Assembly: GCA_017465475.1 (NCBI GenBank) | Contig: JAFTWC010000037.1 | Span: forward strand, 1 to 64,000 | Direction of reading: 5' to 3' | DNA: 64,000 bases | Source: Lachnospiraceae bacterium | Lineage (GTDB): Bacteria > Bacillota > Clostridia > Lachnospirales > Lachnospiraceae | Shown: in pieces, positions 1-64,000 of the stretch | Numbering within the stretch: the stretch's first letter is position 1 | Layout of the letters: the number at the start of each line of letters is the position of its first letter | The notes under the pieces: generated by a model | What the model was told of the DNA's origin: nothing | The model's database searches: none | What the model saw: the letters and a program-made list of their open reading frames with translations, nothing else | Made by a program: the position numbers and the translations under genes

Positions 1-39
1 CTTTTTTCGCTGTTCTCGTTTTACAGAAGCAGCTTAACC

Positions 40-68
40 AGTTTATCACACTCTCTTGTGTTTGTCAA
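40..68 (-). promoter_or_regulatory. strong sigma-A promoter P2 firing out of the left edge
   Basis: Read on the minus strand, TTGACA (63-68) is followed after 17 bp by TAAACT (40-45). Transcription would start near position 33 and leave the window. With the second consensus promoter about 100 bp upstream, the tandem arrangement is typical of an rRNA operon (inference, since no rRNA is inside the window). The spacer contains an imperfect CACAAGAGAGTGTG dyad. Confidence 0.8.
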
Positions 69-143
69 GAACTTTTTTAAATTATTTTGAAAATCTTTTT
101 TTCAAAACTTTTTAATTTTTTGCTTCGTTTCTACAGCTTCCAC

Positions 144-172
144 AGTATAACACCGAAGTGTTTATCTGTCAA
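144..172 (-). promoter_or_regulatory. strong sigma-A promoter P1 firing out of the left edge
   Basis: On the minus strand TTGACA (167-172), a 17-bp spacer, then TATACT (144-149). Together with the downstream promoter at 40-68 it forms a tandem pair. The roughly 70 bp between them is very A/T-rich, like an UP element. No coding region was seen in bases 1-220. Confidence 0.8.
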
Positions 173-220
173 TACCTTTTTTCAACTTTTTTCTTTTCGA
201 AAATCAGTTTGAAAAAGGAA

Positions 221-308
221 CGGAGAAAGAGGGATTTGAACCCTCGCGCCGGTTGCCCGACCTACACCCTTAGCAGGGGCGCCTCTTCAGCCTCTTGAGT
301 ATTTCTCC
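221..308 (-). tRNA. tRNA-Ser(GCU)
   Basis: The minus strand folds as a class II tRNA of 88 nt. The acceptor arms are GGAGAAA (302-308) and TTTCTCC (222-228), with discriminator G at 221. The anticodon loop CTGCTAA is held by a stem made with GGG and gives anticodon GCU, which reads AGC/AGU serine codons. A long variable arm (GGTCGGGCAACCGGC-like) and the T-arm GGTTCAAATCC are present. CCA is not encoded. Its own consensus promoter lies about 60 bp upstream, and the tandem promoters at 40-172 follow it. Confidence 0.95.
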
Positions 309-368
309 ACTTCTGAAGTGCCTTTCCAAGGTATTCAGTTTTACCGCCTTTTTGTCGGCGCATTGTTC

Positions 369-397
369 ATTATAACAAGGTTTGCACGGAATGTCAA
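369..397 (-). promoter_or_regulatory. promoter of tRNA-Ser
   Basis: On the minus strand TTGACA (392-397), 17 bp, TATAAT (369-374): a perfect sigma-A promoter. The start point would be near 362, leaving a leader of about 55 nt before the tRNA. No other gene lies between. Confidence 0.9.
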
Positions 398-604
398 CGA
401 TTATTTTTGTTTTTTTTAAACTATTTTTTCCTGTTTCTTCTATATAATAAGAAGATACCACTATATCTCGTACTTACTGTTACTGATACAGTTTTCTACC
501 ACAATTAGTAGGATTTTCATTTCTTTTATTATGTCCGTAATCTGTTTTTTATTAATTAACACTCTTTACAGCATTCTTACAATATTGGGACTTTCTTCCT
601 AAAG

Positions 605-665
605 TTATCCACCGTTTTTTCACTTATCCACAAAAAACCGGGAATTATAACTGTACTTATCCACT
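605..665. other. second DnaA-box cluster, downstream of gyrA
   Basis: Three plus-strand DnaA-box-like 9-mers lie in 61 bp: TTATCCACC (605-613), TTATCCACA (624-632, perfect) and TTATCCACT (657-665). They sit in the gene-free A/T-rich stretch 398-694 between the gyrA terminator and the tRNA-Ser promoter, about 7 kb from oriC. They could be a part of the origin region, a DnaA-titrating site, or DnaA control of neighbouring promoters. Nothing else was recognised in this intergenic region. Confidence 0.65.
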
Positions 666-680
666 AAACTACTGTTTTAA

Positions 681-730
681 GAATAAAGAAACAAACCGCC
701 GCAAGGAATCCTTTGATTCCTTACGACGGC
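681..730 (-). terminator. gyrA rho-independent terminator
   Basis: On the minus-strand RNA bases 715-730 pair with 695-710 along all 16 positions (some G-U), with a 4-nt loop, followed by a U-rich run (UUGUUUCUUU). It lies 34 bp past the gyrA stop and closes the dnaN-to-gyrA gene line. Confidence 0.9.
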
Positions 731-763
731 CTTCTTTGTGCCTTATATGAGGTATGTTATGTA

Positions 764-3301
764 TTACTCTTGTTCTTCCTCATTACCTTCTTCTGCAATT
801 ACTTCCTCATTTTCTGCCTGCATCTCCAGTTCCAGCTGAGCCATAGCGCCTTCCCCTTCTGCTTCTTTTATCTTCGTAAAGCTTGCAACATGAATATCAC
901 TTTCTTTATCGATATTGATTAACTTTACTCCGGATGTGATACGGCCGAGAATGCTGATATCATCTACCGTAATACGAATGATAATGCCGGCATTGGTAAT
1001 AATCATAATTTCCTGACCCGGATTCACTGCCTTTGCTCCTACCAGATTACCGGTCTTTTCCATGATGTTGTAGCACTTCACACCCTTACCGCCACGGTGC
1101 TGAACCTTAAATTCCTCCATTTCGGTTCTCTTACCGTAACCGTTTTCGGATACCGTAAGTAAATGTTCACCCTGGGTATTCATCTGCATTGCCACTACTT
1201 CATCACCGTCATCCAAGGTCATACCGATCACACCCATGGAAGCACGACCGGTGGAACGTACATCCTTTTCATTGAAACGGATACACATACCGAACTTAGT
1301 TACAAGCAGGATATCTTTTTCTCCGTTGGTAGCTTTTACTTCAATCAGTTCATCGTCTTCACGGAGATTCATTGCAATGAGACCGGTCTTTCGAATATTC
1401 ATATATTCTTTTACCTTGGTCTTCTTTACAATACCGGACTTTGTAGTCATAAACAGATATCGTTCATCATCAAATTCCTTTAAGGTAATAATTGCCGTTA
1501 CCTTTTCCTCCGGCATCAGCTGCAGCAGATTAATAATTGCCGTTCCTCTTGCCGTACGACTTGCTTCCGGAATCTCATATCCTTTAATACGATAAACGCG
1601 ACCCTTATTGGTAAAGAACAGAATATGATGATGGGTCTTTGTCATAAACAATTCTTCGATATAATCATCTTCAATGGTCTGCATTCCCTTAATACCCTTA
1701 CCGCCGCGATGCTGACTCTTAAAGTTATCAATGGTCATTCGCTTAATATAGCCAAGCTTTGTCATGGCAATTACGGTAAGTTCGTTCGGAATCAAATCTT
1801 CGTCTGTCAAGTCATCTTCATCAAAACCGATGGAAGTTCTGCGGTCATCACCGTATTTATCGGAAATTTCCGTAATCTCCTTACGAATAACTCCGAGAAG
1901 CAGCTTCTCATCCGCTAAGATTGCCTTAAACTCTGCAATCTTTTCCATAAGTTCCGCAAACTCCTGCTCAATCTTTTCCCGTTCCAAACCGGTAAGAGCA
2001 CGAAGACGCATATCGATAATGGCTTGAGCCTGGGCATCACTTAATCCGAAACGCTCGATTAATTTTTCTTTTGCTTCCTGCCCGTTTTTGGAACCACGGA
2101 TAATTTTAATGACTTCATCAATATGATCTAACGCAATGAGTAAGCCCTTTAAGATATGAGCACGCTCTTCTGCTTTATTTAAATCATAACGGGTACGACG
2201 GGTTACTACTTCTTCCTGATGCTTCAAATACACATTTAAAGCTTCCGGCAAAGAAAGCACCTTCGGCTCACCGTCTACCAAAGCAAGCATAATTACACCA
2301 AAAGTATCCTGAAGCTGCGTATGCTTGTACAGCTGATTTAAAATTACGTTTGCATTCACATCACGACGAAGTTCAATACAAATACGCATACCTTCTCTGT
2401 CGGATTCGTCACGAACCATGGTAATACCGTCAATCTTCTTATCACGTACCAACTCCGCAATCTTTTCGATTAAACGGGCTTTGTTTACCATATACGGAAG
2501 CTCTGTTACGATAATACTGTTCTTTCCGTTCGGAAGAGTCTCAATATCCGTCACCGCACGTACTTTAATTTTACCGCGGCCGGTGCGGTATGCTTCATTG
2601 ATTCCTCTGGTACCGAGAATCATGGCACCTGTCGGAAAATCCGGTCCCTTTACAATTTCCATCAACTCTTCAATGGTAGTTTCTTTCTCTTCTATTTTGT
2701 TGTCAATAATACGAACTACCGCACCGATGGTTTCTCGTAAGTTATGCGGCGGAATATTAGTTGCCATACCTACCGCAATACCGGTAGTTCCGTTTACCAA
2801 AAGATTCGGAAAACGTGCCGGTAAGATAGCCGGTTCTTTTTCCGTTTCATCAAAGTTCGGATCAAAATCTACCGTATCTTTATTGATATCGGAAAGCATT
2901 TCCATGGAAACTTTGCTGAGTCTTGCCTCGGTATATCGCATTGCTGCTGCGCCGTCACCATCCACAGAACCGAAATTACCGTGACCGTCAACAAGCGGAT
3001 AACGGGTAGACCAATCCTGTGCAAGATTAACAAGAGCACCGTAAATGGAACTATCACCGTGAGGATGATATTTACCCATGGTATCACCCACGATACGGGC
3101 ACATTTTCTGTGCGGCTTGTCAGGACCGTTATTTAACTCAATCATTGCGTATAAAATTCTTCTTTGTACCGGCTTTAGGCCATCTCTTGCATCCGGTAAT
3201 GCACGGGATGCAATTACGGACATCGCATAATTTACATAGGATGTCTCCATCGTTTTCTGAAGATCAACTTCTTGTATCTTATCAAAGATATGTTCGTCCA
3301 T
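764..3301 (-). CDS. gyrA: DNA gyrase subunit A
   Basis: Breakage-reunion subunit of gyrase (A2B2), which introduces negative supercoils. It has 845 residues, normal length. The N-terminal winged-helix/tower domain occupies about residues 10-500. The catalytic tyrosine is in MRYTEARLS near residue 120, and the quinolone region reads [10 protein letters not shown] near 80-90, with Gly where E. coli has Asp87. The C-terminal beta-pinwheel spans about 505-800. Its GyrA-box reads QHRGGKG near residue 530, where QRRGGKG is usual, and a second QHRGGKG occurs near 735. An acidic tail ends the protein. It follows gyrB by 41 bp on the same strand. The start is ATG with a GGAGG-type site upstream. Confidence 0.98.
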
Positions 3302-3342
3302 CTTAACCTCCTGGGATTACAGCAAACCTTAGTTGCCGTACC

Positions 3343-6367
<3,025 letters not shown>

Positions 6368-6378
6368 GACAGCACCAA

Positions 6379-6588
6379 CTATCCTACAATTTTAATTTCG
6401 TTTCCTTCAAAAGAAACTACATCACCGGCAACAAGTTTTTTTCCCCGCTGGGTACAAACCTCACCGTTTACCTTTACATAACCTTCCTGAATAACTTCCT
6501 TTGCCTCTGCACCGGATTCTACCAAATTAGCAGCTTTAATTGCTTGACCGAGCTTAATAAATTCGTCTCTTAATTTAATCTCTTCCAT
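6379..6588 (-). CDS. yaaA: S4-domain RNA-binding protein (YaaA type)
   Basis: A 69-residue protein that is essentially one S4 RNA-binding fold: IKLGQAIKAANLVESGAEAK, then VIQEGYVKVNGEVCTQRGKKL. It is the small protein nearly always found between dnaN and recF in Firmicutes, as B. subtilis yaaA. Its role is unsettled, and ribosome or RNA association is inferred from the S4 domain. It is separated from dnaN by only 13 bp, so it is almost certainly translated from the dnaN transcript. Confidence 0.92.
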   Translation of the reverse strand: MEEIKLRDEFIKLGQAIKAANLVESGAEAKEVIQEGYVKVNGEVCTQRGKKLVAGDVVSFEGNEIKIVG

Positions 6589-6601
6589 ATATTCTCCAAT
6601 C

Positions 6602-7714
6602 TTATCTTGCGGCAGCGTTAAAATTTACCGGCAAAATTAAATAAATATAAGATTCTTCCTTATCCTTAATAAAGCACGGTGCTTTCGGATTGGTCATATA
6701 AATCGTTACTTCTTCTTCATCGATTACGCGAAGAGCATCCATTAAAAACTTAGGATTAAAGCCGATTAAAATATCGCTTCCTTCTTTCATAATATCAATG
6801 CTTTCATCCATGGAACCGATATTGGATGTCATTTCAAGTTCCATTTCGTTGTCTTTTACTCCGATTATAATCGGCTTTTTCTCAGACTCTTTTACAAGCA
6901 AAGTTGCACGGTCGATACTATCAAGGAATTCTTTTTTATTTACGGTAATCTTTGTATCGTAATCTCCGGAAAGCATTTGATTAATCTTGTAGTATTCTCC
7001 TTCGATTAATCTGGAAAGCACCATGGTATCGTCAAATTCGAAGATGATGTGCTTATCGGTAAAATAGATTCTTACTTCATCGGATATTTCACCGGATAAA
7101 ATCTTACTGATTTCGATTAATGTCTTACCCGGAACAATTACCTTTGTATTTCTGAACTCATCTTTTAAATCAATACGACGAACGGAAATACGATGACCAT
7201 CCAAAGATACTACTCTTAATTTATTATCTTCTACTTCAAATAACTCGCCTGTCATAATCTTATTATTCTCACTGTCGGAAATAGAGAATACGGTCTGGCG
7301 AATCAAATCCTTTAGGGTAAACTGGGAAAGAATCATTGCTTCTCTCTTTTCAATAACCGGAAGAGACGGAAACTCATCACTTACCTTTCCCGGAATGGAA
7401 AACTTTGACTTTCCGCAGGTAATGGTTACCATATATTTCGTATCGGTTTCAATACAAATCTCACTATCCGGTAGCTTACGAATAATATCGGAAAGAATTT
7501 TTGCATTGATAGCAATACTTCCGGTTTCCTGTACAGAACCCTTTACAATAGTTTCAATACCAAGTTCCATATCATTTGTTGTGAACTTTATAAAGCTGTC
7601 CGTAACATCAATTGCAATACATTCCAAAATAGGCATGGTAGATTTTGCAGGTACAGCTCTTAAGGCAATATTAACGCTGCTCAATAAATCGGATTTCTGA
7701 CATGTGATTTTCAT
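6602..7714 (-). CDS. dnaN: DNA polymerase III beta sliding clamp
   Basis: Ring-shaped homodimeric processivity clamp that tethers DNA polymerase III and binds many replication and repair partners. It has 370 residues, normal. Three clamp domains of about 120 residues can be followed: SDLLSSVNIALRAVPAKSTMPILECI at the start (given here as the conserved opening), FRNTKVIVPGKTLIEI in the middle, and the C-terminal YLILPVNFNAAAR, which has the usual clamp ending. It lies 312 bp downstream of dnaA with oriC in between. The ATG at 7714 follows a GAAAGGAGA site. It heads the dnaN-yaaA-recF-gyrB-gyrA line. Confidence 0.97.
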   Translation of the reverse strand: MKITCQKSDLLSSVNIALRAVPAKSTMPILECIAIDVTDSFIKFTTNDMELGIETIVKGSVQETGSIAINAKILSDIIRKLPDSEICIETDTKYMVTITCGKSKFSIPGKVSDEFPSLPVIEKREAMILSQFTLKDLIRQTVFSISDSENNKIMTGELFEVEDNKLRVVSLDGHRISVRRIDLKDEFRNTKVIVPGKTLIEISKILSGEISDEVRIYFTDKHIIFEFDDTMVLSRLIEGEYYKINQMLSGDYDTKITVNKKEFLDSIDRATLLVKESEKKPIIIGVKDNEMELEMTSNIGSMDESIDIMKEGSDILIGFNPKFLMDALRVIDEEEVTIYMTNPKAPCFIKDKEESYIYLILPVNFNAAAR

Positions 7715-7740
7715 AAAGTGAATATCTCCTTTCGGTGGTA

Positions 7741-7990
7741 AATTCCATGTATATATAATATATAATATTTTAGACTACGTCTTAGTGTAGGTTTATACTG
7801 TGAATAAGTTCGAAACCCTTTGAAAACAGCTGACTTTAAGTTAAAGTACCGCGTGAATTTAAGTAGGGACAAGATGTTGTTTTGATGTGGATAATTTAAT
7901 AGAGTAAAGTATAAAACTATAATCTAAAATAGAATTATCCACAATTATTCACAGTAACTCACAAGTTATTCACAAGGTCATTATGGACAA
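7741..7990. other. oriC: oriC: DnaA-box cluster and AT-rich unwinding region
   Basis: Between dnaA and dnaN. Perfect plus-strand DnaA boxes are TTATCCACA at 7935-7943 and TTATTCACA at 7945-7953 and 7966-7974. A degenerate box (TAACTCACA) lies at 7955-7963 and another (TTATGGACA) at 7981-7989. Minus-strand boxes are TTATCCACA at 7886-7894 and TTATTCACA at 7799-7807. Four consecutive sites at 7935, 7945, 7955 and 7966 are spaced 10-11 bp, on one face of the helix. A nearly pure A/T run at 7749-7772 is the best unwinding candidate. I did not find a convincing DnaA-trio array. Confidence 0.9.
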
Positions 7991-8026
7991 CTGGAACGAG
8001 TTTCTTCCTATTATAATAGTGTTTTG

Positions 8027-9379
8027 TTACGGGTTAATCTTTTTTAATAAAACATCAATGGTATTTTGAAGCTGAGGATTTAACTTTAAGTCCTCTTCAA
8101 TTTTGTTTCTTCCGTGTATGACGGTAGAATGATCTCTTTTATTTAACTGCTTACCGATATCTGTAGTAGAAAGGTCGGTAAGTTTGGTGGCAAGATACAT
8201 AACAATCTGTCTGGCACTTGCAATTTCACTATTTCTCTTTTTAGAATAAATATCCGAAGAGGAAATGCCCATATGTTCCGAAACAATATCGACGATATAG
8301 CTGACGGTAATTGTTTTATGGTTATCGGTAGAAATGTAATCTTTTAACGCTTCCTGGGCAAGCTCCATGGTAATCGGTTGCTTCTTTAATCTGGAAAGAG
8401 CAACCAGTTTACTTAATGCACCTTCCAACTCACGGATATTGGACTTAATGTTCTCAGCAAAATAAGCAAGAATATCGTTGGAAATACCGAGGCTGTCGGT
8501 TTCGTTTTTCTTACTTAAGATGGCCATACGGGTTTCGTAATCCGGATTACCGATATCTACGATAAGACCCATTTCAAAACGGGAACGAAGACGTTCCTCC
8601 AATGTAGCAATATCCTTCGGCGGTTTATCACTGGAGATGACAATATGTTTTTTGGAATCATATAACGTATTAAAGGTATGGAAGAATTCTTCCTGTGTAC
8701 TTTCTTTTCCGATGATAAACTGAATATCATCGATTAAGAGCATATCAACGTTGCGATATTTTTCTCTGAATTCCGCAGTTTTATTGTTACGAATGGATTC
8801 GATTAGTTCGTTTGTAAACTTTTCGCTGGTAACATAACGAATCAAAGCGTTTTCGTTATGCTCTAAAATATCGTGGGCAATGGATTGCATCAAATGAGTC
8901 TTTCCCAGACCCGGACCGCTGTAAAGGAAAAGCGGATTATAAGCTTCTCCCGGAGATGCCGCTACCGCAACGGAAGCAGCATGCGCCATATGATTACTTT
9001 TACCTACCACAAAGGTATCGAAAGTATATTTAGAATTCAATGTGTCATAGCTTTCGTTTCTCTTTTTATTTGTATCAAAGGAAGAAGCTGCATCTTCCTC
9101 CGAAATCTGATCCGATAATACCAGTTCTATTTCATAGGATTCATTCAGTATGGTTTCGATGGAAGTTTCTAAAAAACGAAGATACTTTTTCTTAATAAAA
9201 TCGATTCCCATCATGCCTAACTGCTTGTCCGTAAAATTAATAATCAGCTTTGTTCCGTTTAAGGCAAAAGGAAACATAGGAGAAAGCCAGGTTTTATATA
9301 CCGCATCCGGAATCATAAACTCGGTTCTCATATATTCCAATATTTCCGTCCATTTGTGTTTTATTGTTTTAATATCCAT
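8027..9379 (-). CDS. dnaA: chromosomal replication initiator DnaA
   Basis: AAA+ initiator that binds DnaA boxes and melts oriC. It has 450 residues, normal. Domain I covers about residues 1-85. Linker domain II is about 90-115. AAA+ domain III has Walker A GPGLGKTHL near 155 and Walker B LLIDDIQFI near 215. Domain IV is the C-terminal helix-turn-helix with the DnaA signature around DIGKQLNKRDHSTVIHG near residue 420. The ATG at 9379 follows AGAAGGAG. Boxes just downstream of its stop form oriC. It diverges from rpmH, with promoters of both genes in the 263-bp gap. Confidence 0.98.
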   Translation of the reverse strand: MDIKTIKHKWTEILEYMRTEFMIPDAVYKTWLSPMFPFALNGTKLIINFTDKQLGMMGIDFIKKKYLRFLETSIETILNESYEIELVLSDQISEEDAASSFDTNKKRNESYDTLNSKYTFDTFVVGKSNHMAHAASVAVAASPGEAYNPLFLYSGPGLGKTHLMQSIAHDILEHNENALIRYVTSEKFTNELIESIRNNKTAEFREKYRNVDMLLIDDIQFIIGKESTQEEFFHTFNTLYDSKKHIVISSDKPPKDIATLEERLRSRFEMGLIVDIGNPDYETRMAILSKKNETDSLGISNDILAYFAENIKSNIRELEGALSKLVALSRLKKQPITMELAQEALKDYISTDNHKTITVSYIVDIVSEHMGISSSDIYSKKRNSEIASARQIVMYLATKLTDLSTTDIGKQLNKRDHSTVIHGRNKIEEDLKLNPQLQNTIDVLLKKINP

Positions 9380-9455
9380 TTTGTATTACTCCTTCTGAAA
9401 ATTGCCGTTAAACAGGAAATAACGCTTTCTAAAGCCTATTAATCCACTATCTACT

Positions 9456-9461
9456 ATTATA
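9456..9461 (-). promoter_or_regulatory. probable dnaA promoter -10 element
   Basis: A perfect TATAAT on the minus strand lies about 75 bp before the dnaA start, preceded by TG-poor A/T-rich sequence. The matching -35 region (TTTCCT) is weak. No clear DnaA box overlaps it. Confidence 0.5.
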
Positions 9462-9525
9462 TCAAAAAGTAAGAAAATAGGAAAGCCTTTTTTGCATTTA
9501 ATTTAAGAAAAAAAATAAATTTTAC

Positions 9526-9554
9526 TTGACTAAACACGAGTTTCCTACTATAAT
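9526..9554 (+). promoter_or_regulatory. rpmH-rnpA promoter
   Basis: TTGACT (9526-9531), 17-bp spacer, TATAAT (9549-9554). It precedes rpmH by about 90 bp; the leader contains a small TTTGCG/CGCAA hairpin. It probably drives rpmH, rnpA, yidD, yidC and khpB. Confidence 0.85.
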
Positions 9555-9642
9555 AGAAATGCTATTTAGTTAGAATGCTGTAGTTTGCGTTTTTCTACGC
9601 AACCAATATAGAACAGCAACCGGAAAGTGAGGTGTAAAAGTT

Positions 9643-9777
9643 ATGAAGATGACGTTCCAGCCGAAGAAGAGACAGAGATCTAAGGTACATGGCTTCCGTT
9701 CCAGAATGAGCACTGCAAATGGAAGAAAGGTGTTAGCCAGAAGAAGAGCAAAGGGTAGACATAAATTATCTGCATAG
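9643..9777 (+). CDS. rpmH: 50S ribosomal protein L34
   Basis: A 44-residue, strongly basic ribosomal protein of the large subunit. The reading frame starts [19 protein letters not shown] and ends in [12 protein letters not shown], the hallmark L34 sequence. The ATG is preceded by a GTGAGGTG-type site. It is the first gene rightward of dnaA, as in most bacteria. It is separated by 58 bp from rnpA and likely co-transcribed. Confidence 0.97.
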
Positions 9778-9835
9778 GTCGCATATTATGTGACCTTTTC
9801 TCTTACCCCTTCTTTATCCTTTTAGGAGGAAAAAA

Positions 9836-10177
9836 GTGGCAAATTCAATTAAGAAGAATGAGGATTTTCAAAAGGTTTACCAATCGGGTAAATCCTTCGC
9901 CAATAAGTATTTGGTGATGTATGTAAAAAAGAATGAGTCAGAAACCGGCAGACTCGGCATTTCGGTAAGTAAAAAAGTGGGAAACAGTGTAGTCAGGCAT
10001 CGGATTGCCAGATTAATCAGAGAAAGTTACCGATTAAATGAAAGTAAGTTCCATAGTAGTTGGGACATTGTTGTAGTTGCCAGACAGGGAGCAAAAGGTA
10101 GAAATTATTTTGAAATTAACAGTGCTATGTTGCATTTAGCAAAGCTTCATAGAATACTTTGTGAGGTATCGGATTGA
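9836..10177 (+). CDS. rnpA: ribonuclease P protein component
   Basis: Protein cofactor of RNase P, which matures the 5' ends of tRNAs. It has 113 residues, normal. The family signature is clear in the middle: [19 protein letters not shown] followed by ARLIRESYR. The start is GTG at 9836, 6 bp after AGGAGG (9824-9829); no ATG is suitably placed. The stop overlaps the TTG start of yidD, implying translational coupling. The RNase P RNA itself was not seen in the window. Confidence 0.96.
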
Positions 10178-10386
10178 AAAAGATATTAATCGCAATGGTT
10201 CGTTTTTATCGAAAAAATATATCGCCTTATAAGGGAGGTTGTACCTGCAGGTTTATACCTACCTGTTCGGAGTATGCGTTGGAAGCGTTGGAAAAGTATG
10301 GTGCTTTCAAAGGATCCCTGCTTGCAATACGAAGAATACTGCGTTGTCACCCGTTTTCTGCGGGTGGCTACGATCCGGTTCCGTAG
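10174..10386 (+). CDS. yidD: membrane protein insertion efficiency factor YidD
   Basis: A 70-residue protein thought to help YidC-dependent membrane insertion. It has the conserved core [17 protein letters not shown], then [15 protein letters not shown] and the [13 protein letters not shown] ending. Three conserved cysteines are present. The start is TTG at 10174, overlapping the rnpA TGA by three bases. It lies 23 bp before yidC, matching the conserved rpmH-rnpA-yidD-yidC order. Confidence 0.95.
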
Positions 10387-10409
10387 TTGTAATTAAGGAG
10401 GATAAAAAT

Positions 10410-11720
10410 TTGGATCTTATGTTTTTGACGAAGGAAGACGGTTTACTTATGGGACCGATTTCCAGAGTGTTGGGTTGGATTTTAAACGGAATTTATGAAT
10501 TCTGCGCGTTATTTACCGATGATGTAAACGGTATCGGTATTGCAAATATCGCACTTTGTATTGTTTTATTTACGATTATTGTAAAGATGCTGATGCTCCC
10601 GCTTACCATTAAGCAGCAGAAGTCTACGAAGCTTTCTTCTCAGATGAGTCCGGAGTTAACAGCTATCAATGAGAAATATAAGGGAAAGACCGATGAAGCT
10701 TCCCGTAGAAAAATGCAGATGGAAACTCAGGCTGTGTATGATAAGTACGGTACCAATCCTATGGCCGGATGTCTTACACTTTTGATTTCCTTGCCGATTA
10801 TGTTTGCATTGTATCGTGTTATTTATGCTGTTCCGGCATACATCAACGACGTCTATGATATGTACAAGCTGGCTGCAGTTGAGATTCAGGGTGTAGAAGG
10901 CTATGCCCAGATTCTTGCGGATTTTGTTAAGAATGCAGGTATTGCAGGTGTTAATGTAGAAAGTTATGTAGGATTTGATATCGGTGCAATTACGGAAAAG
11001 AACATCATTGATGTATTGTCTAAGTGTAATGAAGGAACCTGGCAGACATTAACGGAAGCATTTCCTTCTATTGCTACTCAGTTGACAAATTACTCCGAAC
11101 CGATTTTGCGTGTGCATAAGTTTATGTTTGGACTTAATATTTTAAATACTCCGGCAATTAAGAGTATCAGTGTTCTTATTCCGGTGTTGTCTACGGCTCT
11201 TCAGTTCTTACAGACCAAGATTTCCATGTCTGCAAGTAAGAATAAGAACGGTAAAGATGATCCGGCTATGGCTGGTATGAAGTCCATGAATATCTTTTTA
11301 CCGATTATGTCCGGTGCAATCTGTTTTATGATGCCGATCGGTGCAGGTCTTTACTGGATTATCAGTTCTGTAGTACAGATTGTACAGCAGATTTTCATTA
11401 ACCGTTATATGGAAAAGGTTACGGTAGAAGAGTTAATCGAAAAGAATCAGGCAAAGCGTGCAAAAAAGTTAAAGAAAATGGGCATTGATTCCGGTAATAC
11501 CATGGCTCAGGTGGCTAAGACTTCTACCAAGTCCATTGAAGTGGAAGAGATTAAGACTACAAAGGATTACGCTAATTATTCTTCTAAGAAGTCTGATTCC
11601 GATACTACTTCGGGTCAAACGGGAGAAGAGACAGAAAACGAAGGAAAAAGAAATGATGCTCCGGTATCCGGTAGTATCTCCGGTTACGCAAATATTTTAA
11701 AAAATCGTAACGGAAAGTAA
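10410..11720 (+). CDS. yidC: membrane protein insertase YidC/OxaI
   Basis: Inserts membrane proteins alone or with SecYEG. The chosen start is the TTG at 10410, 8 bp after AAGGAGG (10395-10401), giving 436 residues; an ATG three codons later is too far from the site. The protein has five hydrophobic segments. The first lies near residues 40-65 and is followed by the conserved LPLTIKQQKSTKL. The NPMAGCLTLLISLPIMFALY segment is typical. A long extracytoplasmic insert of about 110 residues sits between membrane segments, and the cytoplasmic tail of about 90 residues is charged and repetitive in Lys/Ser/Glu. There is no lipobox, unlike SpoIIIJ. Confidence 0.94.
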   Translation: MDLMFLTKEDGLLMGPISRVLGWILNGIYEFCALFTDDVNGIGIANIALCIVLFTIIVKMLMLPLTIKQQKSTKLSSQMSPELTAINEKYKGKTDEASRRKMQMETQAVYDKYGTNPMAGCLTLLISLPIMFALYRVIYAVPAYINDVYDMYKLAAVEIQGVEGYAQILADFVKNAGIAGVNVESYVGFDIGAITEKNIIDVLSKCNEGTWQTLTEAFPSIATQLTNYSEPILRVHKFMFGLNILNTPAIKSISVLIPVLSTALQFLQTKISMSASKNKNGKDDPAMAGMKSMNIFLPIMSGAICFMMPIGAGLYWIISSVVQIVQQIFINRYMEKVTVEELIEKNQAKRAKKLKKMGIDSGNTMAQVAKTSTKSIEVEEIKTTKDYANYSSKKSDSDTTSGQTGEETENEGKRNDAPVSGSISGYANILKNRNGK

Positions 11721-11746
11721 GAAGGGATGTATTTAGGAGGTTTATT

Positions 11747-12562
11747 ATGAACGAATGGATTGAAGTAACCGCAAAAACGGTTGACGATGCAATTATAGAG
11801 GCAGGAATTAAGCTTGGTGTTTCTACCGAAAATATGGAGTATGAAGTAATTGAAAAAGAGTCCAGCGGATTTTTAGGTTTAAATAAGAAGCCGGCTAAGA
11901 TTCGTGCAAAGGTAAAAGAAGAGGAAAAGCCGGCAGTAGATGATTTCCTCGAAAAGGTTTTTGCTGCAATGGGTGTAAAAGCAGAAGCAGAAATCAGCTT
12001 TGACGAGGAAGAAATGGTAATGAATATTAATTTGACCGGTGATGATATGGGTATGTTAATCGGTAAGCGCGGTCAGACCTTAGATTCCTTACAGTATCTT
12101 GTAAGCTTGGTTGCAAATAAGGACAGCGAGACTTATATTAAGGTAAAGCTTGATACGGAAAACTACCGTGAAAGAAGAAAGGAAACCTTGGAAAATCTTG
12201 CAAAGAACATTGCAAATAAAGTGAGAAGAACAAGAAATTCCGTTGCTTTAGAGCCGATGAATCCGTATGAGAGAAGAATTATTCATTCTGTATTGCAGAA
12301 TAATAAGTTTGTAGAAACTCACAGTGAAGGTGAAGAGCCGTACCGTAAGGTTATCGTTTCCATGAAAAAGGGCGTAAGAGATTTTAGCAATGAAAGATAT
12401 TACGGCAAGAGTTACGGAAACAATCGCGGCGGTTATAACAAGGGTGGTTACAGCAAGGGTGGCTATAAGAACGGATATCGTAAGTACGACCGTAAGGAGT
12501 CTTCTGTAGAATCCGCACCGGCCGGCGAAGTTTCGGAGGCTTCTGCAGAAAGTGCAGAATAG
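11747..12562 (+). CDS. khpB: RNA-binding protein KhpB (Jag/EloR)
   Basis: RNA-binding regulator linked to cell elongation, normally paired with KhpA. It has 271 residues. The Jag N-terminal domain (about 1-55) has SSGFLGLNKKPAKI. The KH domain (about 75-150) has LIGKRGQTLDSLQYLV, and the R3H domain (about 155-215) has YERRIIHSVLQNN. After residue 220 comes a tail rich in Gly, Tyr, Asn, Lys and Arg with repeated GGYNKGGYSKGGY units, then an Ala/Glu/Ser tail. Such a low-complexity tail is an elaboration that could add RNA binding or assembly (inference). It follows yidC by 26 bp with a GGAGG site. Confidence 0.93.
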   Translation: MNEWIEVTAKTVDDAIIEAGIKLGVSTENMEYEVIEKESSGFLGLNKKPAKIRAKVKEEEKPAVDDFLEKVFAAMGVKAEAEISFDEEEMVMNINLTGDDMGMLIGKRGQTLDSLQYLVSLVANKDSETYIKVKLDTENYRERRKETLENLAKNIANKVRRTRNSVALEPMNPYERRIIHSVLQNNKFVETHSEGEEPYRKVIVSMKKGVRDFSNERYYGKSYGNNRGGYNKGGYSKGGYKNGYRKYDRKESSVESAPAGEVSEASAESAE

Positions 12563-12602
12563 GCTTTCATAGAAGCGATATAAGTAAAGTGAATTGATGA
12601 TA

Positions 12603-12628
12603 AAAGGGTGTCAGACAAGACACCCTTT
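12603..12628 (+). terminator. hairpin between khpB and mnmE
   Basis: A perfect 10-bp stem AAAGGGTGTC / GACACCCTTT with a 6-nt loop. It lacks a good U-run on the plus strand (AAAACTTTG), so it may be an inefficient terminator or a processing/stability hairpin between khpB and mnmE. Confidence 0.5.
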
Positions 12629-12664
12629 AAAACTTTGTAAGGTTGTTTTGAAAGGAATGTTACT

Positions 12665-14038
12665 ATGACGGAGACAATTGCTGCTATTTCAACCGGGTTA
12701 AGTAATTCGGGAATCAGTATTATTCGTGTCAGCGGTCCAAATACATTTGAAGTTATGGACCGTATTTTCCGTGGAAAAAAACAGGGAAAGAGGTTGTCGG
12801 AACAGAAAACCCATACCATTCACTACGGATGGATTTATGACGGTGACGATATGGTGGATGAAGTATTGGTGTCCGTGATGAAGGCACCTCATACTTACAC
12901 GGCAGAGGATGTGGCAGAAATCAATTGTCATGGTGGCAGTTTGGTCACCAGAAAAGTATTAAAAACGGTATTAAAGCAGGGAGTCCGTCTTGCGGAAGCC
13001 GGTGAATTTACCAAACGGGCTTTTTTAAACGGAAGAATCGACCTTTCAAAAGCAGAGGCAGTGATGGAAGTCATTCGTGCGAAGAGTGATTTGGCTTTAA
13101 AAAATTCCCTGGCACAGTTACAGGGTACTGTATTAAAGGAAATATCGGAACTGCGGGATACTATGATTCATCATACGGCATTTATTGAAGCAGCATTAGA
13201 TGATCCGGAACATATTTCATTAGATGGTTTTACAAATGAGTTAAAGACGAGTATAATAGAAATCAGAGAGCGTTTATTTCGATTGATTTCTTCTGCGGAT
13301 AACGGAAGAATGCTGAAAGAAGGAATTCGTACCGTTATTTTAGGAAAGCCGAATGTGGGAAAATCTTCTCTTATGAATTTATTTGCGGGAGAAGAACGTG
13401 CCATTGTGACAGATATTGCGGGTACGACCAGAGATACCATAGAAGAAACGGTAACGGTTCGCGGTATCGCACTTTCTTTAATTGATACTGCAGGAATCCG
13501 TTCCACGGAAGATGTGGTAGAAAAAATCGGAGTGGAAAAGGCGAAAAAGGCTGCAGAAGAAGCGGATTTGATTTTATATCTGGCGGATGCCACAGAAGCG
13601 GTAACAGAGGAAGAAAAAGAAATTCTGTCTTTGATTTCTCATAAAAAATCCATTATTTTATTAAATAAGATTGATTTATGCGAGAATCCGGATCCATCGG
13701 TGTTGGAAGAATTAACGGGACAAAGTGTCCTTTGCATTTCTGCAAAGGAAGCGGAAGGTCTGGATGCTCTTTACGATACCATAGAAAAAATGTTTTTCAA
13801 AAAAGAGTTATCTTATAATGAAGAGTTATATATTACCGGTGAGCGTCAGAAACAGTCTTTGCTCAGTGCATATGATGCTATGGGAAAAGTATTGGAAAGT
13901 ATTGATGCCGGTATGCCGGAAGATTTTTATTCCATAGATTTGATGCAGGGATATGAAAGTCTTGGTGAGATTACGGGAGAATCCGTAGATGAGGATTTGG
14001 TAAATACTATTTTCCGTGAATTCTGTATGGGAAAATAA
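12665..14038 (+). CDS. mnmE: tRNA uridine-34 modification GTPase MnmE
   Basis: With MnmG it installs the carboxymethylaminomethyl group on U34 of certain tRNAs. It has 457 residues, normal. The N-terminal folate-binding domain spans residues 1-120 (IAAISTGLSNSGISIIRVSG). A helical domain is interrupted by the G domain at about 215-375. That domain has G1 GKPNVGKSS, the conserved IAGTTRDTIEE, G3 DTAG and G4 NKID. The protein ends in the invariant C-terminal CMGK, whose cysteine is essential. It is followed 18 bp later by mnmG, the partner. Confidence 0.97.
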   Translation: MTETIAAISTGLSNSGISIIRVSGPNTFEVMDRIFRGKKQGKRLSEQKTHTIHYGWIYDGDDMVDEVLVSVMKAPHTYTAEDVAEINCHGGSLVTRKVLKTVLKQGVRLAEAGEFTKRAFLNGRIDLSKAEAVMEVIRAKSDLALKNSLAQLQGTVLKEISELRDTMIHHTAFIEAALDDPEHISLDGFTNELKTSIIEIRERLFRLISSADNGRMLKEGIRTVILGKPNVGKSSLMNLFAGEERAIVTDIAGTTRDTIEETVTVRGIALSLIDTAGIRSTEDVVEKIGVEKAKKAAEEADLILYLADATEAVTEEEKEILSLISHKKSIILLNKIDLCENPDPSVLEELTGQSVLCISAKEAEGLDALYDTIEKMFFKKELSYNEELYITGERQKQSLLSAYDAMGKVLESIDAGMPEDFYSIDLMQGYESLGEITGESVDEDLVNTIFREFCMGK

Positions 14039-14056
14039 AGAATCGAGGGTGAAAAA

Positions 14057-15925
14057 ATGGACCATGTATATGAAAGTTATGATATTGCGGTAGTCGGTGC
14101 AGGACATGCCGGCTGTGAAGCAGCTCTGGCTTGTGCGAGACTTTCTTTTCGTACGATTTTATTTACCGTAAGTACCGACAGTATTGCTTTGATGCCGTGT
14201 AATCCTAACATTGGCGGAACATCGAAGGGTCATTTGGTACGTGAGATTGATGCCTTAGGCGGTGAGATGGGAAAAAACATTGATAAGACTTACATTCAGT
14301 CGAAGATGTTAAATAAGTCAAAGGGTCCGGCTGTACATTCTTTGCGTGCCCAGGCAGATAAGCAGGATTATTCCAATGAAATGCGAAGAGTTTTGGAAAA
14401 TACCGAAAACTTAACTATAAAACAGGCGGAAGTGGCTGAGATTATTACGGAAAATGATTGTATTACAGGGGTAAAAACTGCTTCCGGTGCAATTTTTCCG
14501 TGTCGTGCCGCAATTCTTTGCACGGGAACTTATTTGAATGCCCGTTGTATTTACGGAGAAGTCAGTAATTATACGGGACCGAACGGGTTACCGGCAGCCA
14601 ATCATTTAACGGATAGTTTAGTTGCTCACGGAATTGAAATGTATCGTTTCAAAACCGGTACCCCGGCACGTATTGATAAACGATCCATTGATTTTTCTGT
14701 AATGGAAGAACAGTTCGGCGATGAAAAAGTGGTACCGTTTTCCTTTACCACAGACCCGGATTCTTTAACAAAACCTCAGGTTTCTTGCTGGTTAGCCTAT
14801 ACAAATGAAGAAACACATGATATTATAAAGAAGAACATTGATCGTTCTCCTCTTTATTCCGGCGTCATTCACGGAACCGGTCCGAGATATTGTCCGTCCA
14901 TTGAAGACAAGGTGATGAAGTTTGCGGATAAGGACCGTCATCAGATTTTTATTGAACCGGAAGGAAATTATACAAATGAAATGTACATTGCCGGTATGTC
15001 CAGTTCCCTGCCGGAGGATGTGCAGGTAGCAATGTATCGTTCCGTAAAGGGAATGGAACATGCCCGGATTGTAAGAAATGCCTATGCCATCGAGTATGAT
15101 TGTATCAATCCGATGCAGTTAAAAGCAAGCCTGGAATTTAAGAAAATCAGTGGCTTGTTCAGCGGAGGTCAGTTTAACGGAAGTTCCGGTTATGAAGAGG
15201 CTGCGGCACAGGGTCTTATTGCCGGTATTAATGCAGCAAGAAAGTTACAGGGAAAAGAGCCTTTGATTTTAGATCGATCCGAAAGTTATATTGGTGTGTT
15301 AATCGATGATTTGGTAACAAAGGAAACTCACGAACCTTATCGTATGATGACATCCCGGGCAGAGTATCGTTTGATTTTGCGTCAGGACAATGCAGATTTG
15401 CGTTTAACAAAGTATGGATATGAAGTAGGTTTGATTTCCGAAGAACGTTATGGTAAGTTAGAAGAAAAGAAAGCACAGATAGAAGCTGAAATTCTTCGAG
15501 TAAAAGAAACGCCCATCGGTGCAAATGAAAAAGTACAGGAGCTGTTGGTGTCTTTAAACAGTACACCGTTAAAGTCCGGTTCTACCATGGCGGAACTAAT
15601 CACCAGACCGGAGCTTACGTATGATATGTTGGCACCAATTGACAAAAATCGCCCGGAGCTTCCTTCTGATGTAACGGAGCAGGTGGAGATTGAATTAAAA
15701 TATGAAGGTTATATTCGTCGTCAAATGAGTCAGGTAGCTCAATTTAAGAAAATGGAAAATAAGAAGATACCGACCGATATTGATTATGATGCAATACCAT
15801 CCATTCGAATTGAAGCAAGACAGAAGTTAAAGCAGGTTCGCCCGGAAAATGTGGGACAGGCTTCCCGTATATCCGGAGTGTCTCCGGCAGATATTTCGGT
15901 ATTGTTGGTGTATCTTGGCAGGTAG
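14057..15925 (+). CDS. mnmG: tRNA uridine-34 modification enzyme MnmG (GidA)
   Basis: FAD-dependent partner of MnmE in cmnm5U34 synthesis. It has 622 residues, normal. The FAD-binding motif is [14 protein letters not shown] near residue 12. The family signature [18 protein letters not shown] lies near 45, and the TSRAEYRL region near 420. The C-terminal helical domain, which binds MnmE and tRNA, ends VLLVYLGR. The ATG at 14057 has a GAGGGTG site. It lies between mnmE and rsmG, the usual mnmE-mnmG-rsmG-parAB order near the origin. Confidence 0.97.
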
Positions 15926-16018
15926 TAAGGTTTCGGATGAAAAGTATGACCTTTGATAACAGTATAATTTGAAAAATATGTTTTTGTAACTACACAGAAA
16001 GAAAGCAGAGGAAATGTT

Positions 16019-16735
16019 ATGCGGGATAATACAATACTTGTAAAAGGTGCGGAAAAAATCGGAATTGTATTAAGTGAAAAACAGCAGCAGCAGTTTGAGA
16101 CTTATTACGATTATTTGGTTGCCCAAAATGAAGTAATGAATTTAACCGCAATTACAGAGTACGAAGAAGTACTGACAAAGCATTTTTTGGATAGTTTATT
16201 TTTGGCGAATAGTATAAAAGAGTTTCAAGGAAAAAAAGTTTTGGATTTAGGTACCGGTGCAGGGTTTCCGGGAATTCCTCTTAAAATTGCATTTCCGGAT
16301 ACGGAGTTTGTGTTGATGGATTCTTTAAATAAACGTGTATCTTTTTTGAATCGGGTAATTGAGCTTTTGGAACTTGAAAAAATTACTGCAATTCACGGGA
16401 GAGCAGAAGAAGCAGCCAGAAAAGAAGAATACAGAGAACAGTTTGATTATTGTGTATCAAGAGCGGTTGCAAGATTGGCAACATTATCCGAATTTTGTAT
16501 TCCGTTTGTGAAACAGGGCGGTTATTTTGTTTCTTATAAAGCAGGTGATTGCAAAGAAGAATGTGATGAAGCGAAGAATGCAATCAAAATTTTAGGCGGC
16601 CGGTTCTTGCAGGCTACGGAAAGTTATCTTCCGGATACGGAAATTGCCCGTACCTTTGTGGTAATTCAAAAGGAAAAGGCAACACCGGGAAAATATCCAA
16701 GGGGTCAGGGAAAACCGTTAAAGCAACCATTGTAG
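16019..16735 (+). CDS. rsmG: 16S rRNA m7G527 methyltransferase RsmG
   Basis: S-adenosylmethionine-dependent methyltransferase that modifies G527 of 16S rRNA; loss gives low-level streptomycin resistance in other species. It has 238 residues, normal. The SAM-binding motif I is VLDLGTGAGFPGIPL near residue 75. The family-specific MNLTAITEYEEVLTKHFLDS lies near 41, and CVSRAVARL near 140. It is separated from mnmG by 93 bp with no recognised feature. The GNAT gene follows after 14 bp. Confidence 0.96.
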   Translation: MRDNTILVKGAEKIGIVLSEKQQQQFETYYDYLVAQNEVMNLTAITEYEEVLTKHFLDSLFLANSIKEFQGKKVLDLGTGAGFPGIPLKIAFPDTEFVLMDSLNKRVSFLNRVIELLELEKITAIHGRAEEAARKEEYREQFDYCVSRAVARLATLSEFCIPFVKQGGYFVSYKAGDCKEECDEAKNAIKILGGRFLQATESYLPDTEIARTFVVIQKEKATPGKYPRGQGKPLKQPL

Positions 16736-16749
16736 GAAAGGATGAAACT

Positions 16750-17229
16750 ATGATTTGCGGAAGATATTATTTAGGTTTGGATCATATGGATGAAATTGCA
16801 CCGATTCGTCGTGAAGTGTTTGGTTTGGAACAAGGGTGGACGGATGATATTCTCTTTGATGAAACGGATGAGACTGCAGTTCAGGCAGTAGTATATAAAG
16901 ATATGAACAGGACAATACCGGTAGGTGTGGGTCGACTTCACAAAACCGGAGACGGAGCAGAATATAAGATTGGTCGTATTGCAATAAAGAAAGAAGAACG
17001 GGGTCAGGGCTACGGAGATTTTATAGTGCGTATGCTTGTGGATAAAGGTCTACTTATGGGGGCGGACCGTGTATTAGTGGGTGCACAACCTCATGCAATT
17101 GATTTTTATAAGAAGATTGGGTTTCGGTCAATTGGAGAAAGTTATATTGAAGCAGGTATCGAACATACAGTAATGGAAATTAAACAGAACACTATTTGTA
17201 AAGCATGCCAGGGACATAAAAATGATTAG
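16750..17229 (+). CDS. GNAT-family N-acetyltransferase
   Basis: A 159-residue GCN5-related acetyltransferase, close to the ElaA/YjcF type by length and layout. The acetyl-CoA loop shows IGRIAIKKEERGQGYGDFIV (R/Q-x-x-G-x-G/A) near residues 77-96. The FYKKIGFRSIGESYIEAGIEH stretch near 120 is the C-terminal GNAT hallmark (shown only as a short excerpt: FYKKIGFRSIG). The substrate cannot be inferred. It lies 14 bp after rsmG with an AAAGGATG site, so it is probably in the same transcript. Confidence 0.85.
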   Translation: MICGRYYLGLDHMDEIAPIRREVFGLEQGWTDDILFDETDETAVQAVVYKDMNRTIPVGVGRLHKTGDGAEYKIGRIAIKKEERGQGYGDFIVRMLVDKGLLMGADRVLVGAQPHAIDFYKKIGFRSIGESYIEAGIEHTVMEIKQNTICKACQGHKND

Positions 17230-17292
17230 TAAGAAACAGATGTAATTTGATGTTACTCCCACAGAGTGATATTGTTGATAGGAGGTGCCACA

Positions 17293-18363
17293 TTGGAAAA
17301 CGATAAATTTCAAGTAGAGGAAATCAGCTGCTTTTTGGATGTATTGGAATCCGAAAACGAAGAAGAGTTCACGCGTGCAATTGAAATGATACAAGATGTG
17401 GAACAAAAATTACGTGAAACTGAGTATACGTTACAAGAGTTTGATCAAAAACAAGATTCTAATATGAACTTTTTTTCTCCGGTAGGTGTTTATGAAGAAG
17501 GAGAAGAAAAACGGGGATTATTGCGAACTGCAGAAGAACTGAAAGATGAATTACCAAAGTTAAATGAAAAGATGGAACAGTATAAACATCGTAAAGAACA
17601 AATACAGTTTCTAAAGAATGTTTTTTCTGAAAAATACATGGGAAAAAAGAATTCTGCCGGTTCAGAAACTCATTTAATGGATAAAGGACAGGGAATTCAT
17701 ATCTTGGAGTCTCTTGAACATGATCGCAACCGAATTGCAAGGGATTTACATGACTCTTCTGTACAAAGCTTAACCAGTCTTGTACATAAATCGGAGTTAT
17801 GTATGAGATTAATGGACATTGATACTGTTCGAGTGAAGCTGGAACTTCAAACTATGAGCGAAGCAATCAAAACTATCATTAATGGTATGCGGGAAATTAT
17901 TTACGATTTGCGGCCGATGTCTTTGGATAATTTGGGATTGGCAGTTACCATTGATGCGTATTGTTTGCAGTTAAAGAAGAATTATGATATAGAGGTTTCT
18001 TTTGTACATGATAATGTGGAACCGGAGTTCCCGTCCATTTACAAAGTGACGTTATATCGAATTTTACAGGAAGCGTGTGGAAATATTGTGAAACATGCGA
18101 AAGCAAATAAAATAGATATTTTCCTTTCTTGTAATGTGGATAAGTTGTGCTTGAAAATATGTGACAACGGTATCGGATTTGATACAAAGAAAATGATTGA
18201 ACCGGCTGAGGAAGAGTTTCATGGATTCGGTCTTTCTATGATGAAAGAACGGGCAATACTACTGGGCGGTACAGTAAATATAGATTCTGTAATAGGAAGC
18301 GGAAGTACGGTAACAGTAGAAATACCGTGGAAAGAAAAGGAGGATAAGAGTAGAAATGATTAA
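17293..18363 (+). CDS. DegS-like cytoplasmic sensor histidine kinase
   Basis: Histidine kinase of the HisKA_3/NarX-DegS group. The start is TTG at 17293, 6 bp after GGAGGTG; it gives 356 residues. An in-frame GTG at 17266 lies before the ribosome site and is rejected. There is no membrane segment. The first about 130 residues are a Glu/Lys-rich coiled coil, as in DegS. The phospho-acceptor is in RIARDLHDSSVQSL near residue 155. The ATPase domain shows DNGIGFD, then GFGLSMMKERA and GSGSTVTVEIP. It overlaps the response-regulator gene by 8 bp. The input is probably a cytoplasmic signal (inference). Confidence 0.88.
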   Translation: MENDKFQVEEISCFLDVLESENEEEFTRAIEMIQDVEQKLRETEYTLQEFDQKQDSNMNFFSPVGVYEEGEEKRGLLRTAEELKDELPKLNEKMEQYKHRKEQIQFLKNVFSEKYMGKKNSAGSETHLMDKGQGIHILESLEHDRNRIARDLHDSSVQSLTSLVHKSELCMRLMDIDTVRVKLELQTMSEAIKTIINGMREIIYDLRPMSLDNLGLAVTIDAYCLQLKKNYDIEVSFVHDNVEPEFPSIYKVTLYRILQEACGNIVKHAKANKIDIFLSCNVDKLCLKICDNGIGFDTKKMIEPAEEEFHGFGLSMMKERAILLGGTVNIDSVIGSGSTVTVEIPWKEKEDKSRND

Positions 18364-19006
18364 TATACTACTGGTAGATGACCATTCTATGATTCGAGAA
18401 GGACTGAAACAACTGTTGGAGTTAGATGGTGATATTAAAGTAATTGGCGAAGCAGGAAACGGAGAAGATTGTCTGGAGATGATTGAACGTCTTCACCCGG
18501 ATGTTGTGTTGTTGGACATTAATATGCCTCAAATGAATGGTTTGGAAGTTTTGGAGCATCTTCGAAAAACGGGAAATAAGCAGAAGGTTTTAATTTTGAC
18601 AATTCATAATGAAGTAGAGTATTTGATGCGTGCTGTAGATATTGGTGTATCCGGTTATCTTTTAAAGGATTCGGAATCCGCTGTTTTGAAAGAAGCGATT
18701 TATGCAATTATGAATGGTGAAAACTATATTGACGCTACAATGACGCCATTGTTAAAAGAACAAACTTATTTGAAGGAGTTGCAGAAGGAAGCAAGGTCAA
18801 AAGATAAATTACTTTCAGCCAGAGAAATTGAAGTGCTTTGTGCGTTGGCGGAAGGGTTATATAATAAAGAAATTGCTTCAAGGTTACAGATCAGTGAGAA
18901 AACTGTAAAAAATCATGTATCCAACATCTTCAAGAAAATTGAAGTATCGGATCGTACACAGGCTGCGGTATATGCAATCAGACATAAATTCGTAGATATT
19001 AAATAA
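18356..19006 (+). CDS. NarL/DegU-type response regulator
   Basis: DNA-binding response regulator, 216 residues. The receiver domain (1-120) has DDHSMIREG with the acidic pair and phospho-acceptor Asp in DVVLLDINMPQMNG near residue 53. Lys is in GYLLKDSESA. The C-terminal LuxR-type helix-turn-helix (about 145-210) has LSAREIEVLCALAEGLYNKE and the conserved EKTVKNHVSNIFKK. It is translationally coupled to the kinase (8-bp overlap). Its stop codon is followed immediately by a parS site. The regulon cannot be told from the sequence; placement beside parAB is probably a conserved origin-proximal arrangement. Confidence 0.92.
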   Translation: MINILLVDDHSMIREGLKQLLELDGDIKVIGEAGNGEDCLEMIERLHPDVVLLDINMPQMNGLEVLEHLRKTGNKQKVLILTIHNEVEYLMRAVDIGVSGYLLKDSESAVLKEAIYAIMNGENYIDATMTPLLKEQTYLKELQKEARSKDKLLSAREIEVLCALAEGLYNKEIASRLQISEKTVKNHVSNIFKKIEVSDRTQAAVYAIRHKFVDIK

Positions 19007-19022
19007 TGTTTCACGTGAAACA
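19007..19022. promoter_or_regulatory. parS: parS site 1
   Basis: Perfect 16-bp palindrome TGTTTCACGTGAAACA, the ParB/Spo0J binding site, starting at the base after the response-regulator stop codon. ParB would nucleate here and spread over the origin region. Confidence 0.97.
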
Positions 19023-19048
19023 TTATTTAATAAAAGTGACGTGTCTGA

Positions 19049-19064
19049 TGTTTCACGTGAAACA
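19049..19064. promoter_or_regulatory. parS: parS site 2
   Basis: A second perfect TGTTTCACGTGAAACA, 42 bp from site 1 (four helical turns), just upstream of parA. It may also let ParB influence parA transcription. Confidence 0.97.
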
Positions 19065-19101
19065 TATAGTATATAATTATTAAATGGGAAGGATGAATGG
19101 T

Positions 19102-19884
19102 ATGGGACGTGCAATCGCTGTTGTAAATCAGAAGGGCGGTGTCGGTAAAACGACAACGGCAATTAATCTTGCTGCGTGTCTTGCCGAGAAAGGAAAGAAA
19201 GTTTTAGCTATTGATATTGATCCTCAAGGCAATATGACCAGTGGATTGGGAATTACAAAAAAGAAATGTAAGAGAACCTCATATGACTTAATTATCGGCG
19301 AATGTAGTTTAGATGAATGTCTGATGAAAAGTGTAATGGAGGGGGTAAAAGTAATTCCTTCTAATGTGGATTTGGCCGCAGCAGAAATCGAGTTGATTGG
19401 TTTGCAGGAAAGAGAGTTCATATTAAAAAGACACATAGATAAGGTAAAGGATGATTATGATTACATTATTATTGATTGTCCACCATCTTTGAATACATTA
19501 ACTATAAATGCCATGACTACTGCGGATTCCGTTCTTGTTCCAATTCAATGTGAATATTATGCATTGGAGGGGTTGTTTCAGTTAATACATACCATTGAAT
19601 TAGTAAAGAAAAGATTGAATCCAAATCTGGAAATGGAAGGTGTTGTATTTACCATGTATGATGCCAGAACGAATCTGTCTTTACAGGTAGTGGAAAATGT
19701 AAGAAAAAACCTGAAAGAAAATATATATAAGTCCATTATCCCAAGAAATGTGAAACTTGCAGAAGCACCAAGCCATGGTCTTCCGATTATTTTATATGAT
19801 TCCAAATGTAATGGGGCAGAAGGGTATCGGGCTTTGGCGGATGAAGTAATAGAAAGAGATGTACGAGACTGGTACCAGTATTAA
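19102..19884 (+). CDS. parA: chromosome partitioning ATPase ParA (Soj)
   Basis: Deviant Walker ATPase that works with ParB and parS in origin segregation and, in Firmicutes, in DnaA control. The ATG at 19102 sits 9 bp after GGAAGG and gives 260 residues; an in-frame ATG at 19084 lacks a ribosome site. The Walker A is KGGVGKTTTAINLA near residue 11, with the signature first lysine. IDIDPQGNMTSGLG and IIIDCPPSLN are the further conserved motifs. It lies just after two parS sites and 13 bp before parB. Confidence 0.96.
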   Translation: MGRAIAVVNQKGGVGKTTTAINLAACLAEKGKKVLAIDIDPQGNMTSGLGITKKKCKRTSYDLIIGECSLDECLMKSVMEGVKVIPSNVDLAAAEIELIGLQEREFILKRHIDKVKDDYDYIIIDCPPSLNTLTINAMTTADSVLVPIQCEYYALEGLFQLIHTIELVKKRLNPNLEMEGVVFTMYDARTNLSLQVVENVRKNLKENIYKSIIPRNVKLAEAPSHGLPIILYDSKCNGAEGYRALADEVIERDVRDWYQY

Positions 19885-19897
19885 GGAGGGTATATAA

Positions 19898-20785
19898 ATG
19901 GCAGGTAAGAAAAAGTCAGCACTGGGAAACGGGCTGGAAGGAATGTTTGGTGTAGAGGAAACAGAAGTAAAGGAACAACAGAGTGATGTTTCACGTGAAA
20001 CATTTTTACGTCTTTCTGAAATTGAACCGAATCGGACACAGCCGAGAAGAAATTTTGATGAAGATGCGCTGCAGGAGTTAGCGGAGTCTATTAAGCAGTA
20101 CGGAATCATTCAGCCGATTGTTGTGCAGAAAAAAGGGAAAAGATATGAGATTATTGCGGGTGAGCGTCGTTGGAGAGCAGCACGTATTGCTAAATTGATA
20201 GAAGTTCCGGTAATTATTAAAGAGTTTGCACCGGAAGATGTGTTTGCCATCGCATTGATTGAGAATATTCAACGTCAGGATTTAAATCCGATTGAAGAAG
20301 CGCAGGCATATAGCAGATTGATCCAGGAGCATCATTTAAAGCAGGATGAATTAGCGGAAAAAGTAGCAAAGAACAGAGTAACAATTACAAACTCTATGCG
20401 ATTGCTGAAGTTGGATGAAAGAGTACAACAGATGTTAATTGATAATATGTTAACCGGTGGCCATGCAAGAGCTTTACTTGCAATTACAGATAAGGATCAA
20501 CAGCATGCCATGGCATTACAGGTATTTGATCAAAAACTTAGTGTTCGTGAAACAGAAAGTTTAGTAAAGAAAGCTCTTTTGACCACGGAAAAGAAAGAAG
20601 AGCCTCCGAAAAAGGTAGTGGATGACAGTGTCATTTATCGGAATTTCGAGAACCAGATGAAGGATATTTTGGGAACGAAGGTTGCGATTAAGAAAAAGGC
20701 AAAAAATAAAGGGCGAATTGAAATCGAATATTATTCTATGGAAGAATTAGAACGATTGATTGAATTGGTAAATCGCTTGAAGTAA
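19898..20785 (+). CDS. parB: chromosome partitioning protein ParB (Spo0J)
   Basis: CTPase clamp that loads at parS. It has 295 residues. The N-terminal CTP-binding domain has the segment TQPRRNFDEDALQELAESI and the box II arginine motif GERRWRAARIA near residue 88. The central helix-turn-helix (about 145-215) has ENIQRQDLNPIEEAQAYSRL upstream of it. The C-terminal dimerisation domain ends ERLIELVNRLK. Residues about 29-35 (DVSRETF) are encoded by a parS site. The start follows AAGGAGGG. Confidence 0.97.
   Translation: MAGKKKSALGNGLEGMFGVEETEVKEQQSDVSRETFLRLSEIEPNRTQPRRNFDEDALQELAESIKQYGIIQPIVVQKKGKRYEIIAGERRWRAARIAKLIEVPVIIKEFAPEDVFAIALIENIQRQDLNPIEEAQAYSRLIQEHHLKQDELAEKVAKNRVTITNSMRLLKLDERVQQMLIDNMLTGGHARALLAITDKDQQHAMALQVFDQKLSVRETESLVKKALLTTEKKEEPPKKVVDDSVIYRNFENQMKDILGTKVAIKKKAKNKGRIEIEYYSMEELERLIELVNRLK
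19987..20002. promoter_or_regulatory. parS: parS site 3, inside parB
   Basis: A third perfect TGTTTCACGTGAAACA within the parB coding sequence, about 90 bp after its start, encoding VSRET. Intragenic parS near the parB start is known in other Firmicutes. Confidence 0.97.
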
Positions 20786-20800
20786 GGAAGGATGGAAGAA

Positions 20801-21337
20801 ATGAACGAAAGTACAGCAGTAATAGCGGGAATGGAGCAGGCAGATGCAATTCGCTTTTCAATGATTATCGGTATCTCGGCAGTGGTTATGGCATTTGTTA
20901 TGGCTGTTTTGTTAGTGTTTGCGTTGGTTAAGTTGAGTAAGTTGAATAAGAAGTACAAACATTTCATGAAGGGGTCCAATGGGAAAGATTTGGAGTCTAC
21001 CATTTTAAACAGATTTAATGAACTGGATAAAATGAAAACAGACATAGAATATATTTACGGTAAGCTGAATATTGCATGCGATATGCTTTTGACGGCATAT
21101 CAGAAGTTGAGCATTGTAAAGTATGACGCATTTAAAGAGATGGGCGGAAAATTAAGCTTTTCCCTGGCAATGTTAGATGATAAAAACAACGGATACATTT
21201 TAACTTCTGTGCATACAAGAGAAGGTTGCTACACATATGTAAAAGAGATTATTAAGGGAGAATCTTTTGTTGTTCTCTCTGAGGAAGAGCGACAGGCATT
21301 AGAAGAAGCAAAGAATAAGCGGAACTACATGGCATAG
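20801..21337 (+). CDS. DUF4446 family membrane-anchored protein
   Basis: A 178-residue protein of unknown function. The ATG at 20801 is 9 bp after GGAAGG; an in-frame ATG at 20792 abuts the site and is less likely. One N-terminal membrane segment (about residues 20-42, ISAVVMAFVMAVLLVFALV) is followed by a helical stretch and a compact domain with the KYDAFKEMGGKLSFSLAMLD motif typical of DUF4446. It lies 15 bp after parB. This family is regularly found next to parB in Clostridia, suggesting an envelope or segregation-linked role (inference). Confidence 0.85.
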   Translation: MNESTAVIAGMEQADAIRFSMIIGISAVVMAFVMAVLLVFALVKLSKLNKKYKHFMKGSNGKDLESTILNRFNELDKMKTDIEYIYGKLNIACDMLLTAYQKLSIVKYDAFKEMGGKLSFSLAMLDDKNNGYILTSVHTREGCYTYVKEIIKGESFVVLSEEERQALEEAKNKRNYMA

Positions 21338-21359
21338 GGGATTTAAAGGAGAAGAGTCG

Positions 21360-22427
21360 TTGAGAAGAATTATGGTTGAATTTATCAAGGATGGCGACAT
21401 TCTTGCGAAAGACCTTTTTACGTCTTCCGGTGTAGTTCTAATGTCAGAAGGTACAAAATTAAAGCGGGAATATATGGGGCGTTTGTTGGAACTTGGAATT
21501 GATCAAGTGGTGATTAAGGAGGAAGATACAACAAACGAAGGTATTCTCGGAAGTATCATCGAAGAAGAGGTAAAAGCACAGTGTGAAACTATGGTGCGAA
21601 GCACCATTCAAAAATATGCGTATGCAGCTGAGGATCAGTTAAAAGAAATTGTGAAGGTTGCAGATGATTTGATTACTGAAATCTTAAATGAGCCGGAGAT
21701 TATGTATAATGTATCCTGTGTCAGAGAAAAGAGCAATCAGTTATACCTTCATTCCATTAATGTAGCTGCAATCTCTACCTTGATTGCATTACGTGCTAAG
21801 TTGCCGAAGAGAAAGGTAAGAGATATTACCATAGGTGCGCTTTTACATGATATTGGGTTTATGACAGTAACGGCAGATCTTTCAGAGCTGAATTTAGAAG
21901 CATGTGATGAGAAAGTACGAAAAGAAGTAATGCATCATGTGATTTATGGATATACTGATGTAGAGAAAAAAGAATGGGTTTCAAAAACTGTAAAGGATAT
22001 TATTTTACATCATCATGAGCGTCTGGATGGAACCGGATATCCGTTTCATAAGAAAGGGGAACAGTTAAAAACAGAGGTTCGCATTGTATCACTGTGTGAT
22101 CAGTTTGACAGTATGATATACGGGAATATGATGCCCCGTTCTAAGGTAAAAGATGCCATGGAATATTTACTGAGCCAGGCAGGGGTAAAGTTTGATTTTT
22201 CTCTGGTACAGTTATTTATGGAATCGGTGGCCGCATATCCCATTGGTATCACAGTGTTGACCAATGAAGGAGATACGGCAGTGGTGGTACGGCAAAATTA
22301 TAAATTTCCGACCAGACCGGTAATACGGTTGGTAAAGAATGCGGAAGGAATCTCATATGGGGAAAATGAGGAACGAGATTTGACAAAAGCTCTTACCTTA
22401 TTTATTGTAGATTCGGTAGAGTATTAG
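21360..22427 (+). CDS. HD-GYP domain protein, probable c-di-GMP phosphodiesterase
   Basis: A 355-residue protein. The start is TTG at 21360, 8 bp after AAAGGAG. Residues about 1-100 form an N-terminal region often seen with HD-GYP proteins (DUF3391-like position, uncertain). The HD-GYP domain spans about 125-300, with LYLHSINVAA, the HDIG core LLHDIGFM near 162, HHHERLDGTGYP near 220 and LCDQFDSM. The metal ligands of an active HD-GYP appear to be present. It probably hydrolyses cyclic di-GMP, in keeping with a motile organism. It lies 22 bp after the DUF4446 gene. Confidence 0.88.
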   Translation: MRRIMVEFIKDGDILAKDLFTSSGVVLMSEGTKLKREYMGRLLELGIDQVVIKEEDTTNEGILGSIIEEEVKAQCETMVRSTIQKYAYAAEDQLKEIVKVADDLITEILNEPEIMYNVSCVREKSNQLYLHSINVAAISTLIALRAKLPKRKVRDITIGALLHDIGFMTVTADLSELNLEACDEKVRKEVMHHVIYGYTDVEKKEWVSKTVKDIILHHHERLDGTGYPFHKKGEQLKTEVRIVSLCDQFDSMIYGNMMPRSKVKDAMEYLLSQAGVKFDFSLVQLFMESVAAYPIGITVLTNEGDTAVVVRQNYKFPTRPVIRLVKNAEGISYGENEERDLTKALTLFIVDSVEY

Positions 22428-22443
22428 AAAACGAGGTAATGGA

Positions 22444-23319
22444 ATGCATAGTTTCTTAAAAACAGTTGGTTTTCGTACCGTGACGAGCAGAAAAGATGTG
22501 GAACAGTTAGTAAAGCTTGTCATTGAACAGGGTGCGGAACAATATATGGCTACAACAGGAGAAAAAACATTATTTGCAGAGATTTTACTGGAAGTAGCAG
22601 AGAATGTGGGAGTAGCTCTTCGAGGGGAATATGATGAACAGGGGAATTTTCATATGGAACATTATTTCCCATATGTGAAAGGTACAAACACCAGTTCGAA
22701 AGAATCTGTTTTTATCAGTAAGAGAGTAGATACAGATGCGTATACCGGAATGTGTGATGATTATCGATTGGGAGTGTCTTTAATTTTCTATTTGCAAAAT
22801 GTAACGGATTATGTTTCTCAAGGATATCCGGAAGAACGAAGGGAACATCCGATTTCTTTGGCGGCACTAGCATCGGAGGGAAAGATTTTATTGCCTACAG
22901 TTTCTATGAAGGGAGCGCCAATACAGGAAACGGTAGATCCATCCGGAAGAACTAAGTTGATGGAAGCGGCCAGAAAAGGAGACAGGGAGGCTATGGAGGC
23001 ACTTACCATTGATGATATTGATTTGTATGCTCAAATCAGTAAGCGTTTAAAGAGTGAAGATATTTATTCCATTGTGGAAACCACATTTATTCCGTACGGT
23101 TCAGAGTCCGATAATTATACGATTCTTGCTATGATTGAGTCGGTGAAGGAATGTACCAATTATATTACCGGAGAAGAACTATATCTGATGGATTTAAAGT
23201 GTAATGAAGTTTGTTTCCCGGTTTGTATCAATAAGAAAGATTTATACGGAGAGCCGAAGGTTGGTCGTCGATTCCGGGGGAATATCTGGATGCAGGGTAC
23301 CGTAGATTTTGAACGTTAA
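22444..23319 (+). CDS. DUF3881-like protein of unknown function
   Basis: A 291-residue soluble protein starting MHSFLKTVGFRTVTSRKDVE. I place it in the Lachnospiraceae-type DUF3881 family from its opening and length, with moderate certainty. The N-terminal half carries a conserved HMEHYFPYVKG region, and the middle a SGRTKLMEAARKGDREAMEAL stretch resembling one ankyrin-like repeat. The end (FRGNIWMQGTVDFER) is a beta-rich segment. There is no signal peptide or membrane helix. It lies 16 bp after the HD-GYP gene and is probably the last gene of the parAB-linked unit. Confidence 0.7.
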   Translation: MHSFLKTVGFRTVTSRKDVEQLVKLVIEQGAEQYMATTGEKTLFAEILLEVAENVGVALRGEYDEQGNFHMEHYFPYVKGTNTSSKESVFISKRVDTDAYTGMCDDYRLGVSLIFYLQNVTDYVSQGYPEERREHPISLAALASEGKILLPTVSMKGAPIQETVDPSGRTKLMEAARKGDREAMEALTIDDIDLYAQISKRLKSEDIYSIVETTFIPYGSESDNYTILAMIESVKECTNYITGEELYLMDLKCNEVCFPVCINKKDLYGEPKVGRRFRGNIWMQGTVDFER

Positions 23320-23323
23320 ACGG

Positions 23324-23352
23324 TTGACGAATAGTCCAAATCATAGTAAAAT
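23324..23352 (+). promoter_or_regulatory. promoter of tRNA-Arg
   Basis: TTGACG (23324-23329), 17-bp spacer, TAAAAT (23347-23352), about 55 bp before the tRNA. The leader holds a weak AGAGG/CCTCT hairpin. Confidence 0.8.
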
Positions 23353-23407
23353 AGATAGGTGTCAAATGAGAGGCCCTTTGAACATTTTGAAGGATGTCCT
23401 CTGTTTT

Positions 23408-23479
23408 GTCGCTTTAGTTAAATGGATATAACAAGCCCCTCCTAAGGGCTAGTTGAGGGTTCGATTCCCCCAAGCGACG
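23408..23479 (+). tRNA. tRNA-Arg(CCU)
   Basis: A 72-nt cloverleaf. The acceptor GTCGCTT (23408-23414) pairs with AAGCGAC (23472-23478), with discriminator G. The anticodon stem AGCCC/GGGCT encloses loop CTCCTAA with anticodon CCU, which reads AGG. The T-loop is GGTTCGATTCC-like. CCA is not encoded. No integrated element follows it, although this tRNA is a common integration target. Confidence 0.95.
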
Positions 23480-23490
23480 TTACTTGATAA

Positions 23491-23527
23491 AGTCAAAACC
23501 TTTATTTATAATGGTTTTGGCTTTTTT
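23491..23527 (+). terminator. terminator after tRNA-Arg
   Basis: Stem AGTCAAAACC (23491-23500) with GGTTTTGGCT (23513-23522), an A/T loop, then TTTTT. It closes the tRNA-Arg transcript. Confidence 0.85.
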
Positions 23528-23551
23528 GATTAAGAAAAGAGCAAATACAAA

Positions 23552-23582
23552 AACACCCGCTGATAAAATATCAGCGGGTGTT
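23552..23582 (-). terminator. pckA terminator
   Basis: Perfect 14-bp stem AACACCCGCTGATA / TATCAGCGGGTGTT with a 3-nt loop. On the minus strand it is followed by a T-run, 24 bp beyond the pckA stop. Confidence 0.92.
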
Positions 23583-23605
23583 CTTATTTGTGAAACTTTA
23601 TAAAA

Positions 23606-25297
23606 TTACTTTAATTCGTCAACGAGCTTCTGAAGAGCTGCAAGAGCCTCATCCGGGAGCTTATCATAGCCGTCCTTAGCGGTTGCAAACTTAGCAACAG
23701 CATCTACACGGTTCTGCATAGCAGCCTTTAACTGAGCAAGGTAGTCAGCATCCTTCATATCCGGAGTAAATCCTTCCCAATCCATAATCTCGATGTCAGT
23801 AAACGGACCCCACTGAGTGAAGTTAGCCTTACCCTCAACGATAGCCTCTAAGATACCAAGAGTATCAGCCGGCTTAACCTTCTTGCCCATGAAATCACCG
23901 GTATTGATGATGTAGCAGTCAACGTTCTTCTCTTCAACTAACTTCTTGAACTTCACATAGTCGTTAGCAAGCGGGTAGGTTCTGAACGGGTTAGCGTACG
24001 GAACGATACGAAGAGCATTTAAGTCGGTACCTGCAGCAACACGCTCTGCGGTGGAAGTCTTGGTTGCGAGAGTTGCACCCATTACGGAAGCAAGAGCAGC
24101 ACCCTTTAACTTAACTACCGGCGGAATGGTCGGATCCTTCATGATCCAGAAAATGGAGTTAACCGGGGAATCAATCTTGTCTACGCGGTTCGGAGACCAA
24201 AGCTTAGACTTAATTGCACGACCGTTACCGTTACGGATATCTTCGGTTACAAGCTGAATCTTGCCGTCCTCGTCCAAAGTAGCGGAGCAGTTCTGAGCGG
24301 ATAACAAATACTTGTTGTCCGGGCAGCCGGTCGGGTAGTCAGCAGTCTTATCAAAGTAAGTCGGCTCAAGAGCGATGGAAGAACAGGTGTCAGAGTTGAT
24401 GATGAATGCGTCATCATGAAGAACGGTAACACCGTACTTACCGCCGTGCTTAGCATGGGTTAAAGTAGACTTACCGGAACCGGAAAGACCGAATACGGAA
24501 GCAACATACTTGGAACCGTCAGCTAAGGTGTACTCCTTCTGTCCGCCGTGGCAGGAAGCGTAACCGTTACGGTTAGCGATAGCCCAAGCCATGGTGAGGG
24601 TACCCTTCTTGTGCTCACCGAAGTACTTCATACCAAGGATAGCAGCACAGTTTTCATTGGTGTCGAAATAGCAAAGAGTAAGCGGATCGCTTAAGCAGCT
24701 ATAATCAACGTCCGGACGATTGCCCGGTACCCACTGCGGATCGGAGAAAATGTAGATGTCAGCTTCCTTACCATCACCAACCGGCTTGGAATTCTTGTAC
24801 ATCTTTACATACTCATCGGACATATACTGGAAGTTAATCATCCAGTTGTATAACAGATTCTCTTCTCCTTCCGGAATTAAGAGATGTGCCTTTACCATAA
24901 ACTCTTCGTCAAGACCAACGAAACACTCAGCGTGATACATAGTCTTCCAACGAGTCTCGTAAATAGCATCCATAACTACCTTATCAAGCTTAGTATCATC
25001 TACGCCCGGCTCGCCCTTAATACGACGTGCGGTAGCGTAACGACCGGTAACAGCACCGTCGTTGAATAATAAAACCTTTGCATCCTTTTCAAGACCGAAC
25101 TCTTCGCCTCTGTAAATCGGCATATCGGTAACGATGGTTCCCGGAGAGTTCTTTGCAAGATCATAAGCTTCCTTTAAGGTGTTAACCTTTACTACATTGT
25201 TGCCGTAAAAAGCGGCTTCGATGATGGAACGGGTTCTGGAGAAACCTACTTTTCCTGCACCGATTTCTTCGTGCTTGTAATAAGCCTTTGTTGACAT
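23606..25297 (-). CDS. pckA: phosphoenolpyruvate carboxykinase (ATP)
   Basis: Interconverts oxaloacetate plus ATP with PEP, CO2 and ADP. In anaerobic fermenters it often runs toward oxaloacetate for succinate/propionate or anaplerosis. It has 563 residues, slightly longer than the common 530. The kinase-1a P-loop is GLSGSGKSTLTH near residue 270, metal/substrate residues are in VLHDDAFII near 290, and the adenine-binding region is in RIVPYANPFRTY near 435. A C-terminal extension contains a helical Ala/Lys-rich tail. It is transcribed alone: a consensus promoter lies upstream and a strong terminator downstream. Confidence 0.95.
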   Translation of the reverse strand: MSTKAYYKHEEIGAGKVGFSRTRSIIEAAFYGNNVVKVNTLKEAYDLAKNSPGTIVTDMPIYRGEEFGLEKDAKVLLFNDGAVTGRYATARRIKGEPGVDDTKLDKVVMDAIYETRWKTMYHAECFVGLDEEFMVKAHLLIPEGEENLLYNWMINFQYMSDEYVKMYKNSKPVGDGKEADIYIFSDPQWVPGNRPDVDYSCLSDPLTLCYFDTNENCAAILGMKYFGEHKKGTLTMAWAIANRNGYASCHGGQKEYTLADGSKYVASVFGLSGSGKSTLTHAKHGGKYGVTVLHDDAFIINSDTCSSIALEPTYFDKTADYPTGCPDNKYLLSAQNCSATLDEDGKIQLVTEDIRNGNGRAIKSKLWSPNRVDKIDSPVNSIFWIMKDPTIPPVVKLKGAALASVMGATLATKTSTAERVAAGTDLNALRIVPYANPFRTYPLANDYVKFKKLVEEKNVDCYIINTGDFMGKKVKPADTLGILEAIVEGKANFTQWGPFTDIEIMDWEGFTPDMKDADYLAQLKAAMQNRVDAVAKFATAKDGYDKLPDEALAALQKLVDELK

Positions 25298-25373
25298 GTG
25301 AAATCCTCCTGTCTTTGAAATAATTAAAAGTAATATATAAATATATTATAATTACCAAACGTACACCACAATA

Positions 25374-25402
25374 ATTATATCGTGGGATTATGTAAATGTC
25401 AA
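25374..25402 (-). promoter_or_regulatory. pckA promoter
   Basis: On the minus strand TTGACA (25397-25402), 17 bp, TATAAT (25374-25379). An inverted CCAAAC/GTTTGG pair flanks it (about 25353 and 25404), a possible operator. The leader is about 75 nt and A/T-rich, ending in AGGAGG. Confidence 0.88.
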
Positions 25403-25467
25403 GGTTTGGAAACGGTTTTTGCGTTTATTTGAGTAAGAATACGAACATATAAAAAAATATGAATTCG

Positions 25468-26646
25468 CTATCTCCCGCCTAAACGGAATTTAAAATCATC
25501 GTATCCGAACTGAGCTAAGAGTTTATAGGTGCCGTCACTGTTTGCAACCCAAATATCCGGAAGGGGCATTCCGTTAAAGGTATTGTTTTTATAAGTGGAA
25601 TAAATGGCCATATCTTCATATAATAAGTGGTCGCCTTCGGAAAGGGTTGTATCGAAGCTGTAGTCACCTACCACATCTCCCGCTAAGCAGGTCGGTCCCG
25701 CGAAACGGTAGGTATATTTTTTTTCTTCAGCTTCGCCGGATGAATACAGCGGCGGACGATATGGCATTTCAATCACATCCGGAGTGTGACAAGCCGGTGA
25801 CATGTCATGGATGGCAATGGTAATATCTTTGTTTGTCACCACATCCAGGACCCGGGTAAGAAGATATCCTGCATTTAATGCTACTGCTTCTCCCGGTTCC
25901 AAATAAATATCCAGAGAAAAGGTATTTTTCATATGCGAAATGCAGTTCTTTAAACGTTCCACGTTATACCCCGGTCGGGTAATATGATGTCCGCCCCCCA
26001 TGTTTAGCCATTTAAGCTTGGATAAAATAAATCCGAAATTTTCTTCTACGGCGATTAAAGTTTGTTCCAGTGCATCGGAATCCTGTTCACAAAGGGTATG
26101 AAAATGAAGTCCGTCTAAAAGGGCAACATATTCAGGAGTCAGTTCCTGCTGCCATTGGGCAAGGGTAGTACCCAGACGACTTCCCGGCGCACAAGGATCA
26201 TAGATGGCGTGACCGTCCTGGGTTGAGCATTCCGGGTTAATGCGAAGTCCGATTTCTTTTCCGGCATTTTTGGCCTTTACTCCAAACTTCTTTAATTGGG
26301 CCGGACTGTTAAAGACGATATGGTCTGCGTACAGAAGCAGTTCGTCAAAGTCCTCCTCCCGGTAAGCGGCACAAAATACATGACACTCTTTATGAGGCAT
26401 TTCCTCTGCGCCCAATCGGGCCTCATAGAGGCCGCTGGCTTCGGTACCGGCAAGGAAAGGCGCTAATACCGGATAAAGGTCAAAGTTTGAAAAGGCCTTT
26501 TGGGCTAACAGAATTTTGCAGCCGGTTTCGTCCTGAATCTGTTTTAATAATTTACCGTTTTCTATGAGTTTTGCTTCGTCAATGATGTAGCAAGGTGTCG
26601 GCAGTCCCGATGAAAGTAAACGGTCTTGAATGGAGCGGTGATTCAT
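25468..26646 (-). CDS. nspC: carboxynorspermidine/carboxyspermidine decarboxylase
   Basis: PLP-dependent fold-III decarboxylase that removes CO2 from carboxyspermidine (or carboxynorspermidine), the last step of the aspartate-semialdehyde route. It has 392 residues from the ATG at 26646, which follows GGAAGG; upstream in-frame codons lack a site. PCYIIDEAKL opens the alanine-racemase-like barrel, and the PLP lysine is in ILLAQKAFSNF near residue 47. HFHTLCEQ and LNMGGGHHIT are typical. The C-terminal beta domain has AGPTCLAGDVVGDY. It is the last gene of the polyamine operon, 105 bp after the dehydrogenase. Carboxyaminopropylagmatine is another possible substrate. Confidence 0.92.
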   Translation of the reverse strand: MNHRSIQDRLLSSGLPTPCYIIDEAKLIENGKLLKQIQDETGCKILLAQKAFSNFDLYPVLAPFLAGTEASGLYEARLGAEEMPHKECHVFCAAYREEDFDELLLYADHIVFNSPAQLKKFGVKAKNAGKEIGLRINPECSTQDGHAIYDPCAPGSRLGTTLAQWQQELTPEYVALLDGLHFHTLCEQDSDALEQTLIAVEENFGFILSKLKWLNMGGGHHITRPGYNVERLKNCISHMKNTFSLDIYLEPGEAVALNAGYLLTRVLDVVTNKDITIAIHDMSPACHTPDVIEMPYRPPLYSSGEAEEKKYTYRFAGPTCLAGDVVGDYSFDTTLSEGDHLLYEDMAIYSTYKNNTFNGMPLPDIWVANSDGTYKLLAQFGYDDFKFRLGGR

Positions 26647-26751
26647 AGTCTTATTTTCCTTCCGCTTATTATAAAGTATCAAAGTATAGTTTTGCGGATT
26701 GCTTCTTACGTTTGCTCGAAACAATCCGCATTTTTAACGACATGTTAATAG

Positions 26752-28011
26752 TTAATCGACGAGTACCGGAGTATGGCTTTCCTGATGCGGAAGACCATAT
26801 TTATCCAGTGCTTCAATGTACGGATCCGGATCAAATTCTTCTACGGTATACACACCTGCTTTGTTCCACTTGCCGGTGAGAAGCATGAGAGCTCCGCACA
26901 TTGCCGGAACGCCGGTAGTGTAGGAAATTGCCTGGGATTCTACTTCTTTGTAGCATTCCTCGTGGTCGCAAACATTGTAGATGTAATAGGTCTTTTCCTT
27001 ACCGTCCTTTTTACCGGTGAAGATGCAACCGATGTTGGTCTTACCCTTGGTACGCGGTCCCAAGGTAGCCGGGTCCGGCAAAAGAGCCTTCAAAAACTGA
27101 ATCGGAACAATTTCTTTTCCTTCGTACATAATCGGAGTGGTAGAAAGCATACCCACATTTTCCAAACACTTCATATGAGTTAAGTAGCTCTGTCCGAAGG
27201 TCATAAAGAAACGGATGCGCTTTACCCCCGGAATGTTTTTTGCCAGAGATTCAATTTCCTCGTGATGAAGGAGATACATATCCTTCTGACCAACTTCAGC
27301 AAAGTTGTACTCTCTCTTAATGCTCATGGCCGGAATCTCTATCCATTTGCCGTTCTCCCAGTAACTGCCCGGAGCAGACACTTCGCGAAGATTGATTTCC
27401 GGGTTAAAGTTGGTGGCGAACGGATAGCCGTGGTCGCCGCCGTTACAGTCTAAAATATCGATGGTATCAATTTCGTCGAATTCATGCTTTAATGCATAAG
27501 CGCAGTATGCCTGAGTAACACCCGGGTCAAATCCGGAACCAAGCAGTGCGGTAAGCCCTGCAGCTTTAAACTTTTCCTGATATGCCCACTGCCAGGAGTA
27601 ATCAAAGTAAGCGGAGAAGCCTTCTTCCTTACAACGCTTGTCATAGATAGCGCGCCATTCCGGATCATCAATGTTTTCCGGCTCATAGTTTGCGGTATCC
27701 ATGTAATTCACACCACAGGCAAGGCAGGCATCCATAATGGTAAGATCCTGATACGGAAGGGCAATGTTCATCACCAAATCCGGCTTATAGGAATTGATTA
27801 ATGTAATGACCTCCTCGGTTTTGTCCGCATCTACCTGTGCGGTGGTAATCTTAGTTGCGGTCTTGTCCGCAAGCTTTGCAGCCAGTGCATCGCATTTGGA
27901 TTTGGTTCTGCTGGCAATACAGATCTCCGTAAAAACTTCGCTTACCTGACAACACTTCTGAATTGCTACGGAAGCCACACCGCCGCAGCCGATAATTAAT
28001 ACTCTGCTCAT
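26752..28011 (-). CDS. carboxy(nor)spermidine dehydrogenase (saccharopine-dehydrogenase fold)
   Basis: NAD(P)H-dependent reductase that condenses aspartate semialdehyde with a diamine (putrescine, diaminopropane or agmatine) to give the carboxy-triamine. It has 419 residues. The Rossmann motif VLIIGCGGVASVAIQ is at the N-terminus. DTANYEPEN, LGSGFDPGVTQAYCAYA and DGGDHGYPFATNFNPE-like segments (here CNGGDHGYPFATN) match the Lys9/CASDH family. A RBS (GCGAGGAT) precedes the ATG. Its partner decarboxylase lies 105 bp downstream. Substrate choice cannot be read from sequence alone. Confidence 0.92.
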   Translation of the reverse strand: MSRVLIIGCGGVASVAIQKCCQVSEVFTEICIASRTKSKCDALAAKLADKTATKITTAQVDADKTEEVITLINSYKPDLVMNIALPYQDLTIMDACLACGVNYMDTANYEPENIDDPEWRAIYDKRCKEEGFSAYFDYSWQWAYQEKFKAAGLTALLGSGFDPGVTQAYCAYALKHEFDEIDTIDILDCNGGDHGYPFATNFNPEINLREVSAPGSYWENGKWIEIPAMSIKREYNFAEVGQKDMYLLHHEEIESLAKNIPGVKRIRFFMTFGQSYLTHMKCLENVGMLSTTPIMYEGKEIVPIQFLKALLPDPATLGPRTKGKTNIGCIFTGKKDGKEKTYYIYNVCDHEECYKEVESQAISYTTGVPAMCGALMLLTGKWNKAGVYTVEEFDPDPYIEALDKYGLPHQESHTPVLVD

Positions 28012-28091
28012 TTTTTATCCTCGCTTTTCTTAGTTAGATTTTGTTTGTATGTATTAGGGACAGGCACATTTGCATGATACTGTACCGTTTC

Positions 28092-28961
28092 TTACTTCTG
28101 TCCTTTGTTTTGTTTTTTCAATAATGCCAGCATTAGTTCTCGTACTACTTTACAAGCCAGTGCGGTGCTGGCGCCGCTTTGATCTAACATGGGGCTTAAC
28201 TCGTTGACATCTGCGGCAACGACATTTGCTTTGCATACGGTTTCTAAAGCATCAAGGAGCTCAAGGAAGGTAACACCTCCTGCCTCCGGAGTTCCGGTAC
28301 CCGGAAATGCGGAAGGATCTAAACAGTCCAAATCAATGGTAAAGTAAATCGGTGCATCTCCGATTGCTTCGATGGATTCTTTCAAACCGTTAAAATTAAA
28401 CTTATGTAAGTCGGTATGCTCCTTTGCAAACCGGAATTCATCCCGTTCACCGCTGCGGATACAAAACTGGTGAATTCGGCCGTCTCCGATCAGGTCATGA
28501 CAGCGACGGATGACGCAGGCGTGACTTAACTTTGCACCCAAATAGTCATCCCTTAAATCCGTGTGAGCATCGAAATGAACAACGTGCAGGTCCGGATATT
28601 TTTCTAAAACAGCCCGGAACGCGCCAAGGGTTACTAAATGTTCACCGCCAAGTAACAGCGGAAATTTATCATCCTGCAAGATTTCTTTGGCTGTCTCTTC
28701 AATATCGTCTAAGGCAACCTCGGAGGAGCCGAAGCAAAGCTCCAGGTCGCCCGCATCAAACACTTCATAGTCGGTTAAATCCTCATCCTGATAAGGGCTG
28801 TAAGTTTCCAGGCCGAAGCTTTCGTGCCGGATGGCGGAAGAGCCGTACCGGGTGCCCGGACGGTAACTGGTGGTGCTGTCAAAAGGAGCACCAAAGAGGA
28901 CCAAAGAGGCATCCTCATAGTCGGCATCACAGCCGATAAAGGTTTCAATGTTCTTTTTCAT
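28092..28961 (-). CDS. speB: agmatinase / ureohydrolase
   Basis: Binuclear Mn2+ ureohydrolase that converts agmatine to putrescine and urea. It has 289 residues, normal. The metal ligands are visible in GGEHLVTLG, HFDAHTDLRDDY and FTIDLDCLDPSAFPGTG. It fits downstream of an arginine decarboxylase in the same operon, 34 bp after speE. The enzyme could alternatively or additionally hydrolyse an aminopropylated agmatine (inference from operon content). A RBS (AAAGG) precedes the ATG. Confidence 0.94.
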   Translation of the reverse strand: MKKNIETFIGCDADYEDASLVLFGAPFDSTTSYRPGTRYGSSAIRHESFGLETYSPYQDEDLTDYEVFDAGDLELCFGSSEVALDDIEETAKEILQDDKFPLLLGGEHLVTLGAFRAVLEKYPDLHVVHFDAHTDLRDDYLGAKLSHACVIRRCHDLIGDGRIHQFCIRSGERDEFRFAKEHTDLHKFNFNGLKESIEAIGDAPIYFTIDLDCLDPSAFPGTGTPEAGGVTFLELLDALETVCKANVVAADVNELSPMLDQSGASTALACKVVRELMLALLKKQNKGQK

Positions 28962-28995
28962 AGAAAGGTCTCCGTATGTTGATTTCTTTGTTGTA

Positions 28996-29850
28996 TTATG
29001 ATTCCACGGCTTCCAGCATTTCCTCTAAAAATGCCGGAAGGTAGAACGCACCCTTATGTAAGTTGGTGGTGTAATATTTTGTGCGGAGCTGCAACTTATT
29101 CCATCCTTCCGCATTTAGGTCATCCAACGGATGATACTTTTTGCTGGCAAATCCGAAGAGCCAGTAGCCTGCGGCATAGGTGGGGATGTGGGCCTGATAC
29201 ACGCGGCTGATCGGAAATGTAGCAACAATACGCTGGTGACTTCGCTGCATGGCCTCCGCATCTTGTTTGTAGAACGGACTTCCCTGCTGGTTTACCATTA
29301 TGCCGTCTTCGCGAAGTGCCTTGTAGCAGTTTCCGTAAAATTCCTTTGTGAACAGACCTTCCGACGGACCGTACGGGTCATTGGAGTCAACGATAATCAG
29401 GTCATATTCGTTTTCGCAGTAGCGGATAAATTTCAAAGCATTTTCATAGTGGATGTTTACCCGACGGTCATCCAGCTGGCAGGTGTTTCCCGGCAGATAT
29501 TGACGACAGGCTTCCACTACCATGGGGTCCATTTCCACCAAATCAATGTGCTTTAACCGTTCATAGCGGGTCAGTTCCTTTACCACACCGCCGTCACCGG
29601 CTCCGATAACCAAAACCTTTTCGATTCCCGGATGTACCGCCATGGGAACGTGAACAATCATTTCATTATAGATAAAGGCGTCTCGTTCCGTTAACATAAT
29701 ATTTCCGTCCAGAGAAAGAATTCGGCCGAACTCTTCACTGTCAAAAATGTCGATTCTCTGGTAATCGCTTTCATTGCAAAAAAGCTGTTTCTTTATGCGG
29801 ATGCTGAGTTTTACATCCGGCGTATGTTTTTCACTAAACCATAAATCCAT
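28996..29850 (-). CDS. speE: spermidine synthase-family aminopropyltransferase
   Basis: Transfers an aminopropyl group from decarboxylated SAM to an amine acceptor. It has 284 residues, normal. LTERDAFIYNEMIVHVP near residue 52 and the SAM-type loop VLVIGAGDGGVVKELTRY near 80 are conserved. DSNDPYGPSEGLFTKEFY near 153 holds the catalytic Asp. No SAM decarboxylase (speD) is in the window. Its presence beside a complete dehydrogenase/decarboxylase pair is redundant for spermidine alone, so the acceptor may be different (agmatine or spermidine). It follows speA by 79 bp. Confidence 0.93.
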   Translation of the reverse strand: MDLWFSEKHTPDVKLSIRIKKQLFCNESDYQRIDIFDSEEFGRILSLDGNIMLTERDAFIYNEMIVHVPMAVHPGIEKVLVIGAGDGGVVKELTRYERLKHIDLVEMDPMVVEACRQYLPGNTCQLDDRRVNIHYENALKFIRYCENEYDLIIVDSNDPYGPSEGLFTKEFYGNCYKALREDGIMVNQQGSPFYKQDAEAMQRSHQRIVATFPISRVYQAHIPTYAAGYWLFGFASKKYHPLDDLNAEGWNKLQLRTKYYTTNLHKGAFYLPAFLEEMLEAVES

Positions 29851-29929
29851 GGGGAACCTCCCTGTGTTGTTGTGTAGTACCTGTGTATAAGTAGTTCCGT
29901 TTTAAAAATCCGATGGGGATAAATGTGTG

Positions 29930-31417
29930 TTAATAAGTCTTATTGGTGACCTCTGCCAGTACATTTAAGTGCTCGATTTCCGGATCCTCCGGACCGGTCA
30001 TGCTACAACCCTTTTCTTTTGCGTAGCGAATGTATTCCAGGATATCCCTTGTGATTTTTTCACCCGGTGCCAAAATCGGGATGCCCGGCGGGTAACACAT
30101 GACGAATTCGCTGCAGACCATACCTTCCGTTTCCATAATCGGACGGCTTTCCTTTGGCGCATAGAAGGCTTCCTGTGGGCTTGCTACTACCTGAGGCGGA
30201 ATATATTCCTGGGTTAACATACCGGTTTTGTCCTGTTGGTGACATCTGCGAATTTCCGCAAGAGCGCTTACCAGACGTTCAATTTCCTGGGTACGATCAC
30301 CGATGGAAAGGTAGGCAAGGATATTTCCGATGTCACCGAACTCAATCTGAATGTCATAGTCATCCCGGAGCATATCATACACTTCAATTCCTGCCAGACC
30401 GATGTCCAAAGTATGTACACTTAATTTAATCGGGTCAAAATCAAAAATGGAATCTCCGTTTATCAGCTCCCGGCCGAATGCGTAATAACCACCGATGGAG
30501 TTGATTTCCGTACGGGCATATTCTGCGATTTTACGTACCTGCTCAAAAACTTTTTCACCGCGAAGGGCGAGGTTTCTTCTGGAAATATCCAGGCTGCTCA
30601 TGAGCAGATAACTGCCGGAGGTGGTCTGGGTCAGGTTAATAATCTGGCGCACATAACCTTCGTTGATATTCGGTCCTGCAAGTAAAAAGCTGGACTGGGT
30701 TAGGCTTCCGCCGCTTTTGTGCATGGATACCGAGGCCATATCCGCACCGGCTTCCATGGCGGATACCGGAAGGTCTTTTCCGAAGTAGAAGTGAGTACCG
30801 TGGGCTTCGTCTGCCAGACAGAGCATGTTGTGCTCATGGGCCAGCTTTACGATTCCTCGTAAATCGGAGCAGATACCGTAGTAAGTCGGGTTGTTAACCA
30901 GGACTGCCACAGCATTAGGATGTTCCTTGATAGCACGCTCTACCTGTTCCAGTTTCATGCCGAGGGAAATACCGAGGCGATGATCCACCTCAGGGTTTAC
31001 GTATACCGGAACCGCACCGCAAAGCACCAAAGCGTTAATCACACTTCTGTGTACGTTACGAGGCAAAATAATTTCATCTCCCCGCTTGCAGGCAGTCAGT
31101 ACCATACTTTGTACCGCACTGGTGGTTCCGCCTACCATAAGAAACGCGTGAGCGGCACCGAAAGCGTCTGCTGCCAGTTCTTCCGCTTCTCTGATAACGG
31201 AAATCGGGTGACAAAGATTATCAAGCGGCTTCATACTGTTAACATCAATGGAGACGCACTGTTCACCCAGGAACGCAGTCAGTTCCGGGTTACCGCGGCC
31301 TCTTTTGTGGCCCGGTACGTCAAAGGGTACGACGCGTTTCTGACGGAAGTGTTCTAAGGCTTCGTAAATCGGAGCCTTGTTCTGGTCTAATTTATTTTTA
31401 AGAATGGATTGGCTCAT
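29930..31417 (-). CDS. speA: arginine decarboxylase, fold-I Orn/Lys/Arg type
   Basis: PLP enzyme of the SpeA/CadA-like fold-I family that probably decarboxylates arginine to agmatine, given the agmatinase in the operon; lysine or ornithine activity is possible. It has 495 residues from the ATG at 31417, which follows AAGGAG; an in-frame upstream ATG lacks a site. VPFDVPGHKRG near residue 25 and the PLP lysine in SVSMHKSGGSLTQSS near 225 are family marks. The C-terminal domain has YPPGIPILAPGE. It heads the polyamine operon and is preceded by a long structured untranslated region. Confidence 0.93.
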   Translation of the reverse strand: MSQSILKNKLDQNKAPIYEALEHFRQKRVVPFDVPGHKRGRGNPELTAFLGEQCVSIDVNSMKPLDNLCHPISVIREAEELAADAFGAAHAFLMVGGTTSAVQSMVLTACKRGDEIILPRNVHRSVINALVLCGAVPVYVNPEVDHRLGISLGMKLEQVERAIKEHPNAVAVLVNNPTYYGICSDLRGIVKLAHEHNMLCLADEAHGTHFYFGKDLPVSAMEAGADMASVSMHKSGGSLTQSSFLLAGPNINEGYVRQIINLTQTTSGSYLLMSSLDISRRNLALRGEKVFEQVRKIAEYARTEINSIGGYYAFGRELINGDSIFDFDPIKLSVHTLDIGLAGIEVYDMLRDDYDIQIEFGDIGNILAYLSIGDRTQEIERLVSALAEIRRCHQQDKTGMLTQEYIPPQVVASPQEAFYAPKESRPIMETEGMVCSEFVMCYPPGIPILAPGEKITRDILEYIRYAKEKGCSMTGPEDPEIEHLNVLAEVTNKTY

Positions 31418-31468
31418 ATCGGAATCTCCTTCGTGTGGTATTTTTTGCACGCATGCTTATAATAAGTG

Positions 31469-31607
31469 TTTCGTGCAAGCGGTGCTTCGCACCAGCCCGC
31501 ATTCCGCGACTAACGTCGCTCCATCGTGGGCGCGTTCGCATGACTGCGCAACCGTTTGGAAACAAGTTTCCACGATTTGCTCGCATGCTCACTTTGCTTA
31601 CACGAAA
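31469..31607 (-). repeat. multi-hairpin palindromic element upstream of speA
   Basis: An outer imperfect stem (31469-31480 with 31596-31607, TTTCGTGCAAG against CTTACACGAAA) encloses several perfect small hairpins. These are GGTGC-TTC-GCACC, GCGAC-TAAC-GTCGC and GGAAAC-AA-GTTTCC, the last inside a longer ATCGTGG/CCACGAT stem. It is markedly GC-richer than its surroundings. It fills the untranslated stretch between the speA start and the terminator at 31605-31641. Architecture (stem with a multi-hairpin head) resembles the two long palindromes at 54740 and 58783. Function unknown. Confidence 0.5.
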
Positions 31608-31641
31608 AAAAAGCAAGCTTATGTCCTACGACACAGCTTGC
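31605..31641 (-). terminator. intrinsic terminator in the speA upstream region
   Basis: On the minus strand GCAAGC and GCUUGC close a hairpin with an inner UGUC/GACA helix, followed by eight uninterrupted U (A8 at 31605-31612). It lies about 190 nt before the speA start and downstream of the structured RNA. It either ends an independent small RNA or acts as an attenuator of the polyamine operon. Confidence 0.85.
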
Positions 31642-31680
31642 GATACTACGTTACCAAATGAAAGCACGAAACAGCAACCA

Positions 31681-31716
31681 CACAAAAAGGAAATAAGATA
31701 CCGGAACGCTCCGGTA
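31681..31716 (-). terminator. terminator-like hairpin after the structured RNA
   Basis: On the minus strand UACCGGA and UCCGGUA form a 7-bp stem with a short loop (31699-31716), followed by a U-rich tract CUUAUUUCCUUUUUG. It would define a transcript end about 300 nt from the promoter at 31992-32021. Confidence 0.65.
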
Positions 31717-31756
31717 CGTGGAAGTATTCGATATCTGGATTCGGGATGATCAGAGT

Positions 31757-31991
31757 CTATATAGCAATCACTTTTACTACTCTTATTGACCGTTTCACAA
31801 GTCTGCGTCACAAAACGCAATTTCGGTTATGAAGTAACCAACTTATAAAATTTGAGCTTTTAACTCAATCAATAAGGCAACTTTCGTCGCCAATCGGCAG
31901 TGGACCCGGCTGTCCGTATGGCCTCAACTCCAAGGAGTGGTCCTATAATTGCTCAGAAAGGCTCTGTTAACATCCTTCCAAAGTAATTGCT
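31757..31991 (-). ncRNA. candidate structured RNA closed by a 15-bp terminal stem
   Basis: On the minus strand the 5' segment 31980-31994 pairs with 31760-31774 over 15 positions with one G-U, closing a domain of about 230 nt. Inside, GGACC pairs with GGGTCC around an ACTCC/GGAGT hairpin and a GGC/GCC hairpin with loop ATACGGACA. A GGCGAC-GAAA-GTTGCC tetraloop hairpin follows, then TTGAG/CTCAA, GGTTA/TAACC and TGCGT/ACGCA hairpins. A consensus promoter sits right at its 5' end and terminators follow. I cannot name the class. It may be a raiA-type or other large ncRNA, or a riboswitch for the speA operon. Confidence 0.7.
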
Positions 31992-32021
31992 ATAGTACCA
32001 TAAAAATGGAGGAACTGTCAA
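31992..32021 (-). promoter_or_regulatory. strong promoter of the structured RNA / polyamine operon
   Basis: On the minus strand TTGACA (32016-32021), 18-bp spacer, TACTAT (31992-31997). The predicted start (about 31985) lies at the first bases of the closing stem of the structured RNA. No better promoter was seen nearer speA, so it may also serve the operon, with a leader of about 570 nt. Confidence 0.85.
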
Positions 32022-32055
32022 TAGTTTTCGAAAAAATAATTTAGTGAGTTAAATG

Positions 32056-32084
32056 TTGAAATCGGTAGTTCGGTATAGTAAGAT
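32056..32084 (+). promoter_or_regulatory. possible promoter of the ECF sigma operon
   Basis: TTGAAA (32056-32061), 17 bp, TAAGAT (32079-32084), about 110 bp before the sigma gene. The -10 is weak. The segment TGAAATCGG...CGGTATAG could instead be an autoregulated ECF-type promoter. The remaining 32022-32192 sequence is A/T-rich with nothing else recognised. Confidence 0.4.
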
Positions 32085-32192
32085 AAAAAAGCAAAAAAAA
32101 GCAATAAAAATATCGCACATTTTATCTGTTTCATCGGTTTATAGAGTGAAGGGCCTTTCAAACAGAACATAACGGACAAAGGAGATGAGGGT

Positions 32193-32666
32193 TTGGAGAG
32201 AGAAGACTATGAACGTATGGTTCGGAAGTATATGGATACCATTTACCGGATTGCGGTCAGTTATACGAAAACCCCGGCGGATGCGGATGATATTGTACAG
32301 CAGACCTTTGTAAAGTTGCTTTCGAAAAAGGGAGCATTTGTGGATGGAGAACATGAAAAACGTTGGCTCATCCGGGTGTGTATTAATGAGTGCAACAGCT
32401 TTTTTTCGTCCTTTTGGAGAAAAAATGTGGACTCTTTCGAAGCAATAACGACAGAACCGCAGTTTATGACGCAGGAGGATACCGATTTGTATGAAGCAAT
32501 AAAAAAATTGCCCCCAAAATGCAGTGTCGTTGTTTATTTGTTTTATTACGAAGGGTACTCTACAAGGGAGATTGCTAAAATGATACATATCAAAGAAGCA
32601 ACCGTCAGAACAAGACTTGTCCGAGCAAGAAAGTTGTTAAAGGAACAGTTGAAGGAGGCGTGGTAA
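32193..32666 (+). CDS. ECF-type RNA polymerase sigma factor
   Basis: A 157-residue sigma-70 family factor with only regions 2 and 4. The start is TTG at 32193 after AAAGGAGATGAGGG. Region 2 (about 10-75) has YRIAVSYTKTPADADDIVQQTFVKLL. Region 4 (about 100-155) has LPPKCSVVVYLFYYEGYSTREIA, and the recognition helix is in KEATVRTRLVRARKLLKE. The stop TAA is immediately followed by the ATG of the next gene, which encodes a membrane protein in the position of an anti-sigma factor. It probably answers an envelope signal. Confidence 0.93.
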   Translation: MEREDYERMVRKYMDTIYRIAVSYTKTPADADDIVQQTFVKLLSKKGAFVDGEHEKRWLIRVCINECNSFFSSFWRKNVDSFEAITTEPQFMTQEDTDLYEAIKKLPPKCSVVVYLFYYEGYSTREIAKMIHIKEATVRTRLVRARKLLKEQLKEAW

Positions 32667-33119
32667 ATGAAAGAAAATGTAAAGCGTGTATATGATGAAA
32701 TCCATGCACCGGAGGTGTTGCTTGGAAAGGTGATGGAGATGAAAAAAGACGAATTTAAGAGAAGAAGAACAGTAAAGTACATTGCGGCTGCCGTATTGGT
32801 ATTGGCGCTTAGTGTAGTAGCTTCTAACGGGATTTGTTACGCCGCTACCGGAGAAACCTGGATCGGTAAGATGATGGTTTACATTAACGGTGAGAAAACG
32901 GAGCAGGAGGTTACGTGGCAGCAGGACGGAGATACTCTTTACGGTGTTATGGAACTGGAAGTAGAAGAAGGCGAACCGTTTGTTTTGGAAATGATTGCGG
33001 AAGAGACAGAAGCACAAGGGATGGAAGATGTCGTTATTGTCGCAGTTGTTTCGGAGGAAGAGAATAAGGAGGAAACCGAAAACGACGAGGAGTCGGAAGT
33101 TGAGATTGATAGTAAGTAA
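32667..33119 (+). CDS. putative membrane anti-sigma factor
   Basis: A 150-residue protein starting directly after the sigma-factor stop. It has a basic N-terminal cytoplasmic part of about 37 residues, one membrane segment (YIAAAVLVLALSVVASNGI, about 38-57), and an outside domain ending in a very acidic tail rich in Glu (EEENKEETENDEESEVE). No zinc-binding HC2 motif is visible. An anti-sigma role is inferred only from topology and coupling. The acidic tail may bind cations or be proteolytically sensed (speculative). A strong terminator follows. Confidence 0.7.
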   Translation: MKENVKRVYDEIHAPEVLLGKVMEMKKDEFKRRRTVKYIAAAVLVLALSVVASNGICYAATGETWIGKMMVYINGEKTEQEVTWQQDGDTLYGVMELEVEEGEPFVLEMIAEETEAQGMEDVVIVAVVSEEENKEETENDEESEVEIDSK

Positions 33120-33137
33120 GCGAAGGAATCATAGAGG

Positions 33138-33183
33138 GGCTGTCATGTTTACGATTTTTAATCGTAAACATGACAGCCTTTTT
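33138..33183 (+). terminator. terminator of the sigma operon
   Basis: Perfect 19-bp stem (33138-33156 with 33160-33178) around a TTT loop, then TTTTT. It is the longest perfect small hairpin in the window. Confidence 0.95.
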
Positions 33184-33189
33184 GCTTTA

Positions 33190-35013
33190 TTACCGGAAGT
33201 TTTGGTTCAGAAGTGTTTCCAAAACCGAGAAGGGTGCCGGTCCTGTTTCCAGTAAAAAGGTGTGGAAGGGAAGGAGGGAGGCATCAGCACCTTGTAGTGT
33301 CAGATATTGCTCCCGAAGCCCGCATAATTCCAGGTATCCGACGGAATACGGAAGATAAATAACCGGTTCTGCCAGCTGGGTGTAAAAGATTTCCTGTGCG
33401 GTTTCTGCAGAAAATCCGTATTTTCCCAGAAAGGAAACAATGGTGTTCAAATCTGCGCCGTGGTAATGAATCTTTATGTCGGAAAGGCTGTAGAGGCAAA
33501 GGCCTGCCACTTGTTCCGCTATGAGGAACTGCTTTAATTGTGCCGAACAATTTGCATATTCGTAGGAGTAAAGCTCCGCATAAGTTCCCCAGCCTTCATC
33601 ATAACCCGTAAAGTTCAGAAGCATCCGAAGAGGGTGTGGATTTGTGGCTGCAAAGTAGGTATTCTGATATAAATGCCCCGGATAGCCTTCGTGGGCCAAG
33701 GTAGAAAACAGACTTTCCGTGGAGCATTTGGCTTTATTAATATAGATGACATTTTCTTTATATGCATCCAAAGGCGGCACCAAGTATAAAGCCGGACTGA
33801 TAAAGTCTTCTAAGGACGGATGAATCAGTTCCACCCGGAAGGAAGCTTCTGACGGGGTCGGAAAATCCCTTTGGATTTGCTGCTGCAAATGTTGTAGTAC
33901 AGCGGAATGGGATGCGGTTGACATAGCGGTTTGTGCAGCGCCGGAGTTGTGTTCCGGAGCGGATGGTGTGGGAGTGCAACCATCGGACTTTACGGAAAGC
34001 CCCTTCTCCTGATATTGCTTTAATTCTTCTCTCAGTTCTTGGGACTCATAAAGCGTCAGCATGGTCAGCATATTTTCCTGTAGTGCACTATCTAACATAG
34101 ATTCCAGTTCTTCCACGGAACGGTGGGAGCCGGTCTGGCTGTGAACCAGGTATTCGTAATACGCGGTACCGTTCGGAAGGGCGCAAAGGCCTTTTGCGGG
34201 AGCGGAAGTGTCTAAGAGGGAAGATAAAGTTTCAATCAGTTGTTCATAGGCAGGAATTACTTTTGTAAAGACCAGTTTCTGGTTTTCCATACAAAGGGTG
34301 GCAATGTCTGTGGCAGTCAGGTCCGGAAGAGATGCGAGCCGGTCTTTGAAGCTGACAATGAGGAAATTGTCTCCCGGATTTTCCACAAAGGCGTTGCATT
34401 GCAACAGAATACGGGACAATACTTCGGCACAGGACCCGGTACCGGCAGCGGCCCGCTCTTGCTCGAAAGTGCAGATGCCCGCAAAATAACGGGGAAGATC
34501 GGAAAGCAACAGAAAATAGTCTTCCACATCGGAACGGGAGGAAAACCGGTATTCCGCCAGTAAAATCGGAAGCTGGGTCTGAAGTCCTGTGGTAGGTCCT
34601 AAAGGAGAATCATACATTTCGGTTCCTTCCGGTAATATGGAATTGGTCAGTGCATAGTCAAGCAGGCTGTACAACAATTGACCGGAAGCATCAAGTGTGT
34701 TTCTTTCATAGGTATGCAGTTGGTCAAGTGTTTCTTTTGCGGAAGCGGAAGATGAAAGCAGTGCGTCTCTTCCGAATTCTCCTAAAGAGACAGGTGGCGG
34801 GGCGATTTGCAGCTGTTCCGGATGAAGTACGGTGTAATGAAGAGAAAGACTGTCCGATGCAGCATATTCCCGGAATAACTCATCCGCAAACTTCGCAAAA
34901 GTAGCAGAAACAGGCGGTGTAGGTGTGGTTTTGGCGTTGTCTTTGGAGCAGCCGGACAACAGAAGGCAAGGCAGAAGACAAAGGATTTTCAGTTTATGAA
35001 AACGGGAATTCAT
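33190..35013 (-). CDS. DUF885 family lipoprotein, putative metallopeptidase
   Basis: A 607-residue secreted lipoprotein. The signal peptide ends at the lipobox LLSGC (about residue 18-22), followed by a Thr/Pro linker. The rest matches DUF885, with the signature HEGYPGHLYQ near residue 440 (an HExxxH-like metal site) and GYDEGWGTYAELYSYEYA shortly after. Characterised relatives include peptidase-like enzymes, so a cell-surface peptidase is plausible but unproven. The ATG at 35013 follows AGGAG. Its 3' end converges on the sigma-operon terminator. It diverges from the flagellar unit. Confidence 0.88.
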   Translation of the reverse strand: MNSRFHKLKILCLLPCLLLSGCSKDNAKTTPTPPVSATFAKFADELFREYAASDSLSLHYTVLHPEQLQIAPPPVSLGEFGRDALLSSSASAKETLDQLHTYERNTLDASGQLLYSLLDYALTNSILPEGTEMYDSPLGPTTGLQTQLPILLAEYRFSSRSDVEDYFLLLSDLPRYFAGICTFEQERAAAGTGSCAEVLSRILLQCNAFVENPGDNFLIVSFKDRLASLPDLTATDIATLCMENQKLVFTKVIPAYEQLIETLSSLLDTSAPAKGLCALPNGTAYYEYLVHSQTGSHRSVEELESMLDSALQENMLTMLTLYESQELREELKQYQEKGLSVKSDGCTPTPSAPEHNSGAAQTAMSTASHSAVLQHLQQQIQRDFPTPSEASFRVELIHPSLEDFISPALYLVPPLDAYKENVIYINKAKCSTESLFSTLAHEGYPGHLYQNTYFAATNPHPLRMLLNFTGYDEGWGTYAELYSYEYANCSAQLKQFLIAEQVAGLCLYSLSDIKIHYHGADLNTIVSFLGKYGFSAETAQEIFYTQLAEPVIYLPYSVGYLELCGLREQYLTLQGADASLLPFHTFLLETGPAPFSVLETLLNQNFR

Positions 35014-35071
35014 AGATACTCCTAACATGGTGTTCCTAACAAATCTATTCGGAAGGATGTAGAGAAATGTA

Positions 35072-35099
35072 TAAAGATTTCCGGGAAAAAGGCCGAAAT
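35072..35099 (+). promoter_or_regulatory. sigma-D (sigma-28) flagellar promoter
   Basis: TAAA (35072-35075), 16-bp spacer, GCCGAAAT (35092-35099), close to the consensus TAAA-N15-GCCGATAT. It lies 41 bp before the DUF6240 gene and places that gene, flagellin and fliS under flagellar late-gene control. No such promoter was seen in the 50 bp before flagellin. Confidence 0.85.
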
Positions 35100-35139
35100 A
35101 ATAAGTAGAGAAAATAGGAATAGCGGAGGAGGCGTTGGT

Positions 35140-38100
35140 ATGAACGGAATCCAGTCTTTATTCGGGGGAATGAACCCGGAGAAGGAAAAAGAAGTACAAC
35201 GCTCCGCCACCACCGGGGGAAAGGAGTTTTCCGCGGTGTATGCAACACAAGCCACCAAGGATGGGGGCAACACCGATATCACGGTAAGTGTATCAGAAGG
35301 AGCTGTCGGCAATGTGGAGGAGGAAATTTGCTACGGCGATGTAAGTAAAAATCATCCGGAAGAACAGCCGGAAACCATACAGGAAGAAGAAAAGACCTTG
35401 GAGGAATCTGCTGAACAGTTGACCGAGGAAGATTACAATGCTTTGCGGGCAGAAGGTGTAACGGTGGAGGAATTGACCGCTACCCAGTTAACCAGAGCCA
35501 TTGAGCGGATTCGTCTGGGCAGGGAATTAAAAGCAGAACGTCTGGAGGGCCAGAAGGAGAAGCTTGCCGCAAAGCGGGAAGCTGTTATTGACGTGGCAAA
35601 AAAGGCGTTAAAGGGAAATCCGGCGGCAGAATTTATTGCGGAAAAGCTTTTGACGGCAGGGATGCCGGTAACGGAAGCGACCGTAAGCAAAGTGTATCAG
35701 GCGGTGGAGTTTGCGGGAAATGTATCCGGCATGTCCGAGTCGGTGCAGTATTATATGATTAAGTTCAGAAAAGAACCAACCATTGAAAATATTTATATGG
35801 CACAGTACAGTGCAGGTAACGTAAAAGCTACACCGGTAAACGACAGAGTATGGGCCAGCCTACAAAAGTCCGTGAATCAGGTATGCGTAAATGCGGACTT
35901 ACCGATTGATGAGGAGAACCTAAGCAATGCCAGATGGTTAACGGAACACGGACTTCCGATTTCTGTGGAAAACCTCCTTCAGATGCAGGAGTTAAATGAT
36001 GTAAAAATGCGTACGCCGGAAGAAGTGGCAGAGCTGGCGGTAGAGGCATTAAAGGACGGAAAGCAGTCCATTCAGGCAAATCTTACACTTCTTACAAAAG
36101 CCGAAGTGGGAGAACGGGTAGAGCGCATGAAGGGCTTTACGCCGGATACCGTGGAACGGGCTTATGTTAAGAAGGCAGCGGATAAAGTACAGGAGCTTTC
36201 ACCGGGACAGACGGCGCCGGATCGTGACCTGCTTAGTCAGGCTATGCAGCGTGCGGCCAGAGAAGACGTTACCTATAACGAGTTGGCTTTTGCAGAGGAT
36301 GAGTTAAAAGGTGAGTCACGTCCGAGTACCTTAGAGCAGGCAGTGCTTGCGGAAGTGTCCGGATTCTCCATGGATTTTGACATCAGCGTGGTACGGGCAA
36401 AAAGAAGATTGGAAGAGATTCGTTTAAAAATGACCACTGAATCGGCATATCGTTTGGAACGTCAGGGTATCCGTATCGATACATCCGGGCTTGCAAAGGT
36501 GGTAGACGGACTTCGTGTACTGGAGAATAATTATTACCGTTATTATACGGAGGATGCGGGCTTTGCGGGGAATCGGACCATGGAAGAAATGTTCCGGAAA
36601 ACCATGCAAAATATTGACAGTTTATCTAAGTCTCCGAGTTATACGTTAGGTGTGACCTTTGAAAACAGGGGAGAAGTAACATTAGAGTCTTTGGCGGCAG
36701 CAGGAAACAGTTTGGGGGCCAGAATGCAGCGTGCGGGAGAGTCCTATGATATGCTGGGAACCAGGCCGCAGGCGGCACTGGGGGATTCCATTCAGACCGC
36801 ATTTGCGGGAAACGCAGAGTTGTTAAAGTCTCTTGGAATGGAAGCTTCGGCAGAAAACTTACGTGCTGTGCGGATTCTTGCCTATAATTCCATTGAGCTG
36901 AATGCAAATAATATGGATGCGGTGAAGGAATACGATAAAAAGGTAACGGATTTGATTCAAAATATGCATCCGGCGGCAGCATTGCGTCTTATCAGAGAGG
37001 GAATCAACCCGCTAACGGAAACGGTGGAGGCACTCTCCAGAAGAGTAGCCGAAATTCGTATGGAAGACGGTTTGGAGCAGGATACGGAGAAATTTGCTAG
37101 ATATCTGTTTAAGATGGAGCGGAGCGCAGGGGTTACGCCGGAGGAGCGTACTGCCTATATCGGTATGTATCGTTTGTTTAATCAACTGGAAAAGACCGAC
37201 GGTGCGGCCATCGGCGCGGTGATGGACAGCGGAAAAGAGCTGACCTTAGGAAACCTTCTTTCTGCCATGCGTACTGCAAGAATGGGCGGAATCGATGTGG
37301 CAGCGGACGATACCGTGGGAAAGGTACGGGAAATGTTACCGAATAGTAACCGGATTGATGCACAAATTCTTTCCGGTATTAAGATTCCGGGAAAAATTGC
37401 CGATATATCGGTTAGTGACGGATATGAGATGTACAAGGAAAATACCATGCCGACCATGGAAGACACCGCACAGGCCGTGCAGAACCTTCGCATGACGGCA
37501 GAAACGGCAGAACAGGCACCGGAGTTTTTGCAGGGACTGGGTCTTGTAGTAACCGCCAACAATGTGGAAGCTGCAAAAGAGTTCTTAGCCGGAACCGGCG
37601 AGATGTACGGAAAGCTGGGTAAGCTGTTAAAGCAGTTCCGAAAGGATGATAAGGTATCCGAGGCAGAGAACGAGACCGAGGCCTTACTGGCAGCCGGCGG
37701 AGCAGACAGTACGGAAAGCCTGTTTGATGTGAGAGTGGCAGACGGATTCTACCGGAATTTAAAGAAATCGGTACGTAATCTGGAAGATGATATGCATAAT
37801 ACCGGAGAGCCGACTTCGGTGGATTTAAAGGCACTCCGTCAGATAAAAATGGGAGTAAAGTTGCGCGGGGACTGCGCAGGAAAAGAATGCTTCGATTTCC
37901 CGGTGGAAACCGCAGAAGGAGTCAAGAGTATGCGTGTTACCTTACAGACGGAAAGCGAAGGCATGGAGGGTGGAAAGGCATCGGTAAAGATTCCGCTTGT
38001 GAAACTTGGAAATGTTCAGGCGGACTTACAGATAGAAGACAATCAGATATTCTGTTTTGTCAGCAGTGATTCCCGGGAAGGAACCGAGCTGCTCGAACAC

Positions 38101-38328
38101 AGCAAACGGGAGCTGACAATGCGATTACTTGATTTAGGAGTGGCGGATGCAATGGTATATTGCGGACCGGAAGCAAGAATGGGCGCCGATACCGTGAACC
38201 GCATTCCGGGCATTGACAAGGAAGGAGATGTCACCGAACCGCAAATGGGTGAAAAGCCGGATACAGCACAGCTTCTGGCAGCATCGAAAGCGGTATTTGT
38301 TCACATCATGGAAATCGAGCGGGCATAA
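35140..38328 (+). CDS. DUF6240 protein with FliK-like C-terminal domain
   Basis: A 1062-residue, mostly helical protein without signal peptide or membrane segments. The opening MNGIQSLFGGM is followed by a low-complexity Glu/Gln-rich stretch (about 60-130). The long middle contains several repeats of the pattern G-hydrophobic-x-V-T/S-x-x-N/T (for example ADLPIDEENL, HGLPISVENLLQM, GMPVTEATV, EASAENLRAV). I assign it to DUF6240 with fair confidence. The last 150 residues (VKIPLVKLGNVQADLQIEDNQ, then LLEHSKRELTMRLLDLGV) resemble the hook-length-control (Flg_hook) domain of FliK. The sigma-D promoter and flagellin neighbour support a flagellar role. Confidence 0.75.
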   Translation: MNGIQSLFGGMNPEKEKEVQRSATTGGKEFSAVYATQATKDGGNTDITVSVSEGAVGNVEEEICYGDVSKNHPEEQPETIQEEEKTLEESAEQLTEEDYNALRAEGVTVEELTATQLTRAIERIRLGRELKAERLEGQKEKLAAKREAVIDVAKKALKGNPAAEFIAEKLLTAGMPVTEATVSKVYQAVEFAGNVSGMSESVQYYMIKFRKEPTIENIYMAQYSAGNVKATPVNDRVWASLQKSVNQVCVNADLPIDEENLSNARWLTEHGLPISVENLLQMQELNDVKMRTPEEVAELAVEALKDGKQSIQANLTLLTKAEVGERVERMKGFTPDTVERAYVKKAADKVQELSPGQTAPDRDLLSQAMQRAAREDVTYNELAFAEDELKGESRPSTLEQAVLAEVSGFSMDFDISVVRAKRRLEEIRLKMTTESAYRLERQGIRIDTSGLAKVVDGLRVLENNYYRYYTEDAGFAGNRTMEEMFRKTMQNIDSLSKSPSYTLGVTFENRGEVTLESLAAAGNSLGARMQRAGESYDMLGTRPQAALGDSIQTAFAGNAELLKSLGMEASAENLRAVRILAYNSIELNANNMDAVKEYDKKVTDLIQNMHPAAALRLIREGINPLTETVEALSRRVAEIRMEDGLEQDTEKFARYLFKMERSAGVTPEERTAYIGMYRLFNQLEKTDGAAIGAVMDSGKELTLGNLLSAMRTARMGGIDVAADDTVGKVREMLPNSNRIDAQILSGIKIPGKIADISVSDGYEMYKENTMPTMEDTAQAVQNLRMTAETAEQAPEFLQGLGLVVTANNVEAAKEFLAGTGEMYGKLGKLLKQFRKDDKVSEAENETEALLAAGGADSTESLFDVRVADGFYRNLKKSVRNLEDDMHNTGEPTSVDLKALRQIKMGVKLRGDCAGKECFDFPVETAEGVKSMRVTLQTESEGMEGGKASVKIPLVKLGNVQADLQIEDNQIFCFVSSDSREGTELLEHSKRELTMRLLDLGVADAMVYCGPEARMGADTVNRIPGIDKEGDVTEPQMGEKPDTAQLLAASKAVFVHIMEIERA

Positions 38329-38378
38329 CACCGGCGTAAGGATACGCAAGGAAATCCCGGAAAGGAACAGGTGACAGT

Positions 38379-39815
38379 ATGAGAATTAACCATAATATTT
38401 CGGCCTTAAAGGCTTGTAACATTCTTGGAAAGACGGGCAATGCACTGGATAAGAGCTTAGAGCGTCTTTCTTCCGGATTTCGTATTAACCGTGCGGCAGA
38501 TGATGCGGCGGGTCTTGCTATTTCCGAAAAAATGAAAACACAGATTGCGGGCTTGGAGCAGGCATCCCGTAATGCGGCAGACGGTATTTCCGTAATCCAG
38601 ACTGCAGAAGGTGCCTTGGATGAAGTAGAAGCTATGCTCCAGCGTATGCGTGAACTTTCCGTGCAGGCGGCAAACGGCGTAAATACCGACGAGGATCGTG
38701 CAGCCATTCAGGATGAAATCGACCAGTTAAACGAAGAGATTACAAGAGTGTCGGATACCACTGAATTTAATACAAAGAAGCTTCTTAACGGTACGGTGGA
38801 TCGCCGTTCCTATTCCGACAACGAAAAAATTCAGCTAATCTCTTTATCGGATTCCGTTGCTACCGTAAAGTATGAATTGGAAGTAATCACCGCACCGCAG
38901 CCGGCACAGGCGGTTATGGAGGAGATTCCGGATACTACTAACAGAACCGCACCGTTCGGTGCGGGGTATGAAGGAAAAATCTCCATCAATGAAAAGGAAA
39001 TTCAGATTACAAAGGATGACGATTTAACTACAATCTATGAGAAGCTCCGTGAAGCGGGCGCAAACGTAGGTGTGGATGTAAGACCGGTAGTAGAAGACGT
39101 AAACGCTGCAGATGAGTACGAGATAAGTACCATACAGGATGCGGAACGGTTGTTGTTCGAAAGCAAGGATTTAGGCGATGATGCTGTCATAGAGATTTAT
39201 TGCGATAACGAAAAGTTAGCAAAGGCACTTGGTATTACAACAGGAAAAAAAGTAAATGGTACGGATGCGGAGGTAGAGTTAAATTATGATACCGGTTTTG
39301 CCCGAACCGCTACGGTTTCCATTGACGGTGATTATGTTACCGTAACGGATATCGATGATTTTAAGATGAAGTTTAAGGTAGATGGCACTGCAAAGGCAAC
39401 AGTGACAGTGTTAAAGGCAGGACCGATGGATTTGCAGATTGGTGCAAATGAAGGACAGACCATGGAAGTTCGTATTCCGAAGGTAGATACCCACACCCTC
39501 GGAACCGCGGTGGTGAATGTAAACACCCAGGAGTCGGCACAGAAAGCCATTACTATTTTTGAAAACGCAATTAATGAGGTTTCCTCCATTCGTGCAAAGC
39601 TTGGTGCTTACCAAAACCGTTTGGAGCATTCCATCAACAGCTTGAACATTTCCGCAGAAAACCTGACAGAGGCATTGTCCCGTGTAGAGGATGTGGATAT
39701 GGCAAGAGAGATGGTAACCTACACCCAGCAGCAGGTGCTTTCCCAGTCGGGTAACGCAATGCTTGCCCAGGCAAATGAGAGACCGCAGCAGATTTTGTCG
39801 CTGTTACAGGGTTAA
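38379..39815 (+). CDS. fliC: flagellin
   Basis: Flagellar filament protein, 478 residues. The conserved N-terminal D0/D1 region (1-145) starts MRINHNISALKACN and contains LSSGFRINRAADDAAGLAIS and QTAEGALDEVEAMLQRMREL. The central 160-370 segment is the variable, surface-exposed D2/D3 part. The C-terminal D1/D0 (about 385-478) has FENAINEVSSIRAKLGAYQN and ends ANERPQQILSLLQG. It is 50 bp after the DUF6240 gene and 100 bp before fliS. The gene is part of the sigma-D-driven unit. Confidence 0.97.
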   Translation: MRINHNISALKACNILGKTGNALDKSLERLSSGFRINRAADDAAGLAISEKMKTQIAGLEQASRNAADGISVIQTAEGALDEVEAMLQRMRELSVQAANGVNTDEDRAAIQDEIDQLNEEITRVSDTTEFNTKKLLNGTVDRRSYSDNEKIQLISLSDSVATVKYELEVITAPQPAQAVMEEIPDTTNRTAPFGAGYEGKISINEKEIQITKDDDLTTIYEKLREAGANVGVDVRPVVEDVNAADEYEISTIQDAERLLFESKDLGDDAVIEIYCDNEKLAKALGITTGKKVNGTDAEVELNYDTGFARTATVSIDGDYVTVTDIDDFKMKFKVDGTAKATVTVLKAGPMDLQIGANEGQTMEVRIPKVDTHTLGTAVVNVNTQESAQKAITIFENAINEVSSIRAKLGAYQNRLEHSINSLNISAENLTEALSRVEDVDMAREMVTYTQQQVLSQSGNAMLAQANERPQQILSLLQG

Positions 39816-39915
39816 CGGACAGCGGAGTGTTCCGTAAAAAGGAATTGCAGGCGGTAGGATGAATGTTTGGATCCGGTAAGGGACAGACACATCCGGCGGA
39901 AACGGAGGCAGGTAC

Positions 39916-40395
39916 ATGAAAAAGGAATTGATACAAGAATATACGATGCGAATTACCCAGGCATCTCGTACCGAATTGATTGTCATAATGTACGAAATCA
40001 TTTTAAAGGATATACAGTATGCAAAGGAAGCCTTTGCAGAGGGAGATACGGAAACTTACGAAAAGGAACTTTCCCATGCAGGACGGTTTGTAAATGAGCT
40101 GATGGGAGCACTGGACTATAATTACAGTATTTCCTATCACTTAATGAGTCTGTACATTTTTGCAAATAAAGAGCTGACTGCGGCAAAGACGAAAAAGCAG
40201 CCGGAGGGATTGTCCGGAGTGGAGGAGATTTTTGAAAAACTTCTTGCCGGATATCAGAAAGTCAGCGAAGAGGATACCAGCGGTCCGGTGATGAAAAACA
40301 CCCAACAGGTGTATGCAGGACTGACCTACGGAAGAGGTACCTTAAATGAGATGTATGTAAATATGAATGAAGCCAAGAGAGGATTTATGGCTTGA
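39916..40395 (+). CDS. fliS: flagellin export chaperone FliS
   Basis: Chaperone that binds flagellin C-termini and prevents early polymerisation. It has 159 residues, somewhat longer than the usual 125-135. The opening MKKELIQEYTMRITQASRTE and LIVIMYEIILKDIQYAKEAF match FliS. The central LDYNYSISYHLMSLYIFANKEL is the flagellin-binding helix region. The tail beyond about residue 100 is longer than in model FliS. It directly follows flagellin and precedes a bidirectional terminator. Confidence 0.85.
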   Translation: MKKELIQEYTMRITQASRTELIVIMYEIILKDIQYAKEAFAEGDTETYEKELSHAGRFVNELMGALDYNYSISYHLMSLYIFANKELTAAKTKKQPEGLSGVEEIFEKLLAGYQKVSEEDTSGPVMKNTQQVYAGLTYGRGTLNEMYVNMNEAKRGFMA

Positions 40396-40416
40396 CTTTT
40401 TGAAAACGCTGATGAG

Positions 40417-40441
40417 AAAAGCCCCGAATATCGGGGCTTTT
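40417..40441. terminator. bidirectional terminator between fliS and the ABC operon
   Basis: Stem AAAAGCCCCGA / TCGGGGCTTTT with loop ATA; T-runs on both strands. It serves the convergent flagellar (+) and ABC-transporter (-) units. Confidence 0.93.
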
Positions 40442-40451
40442 TGTATGCTTC

Positions 40452-41249
40452 TTATTTACTTAATAATGCTCTGTCGTTGGCAAATTCCGTACCGCTTGCT
40501 TTGGTGAAAGCTTCCAGCAATTCTTCTACCGTCAGTTTCTTCTTTTCTTCTCCGCGGATATCCAAAATGATACGGCCTTCATGCATCATAATTAATCGAT
40601 TCCCGTGAACAATGGCGTCTTTCATGTTATGCGTTACCATCATAGCGGTCAGATGTCCTTCTTCAATGAATTTATCGGAAAGTTCCAATACTGTGGCGGC
40701 AGTTTTCGGGTCAAGTGCCGCAGTATGTTCATCTAACAGAAGGAGCTTCGGTTTTTTCATGGCAGCCATTAAAAGAGTCAGAGCCTGACGTTGTCCTCCG
40801 GACAGAAGACCTACCTTTGCAGATAAACGATGTTCCAGTCCGAGTCCTAATGGTTTCAGCATTTCCCGGAACGCTTCCCGTTCCTTTTTGGTGATTGCCC
40901 AACGAAGTCCGCGACGTTGTCCCCGTCTTGCTGCCAGGGCAAGGTTCTCTTCAATCCACATGTCTGCCGCAGTTCCCATCATAGGATCCTGAAATACACG
41001 TCCTAAGTACTTTGCCCGCTTGTGTTCCGGCAGGTTGGTTACATCAATGCCATCCAATAAAATTTGACCGGAATCCGCACTGTGAACTCCTGCCACCATA
41101 TTTAAGAGAGTGGATTTACCGGCACCGTTGCCGCCGATTACCGTTACAAAATCCCCATCTTCCAAGGTGAGATTGACACCGTTTAAGGCCTTTTTTTCAT
41201 TGATGGTGCCAGGATAGAAGGTTTTACAGATATTTTTAATCTCTAACAT
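40452..41249 (-). CDS. ABC transporter ATP-binding protein (TrpZ-like)
   Basis: ATPase of an uptake system, 265 residues from the ATG at 41249, which follows AAAGGGGG; an upstream in-frame ATG inside the permease gene is rejected. Walker A is GGNGAGKSTLLN near residue 41. The signature LLSGGQRQALTLLMA and Walker B LLLLDEHTAALDP are clear. DEHTAALDP with His is typical of the ATPases paired with ABC_sub_bind binding proteins. It is the last gene of a binding protein-permease-ATPase operon. Substrate unknown; tryptophan/aromatic amino acids are the best guess by family. Confidence 0.9.
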   Translation of the reverse strand: MLEIKNICKTFYPGTINEKKALNGVNLTLEDGDFVTVIGGNGAGKSTLLNMVAGVHSADSGQILLDGIDVTNLPEHKRAKYLGRVFQDPMMGTAADMWIEENLALAARRGQRRGLRWAITKKEREAFREMLKPLGLGLEHRLSAKVGLLSGGQRQALTLLMAAMKKPKLLLLDEHTAALDPKTAATVLELSDKFIEEGHLTAMMVTHNMKDAIVHGNRLIMMHEGRIILDIRGEEKKKLTVEELLEAFTKASGTEFANDRALLSK

Positions 41250-41250
41250 A

Positions 41251-42150
41251 CTACTGTACCCCCTTTCTGGTAAGCTTCTTCTGCTGAAGGAGCTTTTTCC
41301 AGTACGGAATTCCAAGGAAGACCGCAACTACAAGTGCCGAGAATAACTTCATATCATTTGCGTTTAAGCCGAGGCTGAGTACCAAGGTGATAACGACATA
41401 GTAAATGACACCGCCGCATACAACACCGAATAAGCGGAGAGCAAAGTTTTTAAATATCTTTCCGAAGATAACTTCGCCGATAATTACTGCAGCCAGACCG
41501 ATGACAATGGCTCCGCGACCCATATTGATGTCAGCAAATCCCTGATACTGTGTAATTAAGGAACCGGAAAGGGCTACGATACCGTTTGACAGAATAAGAC
41601 CGAGGATTTTGTTTCGTTCGGTATTGATTCCGTTTGCTCTTGCCATGGCCTGATTACACCCGGTAGCACGTAAGGAATGACCCAGTTCTGTTCCGAAGAA
41701 CCAGTAAAGCAGAGCGATGAGCGCAATTACAAAGATACCGGCTACCAAAATGGATTGCGGAATCTTTCGCAAGGAAAGCAACAAATTGTATTTCATTACG
41801 GATAACGGCATATTCGCCATACCGCTCATAATTCGAAGGTTGACGGAATACAAGGCAAGCTGGGTTAAGATACCGGCTAAAATGGCCGGGATACCAAACT
41901 TGGTATGTAAGATGCCGGTAACAAATCCCGCAAGACATCCGGCTAAAAAAGCAATCAACATGGAGAGCCAAATATTTACTCCGTTTGTCATGCACACAAC
42001 CATGACGGCACCGCCGGTTCCGAAAGAACCGTCTACGGTTAAATCCGCAACGTCCAATATTTTATAGGTAACATATACTCCGATAGCCATGATGCCCCAG
42101 ATAATTCCTTGTGCAGCGGCACCCGGAAGGGATGAGATAAAAGCGTCCAT
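41251..42150 (-). CDS. ABC transporter permease (TrpY-like)
   Basis: A 299-residue integral membrane permease with about eight to nine hydrophobic segments, of the branched-chain/sugar (BPD_transp_2) superfamily. VADLTVDGSFGTGGAV near residue 34 and ATGCNQAMARANGINTER near 165 are the conserved features of permeases that accompany ABC_sub_bind proteins. The stop and the ATPase start are separated by one base, so they are coupled. A 48-nt hairpin lies in the gap between this gene and the upstream binding-protein gene. Confidence 0.9.
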   Translation of the reverse strand: MDAFISSLPGAAAQGIIWGIMAIGVYVTYKILDVADLTVDGSFGTGGAVMVVCMTNGVNIWLSMLIAFLAGCLAGFVTGILHTKFGIPAILAGILTQLALYSVNLRIMSGMANMPLSVMKYNLLLSLRKIPQSILVAGIFVIALIALLYWFFGTELGHSLRATGCNQAMARANGINTERNKILGLILSNGIVALSGSLITQYQGFADINMGRGAIVIGLAAVIIGEVIFGKIFKNFALRLFGVVCGGVIYYVVITLVLSLGLNANDMKLFSALVVAVFLGIPYWKKLLQQKKLTRKGVQ

Positions 42151-42171
42151 ATGAATAATCCTTTCAAAAGT

Positions 42172-42219
42172 ACAGTAGCAGTGCCCTTATTCCTCGTGAG
42201 AAATAAAGCACTGCACTGT
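42172..42219 (-). repeat. intercistronic hairpin in the ABC operon
   Basis: ACAGT-a-GCAGTGC (42172-42184) pairs with GCACTGC-ACTGT (42208-42219) with one bulge, without a U-run. Such hairpins often protect the upstream binding-protein message and give it higher expression than the permease. Confidence 0.65.
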
Positions 42220-42241
42220 GAAGTAACTTGATTTTTCTTTT

Positions 42242-43213
42242 TTATTCTTCAGCAATGGTCATTGCTGTGTAGCTGTCCGGAATCGTTACATTAAGTTTGG
42301 TGCAACGCTCTGCAACATACTGTTTTGTCAAATCCTTTGCGTAACCAATCTCCATGTCTGCCGGATTTGCATCATTTTCAAGAATTTCATAGGCCTGAAC
42401 GCCTGCTTCATATCCGATGCTGTAGTAGTCGATGGAAAGGGTAGCAACACCGCAACCGCCGCAAATACCGGCTTCACCTGCTACAATCGGAACACCTGCC
42501 GGGCCTGCAACACCGTCAACAATACCGGTACTGTGAGCCATCATGTTATCGGTCGGAATGTAAATGACATCACTTGCAGCACATGCTGCAGATGTAACCA
42601 TGGCAATGTCGTTGGTATCGGAGCAAGTAAATTCTTCGGATTCAATGCCTAATGCAGTGAGATATTCAGTAATCTTAACTGCCTGGTATTTGGAGTTTGC
42701 TTCTGCGGAACAATAAAGAATGCCAACCTTCTTTGCATCCGGGAATAACTCTTTAATCATGGCAGCCTGTTCATCTAACGGTGCCAGGTCACAGGTGCCG
42801 GTAACATTAACGCCGGTCTTTCCTGTCCAGTTATCAATGTCGAGAGCTGTTGCGTAGTCCGTAATGGAAGTTGCTACAATCGGGATATCTGCTGTTGCTG
42901 CAAATGCAGACTGTAACGATGCGGTGGCATTTGCCATAATCAGGTCTACCTTATCTGCTACGAACTGATTTACAATCGTACCGCAGGTCGGCGCGTCGCC
43001 GGATGCATTTTTTAAATCAAACTGTACCCGTTCTCCCAGCTTTTCCGTTAAAGCATCCTGAAACCCTTTGGTTGCTGCATCCAGTGCTTCATGCTGTACA
43101 AGCTGACAGATACCGATCTTATATACCGTATCATCTTTTTTACCGCAACCGGAAAAGGCTGCTACTAATGTCACACAAGCAAGTGCGAGTGCTACTATTT
43201 TCTTTACTCTCAT
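42242..43213 (-). CDS. ABC transporter substrate-binding lipoprotein (TrpX-like)
   Basis: A 323-residue lipoprotein of the ABC_sub_bind family. The signal peptide ends LVAAFSGCGKKDD with the lipobox cysteine near residue 23. The mature protein has two Rossmann-like lobes: YKIGICQLVQHEALDAATKG opens lobe 1 and VGILYCSAEANSKYQA opens the second. IYIPTDNMMAHSTGIVDGVA is a family hallmark. In Firmicutes this family is linked to tryptophan (TrpXYZ) by T-box regulation in other genomes. Here the divergent leucine operon shares a promoter motif, leaving the substrate open. Confidence 0.9.
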   Translation of the reverse strand: MRVKKIVALALACVTLVAAFSGCGKKDDTVYKIGICQLVQHEALDAATKGFQDALTEKLGERVQFDLKNASGDAPTCGTIVNQFVADKVDLIMANATASLQSAFAATADIPIVATSITDYATALDIDNWTGKTGVNVTGTCDLAPLDEQAAMIKELFPDAKKVGILYCSAEANSKYQAVKITEYLTALGIESEEFTCSDTNDIAMVTSAACAASDVIYIPTDNMMAHSTGIVDGVAGPAGVPIVAGEAGICGGCGVATLSIDYYSIGYEAGVQAYEILENDANPADMEIGYAKDLTKQYVAERCTKLNVTIPDSYTAMTIAEE

Positions 43214-43266
43214 TTTATGTACCTCCTATAGTTGCGGTTTAAACTGCTTTCGGATTACCGCTATGT

Positions 43267-43303
43267 CACTTTAAACTATAGCACTTTAAACGAATGAAGT
43301 CAA
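43267..43303 (-). promoter_or_regulatory. ABC-operon promoter with direct-repeat operator
   Basis: On the minus strand TTGACT (43298-43303), 17 bp, TATAGT (43275-43280). Two copies of CACTTTAAAC (plus orientation, 43267-43276 and 43282-43291) bracket the -10 at 15-bp offset. The same TTTAAAGTG word lies in the divergent leu promoter. Confidence 0.8.
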
Positions 43304-43330
43304 GGGTAAATTTATTTTTTTAAAAGGGTA

Positions 43331-43359
43331 TTGACACTGTCCCTTTAAAGTGATAAAAT
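43331..43359 (+). promoter_or_regulatory. leu operon promoter
   Basis: TTGACA (43331-43336), 17 bp, TAAAAT (43354-43359). The spacer contains TTTAAAGTG, the word repeated in the divergent ABC promoter, suggesting one shared regulator. A T-box leader follows. Confidence 0.88.
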
Positions 43360-43379
43360 GCAAACCAAGTTAATACAAA

Positions 43380-43653
43380 AAGCTGTGACGAAGAATGGGC
43401 AAAGTGATAAAACATTGCAGAGAGCCGGTGGTTGGTGTGAACCGGCATGAAAAAGCGTTGTCCTCTCACTTCCGAGCCGGAGACTTGAAGCTCATATGAG
43501 TGTGTAGGGTGTCCCGTGTATGCTACGTTAGTGCATAGAAGTTATTAGACTTCGATGAGGTGGCGGATGTTTATCCGCAATTTGAGTGGTACCGCGAGTG
43601 CAATGTTGTATTTACACCCGTCTCAAAGCAGAAAAGCTTTGAGGCGGGTTTTT
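43380..43653 (+). promoter_or_regulatory. leucine T-box riboswitch (specifier CUC) with terminator
   Basis: A tRNA-sensing leader. Stem I has the apical GGTTGGTGTGAACCGG. The specifier CTC (43466-43468), immediately before ACTTCCGAG, reads leucine. The T-box bulge sequence TGGTACCGCG is at 43587-43596. A terminator with a GTCTCAAAGC/GCTTTGAGGC stem and T-run spans 43617-43653. Uncharged tRNA-Leu would favour the antiterminator and allow leuACDB transcription. Confidence 0.93.
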
Positions 43654-43720
43654 GTTTGTCATACTGTTTCAAAGCGCAAGTAACAAAGTAGTATTTCGAT
43701 TTAGGAAAGGAGACAGTAGT

Positions 43721-45394
43721 ATGATGGATGCAAGCAAGTACCGGGTTGGATATTTCCCAGTGGACAAAAGGTACAACATGTGGACGGAAAAGGACCATAT
43801 TGAGAAACCTCCGGTGTGGTGTAGTGTGGACATGCGGGACGGTAATCAGAGTCTGGTAATTCCTATGAGTCTGGAGGAAAAGCTGGAGTATTATAAAATG
43901 TTACTGGAAGTGGGATTTAAGGAAATCGAAGTGGGATTTCCTGCCGCCAGTGAGACGGAGTATGAATTTTTAAGGACGTTAATTGATAATCAAATGATTC
44001 CGAAGGATGTAACTGTGCAAGTGCTGACGCAGTGTCGGGAGCACATTATCCGTAAAACCTTTGATGCTTGCAAGGGGGCGCCAAGTGCAATTATTCATTT
44101 TTACAATTCCGTTAGTGTGGCACAGAGAGAGCAGGTATTTAAAAAGTCCAAAGAGGAAATTAAGCAGATTGCCATAGACGGAGCGAAGCTGGTAAAGAAA
44201 CTGGCAAGCGAGTATGAAGGAAATTTCCGATTTGAATATTCTCCGGAGTCTTTTACGGGGACCGAGCCGGAGTATGCGTTAGAGGTATGTAATGCAGTGC
44301 TTGACATTTTGGAACCGGGTCCGGATAACAACGTGATAATTAACTTGCCGGTAACGGTGGAAATGAGTTTGCCTCATGTGTATGCATCCCAAGTGGCATA
44401 TATGAGTGAGAATTTGAAGTATCGTGAGTATGTGACAGTATCTCTTCATCCTCATAATGATCGGGGCACCGGAGTGGCTGATGCAGAGTTGGCATTACTT
44501 GCGGGAGCAGACCGTGTGGAAGGTACCTTATTTGGAAACGGTGAACGAACCGGAAATGTAGACATTATTACGCTTGCTATGAATATGTATTCTCACGGAG
44601 TGGATCCGAAGCTTAACTTCTCTGATATGAATCGTTTGGTGGAAATCTATGAAAGATGTACCCGCATGCAAGTGTATGAGAGAGCACCGTATGCCGGTGC
44701 GTTGGTGTTTGCGGCATTTTCCGGCAGTCATCAGGATGCTATTGCAAAGGGAATGAAATATCGTGGAAAAAAGAACCTCCACGAATGGTCTGTGCCTTAC
44801 ATTCCGATTGATCCGAAGGATATCGGTCGTACATACGATGCGGATGTGATTCGTGTGAACTCCCAAAGCGGAAAGGGCGGTATCGGTTATCTGTTGGAAC
44901 AGTCCTTTGGCTATAATCTGCCGGCAAAAATGCGGGAGCATCTGAGTTATTTGTGTAAAGATATTTCCGACCATGAACATAGAGAATTGAAAGCGGATGA
45001 GGTTCTTGGTATTTTTGCGGAGAATTATTTGAACATACAGAGTGAGATTTGTGTGACGGATTTTGATTTTATGCGGGAAAACGATATTGTAAAGATCACG
45101 ATAACGTTCATGCAAAACGGAGAAGAGACGGAACTGGAAGCGGAAGGAAACGGTTCCCTCAATGCGGTGAGTAATGCGCTGAAAGAGTATACAGGAAAGG
45201 AGTACACATTGCAGGTATTTACCCAGCATAGTATGCAGGGGCAGGGCTCCGGCAGTGTGGCAGCATCCTATATCGGGCTGGAAACCGAAACCGGGGAATT
45301 TTTCTGGGGTGCAGGCACGGATACGGATATTATCAAAGCAAGTACAAATGCGCTGTTAAGTGCGTTTCATAACATGACTGAAGGAGGTAAGTAA
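43721..45394 (+). CDS. leuA: 2-isopropylmalate synthase
   Basis: Condenses acetyl-CoA with 2-oxoisovalerate, the first step of leucine synthesis. The ATG at 43721 is 8 bp after AAAGGAG and gives 557 residues, the long LeuA type. The TIM barrel has [10 protein letters not shown] near residue 35 and the metal-binding HPHNDRGTG near 247. The C-terminal regulatory domain (about 430-557) has [15 protein letters not shown] and probably mediates leucine feedback. Further in-frame sequence upstream overlaps the terminator and is not translated. leuC follows after 2 bp. Confidence 0.96.
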
Positions 45395-45396
45395 CA

Positions 45397-46656
45397 ATGG
45401 GAATGACAATGACACAAAAAATTCTTGCGGCACATGCAGGACTTACTAAAGTAGAGGCGGGCCAGTTGATTAATGCGAAATTAGATCTTGTGCTTGGAAA
45501 TGATATTACGACACCCGTTGCTGTAAATGAATTTAAGAAGGCCGGATTCGAGAACGTATTTGATAAGGATCGGATTGCCATCGTTTTGGATCATTTTGTT
45601 CCGAACAAAGATATTAAGGCGGCGGAGCAGTCAAAAACCTGTCGTGAATTCGCCTGTGCTCACTGTGTCAGCCACTTTTACGATGTGGGTAAAATGGGAA
45701 TCGAGCATGCGCTTTTACCGGAACAGGGTGTGGTGACCGCAGGAGATTGTATTATCGGTGCGGACAGTCACACCTGTACCTACGGAGCGTTAGGTGCGTT
45801 TTCCACCGGTGTGGGTTCCACCGATATGGCAGCGGGTATGGCAACCGGCATGGCTTGGTTTAAGGTGCCGTCCGCGATTAAATTTCATTTAACCGGCAAA
45901 CTTCCTGCTAATTGCAGCGGTAAGGATGTAATTCTTACCATTATCGGTAAAATCGGAGTGGACGGAGCGTTGTATAAGAGCATGGAGTTTGTAGGTGAAG
46001 GCGTAAAAACGCTTTCCATGGACGATCGTCTTTGTATTTGTAATATGGCTATCGAAGCCGGAGCTAAAAACGGCATCTTTCCGGTAGATGAGGTGACCAT
46101 GGCATACGTAACGGGGAGAAGTGAGCGACAGCCGGTTGTTTATGAAGCAGATGATGATGCGGAATATGAACAGGCAATCGATATCAATCTTTCGGAAATA
46201 GTTCCGGTGGTGGCTTGTCCGCATCTTCCGGAAAATACCCATCCGGCTAAGGAACTTCATGATATTAAGATTGATCAGGTGGTTATCGGAAGTTGTACCA
46301 ACGGCAGAATGGAGGATATGGAAGCAACCTATCACATTTTAAAGGGAAAGAAAATTGCGGATGGAATCCGTTGTATCATTATTCCGGGCACCATGCAGAT
46401 TTACAAGGATTGTATCGAAAAAGGCTATATTACCGCGTTTATTGATGCGGGTGCGGTGGTTTCTACACCCACCTGCGGTCCTTGTCTTGGCGGTTATATG
46501 GGGATTTTAGCGGCAGGAGAGCGTTGCCTTGCTACAACAAACCGTAACTTTGTAGGACGTATGGGACATGTGGACAGCGAAGTATATCTGGCTTCCCCGC
46601 ATACGGCGGCAGCCAGTGCATTGACCGGTTATATTACGGAGTATAAGGAGGTATAA
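45397..46656 (+). CDS. leuC: 3-isopropylmalate dehydratase large subunit
   Basis: Iron-sulfur isomerase with LeuD, converting 2- to 3-isopropylmalate. It has 419 residues, the shorter archaeal/Clostridial LeuC type. Cluster cysteines are in [12 protein letters not shown] near 300 and in [14 protein letters not shown] near 360 (CxxC). [18 protein letters not shown] near 125 is conserved. The ATG follows GGAGG. It is tightly packed between leuA and leuD (2 bp on either side). Confidence 0.96.
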
Positions 46657-46658
46657 CA

Positions 46659-47156
46659 ATGAATACACAAGGGAAAGTTTTTAAATATCCGGATAATGTA
46701 GATACGGATGTTATTATTCCGGCACGTTATTTGAATACGCCGGATGCCAAAGAATTGGCGTTACATTGTATGGAAGATATCGATACGGAATTTGTAGAAA
46801 AGGTACAAAGAGGTGATGTGATGGTGGCAGGATGGAATTTCGGATGCGGTTCCTCCCGTGAGCATGCACCTCTTGTTATTAAGACCTGCGGTACCGGCTG
46901 TGTTATTGCGAAAAGTTTTGCGCGGATTTTTTACCGAAATGCCATTAATATCGGGCTTCCGATTTTGGAGTGCGAAGAAGCGGCAGAGGAAATTAACGCA
47001 AATGATGAGGTAAAAGTAGATTTTGATACCGGTGTGATTACGGATATTACCACCGGAAAGATTTACAAGGCGCAGCCGTTTCCGGCATTTATTCAGAACA
47101 TTATTACAAGTGGCGGTTTGTTGAACTCTTTGAAAGAAGGTGCAAAAAATGACTAA
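46659..47156 (+). CDS. leuD: 3-isopropylmalate dehydratase small subunit
   Basis: Partner of LeuC, 165 residues, matching the short LeuD type. [18 protein letters not shown] opens the swivel domain, and [16 protein letters not shown] near residue 57 is the substrate-binding signature. Its last eight bases overlap leuB, indicating coupled translation. A GGAGG site precedes its ATG within the end of leuC. Confidence 0.96.
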
Positions 47157-48222
47157 GAATATTGCAGTAATCCGGGGAGACGGTATCGGTCCGGAAATTG
47201 TAGAACAGGCAATTAAGGTGCTTGATAAAGTGGCAGAGGTATACGGACACAGATTTTGCTATACAGACGTGGATATGGGCGGTTGTGCCATTGACAAATG
47301 GGGAGACCCGTTGCCGGAAGAGATGTTAAAAAAGTGCGTAGAGTCCGACAGTGTATTGTTAGGTGCCGTAGGAGGTGACAAGTGGAATGATGTGCCGGGA
47401 CATATGCGTCCGGAAAAAGGTCTGCTGCGACTCAGAGCCGGTATGGGCGTATACAGCAATAATCGACCGGCAAAAATTTGGCCGCAGCTTGCGGAGGCAT
47501 CACCGTTAAAAAAGTCGATTGTAGATGCAGGAATTGATTTTATTATCGTGCGGGAACTGATTGGCGGTATTTATTTCGGCGAGCATAAAACCGAAGAGAT
47601 TGACGGTACGCCGACGGCAATCGATATCTTATCTTACGATGAGAAAGAAATCGAGCGCATCGGAAGAATCGGGTTTGAAACCGCAAGAAAGAGAAATAAG
47701 AAGCTTTGCTCTGTGGAAAAGAGCAATGTATTGGATTCCAGCCGTCTTTGGAAGAAGGTCATGCACCGTCTCGCGGAGGAGTATCCGGATGTGGAACTTT
47801 CGGACATGTTAGTGGACAACTGTTCCATGCAGATTGTGAAAAACCCGGCACAGTTTGATGTGGTGGTAACAGAGAATATGTTCGGTGATATTCTTTCTGA
47901 TGAGGCTTCCATGATTACCGGCTCCATCGGCATGATTCCGTCCTCCAGTCTTGGAGCTACCTCCTGTGGTCTGTATGAGCCGATTCACGGTTCTGCACCG
48001 GATATTGCCGGAAAGGATATTGCCAACCCGATCGGAACCATTCTTTCTGCAGCAATGATGCTTCGCTACAGTTTTGATATGCCAAAAGAAGCGGATGCCA
48101 TTGAGGCGGCAGTTTCCGCATATCTTGACGAAGGGTATCGCACCGCAGACATTATGAGTGAAGGCATGCGGCAAGTGGGTTGTAAGCAGTGCGGAGAGTT
48201 GATTATCTCAAGGATATGTTAG
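47149..48222 (+). CDS. leuB: 3-isopropylmalate dehydrogenase
   Basis: NAD-dependent oxidative decarboxylase forming 2-oxoisocaproate. The ATG at 47149 overlaps the leuD end and gives 357 residues, normal. [17 protein letters not shown] is the opening. The substrate arginines are in [18 protein letters not shown] and [12 protein letters not shown] shows the family loop. The metal-binding signature is [19 protein letters not shown] near residue 240. It is the last leucine-specific gene; no aminotransferase accompanies it. Confidence 0.96.
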
Positions 48223-48254
48223 GGGGCGTTTTCTAAAAAGAAAGGAAGATTACT

Positions 48255-49982
48255 ATGAAACTGAAACATTTAGTAGGACAAAGATTTAAGGAGAGACCGG
48301 CGGATTGTGTCATTGACAGCCATGCGCTGATGGTGCGGGGCGGTTACATGAAGTATGTGGGTAACGGTATTTTCTCGGAGTTTCCGGTGCTTCGCAGAGT
48401 AACCTCAAAAATCGAAGCAATTATTAGAGAAGAGATGAATGCCATTGAGGGACAGGAGGTGTTGTTCCCGGTGGTAATGCCGGCAGAACTGTGGGAGGAG
48501 TCCGGTCGTTATCAAAGCATCGGTAGCGAATTGGTTCGTTTCTCCGACAGAAACCGTTCCAAGTTGGTATTGGGCATGACCCACGAGGAGGCGGCAGTAC
48601 ATTTGGTAAGAGAGTTCGGTCAGTCCTATCAGCAGTATCCGTTTATGATTTATCAGATTCAGAGAAAGTTCCGTGACGAGGCAAGACCGCGTGCAGGCAT
48701 GATTCGTGTAAGAGAGTTCACCATGAAGGATGCCTATTCGTTCCATACCTCCCAGGAGGATTTGGAGCAGTATTACAAGAAGTGCTACGATGCCTATAAT
48801 AAGATTTTCAAGCGCGCCGGTGTGCCGGAGGTCATTACCGTGGCATCGGATTCCGGTATGATGGGAGGAAGTCTTTCTCACGAGTATATGTTGTTAAATG
48901 AGGTAGGGGAAGACTCCATTGTATTGTGTACGGAATGTAATTACCGTGCAAATATGGAAGCTGCGGACAATCTGGTGGAAAATGTAGCAAAAAACGACAA
49001 AACGGAACTTTGCTGTATCGAGACACCGGATTGTAAGACCATTGAGGATGTATGTGCATTTCTTAAGAGTGATGTGGAGTCCTCCTGTAAGGCAGTGGTA
49101 TATCAGAAGAATATAGATGATGCCTTTGTGGTTGCTTTTGTGCGGGGTGATTATGAAGTAAACGAAACGAAGCTTCGTAATTTTATCGGAGAAGAGTTAC
49201 ATCCGGCAGAGATTACGGAAGATTCCCCGATTGTAGCGGGGTATATCGGACCGTACGGTATTTCCGATCAGGTAACCTTCGTGCTGGATACGTCTTTAAA
49301 GGGTATTGATAATCTGGTGGCAGGTGCCAACAAGGAAGGATATCACTATACGGGACTTAATTTGGAACGTGATCTTTGCAATGTAACCTACGTGGATATT
49401 GCAAAGGTTAAGGAAAACGGAATTTGCCCATGCTGTAAAAAGCCGGCCCTGACCATTAAGCGTGGTATTGAAGTGGGAAATATCTTCCAGCTGGGAACTA
49501 AGTACACTGAGAGCATGAATATGCAGTATGTGGATAAAGAAGGGGTACAGCATTATCCGATTATGGGCTGTTACGGAATCGGTGTGGGTCGTTTGGCGGC
49601 ATCTGTTTGTGAGGCAAAGCATGACGAGTATGGTCCGATTTGGCCGATTTCCATCGCACCGTGGGAAGTTCATATTTGCTGCATTCGCCCGGACGATGAA
49701 GAGACTAAGCAGGTGGCAGACGCTTTGTATGAGGAGCTTTTACGTAACAAAGTCGAGGTAATTTATGATGACAGAGACGGAATTCGCGGCGGTCAGATGT
49801 TTGCGGATGCCGACTTAATCGGTGTGCCGGTTCGTGTGGTGGTAAGCCCGAGAAATTTAAAGGAAGGCAAGGTTGAAATTTCCACCAGAGACAAGTCAGT
49901 CAGTATGATGGCAGATGTGGCGGAGGCCGGAACCCGTATCAGAGAGTTAATAGAACGATTATATGCAGAAATAAATCAGTAA
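48255..49982 (+). CDS. proS: prolyl-tRNA synthetase
   Basis: Class II synthetase charging tRNA-Pro, 575 residues, the bacterial type with an inserted editing domain (about 225-385). Motif 2 is FRDEARPRAGMIRVREFTM near residue 140. Motif 3 is GCYGIGVGRLAA near 440. The anticodon-binding domain is C-terminal, with DDRDGIRGGQMFADADLIGV. It lies 32 bp after leuB with an AAAGGAAG site and may partly share the leu transcript. A terminator follows immediately. Confidence 0.96.
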   Translation: MKLKHLVGQRFKERPADCVIDSHALMVRGGYMKYVGNGIFSEFPVLRRVTSKIEAIIREEMNAIEGQEVLFPVVMPAELWEESGRYQSIGSELVRFSDRNRSKLVLGMTHEEAAVHLVREFGQSYQQYPFMIYQIQRKFRDEARPRAGMIRVREFTMKDAYSFHTSQEDLEQYYKKCYDAYNKIFKRAGVPEVITVASDSGMMGGSLSHEYMLLNEVGEDSIVLCTECNYRANMEAADNLVENVAKNDKTELCCIETPDCKTIEDVCAFLKSDVESSCKAVVYQKNIDDAFVVAFVRGDYEVNETKLRNFIGEELHPAEITEDSPIVAGYIGPYGISDQVTFVLDTSLKGIDNLVAGANKEGYHYTGLNLERDLCNVTYVDIAKVKENGICPCCKKPALTIKRGIEVGNIFQLGTKYTESMNMQYVDKEGVQHYPIMGCYGIGVGRLAASVCEAKHDEYGPIWPISIAPWEVHICCIRPDDEETKQVADALYEELLRNKVEVIYDDRDGIRGGQMFADADLIGVPVRVVVSPRNLKEGKVEISTRDKSVSMMADVAEAGTRIRELIERLYAEINQ

Positions 49983-49988
49983 TTTTTC

Positions 49989-50020
49989 GAGGCGTGAATG
50001 AACCTTTCACGCCTCTTTTT
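49989..50020 (+). terminator. proS terminator
   Basis: Stem GAGGCGTGAA / TTCACGCCTC followed by TTTTT, 6 bp after the proS stop. Confidence 0.93.
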
Positions 50021-50072
50021 CGTCTTTATTCTATGAAATCGATTTCACTATGAAATGTTAGGAGGTGATGAT

Positions 50073-50855
50073 ATGGACGAATTTGAAGTGCTGTTTCAAA
50101 GTTACAGGACCGGAGTGGAACGGTTTGTAAAGTTCCGGTTGCCCTCGCTTGCGGATGCGGAAGATGTATTGCAGGAAATATCGGTGACTGCCTATGAGAA
50201 GTTTTCCCAGCTAAAGAATAACGATATGCCATCCCGTGAGTGCAATCATGTGTATGATTTGAAGGTGACGGGAAAGGCAAAGGTGCATGGAATCGAAGGC
50301 GTGGAGTTGACCGCAAGAGAAGCGTCCTATTCCGGGAAACAGGAAGTCATCAACCGTACCTTTGTGGCACAACTTACGGACACCCATTGTCGGTATCTTG
50401 CCACTATGCGAACCGACGGTGATGTAAGAAATTATATTACATTCTTGGACGGAGAAGAGTTTATGAGCTGTTGGGGCTTCGGCGAGGACAACTGCGGAAA
50501 CGAAACCAACCTTTCACCGAAGGGTGATATTAAGAGAGAGGGGAACGTGGTAACCAGCGCGGATAAGGAGTTTTTACTGGATATTGTGGGACGCTATACT
50601 GTTACCATCGGCGGAAAGAAGTACGATACGGTCTGTGTCATGGATATCGAAACCTATAATGCCGGTGTGGTATCAGAGCAGTTTCTCGATAAAAACGGAA
50701 GAACTGTGCTTTGGCGTCGTTTTAACCGGGACGACTGGGCCTTTGATCACTACGGGAAAAAGTGGTCGGAGCAGTTGCCGGAGAATGATAAGCTGATCAT
50801 CAACGGTGTGACTTATGTGGAGTGGTATGATTGTATGACGGATTATGTGGTGTAG
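50073..50855 (+). CDS. chimeric protein: sigma-factor region 2 fragment joined to an unknown domain
   Basis: A 260-residue protein from the ATG at 50073 (7 bp after AGGAGG). Residues 1-50 look like the start of an ECF sigma factor, including SLADAEDVLQEISVTAYEKF. The sigma homology then stops abruptly, before the rest of region 2, and region 4 is absent. From about residue 55 a different beta-rich domain begins (HVYDLKVTGKAKVHGIEGVE ... RNYITFLDGEEFMSCWGF). This suits an in-frame deletion fusing a sigma gene with its downstream partner gene. TATGAAAT repeats and a GAAATCGATTTC palindrome lie just upstream (50032-50056). Function, if any, is unknown. Confidence 0.65.
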   Translation: MDEFEVLFQSYRTGVERFVKFRLPSLADAEDVLQEISVTAYEKFSQLKNNDMPSRECNHVYDLKVTGKAKVHGIEGVELTAREASYSGKQEVINRTFVAQLTDTHCRYLATMRTDGDVRNYITFLDGEEFMSCWGFGEDNCGNETNLSPKGDIKREGNVVTSADKEFLLDIVGRYTVTIGGKKYDTVCVMDIETYNAGVVSEQFLDKNGRTVLWRRFNRDDWAFDHYGKKWSEQLPENDKLIINGVTYVEWYDCMTDYVV

Positions 50856-50859
50856 GGGA

Positions 50860-50891
50860 AAACGGGGCTGTCGCATGTGTAGCCCCGTTTT
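50860..50891 (+). terminator. terminator after the chimeric gene
   Basis: AAACGGGGCT (about 50860-50869) pairs with AGCCCCGTTTT (50881-50891), then a T-run. It also serves as a boundary to the convergent ATPase gene. Confidence 0.9.
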
Positions 50892-50931
50892 TTAACTGTG
50901 TGCGCATTCATTTGTGTGTAATAGTACTTTC

Positions 50932-52284
50932 TTATAAACACCCGGTCATATACAACGGTAAATAAACAATACCATCCTCTGTTTTTACATCACCGGTGTG
51001 AAGTACATAAGGGATATGAAGCTGTTCGTTGTATTTTTTCATGCACTTTTTCAGAGAGGATAAGGTGTAGTTTTTACCGGATTTTACTTCAATTGGCGAG
51101 ATATTATGCCGGGAAGTGATTTTACTTTTGGAAATCAGAAAATCAATTTCCATTCTGGAGTTTGCATCCTCTGTAGACGGATTCGAATAGAAATAAAGCT
51201 TATGTCCTGCGGCAGTCAACATTTGTGCCACAATATTTTCTACAATCATGCCGTTATTAATCTCCAATTTATCAAAAAGAAGTTTTTTGTAAAGCTCTTC
51301 TGATACAATCGTATTCTCGTCAAAGGCGTGACTGATAAGAAGTCCGGTATCTGCCATGTAGCATTTCATGGTGACGCGGTTCATATTGAGCTTTAATCCA
51401 ATGCTCGGTTCGGTGGTGTTGTAACAAGGATTCATAATCATGGCATCCGTAAGCCAGAAGATAGCGTCTTCATAGTCGCGAAGCCGTGCTTCTTTTTTGA
51501 GGGCAGAAAGTTTGAATTTCTTTTCATGTTTCTGAAGCTGAGCCGGAATTTCGTCAAAGATACTTTCTGCTTTTAGCTCGTAGCCTTCGGCATGCTTTAT
51601 GATATCTGCGCGATATAATTCTAAAATGTCACGTTTGACCGCATCCACCCGGTCAAAATCTTTTGTTTTGCTGTATTCCAGAACCGCCTGTGGCATGCCG
51701 CCGACAATAAGATACTGGCGGAAATAGTCCATGGTTTTTCGATGAAGTATTTGACCGATAGGCTGAGTTTTTTCAAAGCAAGTGCGTATTAAGTCCATTA
51801 GGGAATCATTGCCGACCGCCCATAAAAACTCTTCAAAGTCCATAGGGAACATTTTTAAATGACGTTCTTCTGAGGGAATAACAATGTCCTTTACATTTTT
51901 TTTAATGGAGACCAAGGAACCGGTTTCCATGTAATGGTATCGTCCGTCTGCAACAAGGTATTTAATGGCGGCACGGGCGCGAGGACAAAGCTGTACTTCA
52001 TCAAAGATGATAAGGGACTTACCCGGAATCAGTTTTTTGTTATAATACTGGGTCAGAAACAAAAAGAAGGTATCCAAATCATCCAGATAACGGTCGAATA
52101 AATCCAATAACTCACTGCTTGCACGATTGAAATCCACAAGAATGTAGTTTTCGTATTCGTTTTTAGCAAAGTTCTCCGCAACGTAGCTTTTGCCGACACG
52201 CCGGGCACCGTCAATCAGTAAAGCTGTTTTACCTGCGCTTTCTTGTTTCCAGGTAAGAAGTTTCTCATATATTTTTCGTCGCAT
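50932..52284 (-). CDS. AAA-type ATPase with DUF4143 domain
   Basis: A 450-residue protein of the large ATPase family common in gut Firmicutes. The ATG at 52284 follows GGAGG. Walker A is GARRVGKSYVAENFA near residue 27, and Walker B is SLIIFDEVQLCP near 93. The C-terminal DUF4143 half ends in a PD-(D/E)XK-like segment (RMEIDFLISKSK and SPIEVKSGKNYTLSSLK near 390-420), with Asp and Glu-x-Lys in nuclease-like positions. Its cellular role is unknown. The promoter overlaps three 33-bp-spaced repeats, suggesting tight control. Confidence 0.88.
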   Translation of the reverse strand: MRRKIYEKLLTWKQESAGKTALLIDGARRVGKSYVAENFAKNEYENYILVDFNRASSELLDLFDRYLDDLDTFFLFLTQYYNKKLIPGKSLIIFDEVQLCPRARAAIKYLVADGRYHYMETGSLVSIKKNVKDIVIPSEERHLKMFPMDFEEFLWAVGNDSLMDLIRTCFEKTQPIGQILHRKTMDYFRQYLIVGGMPQAVLEYSKTKDFDRVDAVKRDILELYRADIIKHAEGYELKAESIFDEIPAQLQKHEKKFKLSALKKEARLRDYEDAIFWLTDAMIMNPCYNTTEPSIGLKLNMNRVTMKCYMADTGLLISHAFDENTIVSEELYKKLLFDKLEINNGMIVENIVAQMLTAAGHKLYFYSNPSTEDANSRMEIDFLISKSKITSRHNISPIEVKSGKNYTLSSLKKCMKKYNEQLHIPYVLHTGDVKTEDGIVYLPLYMTGCL

Positions 52285-52324
52285 AAGCACCTCCAATACA
52301 CGAAATCAAGGTTTCTACACTACT

Positions 52325-52411
52325 AATATAACACATAATCGAGACTTTTTCAATAAAACATAAACACATAATCGAGGTTTTTGTATTTTAAATATAATAC
52401 ATAATCGAGGA
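52325..52411 (-). repeat. three 33-bp-spaced direct repeats over the ATPase promoter
   Basis: ACATAATCGAG(A/G) occurs at 52333, 52366 and 52399, exactly 33 bp apart, each preceded by an AATATAA-like and followed by a T-rich stretch. On the minus strand a promoter TTGAAA (52348-52353), 17 bp, TATATT (52325-52330) encloses the first repeat between its -35 and -10; the other two lie upstream. This looks like an operator array of three helical turns per step. The divergent malQ gene begins 157 bp away. Confidence 0.8.
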
Positions 52412-52567
52412 TTTTATGCGGAAAATTGTAGCAGATAACAAAAAGAAGAACTGGTTTTATATTAAGAAGTATGATATACTGTTCAAAAGAGTAAATTTGC
52501 GTTTTTTGTGTAAACTAAGTAGGGTATGTGTTGGGAAGAACCAAATCAAACCGAAAGGGGATTTAGT

Positions 52568-54103
52568 ATGGCAACAAATCGAACATGGGACCGTAGTGCG
52601 GGCATTTTGATGCCGATCAGCAGTCTTCCGGGACCGTACGGAATTGGTACATTGGGCAAAGAGGCCTTTGCCTTTGTGGATTTTGCAAGAGAGATGGAGT
52701 ATTCCTACTGGCAGGTACTTCCGGTAGGACCCACCGGGTACGGTGACAGCCCATACCAGTCTTTCTCCGCTTTTGCAGGCAATCCGTATTTTATTGATTT
52801 GCCGACTCTTATTGAGGAGGGTTTGCTTTCCGTAGAGGATTGCGGTGAAGTGTTCTGGGGTGAGAAACCGGAAACGGTGGATTACGGAGCTCTTTATATG
52901 GGACGTCGTGAGGTGCTTCATAAGGCGTATAAAAACAGCAAGCATCAGAACACCAAGGAGTTTTTGGAGTTCTGCAAGAAGAATGAATACTGGCTGCGGG
53001 ATTATGCACTTTTTATGGCGATTAAGGATTCTCTCTCCGGTCAGCCGTGGCAGGAGTGGGACATGCCCCTTCGTCTTCATGAGGAAGATGCACTTTCTAA
53101 GATGGAAACAAAGCTTTCTGAGGAAGTGGGTTACTATATGTTCTGTCAGTTTAAGTTTGACGAGCAGTGGAACCGCCTGCGGAAGTATGCAAACCGTAAG
53201 GGTGTTGCGATTATCGGTGATATCCCGCTTTATATGGCCATGGATTCTTCGGATGTGTGGGCACATTATGAGCTATTCGAGCTTGATGCACTTCGCAGAG
53301 AAATCAATATTGCGGGAGTTCCGCCGGATTTATTCTCTGCTACCGGTCAGCGTTGGGGCAATCCGCTGTATCGCTGGGATGTAATGGAAGCTCAGAACTT
53401 TGACTGGTGGAGACGGCGTATGGCAGTAAATGCAGCTCGTTATGACGTGATTCGTATTGACCATTTTATCGGTATTGTAAACTATTATTCCATTCCGGCA
53501 GAAAGCGATACTGCCATGAACGGGGAATGGAAAAAGGGACCGGGTGAGAAGCTGACCAAGATTATTAATGAAGCGGTAGGGGATGGCAAGATTATTGCGG
53601 AAGATTTAGGTGTTGTGACTCAGCCGGTGGTGGATTTGATGGAAGCAAATGAATATCCGGGTATGAAGGTGCTGGAGTTTGCCCTTGATTGTACCCCGGA
53701 CAATCCGTATTTACCGCATAACTATACCTCCACCAACAGCATTGCGTATATCGGAACCCATGATAATGAGACACTGCATGGTTGTTTGTGTGGGAAGTCC
53801 GATTGGGATATGGGGCGGATTCGTGAGTATTTCGGTATCGGCAGACAGGAGTCTGTGGAAGAAGCTCTCATTCGCACGGCATATCGTACCTCACTTCATA
53901 CGGCAATTTTCCAGATGCAGGATTTGCTGGGTCTCGGAAATGAAGCCCGTATGAATTTCCCGTCTACCATGGGAAGCAACTGGCAGTGGCGTATGAGAAA
54001 GGACCAGTACGAAAAGATTGATGTCCAGAAGTATCAGACCATGGCATGGATGTACCGCAGACAGAATAAGAATCCGGTGTTGACGGAGTCAGAAGAAGCG
54101 TAG
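52568..54103 (+). CDS. malQ: 4-alpha-glucanotransferase (amylomaltase)
   Basis: GH77 disproportionating enzyme that transfers maltooligosaccharide units. The ATG at 52568 follows AAAGGGG and gives 511 residues, normal. AGILMPISSLPGPYGIGTLG opens the barrel (abbreviated excerpt SSLPGPYGIGT). The catalytic nucleophile Asp is in YDVIRIDHFIGI near residue 297, the acid/base Glu in IIAEDLGVV near 345, and the third carboxylate in YIGTHDNETLHG near 396. It fits the MalEFG-type transporter 1 kb downstream as an intracellular maltodextrin pathway. Confidence 0.96.
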   Translation: MATNRTWDRSAGILMPISSLPGPYGIGTLGKEAFAFVDFAREMEYSYWQVLPVGPTGYGDSPYQSFSAFAGNPYFIDLPTLIEEGLLSVEDCGEVFWGEKPETVDYGALYMGRREVLHKAYKNSKHQNTKEFLEFCKKNEYWLRDYALFMAIKDSLSGQPWQEWDMPLRLHEEDALSKMETKLSEEVGYYMFCQFKFDEQWNRLRKYANRKGVAIIGDIPLYMAMDSSDVWAHYELFELDALRREINIAGVPPDLFSATGQRWGNPLYRWDVMEAQNFDWWRRRMAVNAARYDVIRIDHFIGIVNYYSIPAESDTAMNGEWKKGPGEKLTKIINEAVGDGKIIAEDLGVVTQPVVDLMEANEYPGMKVLEFALDCTPDNPYLPHNYTSTNSIAYIGTHDNETLHGCLCGKSDWDMGRIREYFGIGRQESVEEALIRTAYRTSLHTAIFQMQDLLGLGNEARMNFPSTMGSNWQWRMRKDQYEKIDVQKYQTMAWMYRRQNKNPVLTESEEA

Positions 54104-54120
54104 GAAAAGGAGGAAGCATA

Positions 54121-54639
54121 GTGAGCGATGTATTAGATAAAATGCAGACCAGAAGAAGTATCAGAAGATACAAATCCGATATGATTCCAAAGGATGTCAT
54201 TGAAAAAATTGTAGAGGCCGGAAGCTTTGCAGCCAGCGGAATGAACTTACAGACACCGGTGATTGTAGCTGTAACAAATAAGGAAATCAGAGATAAAATG
54301 TCAAAGGCAAATGCAAAGGTAATGGGAAGCGAGAACGACCCGTTTTACGGAGCGCCGGTAGTACTGGTGGTGCTGGCGGAAAAGAAAGGAACCTATGTCT
54401 ATGACGGAAGTCTTGTCATGGGCAATCTGATGTTGGCAGCGCATGAGCTTGGAATCGGCAGCTGTTGGATTCATCGTGCAAAGGAAGTGTTTGAGCAGGA
54501 GGAATGGAAGCAGTGGTTAAAGTCTCTGGGGCTTGAGGGCGAGTATGAAGGCATCGGAAACTGCGTGCTTGGCTATGCAGAGGGAGACTACCCGGGTGTG
54601 TTGCCGAGAAAAGAAGAAAGAGTGTATTTTGTAGAGTAG
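54121..54639 (+). CDS. nitroreductase-family FMN oxidoreductase
   Basis: A 172-residue flavoprotein of the nitroreductase family. The start is GTG at 54121, 7 bp after AGGAGG. MQTRRSIRRYKSDMIPKDVI is the FMN-phosphate-binding opening, AASGMNLQTPVIVAV follows, and the C-terminal half has HELGIGSCWIHRA and NCVLGYAEGDYP. The substrate is unknown. It lies 17 bp after malQ, so they are probably co-transcribed, but a metabolic link is not apparent. Confidence 0.92.
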   Translation: MSDVLDKMQTRRSIRRYKSDMIPKDVIEKIVEAGSFAASGMNLQTPVIVAVTNKEIRDKMSKANAKVMGSENDPFYGAPVVLVVLAEKKGTYVYDGSLVMGNLMLAAHELGIGSCWIHRAKEVFEQEEWKQWLKSLGLEGEYEGIGNCVLGYAEGDYPGVLPRKEERVYFVE

Positions 54640-54657
54640 TTTTTAAAACAGAAGCAG

Positions 54658-54726
54658 TATAATTTACCGTCGGAACGGTTAGGCTATATGCGTAAATCAC
54701 GCGAGCCACCGTCCGGCGGTTTTTTG
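54658..54726 (+). other. compact structured RNA / switch-like terminator
   Basis: After a TATAAT at 54658-54663, four segments can pair in two exclusive ways. ACCGT (54666-54670) can pair with ACGGT (54675-54679), leaving ACCGT (54708-54712) free to pair with CGGT (54717-54720), which is followed by TTTTT. Alternatively ACGGT pairs with 54708-54712 as the base of one long hairpin, with GGCT/AGCC and GCGT/ACGC helices. It may be the nitroreductase terminator or a small attenuator-like RNA. Confidence 0.5.
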
Positions 54727-54739
54727 TTTGGAGGGCTGT

Positions 54740-55041
54740 GCCGATTTCAGTGTCGGTGAAGCATGTGGTAAAGGAAAGTTTCTTGTGTTTATTACCGGAT
54801 TTTCATGGGTTCCGGATGTAAGTCTTTCTAATTGTTTCGGTTTGTGTTAGTAAAGAGTGACGCAACCGCCCTGACGCAACCTCCGTGTTGCGTGGCGGGC
54901 TCGTTCAGACTTCCGTGTCTGAACGTTGTTGATTATGAATGAAACAATAAGAAAGTCTAACATCCTACACAAAATTCAAATCCGGTAATAAACACAAGAA
55001 ACTTTCATGACCAATAGGTTATTGCCGACACTGAAATCGGC
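54740..55041. repeat. giant imperfect palindrome 1 (about 300 bp)
   Basis: Nested arms: 54740-54756 with 55025-55041 (17/17), 54774-54802 with 54978-55006 (29/29), 54814-54838 with 54941-54965 (about 22/25). The arms enclose a head with two hairpins: ACGCAA/TTGCGT extended by CCGCC/GGCGG (54866-54897), and a perfect 9-bp CGTTCAGAC/GTCTGAACG (54902-54925). There is no coding frame. It fills the gap between the nitroreductase and the malE-like gene. It may be a long structured RNA, a mobile-element remnant or a cruciform DNA site. Confidence 0.85.
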
Positions 55042-55119
55042 GCAGATACCCACAAAAAAATGCCGGAGGGTAGTAGATAGTTCATTTAATCAGGCTCCGT
55101 AGAATGTGAGGAAGAGAGA

Positions 55120-56463
55120 ATGAGAGTGTTGAAGAGATTTAGAAAATTAATGGCGACCGTTTTAGTTTGCGGTTTGGTTATGGCAGGAATGGCAGGCTGT
55201 GCCTGTGGTGATGGTTTGGGAGATAACGGAAACGGAACTACTACGCCGGGTGCAGGCCAGTCCGGAAACGAAGGCGGGCAGGCTGAGGGCGAGGCTAAGA
55301 AGATTACCCTTACGGTATGGTCTCCGGCAGAGGATCAAGCTGCTCAGAAAGGTGCGCCCAACGGACTTCTTGCCAAATGGTGTGAGGAGTTTGACAATGC
55401 CCATCCGGAATGGGATATTACGTTTCAGTATGGGGTTTGCTCCGAAGGGGATGCAAGAGATGTGGTAACCAAGGATTTAGATGCGGCAGCGGACGTATAT
55501 ATGTATGCCAATGACCAGCTGGCGACTTTGGTGGGTGCCGGTGCATTGGCAGAGTTTGGCGGTTCCGCACTTCAGACCATTAAGGATACCAATAACGATA
55601 CCATGTTTCGTAGCGTAACTTATGAGGATGCGGTGTATGGAGTGCCGTATACGCCGAACACGTTAATTTTATATTATAACGATGAAATGTTTGATGAAGA
55701 TGAAGTAAAGTCCTTAAATACGATGTTGGAAAAGGATTTGGGAAAAGGTGTGGCGGCATTTGCCATGGATTTGACCGATAGCTGGTATATTGAACAGTTC
55801 TATTATGCAGGCGGATTTACCTTGTACGGACCGGATGGTACGGATGAGGCAGCAGGGACCGACATTGGTGATTTTGGGTTTGTAACGGAGTATTTGGTGG
55901 ATTTAGTGAAGAATCCTAAGTTTCATAAGGAGTCCGGAGACGATTCCATTACTCGTTTGGCAAACGGTACCCTGGGTGCTTTGGTGTCCGGTTCCTGGAA
56001 GGCAAGTGCGATTAAGGAAGCATTAGGTGACGATTTTGAGACGGCAGAACTTCCGTCGGTAACCTTTGATAACGGAGTATCCGGCGTGATGCGCCAGTTT
56101 ACCGGTTCCAAGGCAGTAGGTGTGAATCCGCGAAGCGAAAATATGGGTGCTGCAGTGGCACTTGCATTATACCTTGGTAGCGAAAGCGTGCAGAGAGACC
56201 GTTTCGAATATCGCAGTGTAACCCCGGTGAATGTGAATCTTGCGTCTTCGGAAGCTGTGTTGGAAAGCGAAGTGGCAGAGGCGGAGAACGCAGTAGTGCT
56301 TCACACGTCTGTGGTGCAGCCGACGGTGCCGGCTATTTCCAATTGGTTCAAAATTGTAGAAACCTTTGCGGAAGAGATTTATAACGGAACCATTACCAAG
56401 GAGAATGCAGCGGAGCGGACCAAGCAGTTAGAAGAAGCTTTGAATGCGGGTACCGGATTTTAA
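55120..56463 (+). CDS. malE: maltodextrin-type ABC substrate-binding lipoprotein
   Basis: A 447-residue extracytoplasmic binding protein. The signal peptide ends AGMAGCACG with the lipobox Cys near residue 27, followed by a Gly/Asn/Thr/Glu linker. The mature protein starts KITLTVWSPAEDQ, typical of family 1 (MalE/cyclodextrin-binding) proteins. VYGVPYTPNTLILYYNDEMF near 180 and the SGSWKASAI hinge region near 290 are family features. Its malF and malG partners follow directly, and malQ lies upstream. Maltose or maltodextrin is the likely ligand (inference). Confidence 0.88.
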   Translation: MRVLKRFRKLMATVLVCGLVMAGMAGCACGDGLGDNGNGTTTPGAGQSGNEGGQAEGEAKKITLTVWSPAEDQAAQKGAPNGLLAKWCEEFDNAHPEWDITFQYGVCSEGDARDVVTKDLDAAADVYMYANDQLATLVGAGALAEFGGSALQTIKDTNNDTMFRSVTYEDAVYGVPYTPNTLILYYNDEMFDEDEVKSLNTMLEKDLGKGVAAFAMDLTDSWYIEQFYYAGGFTLYGPDGTDEAAGTDIGDFGFVTEYLVDLVKNPKFHKESGDDSITRLANGTLGALVSGSWKASAIKEALGDDFETAELPSVTFDNGVSGVMRQFTGSKAVGVNPRSENMGAAVALALYLGSESVQRDRFEYRSVTPVNVNLASSEAVLESEVAEAENAVVLHTSVVQPTVPAISNWFKIVETFAEEIYNGTITKENAAERTKQLEEALNAGTGF

Positions 56464-56530
56464 TTGAAGAAAGAAAAGGGCTGTCCGGATGTGCGTCAGG
56501 ATACCCGCGTCTCGAAAACAAGGAGGTAGT

Positions 56531-57916
56531 ATGAAAAAAGCGAAAAAATTTACAGCCATGGGGGAGGCGGGCTTTTTAGAGTCCTTTAGAAAAGGCGATA
56601 TTTATACGAAGCTATCCCTTCTTGTGCCGGGGCTTGGTAATATCAGACGAGGGCAAATCGCGAAAGGATTGTTGTTTTTGTTTCTTACGGTTGCTTATAT
56701 TATTTATTTTTGGAGCACGGGAGTGTCTGTGCTTCAAAAGTTACCTACGTTGGGAACAAAGACTCAGGAAAAGGTTTGGGACGATGCCCAGGGAATCTTT
56801 GTGTACGAACCGGGAGATAATTCCCTTCTTATTTTGCTTTCCGGTGTGATTTTTGTGTTTGTGACCTTGGCCTTTTCCCTGCTGTTGCGGGCAGCAGTGC
56901 GTTCTGCCTACTTTGGAGAGGAACTGGTACGAGCAGGGAGGAAATTACCGAAGTTCCGGGAAGAAATCGAGATGCACTTTAACGGAAGGCTCCATCGGAC
57001 CCTTCTGTTTCTCCCTGTGCTGGGTGTGCTTGTTTTTACCATATTGCCGTTGGTCTTTATGATTAGTATGGCATTTACCAACTATGACAGGGATCATCAG
57101 GTGCCGGGAAAGCTGTTTACCTGGGTGGGACTGGATAATTTCCGCACGGTATTGGATTTTGACGGAGCCTTCGGACAGACTTTCTGGCCGATTCTCGGCT
57201 GGACCTTTACCTGGGCGATTTTTGCAACGTTTTTGAACTATATTTTGGGAATGTTGCTGGCAATTCTTATTAATAAAAAAGAGATACATTGGAAAGGATT
57301 TTGGAGATTTTGCTTTATCTTATCCATTGCGGTTCCTCAGTTTGTAACCCTTCTTACCATGCGGACACTTTTGCAGCCCAACGGAGCTGTCAATGTGTTG
57401 TTGCGGGAATGGGGTCTTATTGCGCAGGACGCGGCACTGCCGTTTTTTACCAATGCTACCTGGGCAAGAGTCACGATTATTCTTGTGAATATCTGGGTAG
57501 GTGTTCCTTATACGTTGTTGACAACTACAGGTATTTTGCAGAACATTCCCACAGAGCTTTATGAAGCGGCAAAGGTGGACGGCGCCAATGCCAGAGTAAC
57601 TTTTTTTAAGATAACGTTACCCTATATGCTGTTTGTCACTGCACCAACGTTGATTACTACTTTTATCAACAATATCAATAACTTTAATGTTATTTATTTG
57701 CTCTCCGGCGGTGCTCCTGCAACTTTGGAATATTATCGGGGAACGGCGGGGAAGACGGATTTGCTCGTAACGTGGCTTTATAAGCTGACCATTGATAATA
57801 AAGATTATTGTTACGGTGCGGTGATCGGTATTTTGACCTTTGTGATTTCTATTGCAATTTCATTAGTGGCGTACCGAAGAACGGCAGCCTATAAAAACGA
57901 GGAGGGATTCCAATGA
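56531..57916 (+). CDS. malF: maltodextrin-type ABC permease MalF
   Basis: A 461-residue membrane protein from the ATG at 56531 (AGGAGG site). An N-terminal cytoplasmic segment is followed by one hydrophobic segment near residues 50-70, another near 100-125, and then the six-helix core. The coupling motif EAAKVDGANARVTFFKITLP is near residue 350, and NFNVIYLLSGGAP near 395. The long N-terminal extension with extra helices is normal for Firmicutes MalF. It overlaps malG by four bases (ATGA). Confidence 0.93.
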   Translation: MKKAKKFTAMGEAGFLESFRKGDIYTKLSLLVPGLGNIRRGQIAKGLLFLFLTVAYIIYFWSTGVSVLQKLPTLGTKTQEKVWDDAQGIFVYEPGDNSLLILLSGVIFVFVTLAFSLLLRAAVRSAYFGEELVRAGRKLPKFREEIEMHFNGRLHRTLLFLPVLGVLVFTILPLVFMISMAFTNYDRDHQVPGKLFTWVGLDNFRTVLDFDGAFGQTFWPILGWTFTWAIFATFLNYILGMLLAILINKKEIHWKGFWRFCFILSIAVPQFVTLLTMRTLLQPNGAVNVLLREWGLIAQDAALPFFTNATWARVTIILVNIWVGVPYTLLTTTGILQNIPTELYEAAKVDGANARVTFFKITLPYMLFVTAPTLITTFINNINNFNVIYLLSGGAPATLEYYRGTAGKTDLLVTWLYKLTIDNKDYCYGAVIGILTFVISIAISLVAYRRTAAYKNEEGFQ

Positions 57917-58776
57917 AAAACGGTTCTGTGAAAAGAAAGAAAAAAATCCGCACGGTACTTCTTCATGTGCTTCTGGCTACATTAGCTTTGGTGTGGTTGT
58001 TCCCGATTTTGTGGATTGTTATGACATCTCTGCGAGGAGAACCGGGTTCTTATTTTACCACCTTTTTTCCAAAGAAAATTACCTTTGCCAATTTCACACG
58101 GTTGTTTACGGAAACGGAGGTGTTAAACTTCCCTCGCTGGTTTGCCAATACGCTTATTGTTTCTGTATTCACTTGTATCATTTCTACCTTTTTCGTGCTG
58201 GCGGTATCCTATTCCATGTCCCGTATGCGCTTTAAGATGCGAAAGCCTTTCATGAATGTGGCTTTGGTATTAGGGATGTTTCCGGCATTTATGTCTATGA
58301 TTGCGGTGTACTATATTTTAAAGGGAATTAACCTGACGGAAGGTGTTATGAAGTTAGTGGCTCTGGTATTGGTGTATTCTGCAAGTACAGGCCTGGGTTT
58401 TTATATTGCGAAAGGCTTTTTCGATACCATACCGAAGAGTGTGGATGAGGCGGCCATGATTGACGGAGCTTCCCGGTTTAAGATTTTCTATAAGATTACG
58501 GTACCTCTTTCCAAGCCGATTATTGTGTATACGGTGATTACGTCCTTTTTAGCACCGTGGTTGGATTTTATTTTTGCACGGGTGATTGCCGGAGCCGACA
58601 GCCGGTATTATACGGTGGCCATCGGTCTCTGGAATATGTTGGAGAGGGAATATGTGTATCACTATTACACCCGGTTTGCGGCAGGTTCCGTATGTGTGGC
58701 CATTCCCATTGCGGCATTGTTCCTTTTCACCCAGCGGTATTATGCCGAAGGGTTGTCCGGTGCGGTAAAAGGGTGA
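57913..58776 (+). CDS. malG: maltodextrin-type ABC permease MalG
   Basis: A 287-residue permease with six membrane helices. It starts at the ATG overlapping the malF stop. WIVMTSLRGEPGSYFTTFFP is the first loop, the coupling motif is DEAAMIDGASRFKIFYKITVP near residue 180 (excerpt DEAAMIDGAS), and the tail ends AEGLSGAVKG, the usual MalG ending. No ATPase gene is in the operon, so it probably uses a shared MsmX-type ATPase. Palindrome 2 begins a few bases after the stop. Confidence 0.94.
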   Translation: MKNGSVKRKKKIRTVLLHVLLATLALVWLFPILWIVMTSLRGEPGSYFTTFFPKKITFANFTRLFTETEVLNFPRWFANTLIVSVFTCIISTFFVLAVSYSMSRMRFKMRKPFMNVALVLGMFPAFMSMIAVYYILKGINLTEGVMKLVALVLVYSASTGLGFYIAKGFFDTIPKSVDEAAMIDGASRFKIFYKITVPLSKPIIVYTVITSFLAPWLDFIFARVIAGADSRYYTVAIGLWNMLEREYVYHYYTRFAAGSVCVAIPIAALFLFTQRYYAEGLSGAVKG

Positions 58777-58782
58777 TTTCCC

Positions 58783-59032
58783 GTTCTTGCAAGCAGGGGA
58801 GTTTCTGATAACAGGAAAAAGCTCTTGCATAATCTTATTTTTTCAAAGCGCAACGCTTCGTCAAACTTCCTCTAACCGGATTCTAAACGTCACTCGGGTG
58901 TGGCCTCGAGACTTAGAACCGGTAAGAGGTGATTTCGACTCAGCTAAAAACGCGGTCCTTCGGACAAATTCAAAAATAAGAGTATGCAAGAGCTTTTTCC
59001 TGTTTTGCGAGTTACTTAATGCTTGCAAGAAC
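58783..59032. repeat. giant imperfect palindrome 2 (about 250 bp)
   Basis: Outer arms GTTCTTGCAAGCA (58783-58795) and TGCTTGCAAGAAC (59020-59032), 13/13. Inner arms 58810-58842 with 58972-59004 match at 32 of 33. The head has an AAGCG-CAA-CGCTT hairpin, a CCTCT.ACCGG.TTCTAA / TTAGAACCGG.AAGAGG stem (58869-58886 with 58913-58929) capped by CTCG/CGAG, and a GTCC-TTC-GGAC hairpin, like a cloverleaf. A CGAGCCG/CGGCTCG hairpin lies just beyond (59043-59069). It sits between convergent malG and merR genes. No coding frame. Confidence 0.87.
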
Positions 59033-59090
59033 CCGCCACGCCCGAGCCGATGGTTAGATGGACGGCTCGGAGGGGGGCTAAAGTACTTGT

Positions 59091-59960
59091 TTATTGCGTC
59101 TTCTTCTCGATAAAGACATCAATCATCTTTCGGATGTTATCTGCGGTTCCTTCGCCGTATCGGTGGTTAATTGTCATTTCCAATGTGTCGCCTGCGGCAG
59201 ATGGTTCAGTGCCTCCCAGAGTGGATTCGGTGAAGCAGCGGAAAGAAACCAATTGCTCCGAAAGAGGAAGGTCATGTAACGATTCCGAGTCGGAGGCCAT
59301 TCCTAAGGAACGCATCAGAATGGTATAAGGGGCTTTCCATTCCTGGAAGACATCCTCCACCTTTTCTAATACGGAAGGAGAAGCAGGGTCTTCTTCCTGA
59401 CAGCAGCTCAAGGCCATAAGTTTTACTACGTAACCTTGCATAACAGGAATCAACTGGTTCATTTGTTCCCGTTGCGGTTCTTCCAATCCGGAAAGAAAGT
59501 CGATGGACTGTTGCAGATTCTCCATGTTGGAGGTTTCCGAAAAGGTTCCGCCCTTTTTGTAATCATAGAGCTCTTTTAGGGTGTCTTTTGACTGCGGATT
59601 CGATAAGGCTGCCATGGTTTCTGCCATGGAAATCAAGCCGTCCAAACGTGTCCGCTCCTTTTTTAAACGTTCAATGGCATCCCGATATCTTGCCTGACGT
59701 TCTTCCATATGGTCAAATCCGGTGACCGTATCAATAAATTCTTTGATTTCTTTGCGGGTATAGCCCACCATGGAAAAGAGCTGGATGGTGGAGATTCTGC
59801 CTACAGCATCTTCATCGTAGAGCCAGTAACCTCCTTCCGTGGTGGTAGTAGGGTGTACCAAATCCATCTTATCGTATTCCTGCAATGCTTTTCGGGAAAC
59901 ACCCACCAGTTTGGTTACTTCGCTTAATTTCATAAGTTTCTGTTCTGTATTCTGATTCAT
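59091..59960 (-). CDS. MerR-family transcriptional regulator
   Basis: A 289-residue regulator. The N-terminal winged helix (about 8-80) has KLSEVTKLVGVSRKALQEYD and GGYWLYDEDAVGRISTIQLF. A coiled-coil dimer helix follows (about 85-125). The C-terminal part of about 160 residues is a probable effector domain with a CC pair (ALSCCQEEDP), not recognised. The ATG follows AAAGGAG. Its own promoter has a 19-bp spacer with a dyad, the MerR hallmark, so it is probably autoregulated. The divergent gene pair is a chromate transporter. Confidence 0.9.
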   Translation of the reverse strand: MNQNTEQKLMKLSEVTKLVGVSRKALQEYDKMDLVHPTTTTEGGYWLYDEDAVGRISTIQLFSMVGYTRKEIKEFIDTVTGFDHMEERQARYRDAIERLKKERTRLDGLISMAETMAALSNPQSKDTLKELYDYKKGGTFSETSNMENLQQSIDFLSGLEEPQREQMNQLIPVMQGYVVKLMALSCCQEEDPASPSVLEKVEDVFQEWKAPYTILMRSLGMASDSESLHDLPLSEQLVSFRCFTESTLGGTEPSAAGDTLEMTINHRYGEGTADNIRKMIDVFIEKKTQ

Positions 59961-60038
59961 CTTACTATCTCCTTTTTGGTTGTGCTACAAATCCTTGTCC
60001 GGCCGTGACAGGACGTGTATGTTTTTTGTTACAAATGC

Positions 60039-60069
60039 ATTGTAAACCTGCGCCCAGGGAGCAAGTCAA
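60039..60069 (-). promoter_or_regulatory. merR promoter with 19-bp spacer and dyad
   Basis: On the minus strand TTGACT (60064-60069), 19 bp, TACAAT (60039-60044). The spacer contains the dyad TGC-n-CC-nnn-GG-n-GCA. Overlong spacing that needs DNA distortion is typical of MerR-activated promoters. Confidence 0.8.
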
Positions 60070-60102
60070 GCGTTTTTTTCATTATTTTAAAAAATGTCAA
60101 GA

Positions 60103-60131
60103 TTGAGTTTGGGATATTCCTGTGTTACAAT
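60103..60131 (+). promoter_or_regulatory. promoter of the chromate transporter pair
   Basis: TTGAGT (60103-60108), 17 bp, TACAAT (60126-60131), about 40 bp before the first chr gene. Confidence 0.8.
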
Positions 60132-60171
60132 AGGTGCGAATAAAAAAAGAGGATTCAGAAAGGAACAAAAG

Positions 60172-60735
60172 ATGTTAGCGGAATTATTTTTGACCTTTGC
60201 AAAAATCGGTTTGTTCACCTTTGGTGGCGGGTATGCCATGATTGCGCAAATCAAAGAGGTTGTAGTCGAGCAGAAAAAGTGGTTAGACGATGAAGAGTTG
60301 ATGCAGATTATTACGGTGGCTGAGTCCACACCGGGACCGATTGCCATTAATATGGCGACCTATGTGGGTTACAAGAAAAAGGGAATTGCGGGAAGTGCCA
60401 TGGCGACCCTTGGAGTGGTGGTGCCGTCCCTGGTGATTTTGTTTACCATTTCGTTGTTTTTGGATGCATTTTTACAAAACAAGTATGTGGCATATGCGTT
60501 TACCGGAATCAAATGTGGTGTGGCGTTTTTGATTTTGCGGGCAGGACTTGGCCTGTTCCAAAAGATAGAAAAACGGGCAATTCCGCGGATTACCTTCGGA
60601 ATCGTATTTGTGTTGATGATTTTATTTGATTTGTTTGCCATATCCTTCAGTTCTGTTTGGTTTATTTTGATGGGCGGAGTTTTGGGAATTGCTTTATATG
60701 CAGTGTTTTCTCCGAAGAAGGAGGGAAAGGAATGA
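60172..60735 (+). CDS. chromate transporter, short-chain (first half)
   Basis: A 187-residue membrane protein of the CHR family; the short-chain form equals one half of ChrA. The ATG at 60172 follows AAAGGAAC. LTFAKIGLFTFGGGYAMIA near residue 8 and AESTPGPIAINMATYVGY near 50 are the signature motifs. About five to six hydrophobic segments are present. It is coupled to the second half by a 4-bp overlap. Chromate or sulfate transport is only a family-based guess. Confidence 0.92.
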   Translation: MLAELFLTFAKIGLFTFGGGYAMIAQIKEVVVEQKKWLDDEELMQIITVAESTPGPIAINMATYVGYKKKGIAGSAMATLGVVVPSLVILFTISLFLDAFLQNKYVAYAFTGIKCGVAFLILRAGLGLFQKIEKRAIPRITFGIVFVLMILFDLFAISFSSVWFILMGGVLGIALYAVFSPKKEGKE

Positions 60736-61316
60736 TTTATTTACAGCTTTTTTTGGAGTTCTTTAAAATCGGTTTGTTCTGTTTTGGCGGAGCCTTCGGA
60801 ATGATTCCGCTTATTGAGGAAACCGTGATAACCCACGGGTGGCTTACGGAGGCAGAGTTTTTCAACTTACTTGGTGTATGCGAGTCCACACCGGGTCCCA
60901 TTGCGGTCAATACAGCAACTTATGTGGGCTCTGTCATGGGCGGCCCCCTCGGAAGTATCGTTGCCACGTTAGGCGTGGTACTGCCGTCGTTTCTTATTAT
61001 TTTACTCATTGCATCCGTAATGAAAAACCTGACGGATAATAAATATTTCAAGGGATTTATGCGGGGTGTAAAGCCGGTGGTGGTAGCACTCATATTGTCT
61101 ACGGGAAGTATGCTTTTGTTAAAGGCAATGGGATTTGCCAGACTGCATGACGTTAGAGTCGATGCGGTATCTGTAGTAATATTGGTGCTTCTTTTGGCAA
61201 TCTATTTCGGGATTACCCGCTTTTGGAAAAAGAAGCTTAGTGCCGTGAAGGTTGTTTTGCTGTCGGCGGCATTGGGCATCTTGGTGTCTATGGTGTTTGA
61301 GGCAGTAGGAGCATAA
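60732..61316 (+). CDS. chromate transporter, short-chain (second half)
   Basis: A 194-residue homolog of the preceding gene. Its ATG overlaps the upstream stop (ATGA). FFKIGLFCFGGAFGMIPLIEE and CESTPGPIAVNTATYVGSVMG are the same motifs in diverged form. The two probably form a heterodimer equivalent to full-length ChrA, with opposite membrane orientation (known for such pairs). There is no terminator within 130 bp downstream. Confidence 0.92.
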   Translation: MIYLQLFLEFFKIGLFCFGGAFGMIPLIEETVITHGWLTEAEFFNLLGVCESTPGPIAVNTATYVGSVMGGPLGSIVATLGVVLPSFLIILLIASVMKNLTDNKYFKGFMRGVKPVVVALILSTGSMLLLKAMGFARLHDVRVDAVSVVILVLLLAIYFGITRFWKKKLSAVKVVLLSAALGILVSMVFEAVGA

Positions 61317-61385
61317 AGCAGTTATGGGATTGTAAGTTTGGAGAATGTCGTTTGTGGGAAAAATGTGTCGTTCATGAAAACGTAG

Positions 61386-61415
61386 TTGCAGGACGATGAA
61401 TTCTAATGATACAAT
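61386..61415 (+). promoter_or_regulatory. promoter of the small membrane protein gene
   Basis: TTGCAG (61386-61391), 18 bp, TACAAT (61410-61415), about 37 bp before the start codon. Confidence 0.65.
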
Positions 61416-61451
61416 AATATGTATTGGTATACGAAAGAAGGAGGGAGCGAT

Positions 61452-61730
61452 ATGAAGTTTGAGAAAATGAGTGAGAGAATTCACAAGGAAACGAAACTGT
61501 ATATCAGAATACTTTACATATTGTTTTTTGCGATTTTGCTTTTGGCTTTATTTTGTATGGCATTTGAATGGAGTGGCTTTGATATTTTATTTGATGTCGG
61601 TAAGTATGTCTGGAATATCACAGCGATTATTCTGATTCTCAGAATGTGTATGTCTTTCGAAAATGTGCTGAAACAGCATGATGCGTTAGTGGATAGGCTG
61701 GAGGAAAAAGAAAGAGAAACTGAAAAGTAA
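61452..61730 (+). CDS. small two-helix membrane protein of unknown function
   Basis: A 92-residue protein from the ATG at 61452 (GGAGGGAG site). Two hydrophobic segments (LYILFFAILLLALFCMAF, about 20-37, and VWNITAIILILRMCMSF, about 50-66) are followed by a charged coiled-coil tail rich in Glu and Lys (VDRLEEKERETEK). I do not recognise the family. It has its own promoter and a strong terminator, so it is a single-gene unit. Confidence 0.75.
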   Translation: MKFEKMSERIHKETKLYIRILYILFFAILLLALFCMAFEWSGFDILFDVGKYVWNITAIILILRMCMSFENVLKQHDALVDRLEEKERETEK

Positions 61731-61740
61731 GTAAAAAGAG

Positions 61741-61790
61741 AGGTCCCCTCTTTGGAACAAAAACGGTTGTTCCAAAGGGGGGACCTTTTT
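61741..61790. terminator. strong terminator
   Basis: A 20-bp stem (61741-61760 with 61767-61786, one G-U) with a short loop, followed by TTTTT. It ends the small membrane gene. Confidence 0.93.
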
Positions 61791-61863
61791 GTCACTGGAA
61801 GAGGTCGCAAGGGACCGTGCCGGAAGCCTGCGGACTCTTTGTTCCATTACGATAATCATACTG

Positions 61864-62124
61864 TTACCGATACAATATCCGCTTGATGGTATCTTCGGAA
61901 AGATGATACTCTGTGGCAAGGCAGGACACGGTAACGCCGGTCTGCTTCTTGGCGCGGATTTCAAGGTTTCTTGCTTCTAAAAGCTTCTTTGTACCGGACT
62001 TACTTCCCCATGCTCTGCGTGAGGTGGTTTCCGGCGGTATGTAAATAAGGCCGTCTCCGACGTAGCTTCGTACTTGATGAATGAGCCAGTCCGGAAGGAC
62101 CTTTTCTGCGTTGATATATGACAT
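61864..62124 (-). CDS. CD3324-like small helix-turn-helix protein
   Basis: An 86-residue protein from the ATG at 62124, 8 bp after AAAGGAG; the in-frame sequence upstream has no ribosome site. MSYINAEKVLPDWLIHQVRS and YIPPETTSRRAWGSKSG match the CD3324 family of Clostridia. The C-terminus (GVTVSCLATEYHLSEDTIKRIL) is a probable DNA-binding helix-turn-helix. Function is unknown, a small regulator being likely. It lies downstream of a candidate 21-residue peptide gene and a hairpin. Confidence 0.82.
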   Translation of the reverse strand: MSYINAEKVLPDWLIHQVRSYVGDGLIYIPPETTSRRAWGSKSGTKKLLEARNLEIRAKKQTGVTVSCLATEYHLSEDTIKRILYR

Positions 62125-62204
62125 AAAAATCACTCCTTTGAATGCGGCGAGATTGCAAAGGCTGTGTGACAGCGAAGCAATCCGTTGTTTAGTTACATTC
62201 AAAA

Positions 62205-62276
62205 GTGCAGCATATATCTGAATAATAATAAGCGGCTGTACCGCTCCGTACACTGCCGCTTAGATATAAGCTGCAC
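62205..62276 (-). repeat. hairpin between the peptide frame and the CD3324-like gene
   Basis: GTGCAGCATATATCT (62205-62219) pairs with 62262-62276 at 14 of 15 positions, and AAGCGGC (62230-62236) with GCCGCTT (62255-62261). There is no U-run. The hairpin starts inside the last codons of the peptide frame, so ribosomes on that frame would disturb it. Confidence 0.65.
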
Positions 62277-62325
62277 GGAGCTGATCAAATCCTGTTAAGT
62301 TATGTCCTCTTAAACGATAATCCAC
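62260..62325 (-). CDS. candidate 21-residue peptide
   Basis: A short frame starting GTG at 62325, after GAAGGGAG with 8-bp spacing, and encoding MDYRLRGHNLTGFDQLRAAY plus a final I. It has a consensus promoter 45 bp upstream and ends within a hairpin ahead of the CD3324-like gene. It could be a leader peptide that controls the downstream gene or an independent small peptide. There is no secretion signal. Evidence is limited to the site, promoter and position. Confidence 0.45.
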   Translation of the reverse strand: MDYRLRGHNLTGFDQLRAAYI

Positions 62326-62371
62326 GAAACTCACTCCCTTCTCGTGATAAAAAACAACTGCATCGGATAGT

Positions 62372-62400
62372 ATTGTAACATAAAGGAAGTGTTTTTTCAA
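62372..62400 (-). promoter_or_regulatory. promoter of the peptide/CD3324-like unit
   Basis: On the minus strand TTGAAA (62395-62400), 17 bp, TACAAT (62372-62377), ahead of the short peptide frame. Confidence 0.82.
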
Positions 62401-62462
62401 TGTCAGAGATGTGTCATATTTGGTTTAAAGCGTTTTTGACATAAAGAAGTTCGTCCGGCGGG

Positions 62463-62942
62463 TTATTCCGGGGAAGGATAGCTGATGGTGTTTCCCCAGG
62501 ATTTAATTTCCTCAAAAAATCCATCCACGGACATTAATCCGTAAGCCCATAAAAAGGCTCTGTCTTTTTCACTGATTTCGTCAAGACTCATCCAAAGGAC
62601 CTCCTTTAAAGGCGGATTATCGGAGGTTTCTTCCGGATCATAGCCGGTAATCGGTTCCTGGTCTTTTGGTATGCTTACTTCGAAGGAATATTCGGCGCTC
62701 CCCTCTAATTTATATTGTACAGTCAGGGGCCGTAGAATGGTTCCGTCCACTCCGCATTCTTCTTTCAATTCACGTAGAGCTGCCTGCTCCGGGGTTTCAC
62801 CATCTTCAATGCCGCCTCCCGGGACAGTGAAAAACTCGCGTCCGAAGTAGAATACTCGTTCCATTAATATTTTTTTGTCCCGAACAACAATTGCAACGCT
62901 GCGATTCCGCAGATATACATATTCTTTTTCCGTGTCTTGCAT
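62463..62942 (-). CDS. NUDIX hydrolase
   Basis: A 159-residue hydrolase of nucleoside-diphosphate-X compounds. The Nudix box GGGIEDGETPEQAALRELKE, continuing ECGV, lies near residues 42-65 and matches GX5EX7REUXEEXGU. NRSVAIVVRDKKILMERV precedes it, as in MutT-like housecleaning enzymes. The substrate is not predictable. The ATG at 62942 follows AGGAGG. The XRE regulator gene lies 29 bp upstream on the same strand, so the two may be co-transcribed. Confidence 0.92.
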   Translation of the reverse strand: MQDTEKEYVYLRNRSVAIVVRDKKILMERVFYFGREFFTVPGGGIEDGETPEQAALRELKEECGVDGTILRPLTVQYKLEGSAEYSFEVSIPKDQEPITGYDPEETSDNPPLKEVLWMSLDEISEKDRAFLWAYGLMSVDGFFEEIKSWGNTISYPSPE

Positions 62943-62971
62943 AAAAAGACCTCCTTATAGTTTGTAAATAA

Positions 62972-63397
62972 TCAGGGAAGGATTTTCTCTGAATACTGCT
63001 CCACCGGGGCTTGGGAGTCGAATTTGTATGCATTAAATGCTACGCCCCCCACAATTGTCAACAAGAGTTGTATAATAATGATAGCAAGAAAGACAATGCC
63101 GATGGTCTTCCAAACTCGGCGGGACCGTCGGTTTTTTATTACCAGCTGTTCATTTATTCTTGATAATTGTTCGGCAACCATGTCTACATTTGCATCGACC
63201 GCGACAGAACCACCCAGCAATGCGCTGACATCTGTTTCGAGTACATCGGCAATCTTTTTCAGCAGTTCCGCATCCGGGACAGAATATCCTTTTTCCCATT
63301 TGGAAACAGTTTGTCTGACCACATTTAATCTATTTGCCAATTCCTCTTGTGTAAAGCCTTTGTTCTTCCGTAAAGTTTTAATCGTTTCATTAAGCAT
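62972..63397 (-). CDS. membrane-anchored XRE-family regulator
   Basis: A 141-residue protein. The N-terminal Cro/CI helix-turn-helix (1-60) has IKTLRKNKGFTQEELANRLN and RQTVSKWEKGYSVPD. A linker (65-90) is followed by a basic RRSRRVW stretch and one membrane segment (IGIVFLAIIIIQLLLTIVGG, about 97-116), then a short outside tail. Such HTH-TM proteins are common in Clostridia. The ATG follows AAGGAGG. It may control itself and the NUDIX gene. Confidence 0.88.
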   Translation of the reverse strand: MLNETIKTLRKNKGFTQEELANRLNVVRQTVSKWEKGYSVPDAELLKKIADVLETDVSALLGGSVAVDANVDMVAEQLSRINEQLVIKNRRSRRVWKTIGIVFLAIIIIQLLLTIVGGVAFNAYKFDSQAPVEQYSEKILP

Positions 63398-63522
63398 ATG
63401 TGCGCCTCCTTTTTTTATAATTTTATTCTGTCACAGAAGCACAATTGCATCAAGCAACGCAAAGTAACATTGCGGGAAATATCAGCTGTGCAGGCTTTTG
63501 GACAGAAACAGAGTCCTTATGC

Positions 63523-63942
63523 CTATTCACTAATAACTTTTCGCGCAAAAGCTTTGACACCTTCTATCGCCTCATTCGTCTGAAAGGATGCAAGGTTGTC
63601 ATTGTCCTGTACGGAATACATGCCGACATATTTGAGGTTCGAATGAATACACAATCGTTTCATACCCACTTCAAAAGGCTCTGTAGCATATTCTCCGTCA
63701 TACCCATGAGTAGCAATAATAGCAACCTGTTTTCCTTCCCAAAGGCATCCTTCTGCGCACAACCGTACTCGTCGGCTACGTTCTGGCAAACATAACACTC
63801 CTTGCAAGGATTTATAGTTTTTTTCAAGTTCTATGTACTTTACCTCTGTACTTTGCTCCTTTAATTCCTCTATAAAATATTTACAGAGTTCAGCAGTATT
63901 GCCGTGAAGCCTTGGGCTTCCCATCAATATCAATACGTTCAT
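63523..63942 (-). pseudogene. broken flavodoxin-like NAD(P)H oxidoreductase
   Basis: The open frame of 139 residues starts like an FMN reductase (MNVLILMGSPRLHGNTAELC) and ends like one (GYDGEYATEPFEVGMKRLC, then LASFQTNEAIEGVKAFARK). Normal relatives have about 180-200 residues. The middle is scrambled: after an A7 run (T7 at 63818-63824 on the plus strand) the expected sequence continues in another frame (NPCKECYVCQNVADEYGCAQ, 63748-63812). The region corresponding to about 50 further residues is missing before LWEGKQVAII. So it carries a homopolymer frameshift plus an internal deletion. No promoter was checked in detail; bases 63943-64000 hold nothing recognisable. Confidence 0.75.
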
Positions 63943-64000
63943 TTTTCTTCTCCGATCTTGTTACATAAATCAAGTTTATGAATTCTATTATAGTTTGATT

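Follow-up and report, generated by a model that had tools for sequence, protein, structure and literature searches.

On the minus strand of a 64,000-nucleotide stretch of DNA from a Lachnospiraceae bacterium, called the window below, we identified a leader RNA (31985-31605) that abuts its promoter and lies 5' of the polyamine operon speA-speE-speB-CASDH-nspC. It contains a conserved RNA of about 200 nt, in which nine helices pair well above slid controls and a pseudoknot is probable, followed by an intrinsic terminator. That this leader is real, conserved and cis-regulatory can be stated with high confidence and cis-attenuation is strongly supported, while we have moderate confidence that it is a polyamine riboswitch. 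Taken as a whole it probably works as a cis-acting, transcription-terminating, polyamine-responsive OFF riboswitch, for which we infer the direction of the switch, the identity of the ligand and its direct binding.

Promoter, family assignment and downstream genes

The promoter consists of a -35 box TTGACA (32021-32016) and a -10 box TACTAT (31997-31992) separated by an 18-nt spacer, as the initial annotation had described it, and from this spacing transcription is predicted to start at about 31985, a few bases before the first hairpin P0. It is the only promoter-like site that a simple scan listed on this strand. The motif alone is at chance level (three sites in the scanned stretch vs 1.5 ± 1.1 in shuffles), and the promoter call is supported because its position is conserved among relatives: 91 of 121 representatives score at least 10 of 12 at that place, compared to 5.5% of shuffles, and the -10 box ends at a median distance of 75 nt ahead of the conserved core. 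The fold of the leader is more stable than 200 out of 200 shuffled sequences (z -3.75).

A comparison with Rfam, as proposed in the initial annotation, which had not been able to match the RNA to a class, identified RF02440 (SpF59_sRNA, "ldcC RNA", 54 nt) at 31943-31894 on the minus strand. The match spans the full model (1-54) with 67.1 bits and lies above the gathering score of 37.2 that decides membership. Apart from RF02440 no family exceeded its threshold in the leader, and no raiA, 6S, SAM-I, T-box or any riboswitch model matched this stretch in the Rfam scan even at E ≤ 1. The idea of a large, structured, riboswitch-like RNA that is transcribed from a separate promoter in front of the polyamine operon is supported, and the suggested raiA or stand-alone ncRNA found no support. 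The RNA had also been called unassigned, which is only partly right, as Rfam contains its 54-nt core as a Streptococcus sRNA; the conserved domain of about 200 nt exceeds that model. Two weak matches below their gathering scores were rejected, RAGATH-12 (19.1 bits) and Clostridiales-1 (24.3 bits), the latter falling on a dispersed repeat (31602-31474).

The structured region ends at about 31750 and is followed by a linker, the terminator hairpin, this repeat and the likely ATG of the decarboxylase gene at 31417. The repeat (31474-31602, minus strand), located between terminator and speA, has 36 matches in the genome; a similar insertion was seen by eye in the genus relatives L195 and L197, and not in L191, L192 and L196.

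All operon genes are encoded on the minus strand. The first one (29930-31417) encodes a speA/ldcC-type Orn/Lys/Arg decarboxylase (Pfam PF01276, 230 bits) whose best NCBIfam match is LdcC with 75.6 bits, far under the cut-off of 968, and judging from the sequence its start is likely the ATG at 31417 rather than the GTG at 31450. It is followed by the spermidine synthase gene speE (28996-29850, TIGR00417) and the agmatinase gene speB (28092-28961, TIGR01230), both above cut-off. The next product is a carboxy(nor)spermidine dehydrogenase-like protein (CASDH, 26752-28011) with saccharopine dehydrogenase domains in Pfam and 409 bits to NF043000, under the curated cut-off of 800, and the last is the carboxy(nor)spermidine decarboxylase NspC/CASDC (25468-26724) with 400 bits to TIGR01047, just under the cut-off of 409.

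Structure of the conserved domain

From 165 loci 159 were long enough to be aligned, and among these conservation extends from the promoter to GACTCTGA, far past the 54-nt Rfam model. Thinning at 80% identity gave 122 representatives, of which ten without anchors were left out, and for the remaining 112 the percentage of paired cells was compared with slid controls; as the helix positions were chosen by inspecting the alignment and the sequence of the window itself, this comparison is biased in their favour over the slid versions. All helices are given on the minus strand.

The 5' hairpin P0 (GGAAGG/CCTTTC, 31956-31979) directly after the start is weak on the alignment, with 58.6% paired cells (slid 37-53%) and 48 doubly changed cells (slid 16-45), and could be seen by eye in relatives from the genus. 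The domain is closed by P1, formed by AGCAATTAT (31945-31953) and GTGATTGCT (31763-31771), which is paired in 83.5% of cells (slid 29-51%) with 39 doubly changed cells (slid 12-33) and can be read by eye even in the divergent variants L186 and L190. Another closing helix had been proposed before, a stem of 15 bp whose strands TATAGCAATTACTTT (31994-31980) and AAAGTGATTGCTATA (31774-31760) do exist exactly as described. The 5' strand of this stem begins within the -10 box and extends past the predicted start at about 31985, which would leave nine of the 15 bases outside the transcript, and its 5' letters vary within the genus (L192, L193, L196, L197, L198). With 50.0% of cells paired vs 37-51% in slid controls (12 of the 15 pairs, 112 sequences) it was rejected as the conserved closing helix. 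In the conserved P1 this 3' strand is paired with AGCAATTAT (31953-31945), using a second copy of AGCAATTA located 38 nt further in.

The RF02440 core (31894-31943) comprises P2 (GGACC/GGTCC), the hairpin P2a, P2b (GGC-CATACGGACA-GCC) and a conserved TGCCGA. P2 is paired in 97.5% of cells (slid 13-66%) with 51 doubly changed cells (slid 0-31), P2a in 91.5% (slid 13-50%) with 118 (slid 16-42) and P2b in 98.8% (slid 0-35%) with 12 (slid 0-1), including a swap from G-C to C-G in nine sequences. Next to the core lies the hairpin P4 (GGCGAC-GAAA-GTTGCC, 31876-31891), which is helix 1 of the 35-sequence alignment described below and shows 83.4% paired (slid 31-63%) and 95 doubly changed cells (slid 6-69). 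The initial annotation had already noticed this hairpin, the CATACGGACA loop and the three-way junction closed by GGACC/GGTCC, and the sequence contains all three.

The 3' part of the domain (31783-31875) is closed by P3 (TTATTGA/TCAATAA) and holds P5a (TTGAG/CTCAA), P5 (TTTTATAAGT/ACTTGTGAAA), P5b (GGTTA/TAACC) and P6 (TGCGT/ACGCA). P3 is paired in 94.2% of cells (slid 14-64%), P5a in 93.1% (slid 6-61%) and P5 in 97.3% (slid 37-59%). Their doubly changed cells, three (slid 1-3), 11 (slid 7-14) and two (slid 0-4), respectively, do not exceed the slid controls and therefore these helices rest on pairing and not on covariation; the most conserved parts, namely P3, P5 and the tail, vary too little for covariation. 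P5b reaches 81.3% (slid 13-52%) with 21 doubly changed cells (slid 11-16), and P6, which like P0 is poorly aligned, 64.2% (slid 9-64%) with 56 (slid 13-33). In an alignment of the 3' domain with 35 of the 72 eligible rows (45 proposed) 88.1% of the cells are paired compared to 31-47% in slid controls. The number of doubly changed pairs (18 vs 9.6 in shuffles) and the covariation score (0.162 vs 0.101) were reached in none of 500 shuffles, and the number of pair types was matched by 29 of 500. The covariation across homologues that had been named as a check is found, together with an expression platform.

The conserved 3' tail (31753-31782) contributes a further pairing P7 between GAGT (31782-31779) and ACTC (31756-31753). 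P7 is fully paired in 100 of the 101 anchored sequences, as GAGU/ACUC in 95, GAGU/GCUC in three and GAGC/GCUC in two, which corresponds to two double changes and three GU intermediates, the anchor itself favouring the motif and 28 of 129 sequences being unscored. Among the latter, as judged by eye, some still have GAGU and ACUC on either side of an inserted hairpin (for example L016 and L081) and others seem to be without the P7 pairing. As P7 crosses P1 the domain is probably pseudoknotted.

Terminator and antiterminator

The intrinsic terminator, which was missed by the simple scan, consists of the hairpin GCAAGCTGTGTCGTAGGACATAAGCTTGC (31613-31641, minus strand, -16.1 kcal/mol) and a run of eight T (31605-31612). 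A second hairpin with a weaker T-rich tail (31698-31717, minus strand) might possibly be a pause site or a first terminator. Defining a terminator as a hairpin of -10 kcal/mol or below followed by at least six T in eight positions, and taking gene starts from the match itself, we found one ahead of the gene in 104 of 117 representatives, where 7.75 are expected from shuffles, and detected none in 13; the 117 remain after dropping three with a too short linker and others without a gene match. Translational control had been considered for loci lacking a terminator and was dropped, as most of 52 apparent cases were an artefact of over-extended gene starts.

The 5' arm of the terminator is complementary to a segment of 22 bases that holds the 3' strands of P6 and P5. 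In the window these strands form the antiterminator partner GACGCAGACTTGT (31797-31809, minus strand), and GACGCAGACUUGU (31809-31797) can form 12 pairs with one bulge with GCAAGCUGUGUC (31641-31630; -17.7 kcal/mol). Five of the 104 loci with a terminator are without the segment anchor, and for the other 99 the duplex of arm and segment from the same genome has a mean energy of -13.47 kcal/mol vs -10.65 kcal/mol (sd 0.23) after permuting the arms. This mean was reached in none of 20,000 permutations, and in none of 5,000 within gene classes, a result that overstates independence because related sequences share both arms. When the partner was slid along the RNA (n = 50) the only peak was at the P6/P5 segment (-13.8), with -13.7 at an overlapping slide of six bases and -9.6 or weaker at all other places. 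Clade-specific swaps are also seen: in L023 a change from ACUUGU to AUUUGU is accompanied by CAAAUG in the arm, and L012 has the segment AUCACUUGU and the arm ACAGGUGA. The fit is poor in L121 (-4.4) and L028 (-5.5). Within the genus GCAAGCTGTG is unchanged in six other genomes with the rest of the hairpin varying, and it was not found in three genomes, for one of which the contig stops within this region.

Immediately before synthesis of the 3' arm of the terminator, the aptamer fold of the window is more stable than the forced antiterminator by 5-7 kcal/mol, and once the hairpin is complete the terminator state is favoured by 13-14 kcal/mol; these energies come from simple models that leave out the pseudoknot and kinetics, and they do not show a balanced switch. 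The leader combines a structured 5' domain with a terminator and a mutually exclusive antiterminator that uses strands of this domain, both of them features of a transcription-terminating riboswitch.

Distribution and associated genes

RF02440 was detected in 29 of 150 family genomes and in 18 of 398 phylum genomes with one match per genome, pointing to a patchy occurrence. A control genome of Lactococcus lactis also has a match to RF02440. Scanning genome contigs for the exact 21-mer GGCCATACGGACAGCCGGGTC gave at least 118 loci in the sample. The 80 matches listed include Paenibacillus, Bacillus, Neobacillus, Acidaminococcus, Phascolarctobacterium, Faecalibacterium, Flavonifractor, Blautia and many MAGs, among them single ones labelled Spirochaetes and Synergistaceae. 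Apart from these single MAGs the genomes listed fall into Bacilli, Clostridia and Negativicutes. The record of a Paenibacillus plasmid aligns to 72% of the query with 80.1% identity.

For the gene census tblastn was run with queries from polyamine genes only and the first match within 900 nt was taken. Six of the at least 118 loci had too little downstream DNA, and among the matches listed the first gene is of the polyamine type in 111 of the 112 scorable ones (speD 39, speA 36, CASDH 21, potA 15). The sole exception among them (L108) has a gene for a 132-aa P-II family protein (PF00543) after the RNA, then a PotA-like ATPase and a permease. In the RF02440 set, the window included, speA, speD, CASDH or potA comes first in 45 of 46 loci, and the only locus without a polyamine gene next to it (L010) is followed by a family M28 peptidase. 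The start of the first gene lies within 500 nt of the core in 157 of 158 cases. We scanned ten of the 15 first ORFs of the PotA type, and all ten have a spermidine/putrescine ABC transporter ATPase as best NCBIfam match, eight of them above the cut-off. In L049 PotB, C and D follow PotA with scores under the curated cut-offs, and this gene order recurs in the other potA loci whose DNA extends far enough.

A covariance model built from 35 rows of the 3' domain without the core, some of them taken from the phylum genomes themselves, found the leader in 25 of these 398 genomes, and seven of the 25 have no RF02440 match. All 25 loci precede polyamine genes (speA 8, speD 10, CASDH 7). In the own genus the RNA occurs once in each of ten genomes including that of the window; nine copies precede speA and in the tenth the contig ends early.

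Two reduced variants (L187, L188) are still located before speD-speA. By eye they lack the RF02440 core and P2-P4, what is left of the domain being P1, the tail and the ACTTGTGAA segment, and a terminator is visible in L187. They may define a minimal sensor, and their presence at these genes without the core makes the location of the ligand site uncertain.

Proposed mechanism and alternative explanations

In our model RNA polymerase would start just before P0 and make the domain of about 200 nt with P1 to P7, followed by the linker and the terminator. In the absence of the effector, P6 and P5 would release their 3' strands (GACGCAGACUUGU) to the 5' arm of the terminator, resulting in an antiterminator and transcription of the operon. 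An effector stabilising the domain would let P5 and P6 keep these strands, leaving the terminator arm free, so that transcription would stop with a short RNA of about 380 nt as product. Polyamines are among the most abundant cations of the cell, and the effector would most likely be a directly bound polyamine, spermidine in the first and putrescine in the second place, because polyamine supply is all that speA, speD, CASDH and potABCD have in common. The carboxyspermidine route needs no SAM and polyamine import needs neither synthesis route, which leaves spermidine as the simplest ligand for both routes and import. As the controlled genes serve synthesis and uptake, the effector would close the switch.

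The same domain might be read by a protein, either an RNA-binding regulator or a ribosome-associated factor that stabilises it and thereby controls the terminator. Long, almost invariant stretches such as the 3' tail can be protein sites, and the tail survives in the variants without P2-P4, but the spread over Bacilli, Clostridia, Negativicutes and the MAGs labelled Spirochaetes and Synergistaceae demands an equally widespread factor, and we regard such a reader as unlikely. Slightly less probable still is a riboswitch for another metabolite, for which S-adenosylmethionine, decarboxylated SAM, agmatine, arginine or methylthioadenosine come into question with speA and speD being the commonest first genes; the 21 CASDH-first and 15 PotA-first loci among the matches listed need neither SAM nor arginine.

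The near-total linkage to polyamine genes and the self-matched terminator arms point to action in cis, and they make it very improbable that we are dealing with a trans-acting small RNA that is merely located before speA, as F59/srn235 is usually classed. The latter view agrees with the Rfam type 'Gene; sRNA' and with the literature, where F59 is tabulated as putative sRNA and has the entry 'Lung' beside it in a review table, an entry that could reflect changed expression of SP_0916. The least probable explanation, with hardly any likelihood left, is an attenuator based on a leader peptide and ribosome stalling, as in speFL. The 3' part contains a short ORF beginning with GTGAAACGGTCAATAAGAG whose start codon is present in 100 of 112 sequences, but the reading frame is not conserved: the distance to the stop motif ATATAG splits 22/27/27 over the three frames and the motif is missing in 36 of 112, by which this explanation is largely refuted.

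Relation to known RNAs

The polyamine riboswitch proposed here has its closest counterpart in F59 of Streptococcus pneumoniae, with which it was compared via the Rfam model and the published position and length. F59 sits between SP0915 and SP0916, SP_0916 being an arginine decarboxylase, and a 2025 paper has srn235/F59/Spd_sr49 (869478-869804, 327 nt) among the putative sRNAs, in a row without the cis-regulator footnote given to M8 and M12. Both RNAs precede a speA-type gene and share the core (67.1 bits), and the 327 nt fit a transcript from start to terminator. RF02440 differs in that it models 54 nt only and is typed as sRNA, whereas the leader in the window combines a conserved domain of about 200 nt, including P1 and P3-P7, with a promoter and a matched terminator, and across many Bacillota such leaders are coupled in cis to polyamine genes. 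The Rfam label 'ldcC RNA' indicates that at least the gene neighbour had already been noticed.

The spermidine riboswitch described in PMC10853860, a rare variant of SAM-I, is associated with speE, speB, speD and ldcC, and in the literature covered here it is the one bacterial riboswitch class for polyamines with experimental support. It resembles the leader in its position before polyamine genes including ldcC and in switching OFF by premature termination of transcription. The leader has no SAM-I match at E ≤ 1 and differs in fold, size and conserved letters, and an assignment to this SAM-I-derived class was therefore rejected. The odc1 motif, which lies before ornithine decarboxylase and has a loop pseudoknot and a uORF, and the weak candidate potE are also RNA elements near polyamine genes and were compared by their description in PMC8632094. 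In the accessible open-licence literature, supplements aside, we found no description of the leader RNA as riboswitch or attenuator, nor in the accessible parts of PMC11109978, PMC8632094, PMC7266159, PMC6429828, PMC10043782 and PMC8040213 on RNA discovery and riboswitches.

On balance we lean towards the view that the leader represents a second natural class of polyamine riboswitches with a fold unrelated to the SAM-I-derived one, scattered through many Bacillota families and controlling SpeD/SpeE and carboxyspermidine synthesis as well as import by PotABCD, with F59 as a terminated product. F59, listed with putative sRNAs in virulence studies, would then be a leader that regulates an arginine decarboxylase gene in cis, which would also explain its detection as a short transcript. 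The model names the pairing partners of the ON and OFF states and can thus be tested.

The loop of P2b contains ACGGAC, which fits the AYGGAY of TwoAYGGAY RNA (RF01731), but cmscan made no such call in the leader and a short-loop coincidence is likely. A TwoAYGGAY RNA is found elsewhere in the window (54807-54972, minus strand, 106.9 bits), and the ORFs of at least 100 aa near it are all on the plus strand and include nitroreductase-like and sugar-binding-protein-like ones, as named by eye. The window also carries a T-box leader (RF00230) at 43376-43628 on the plus strand with 98.3 bits.
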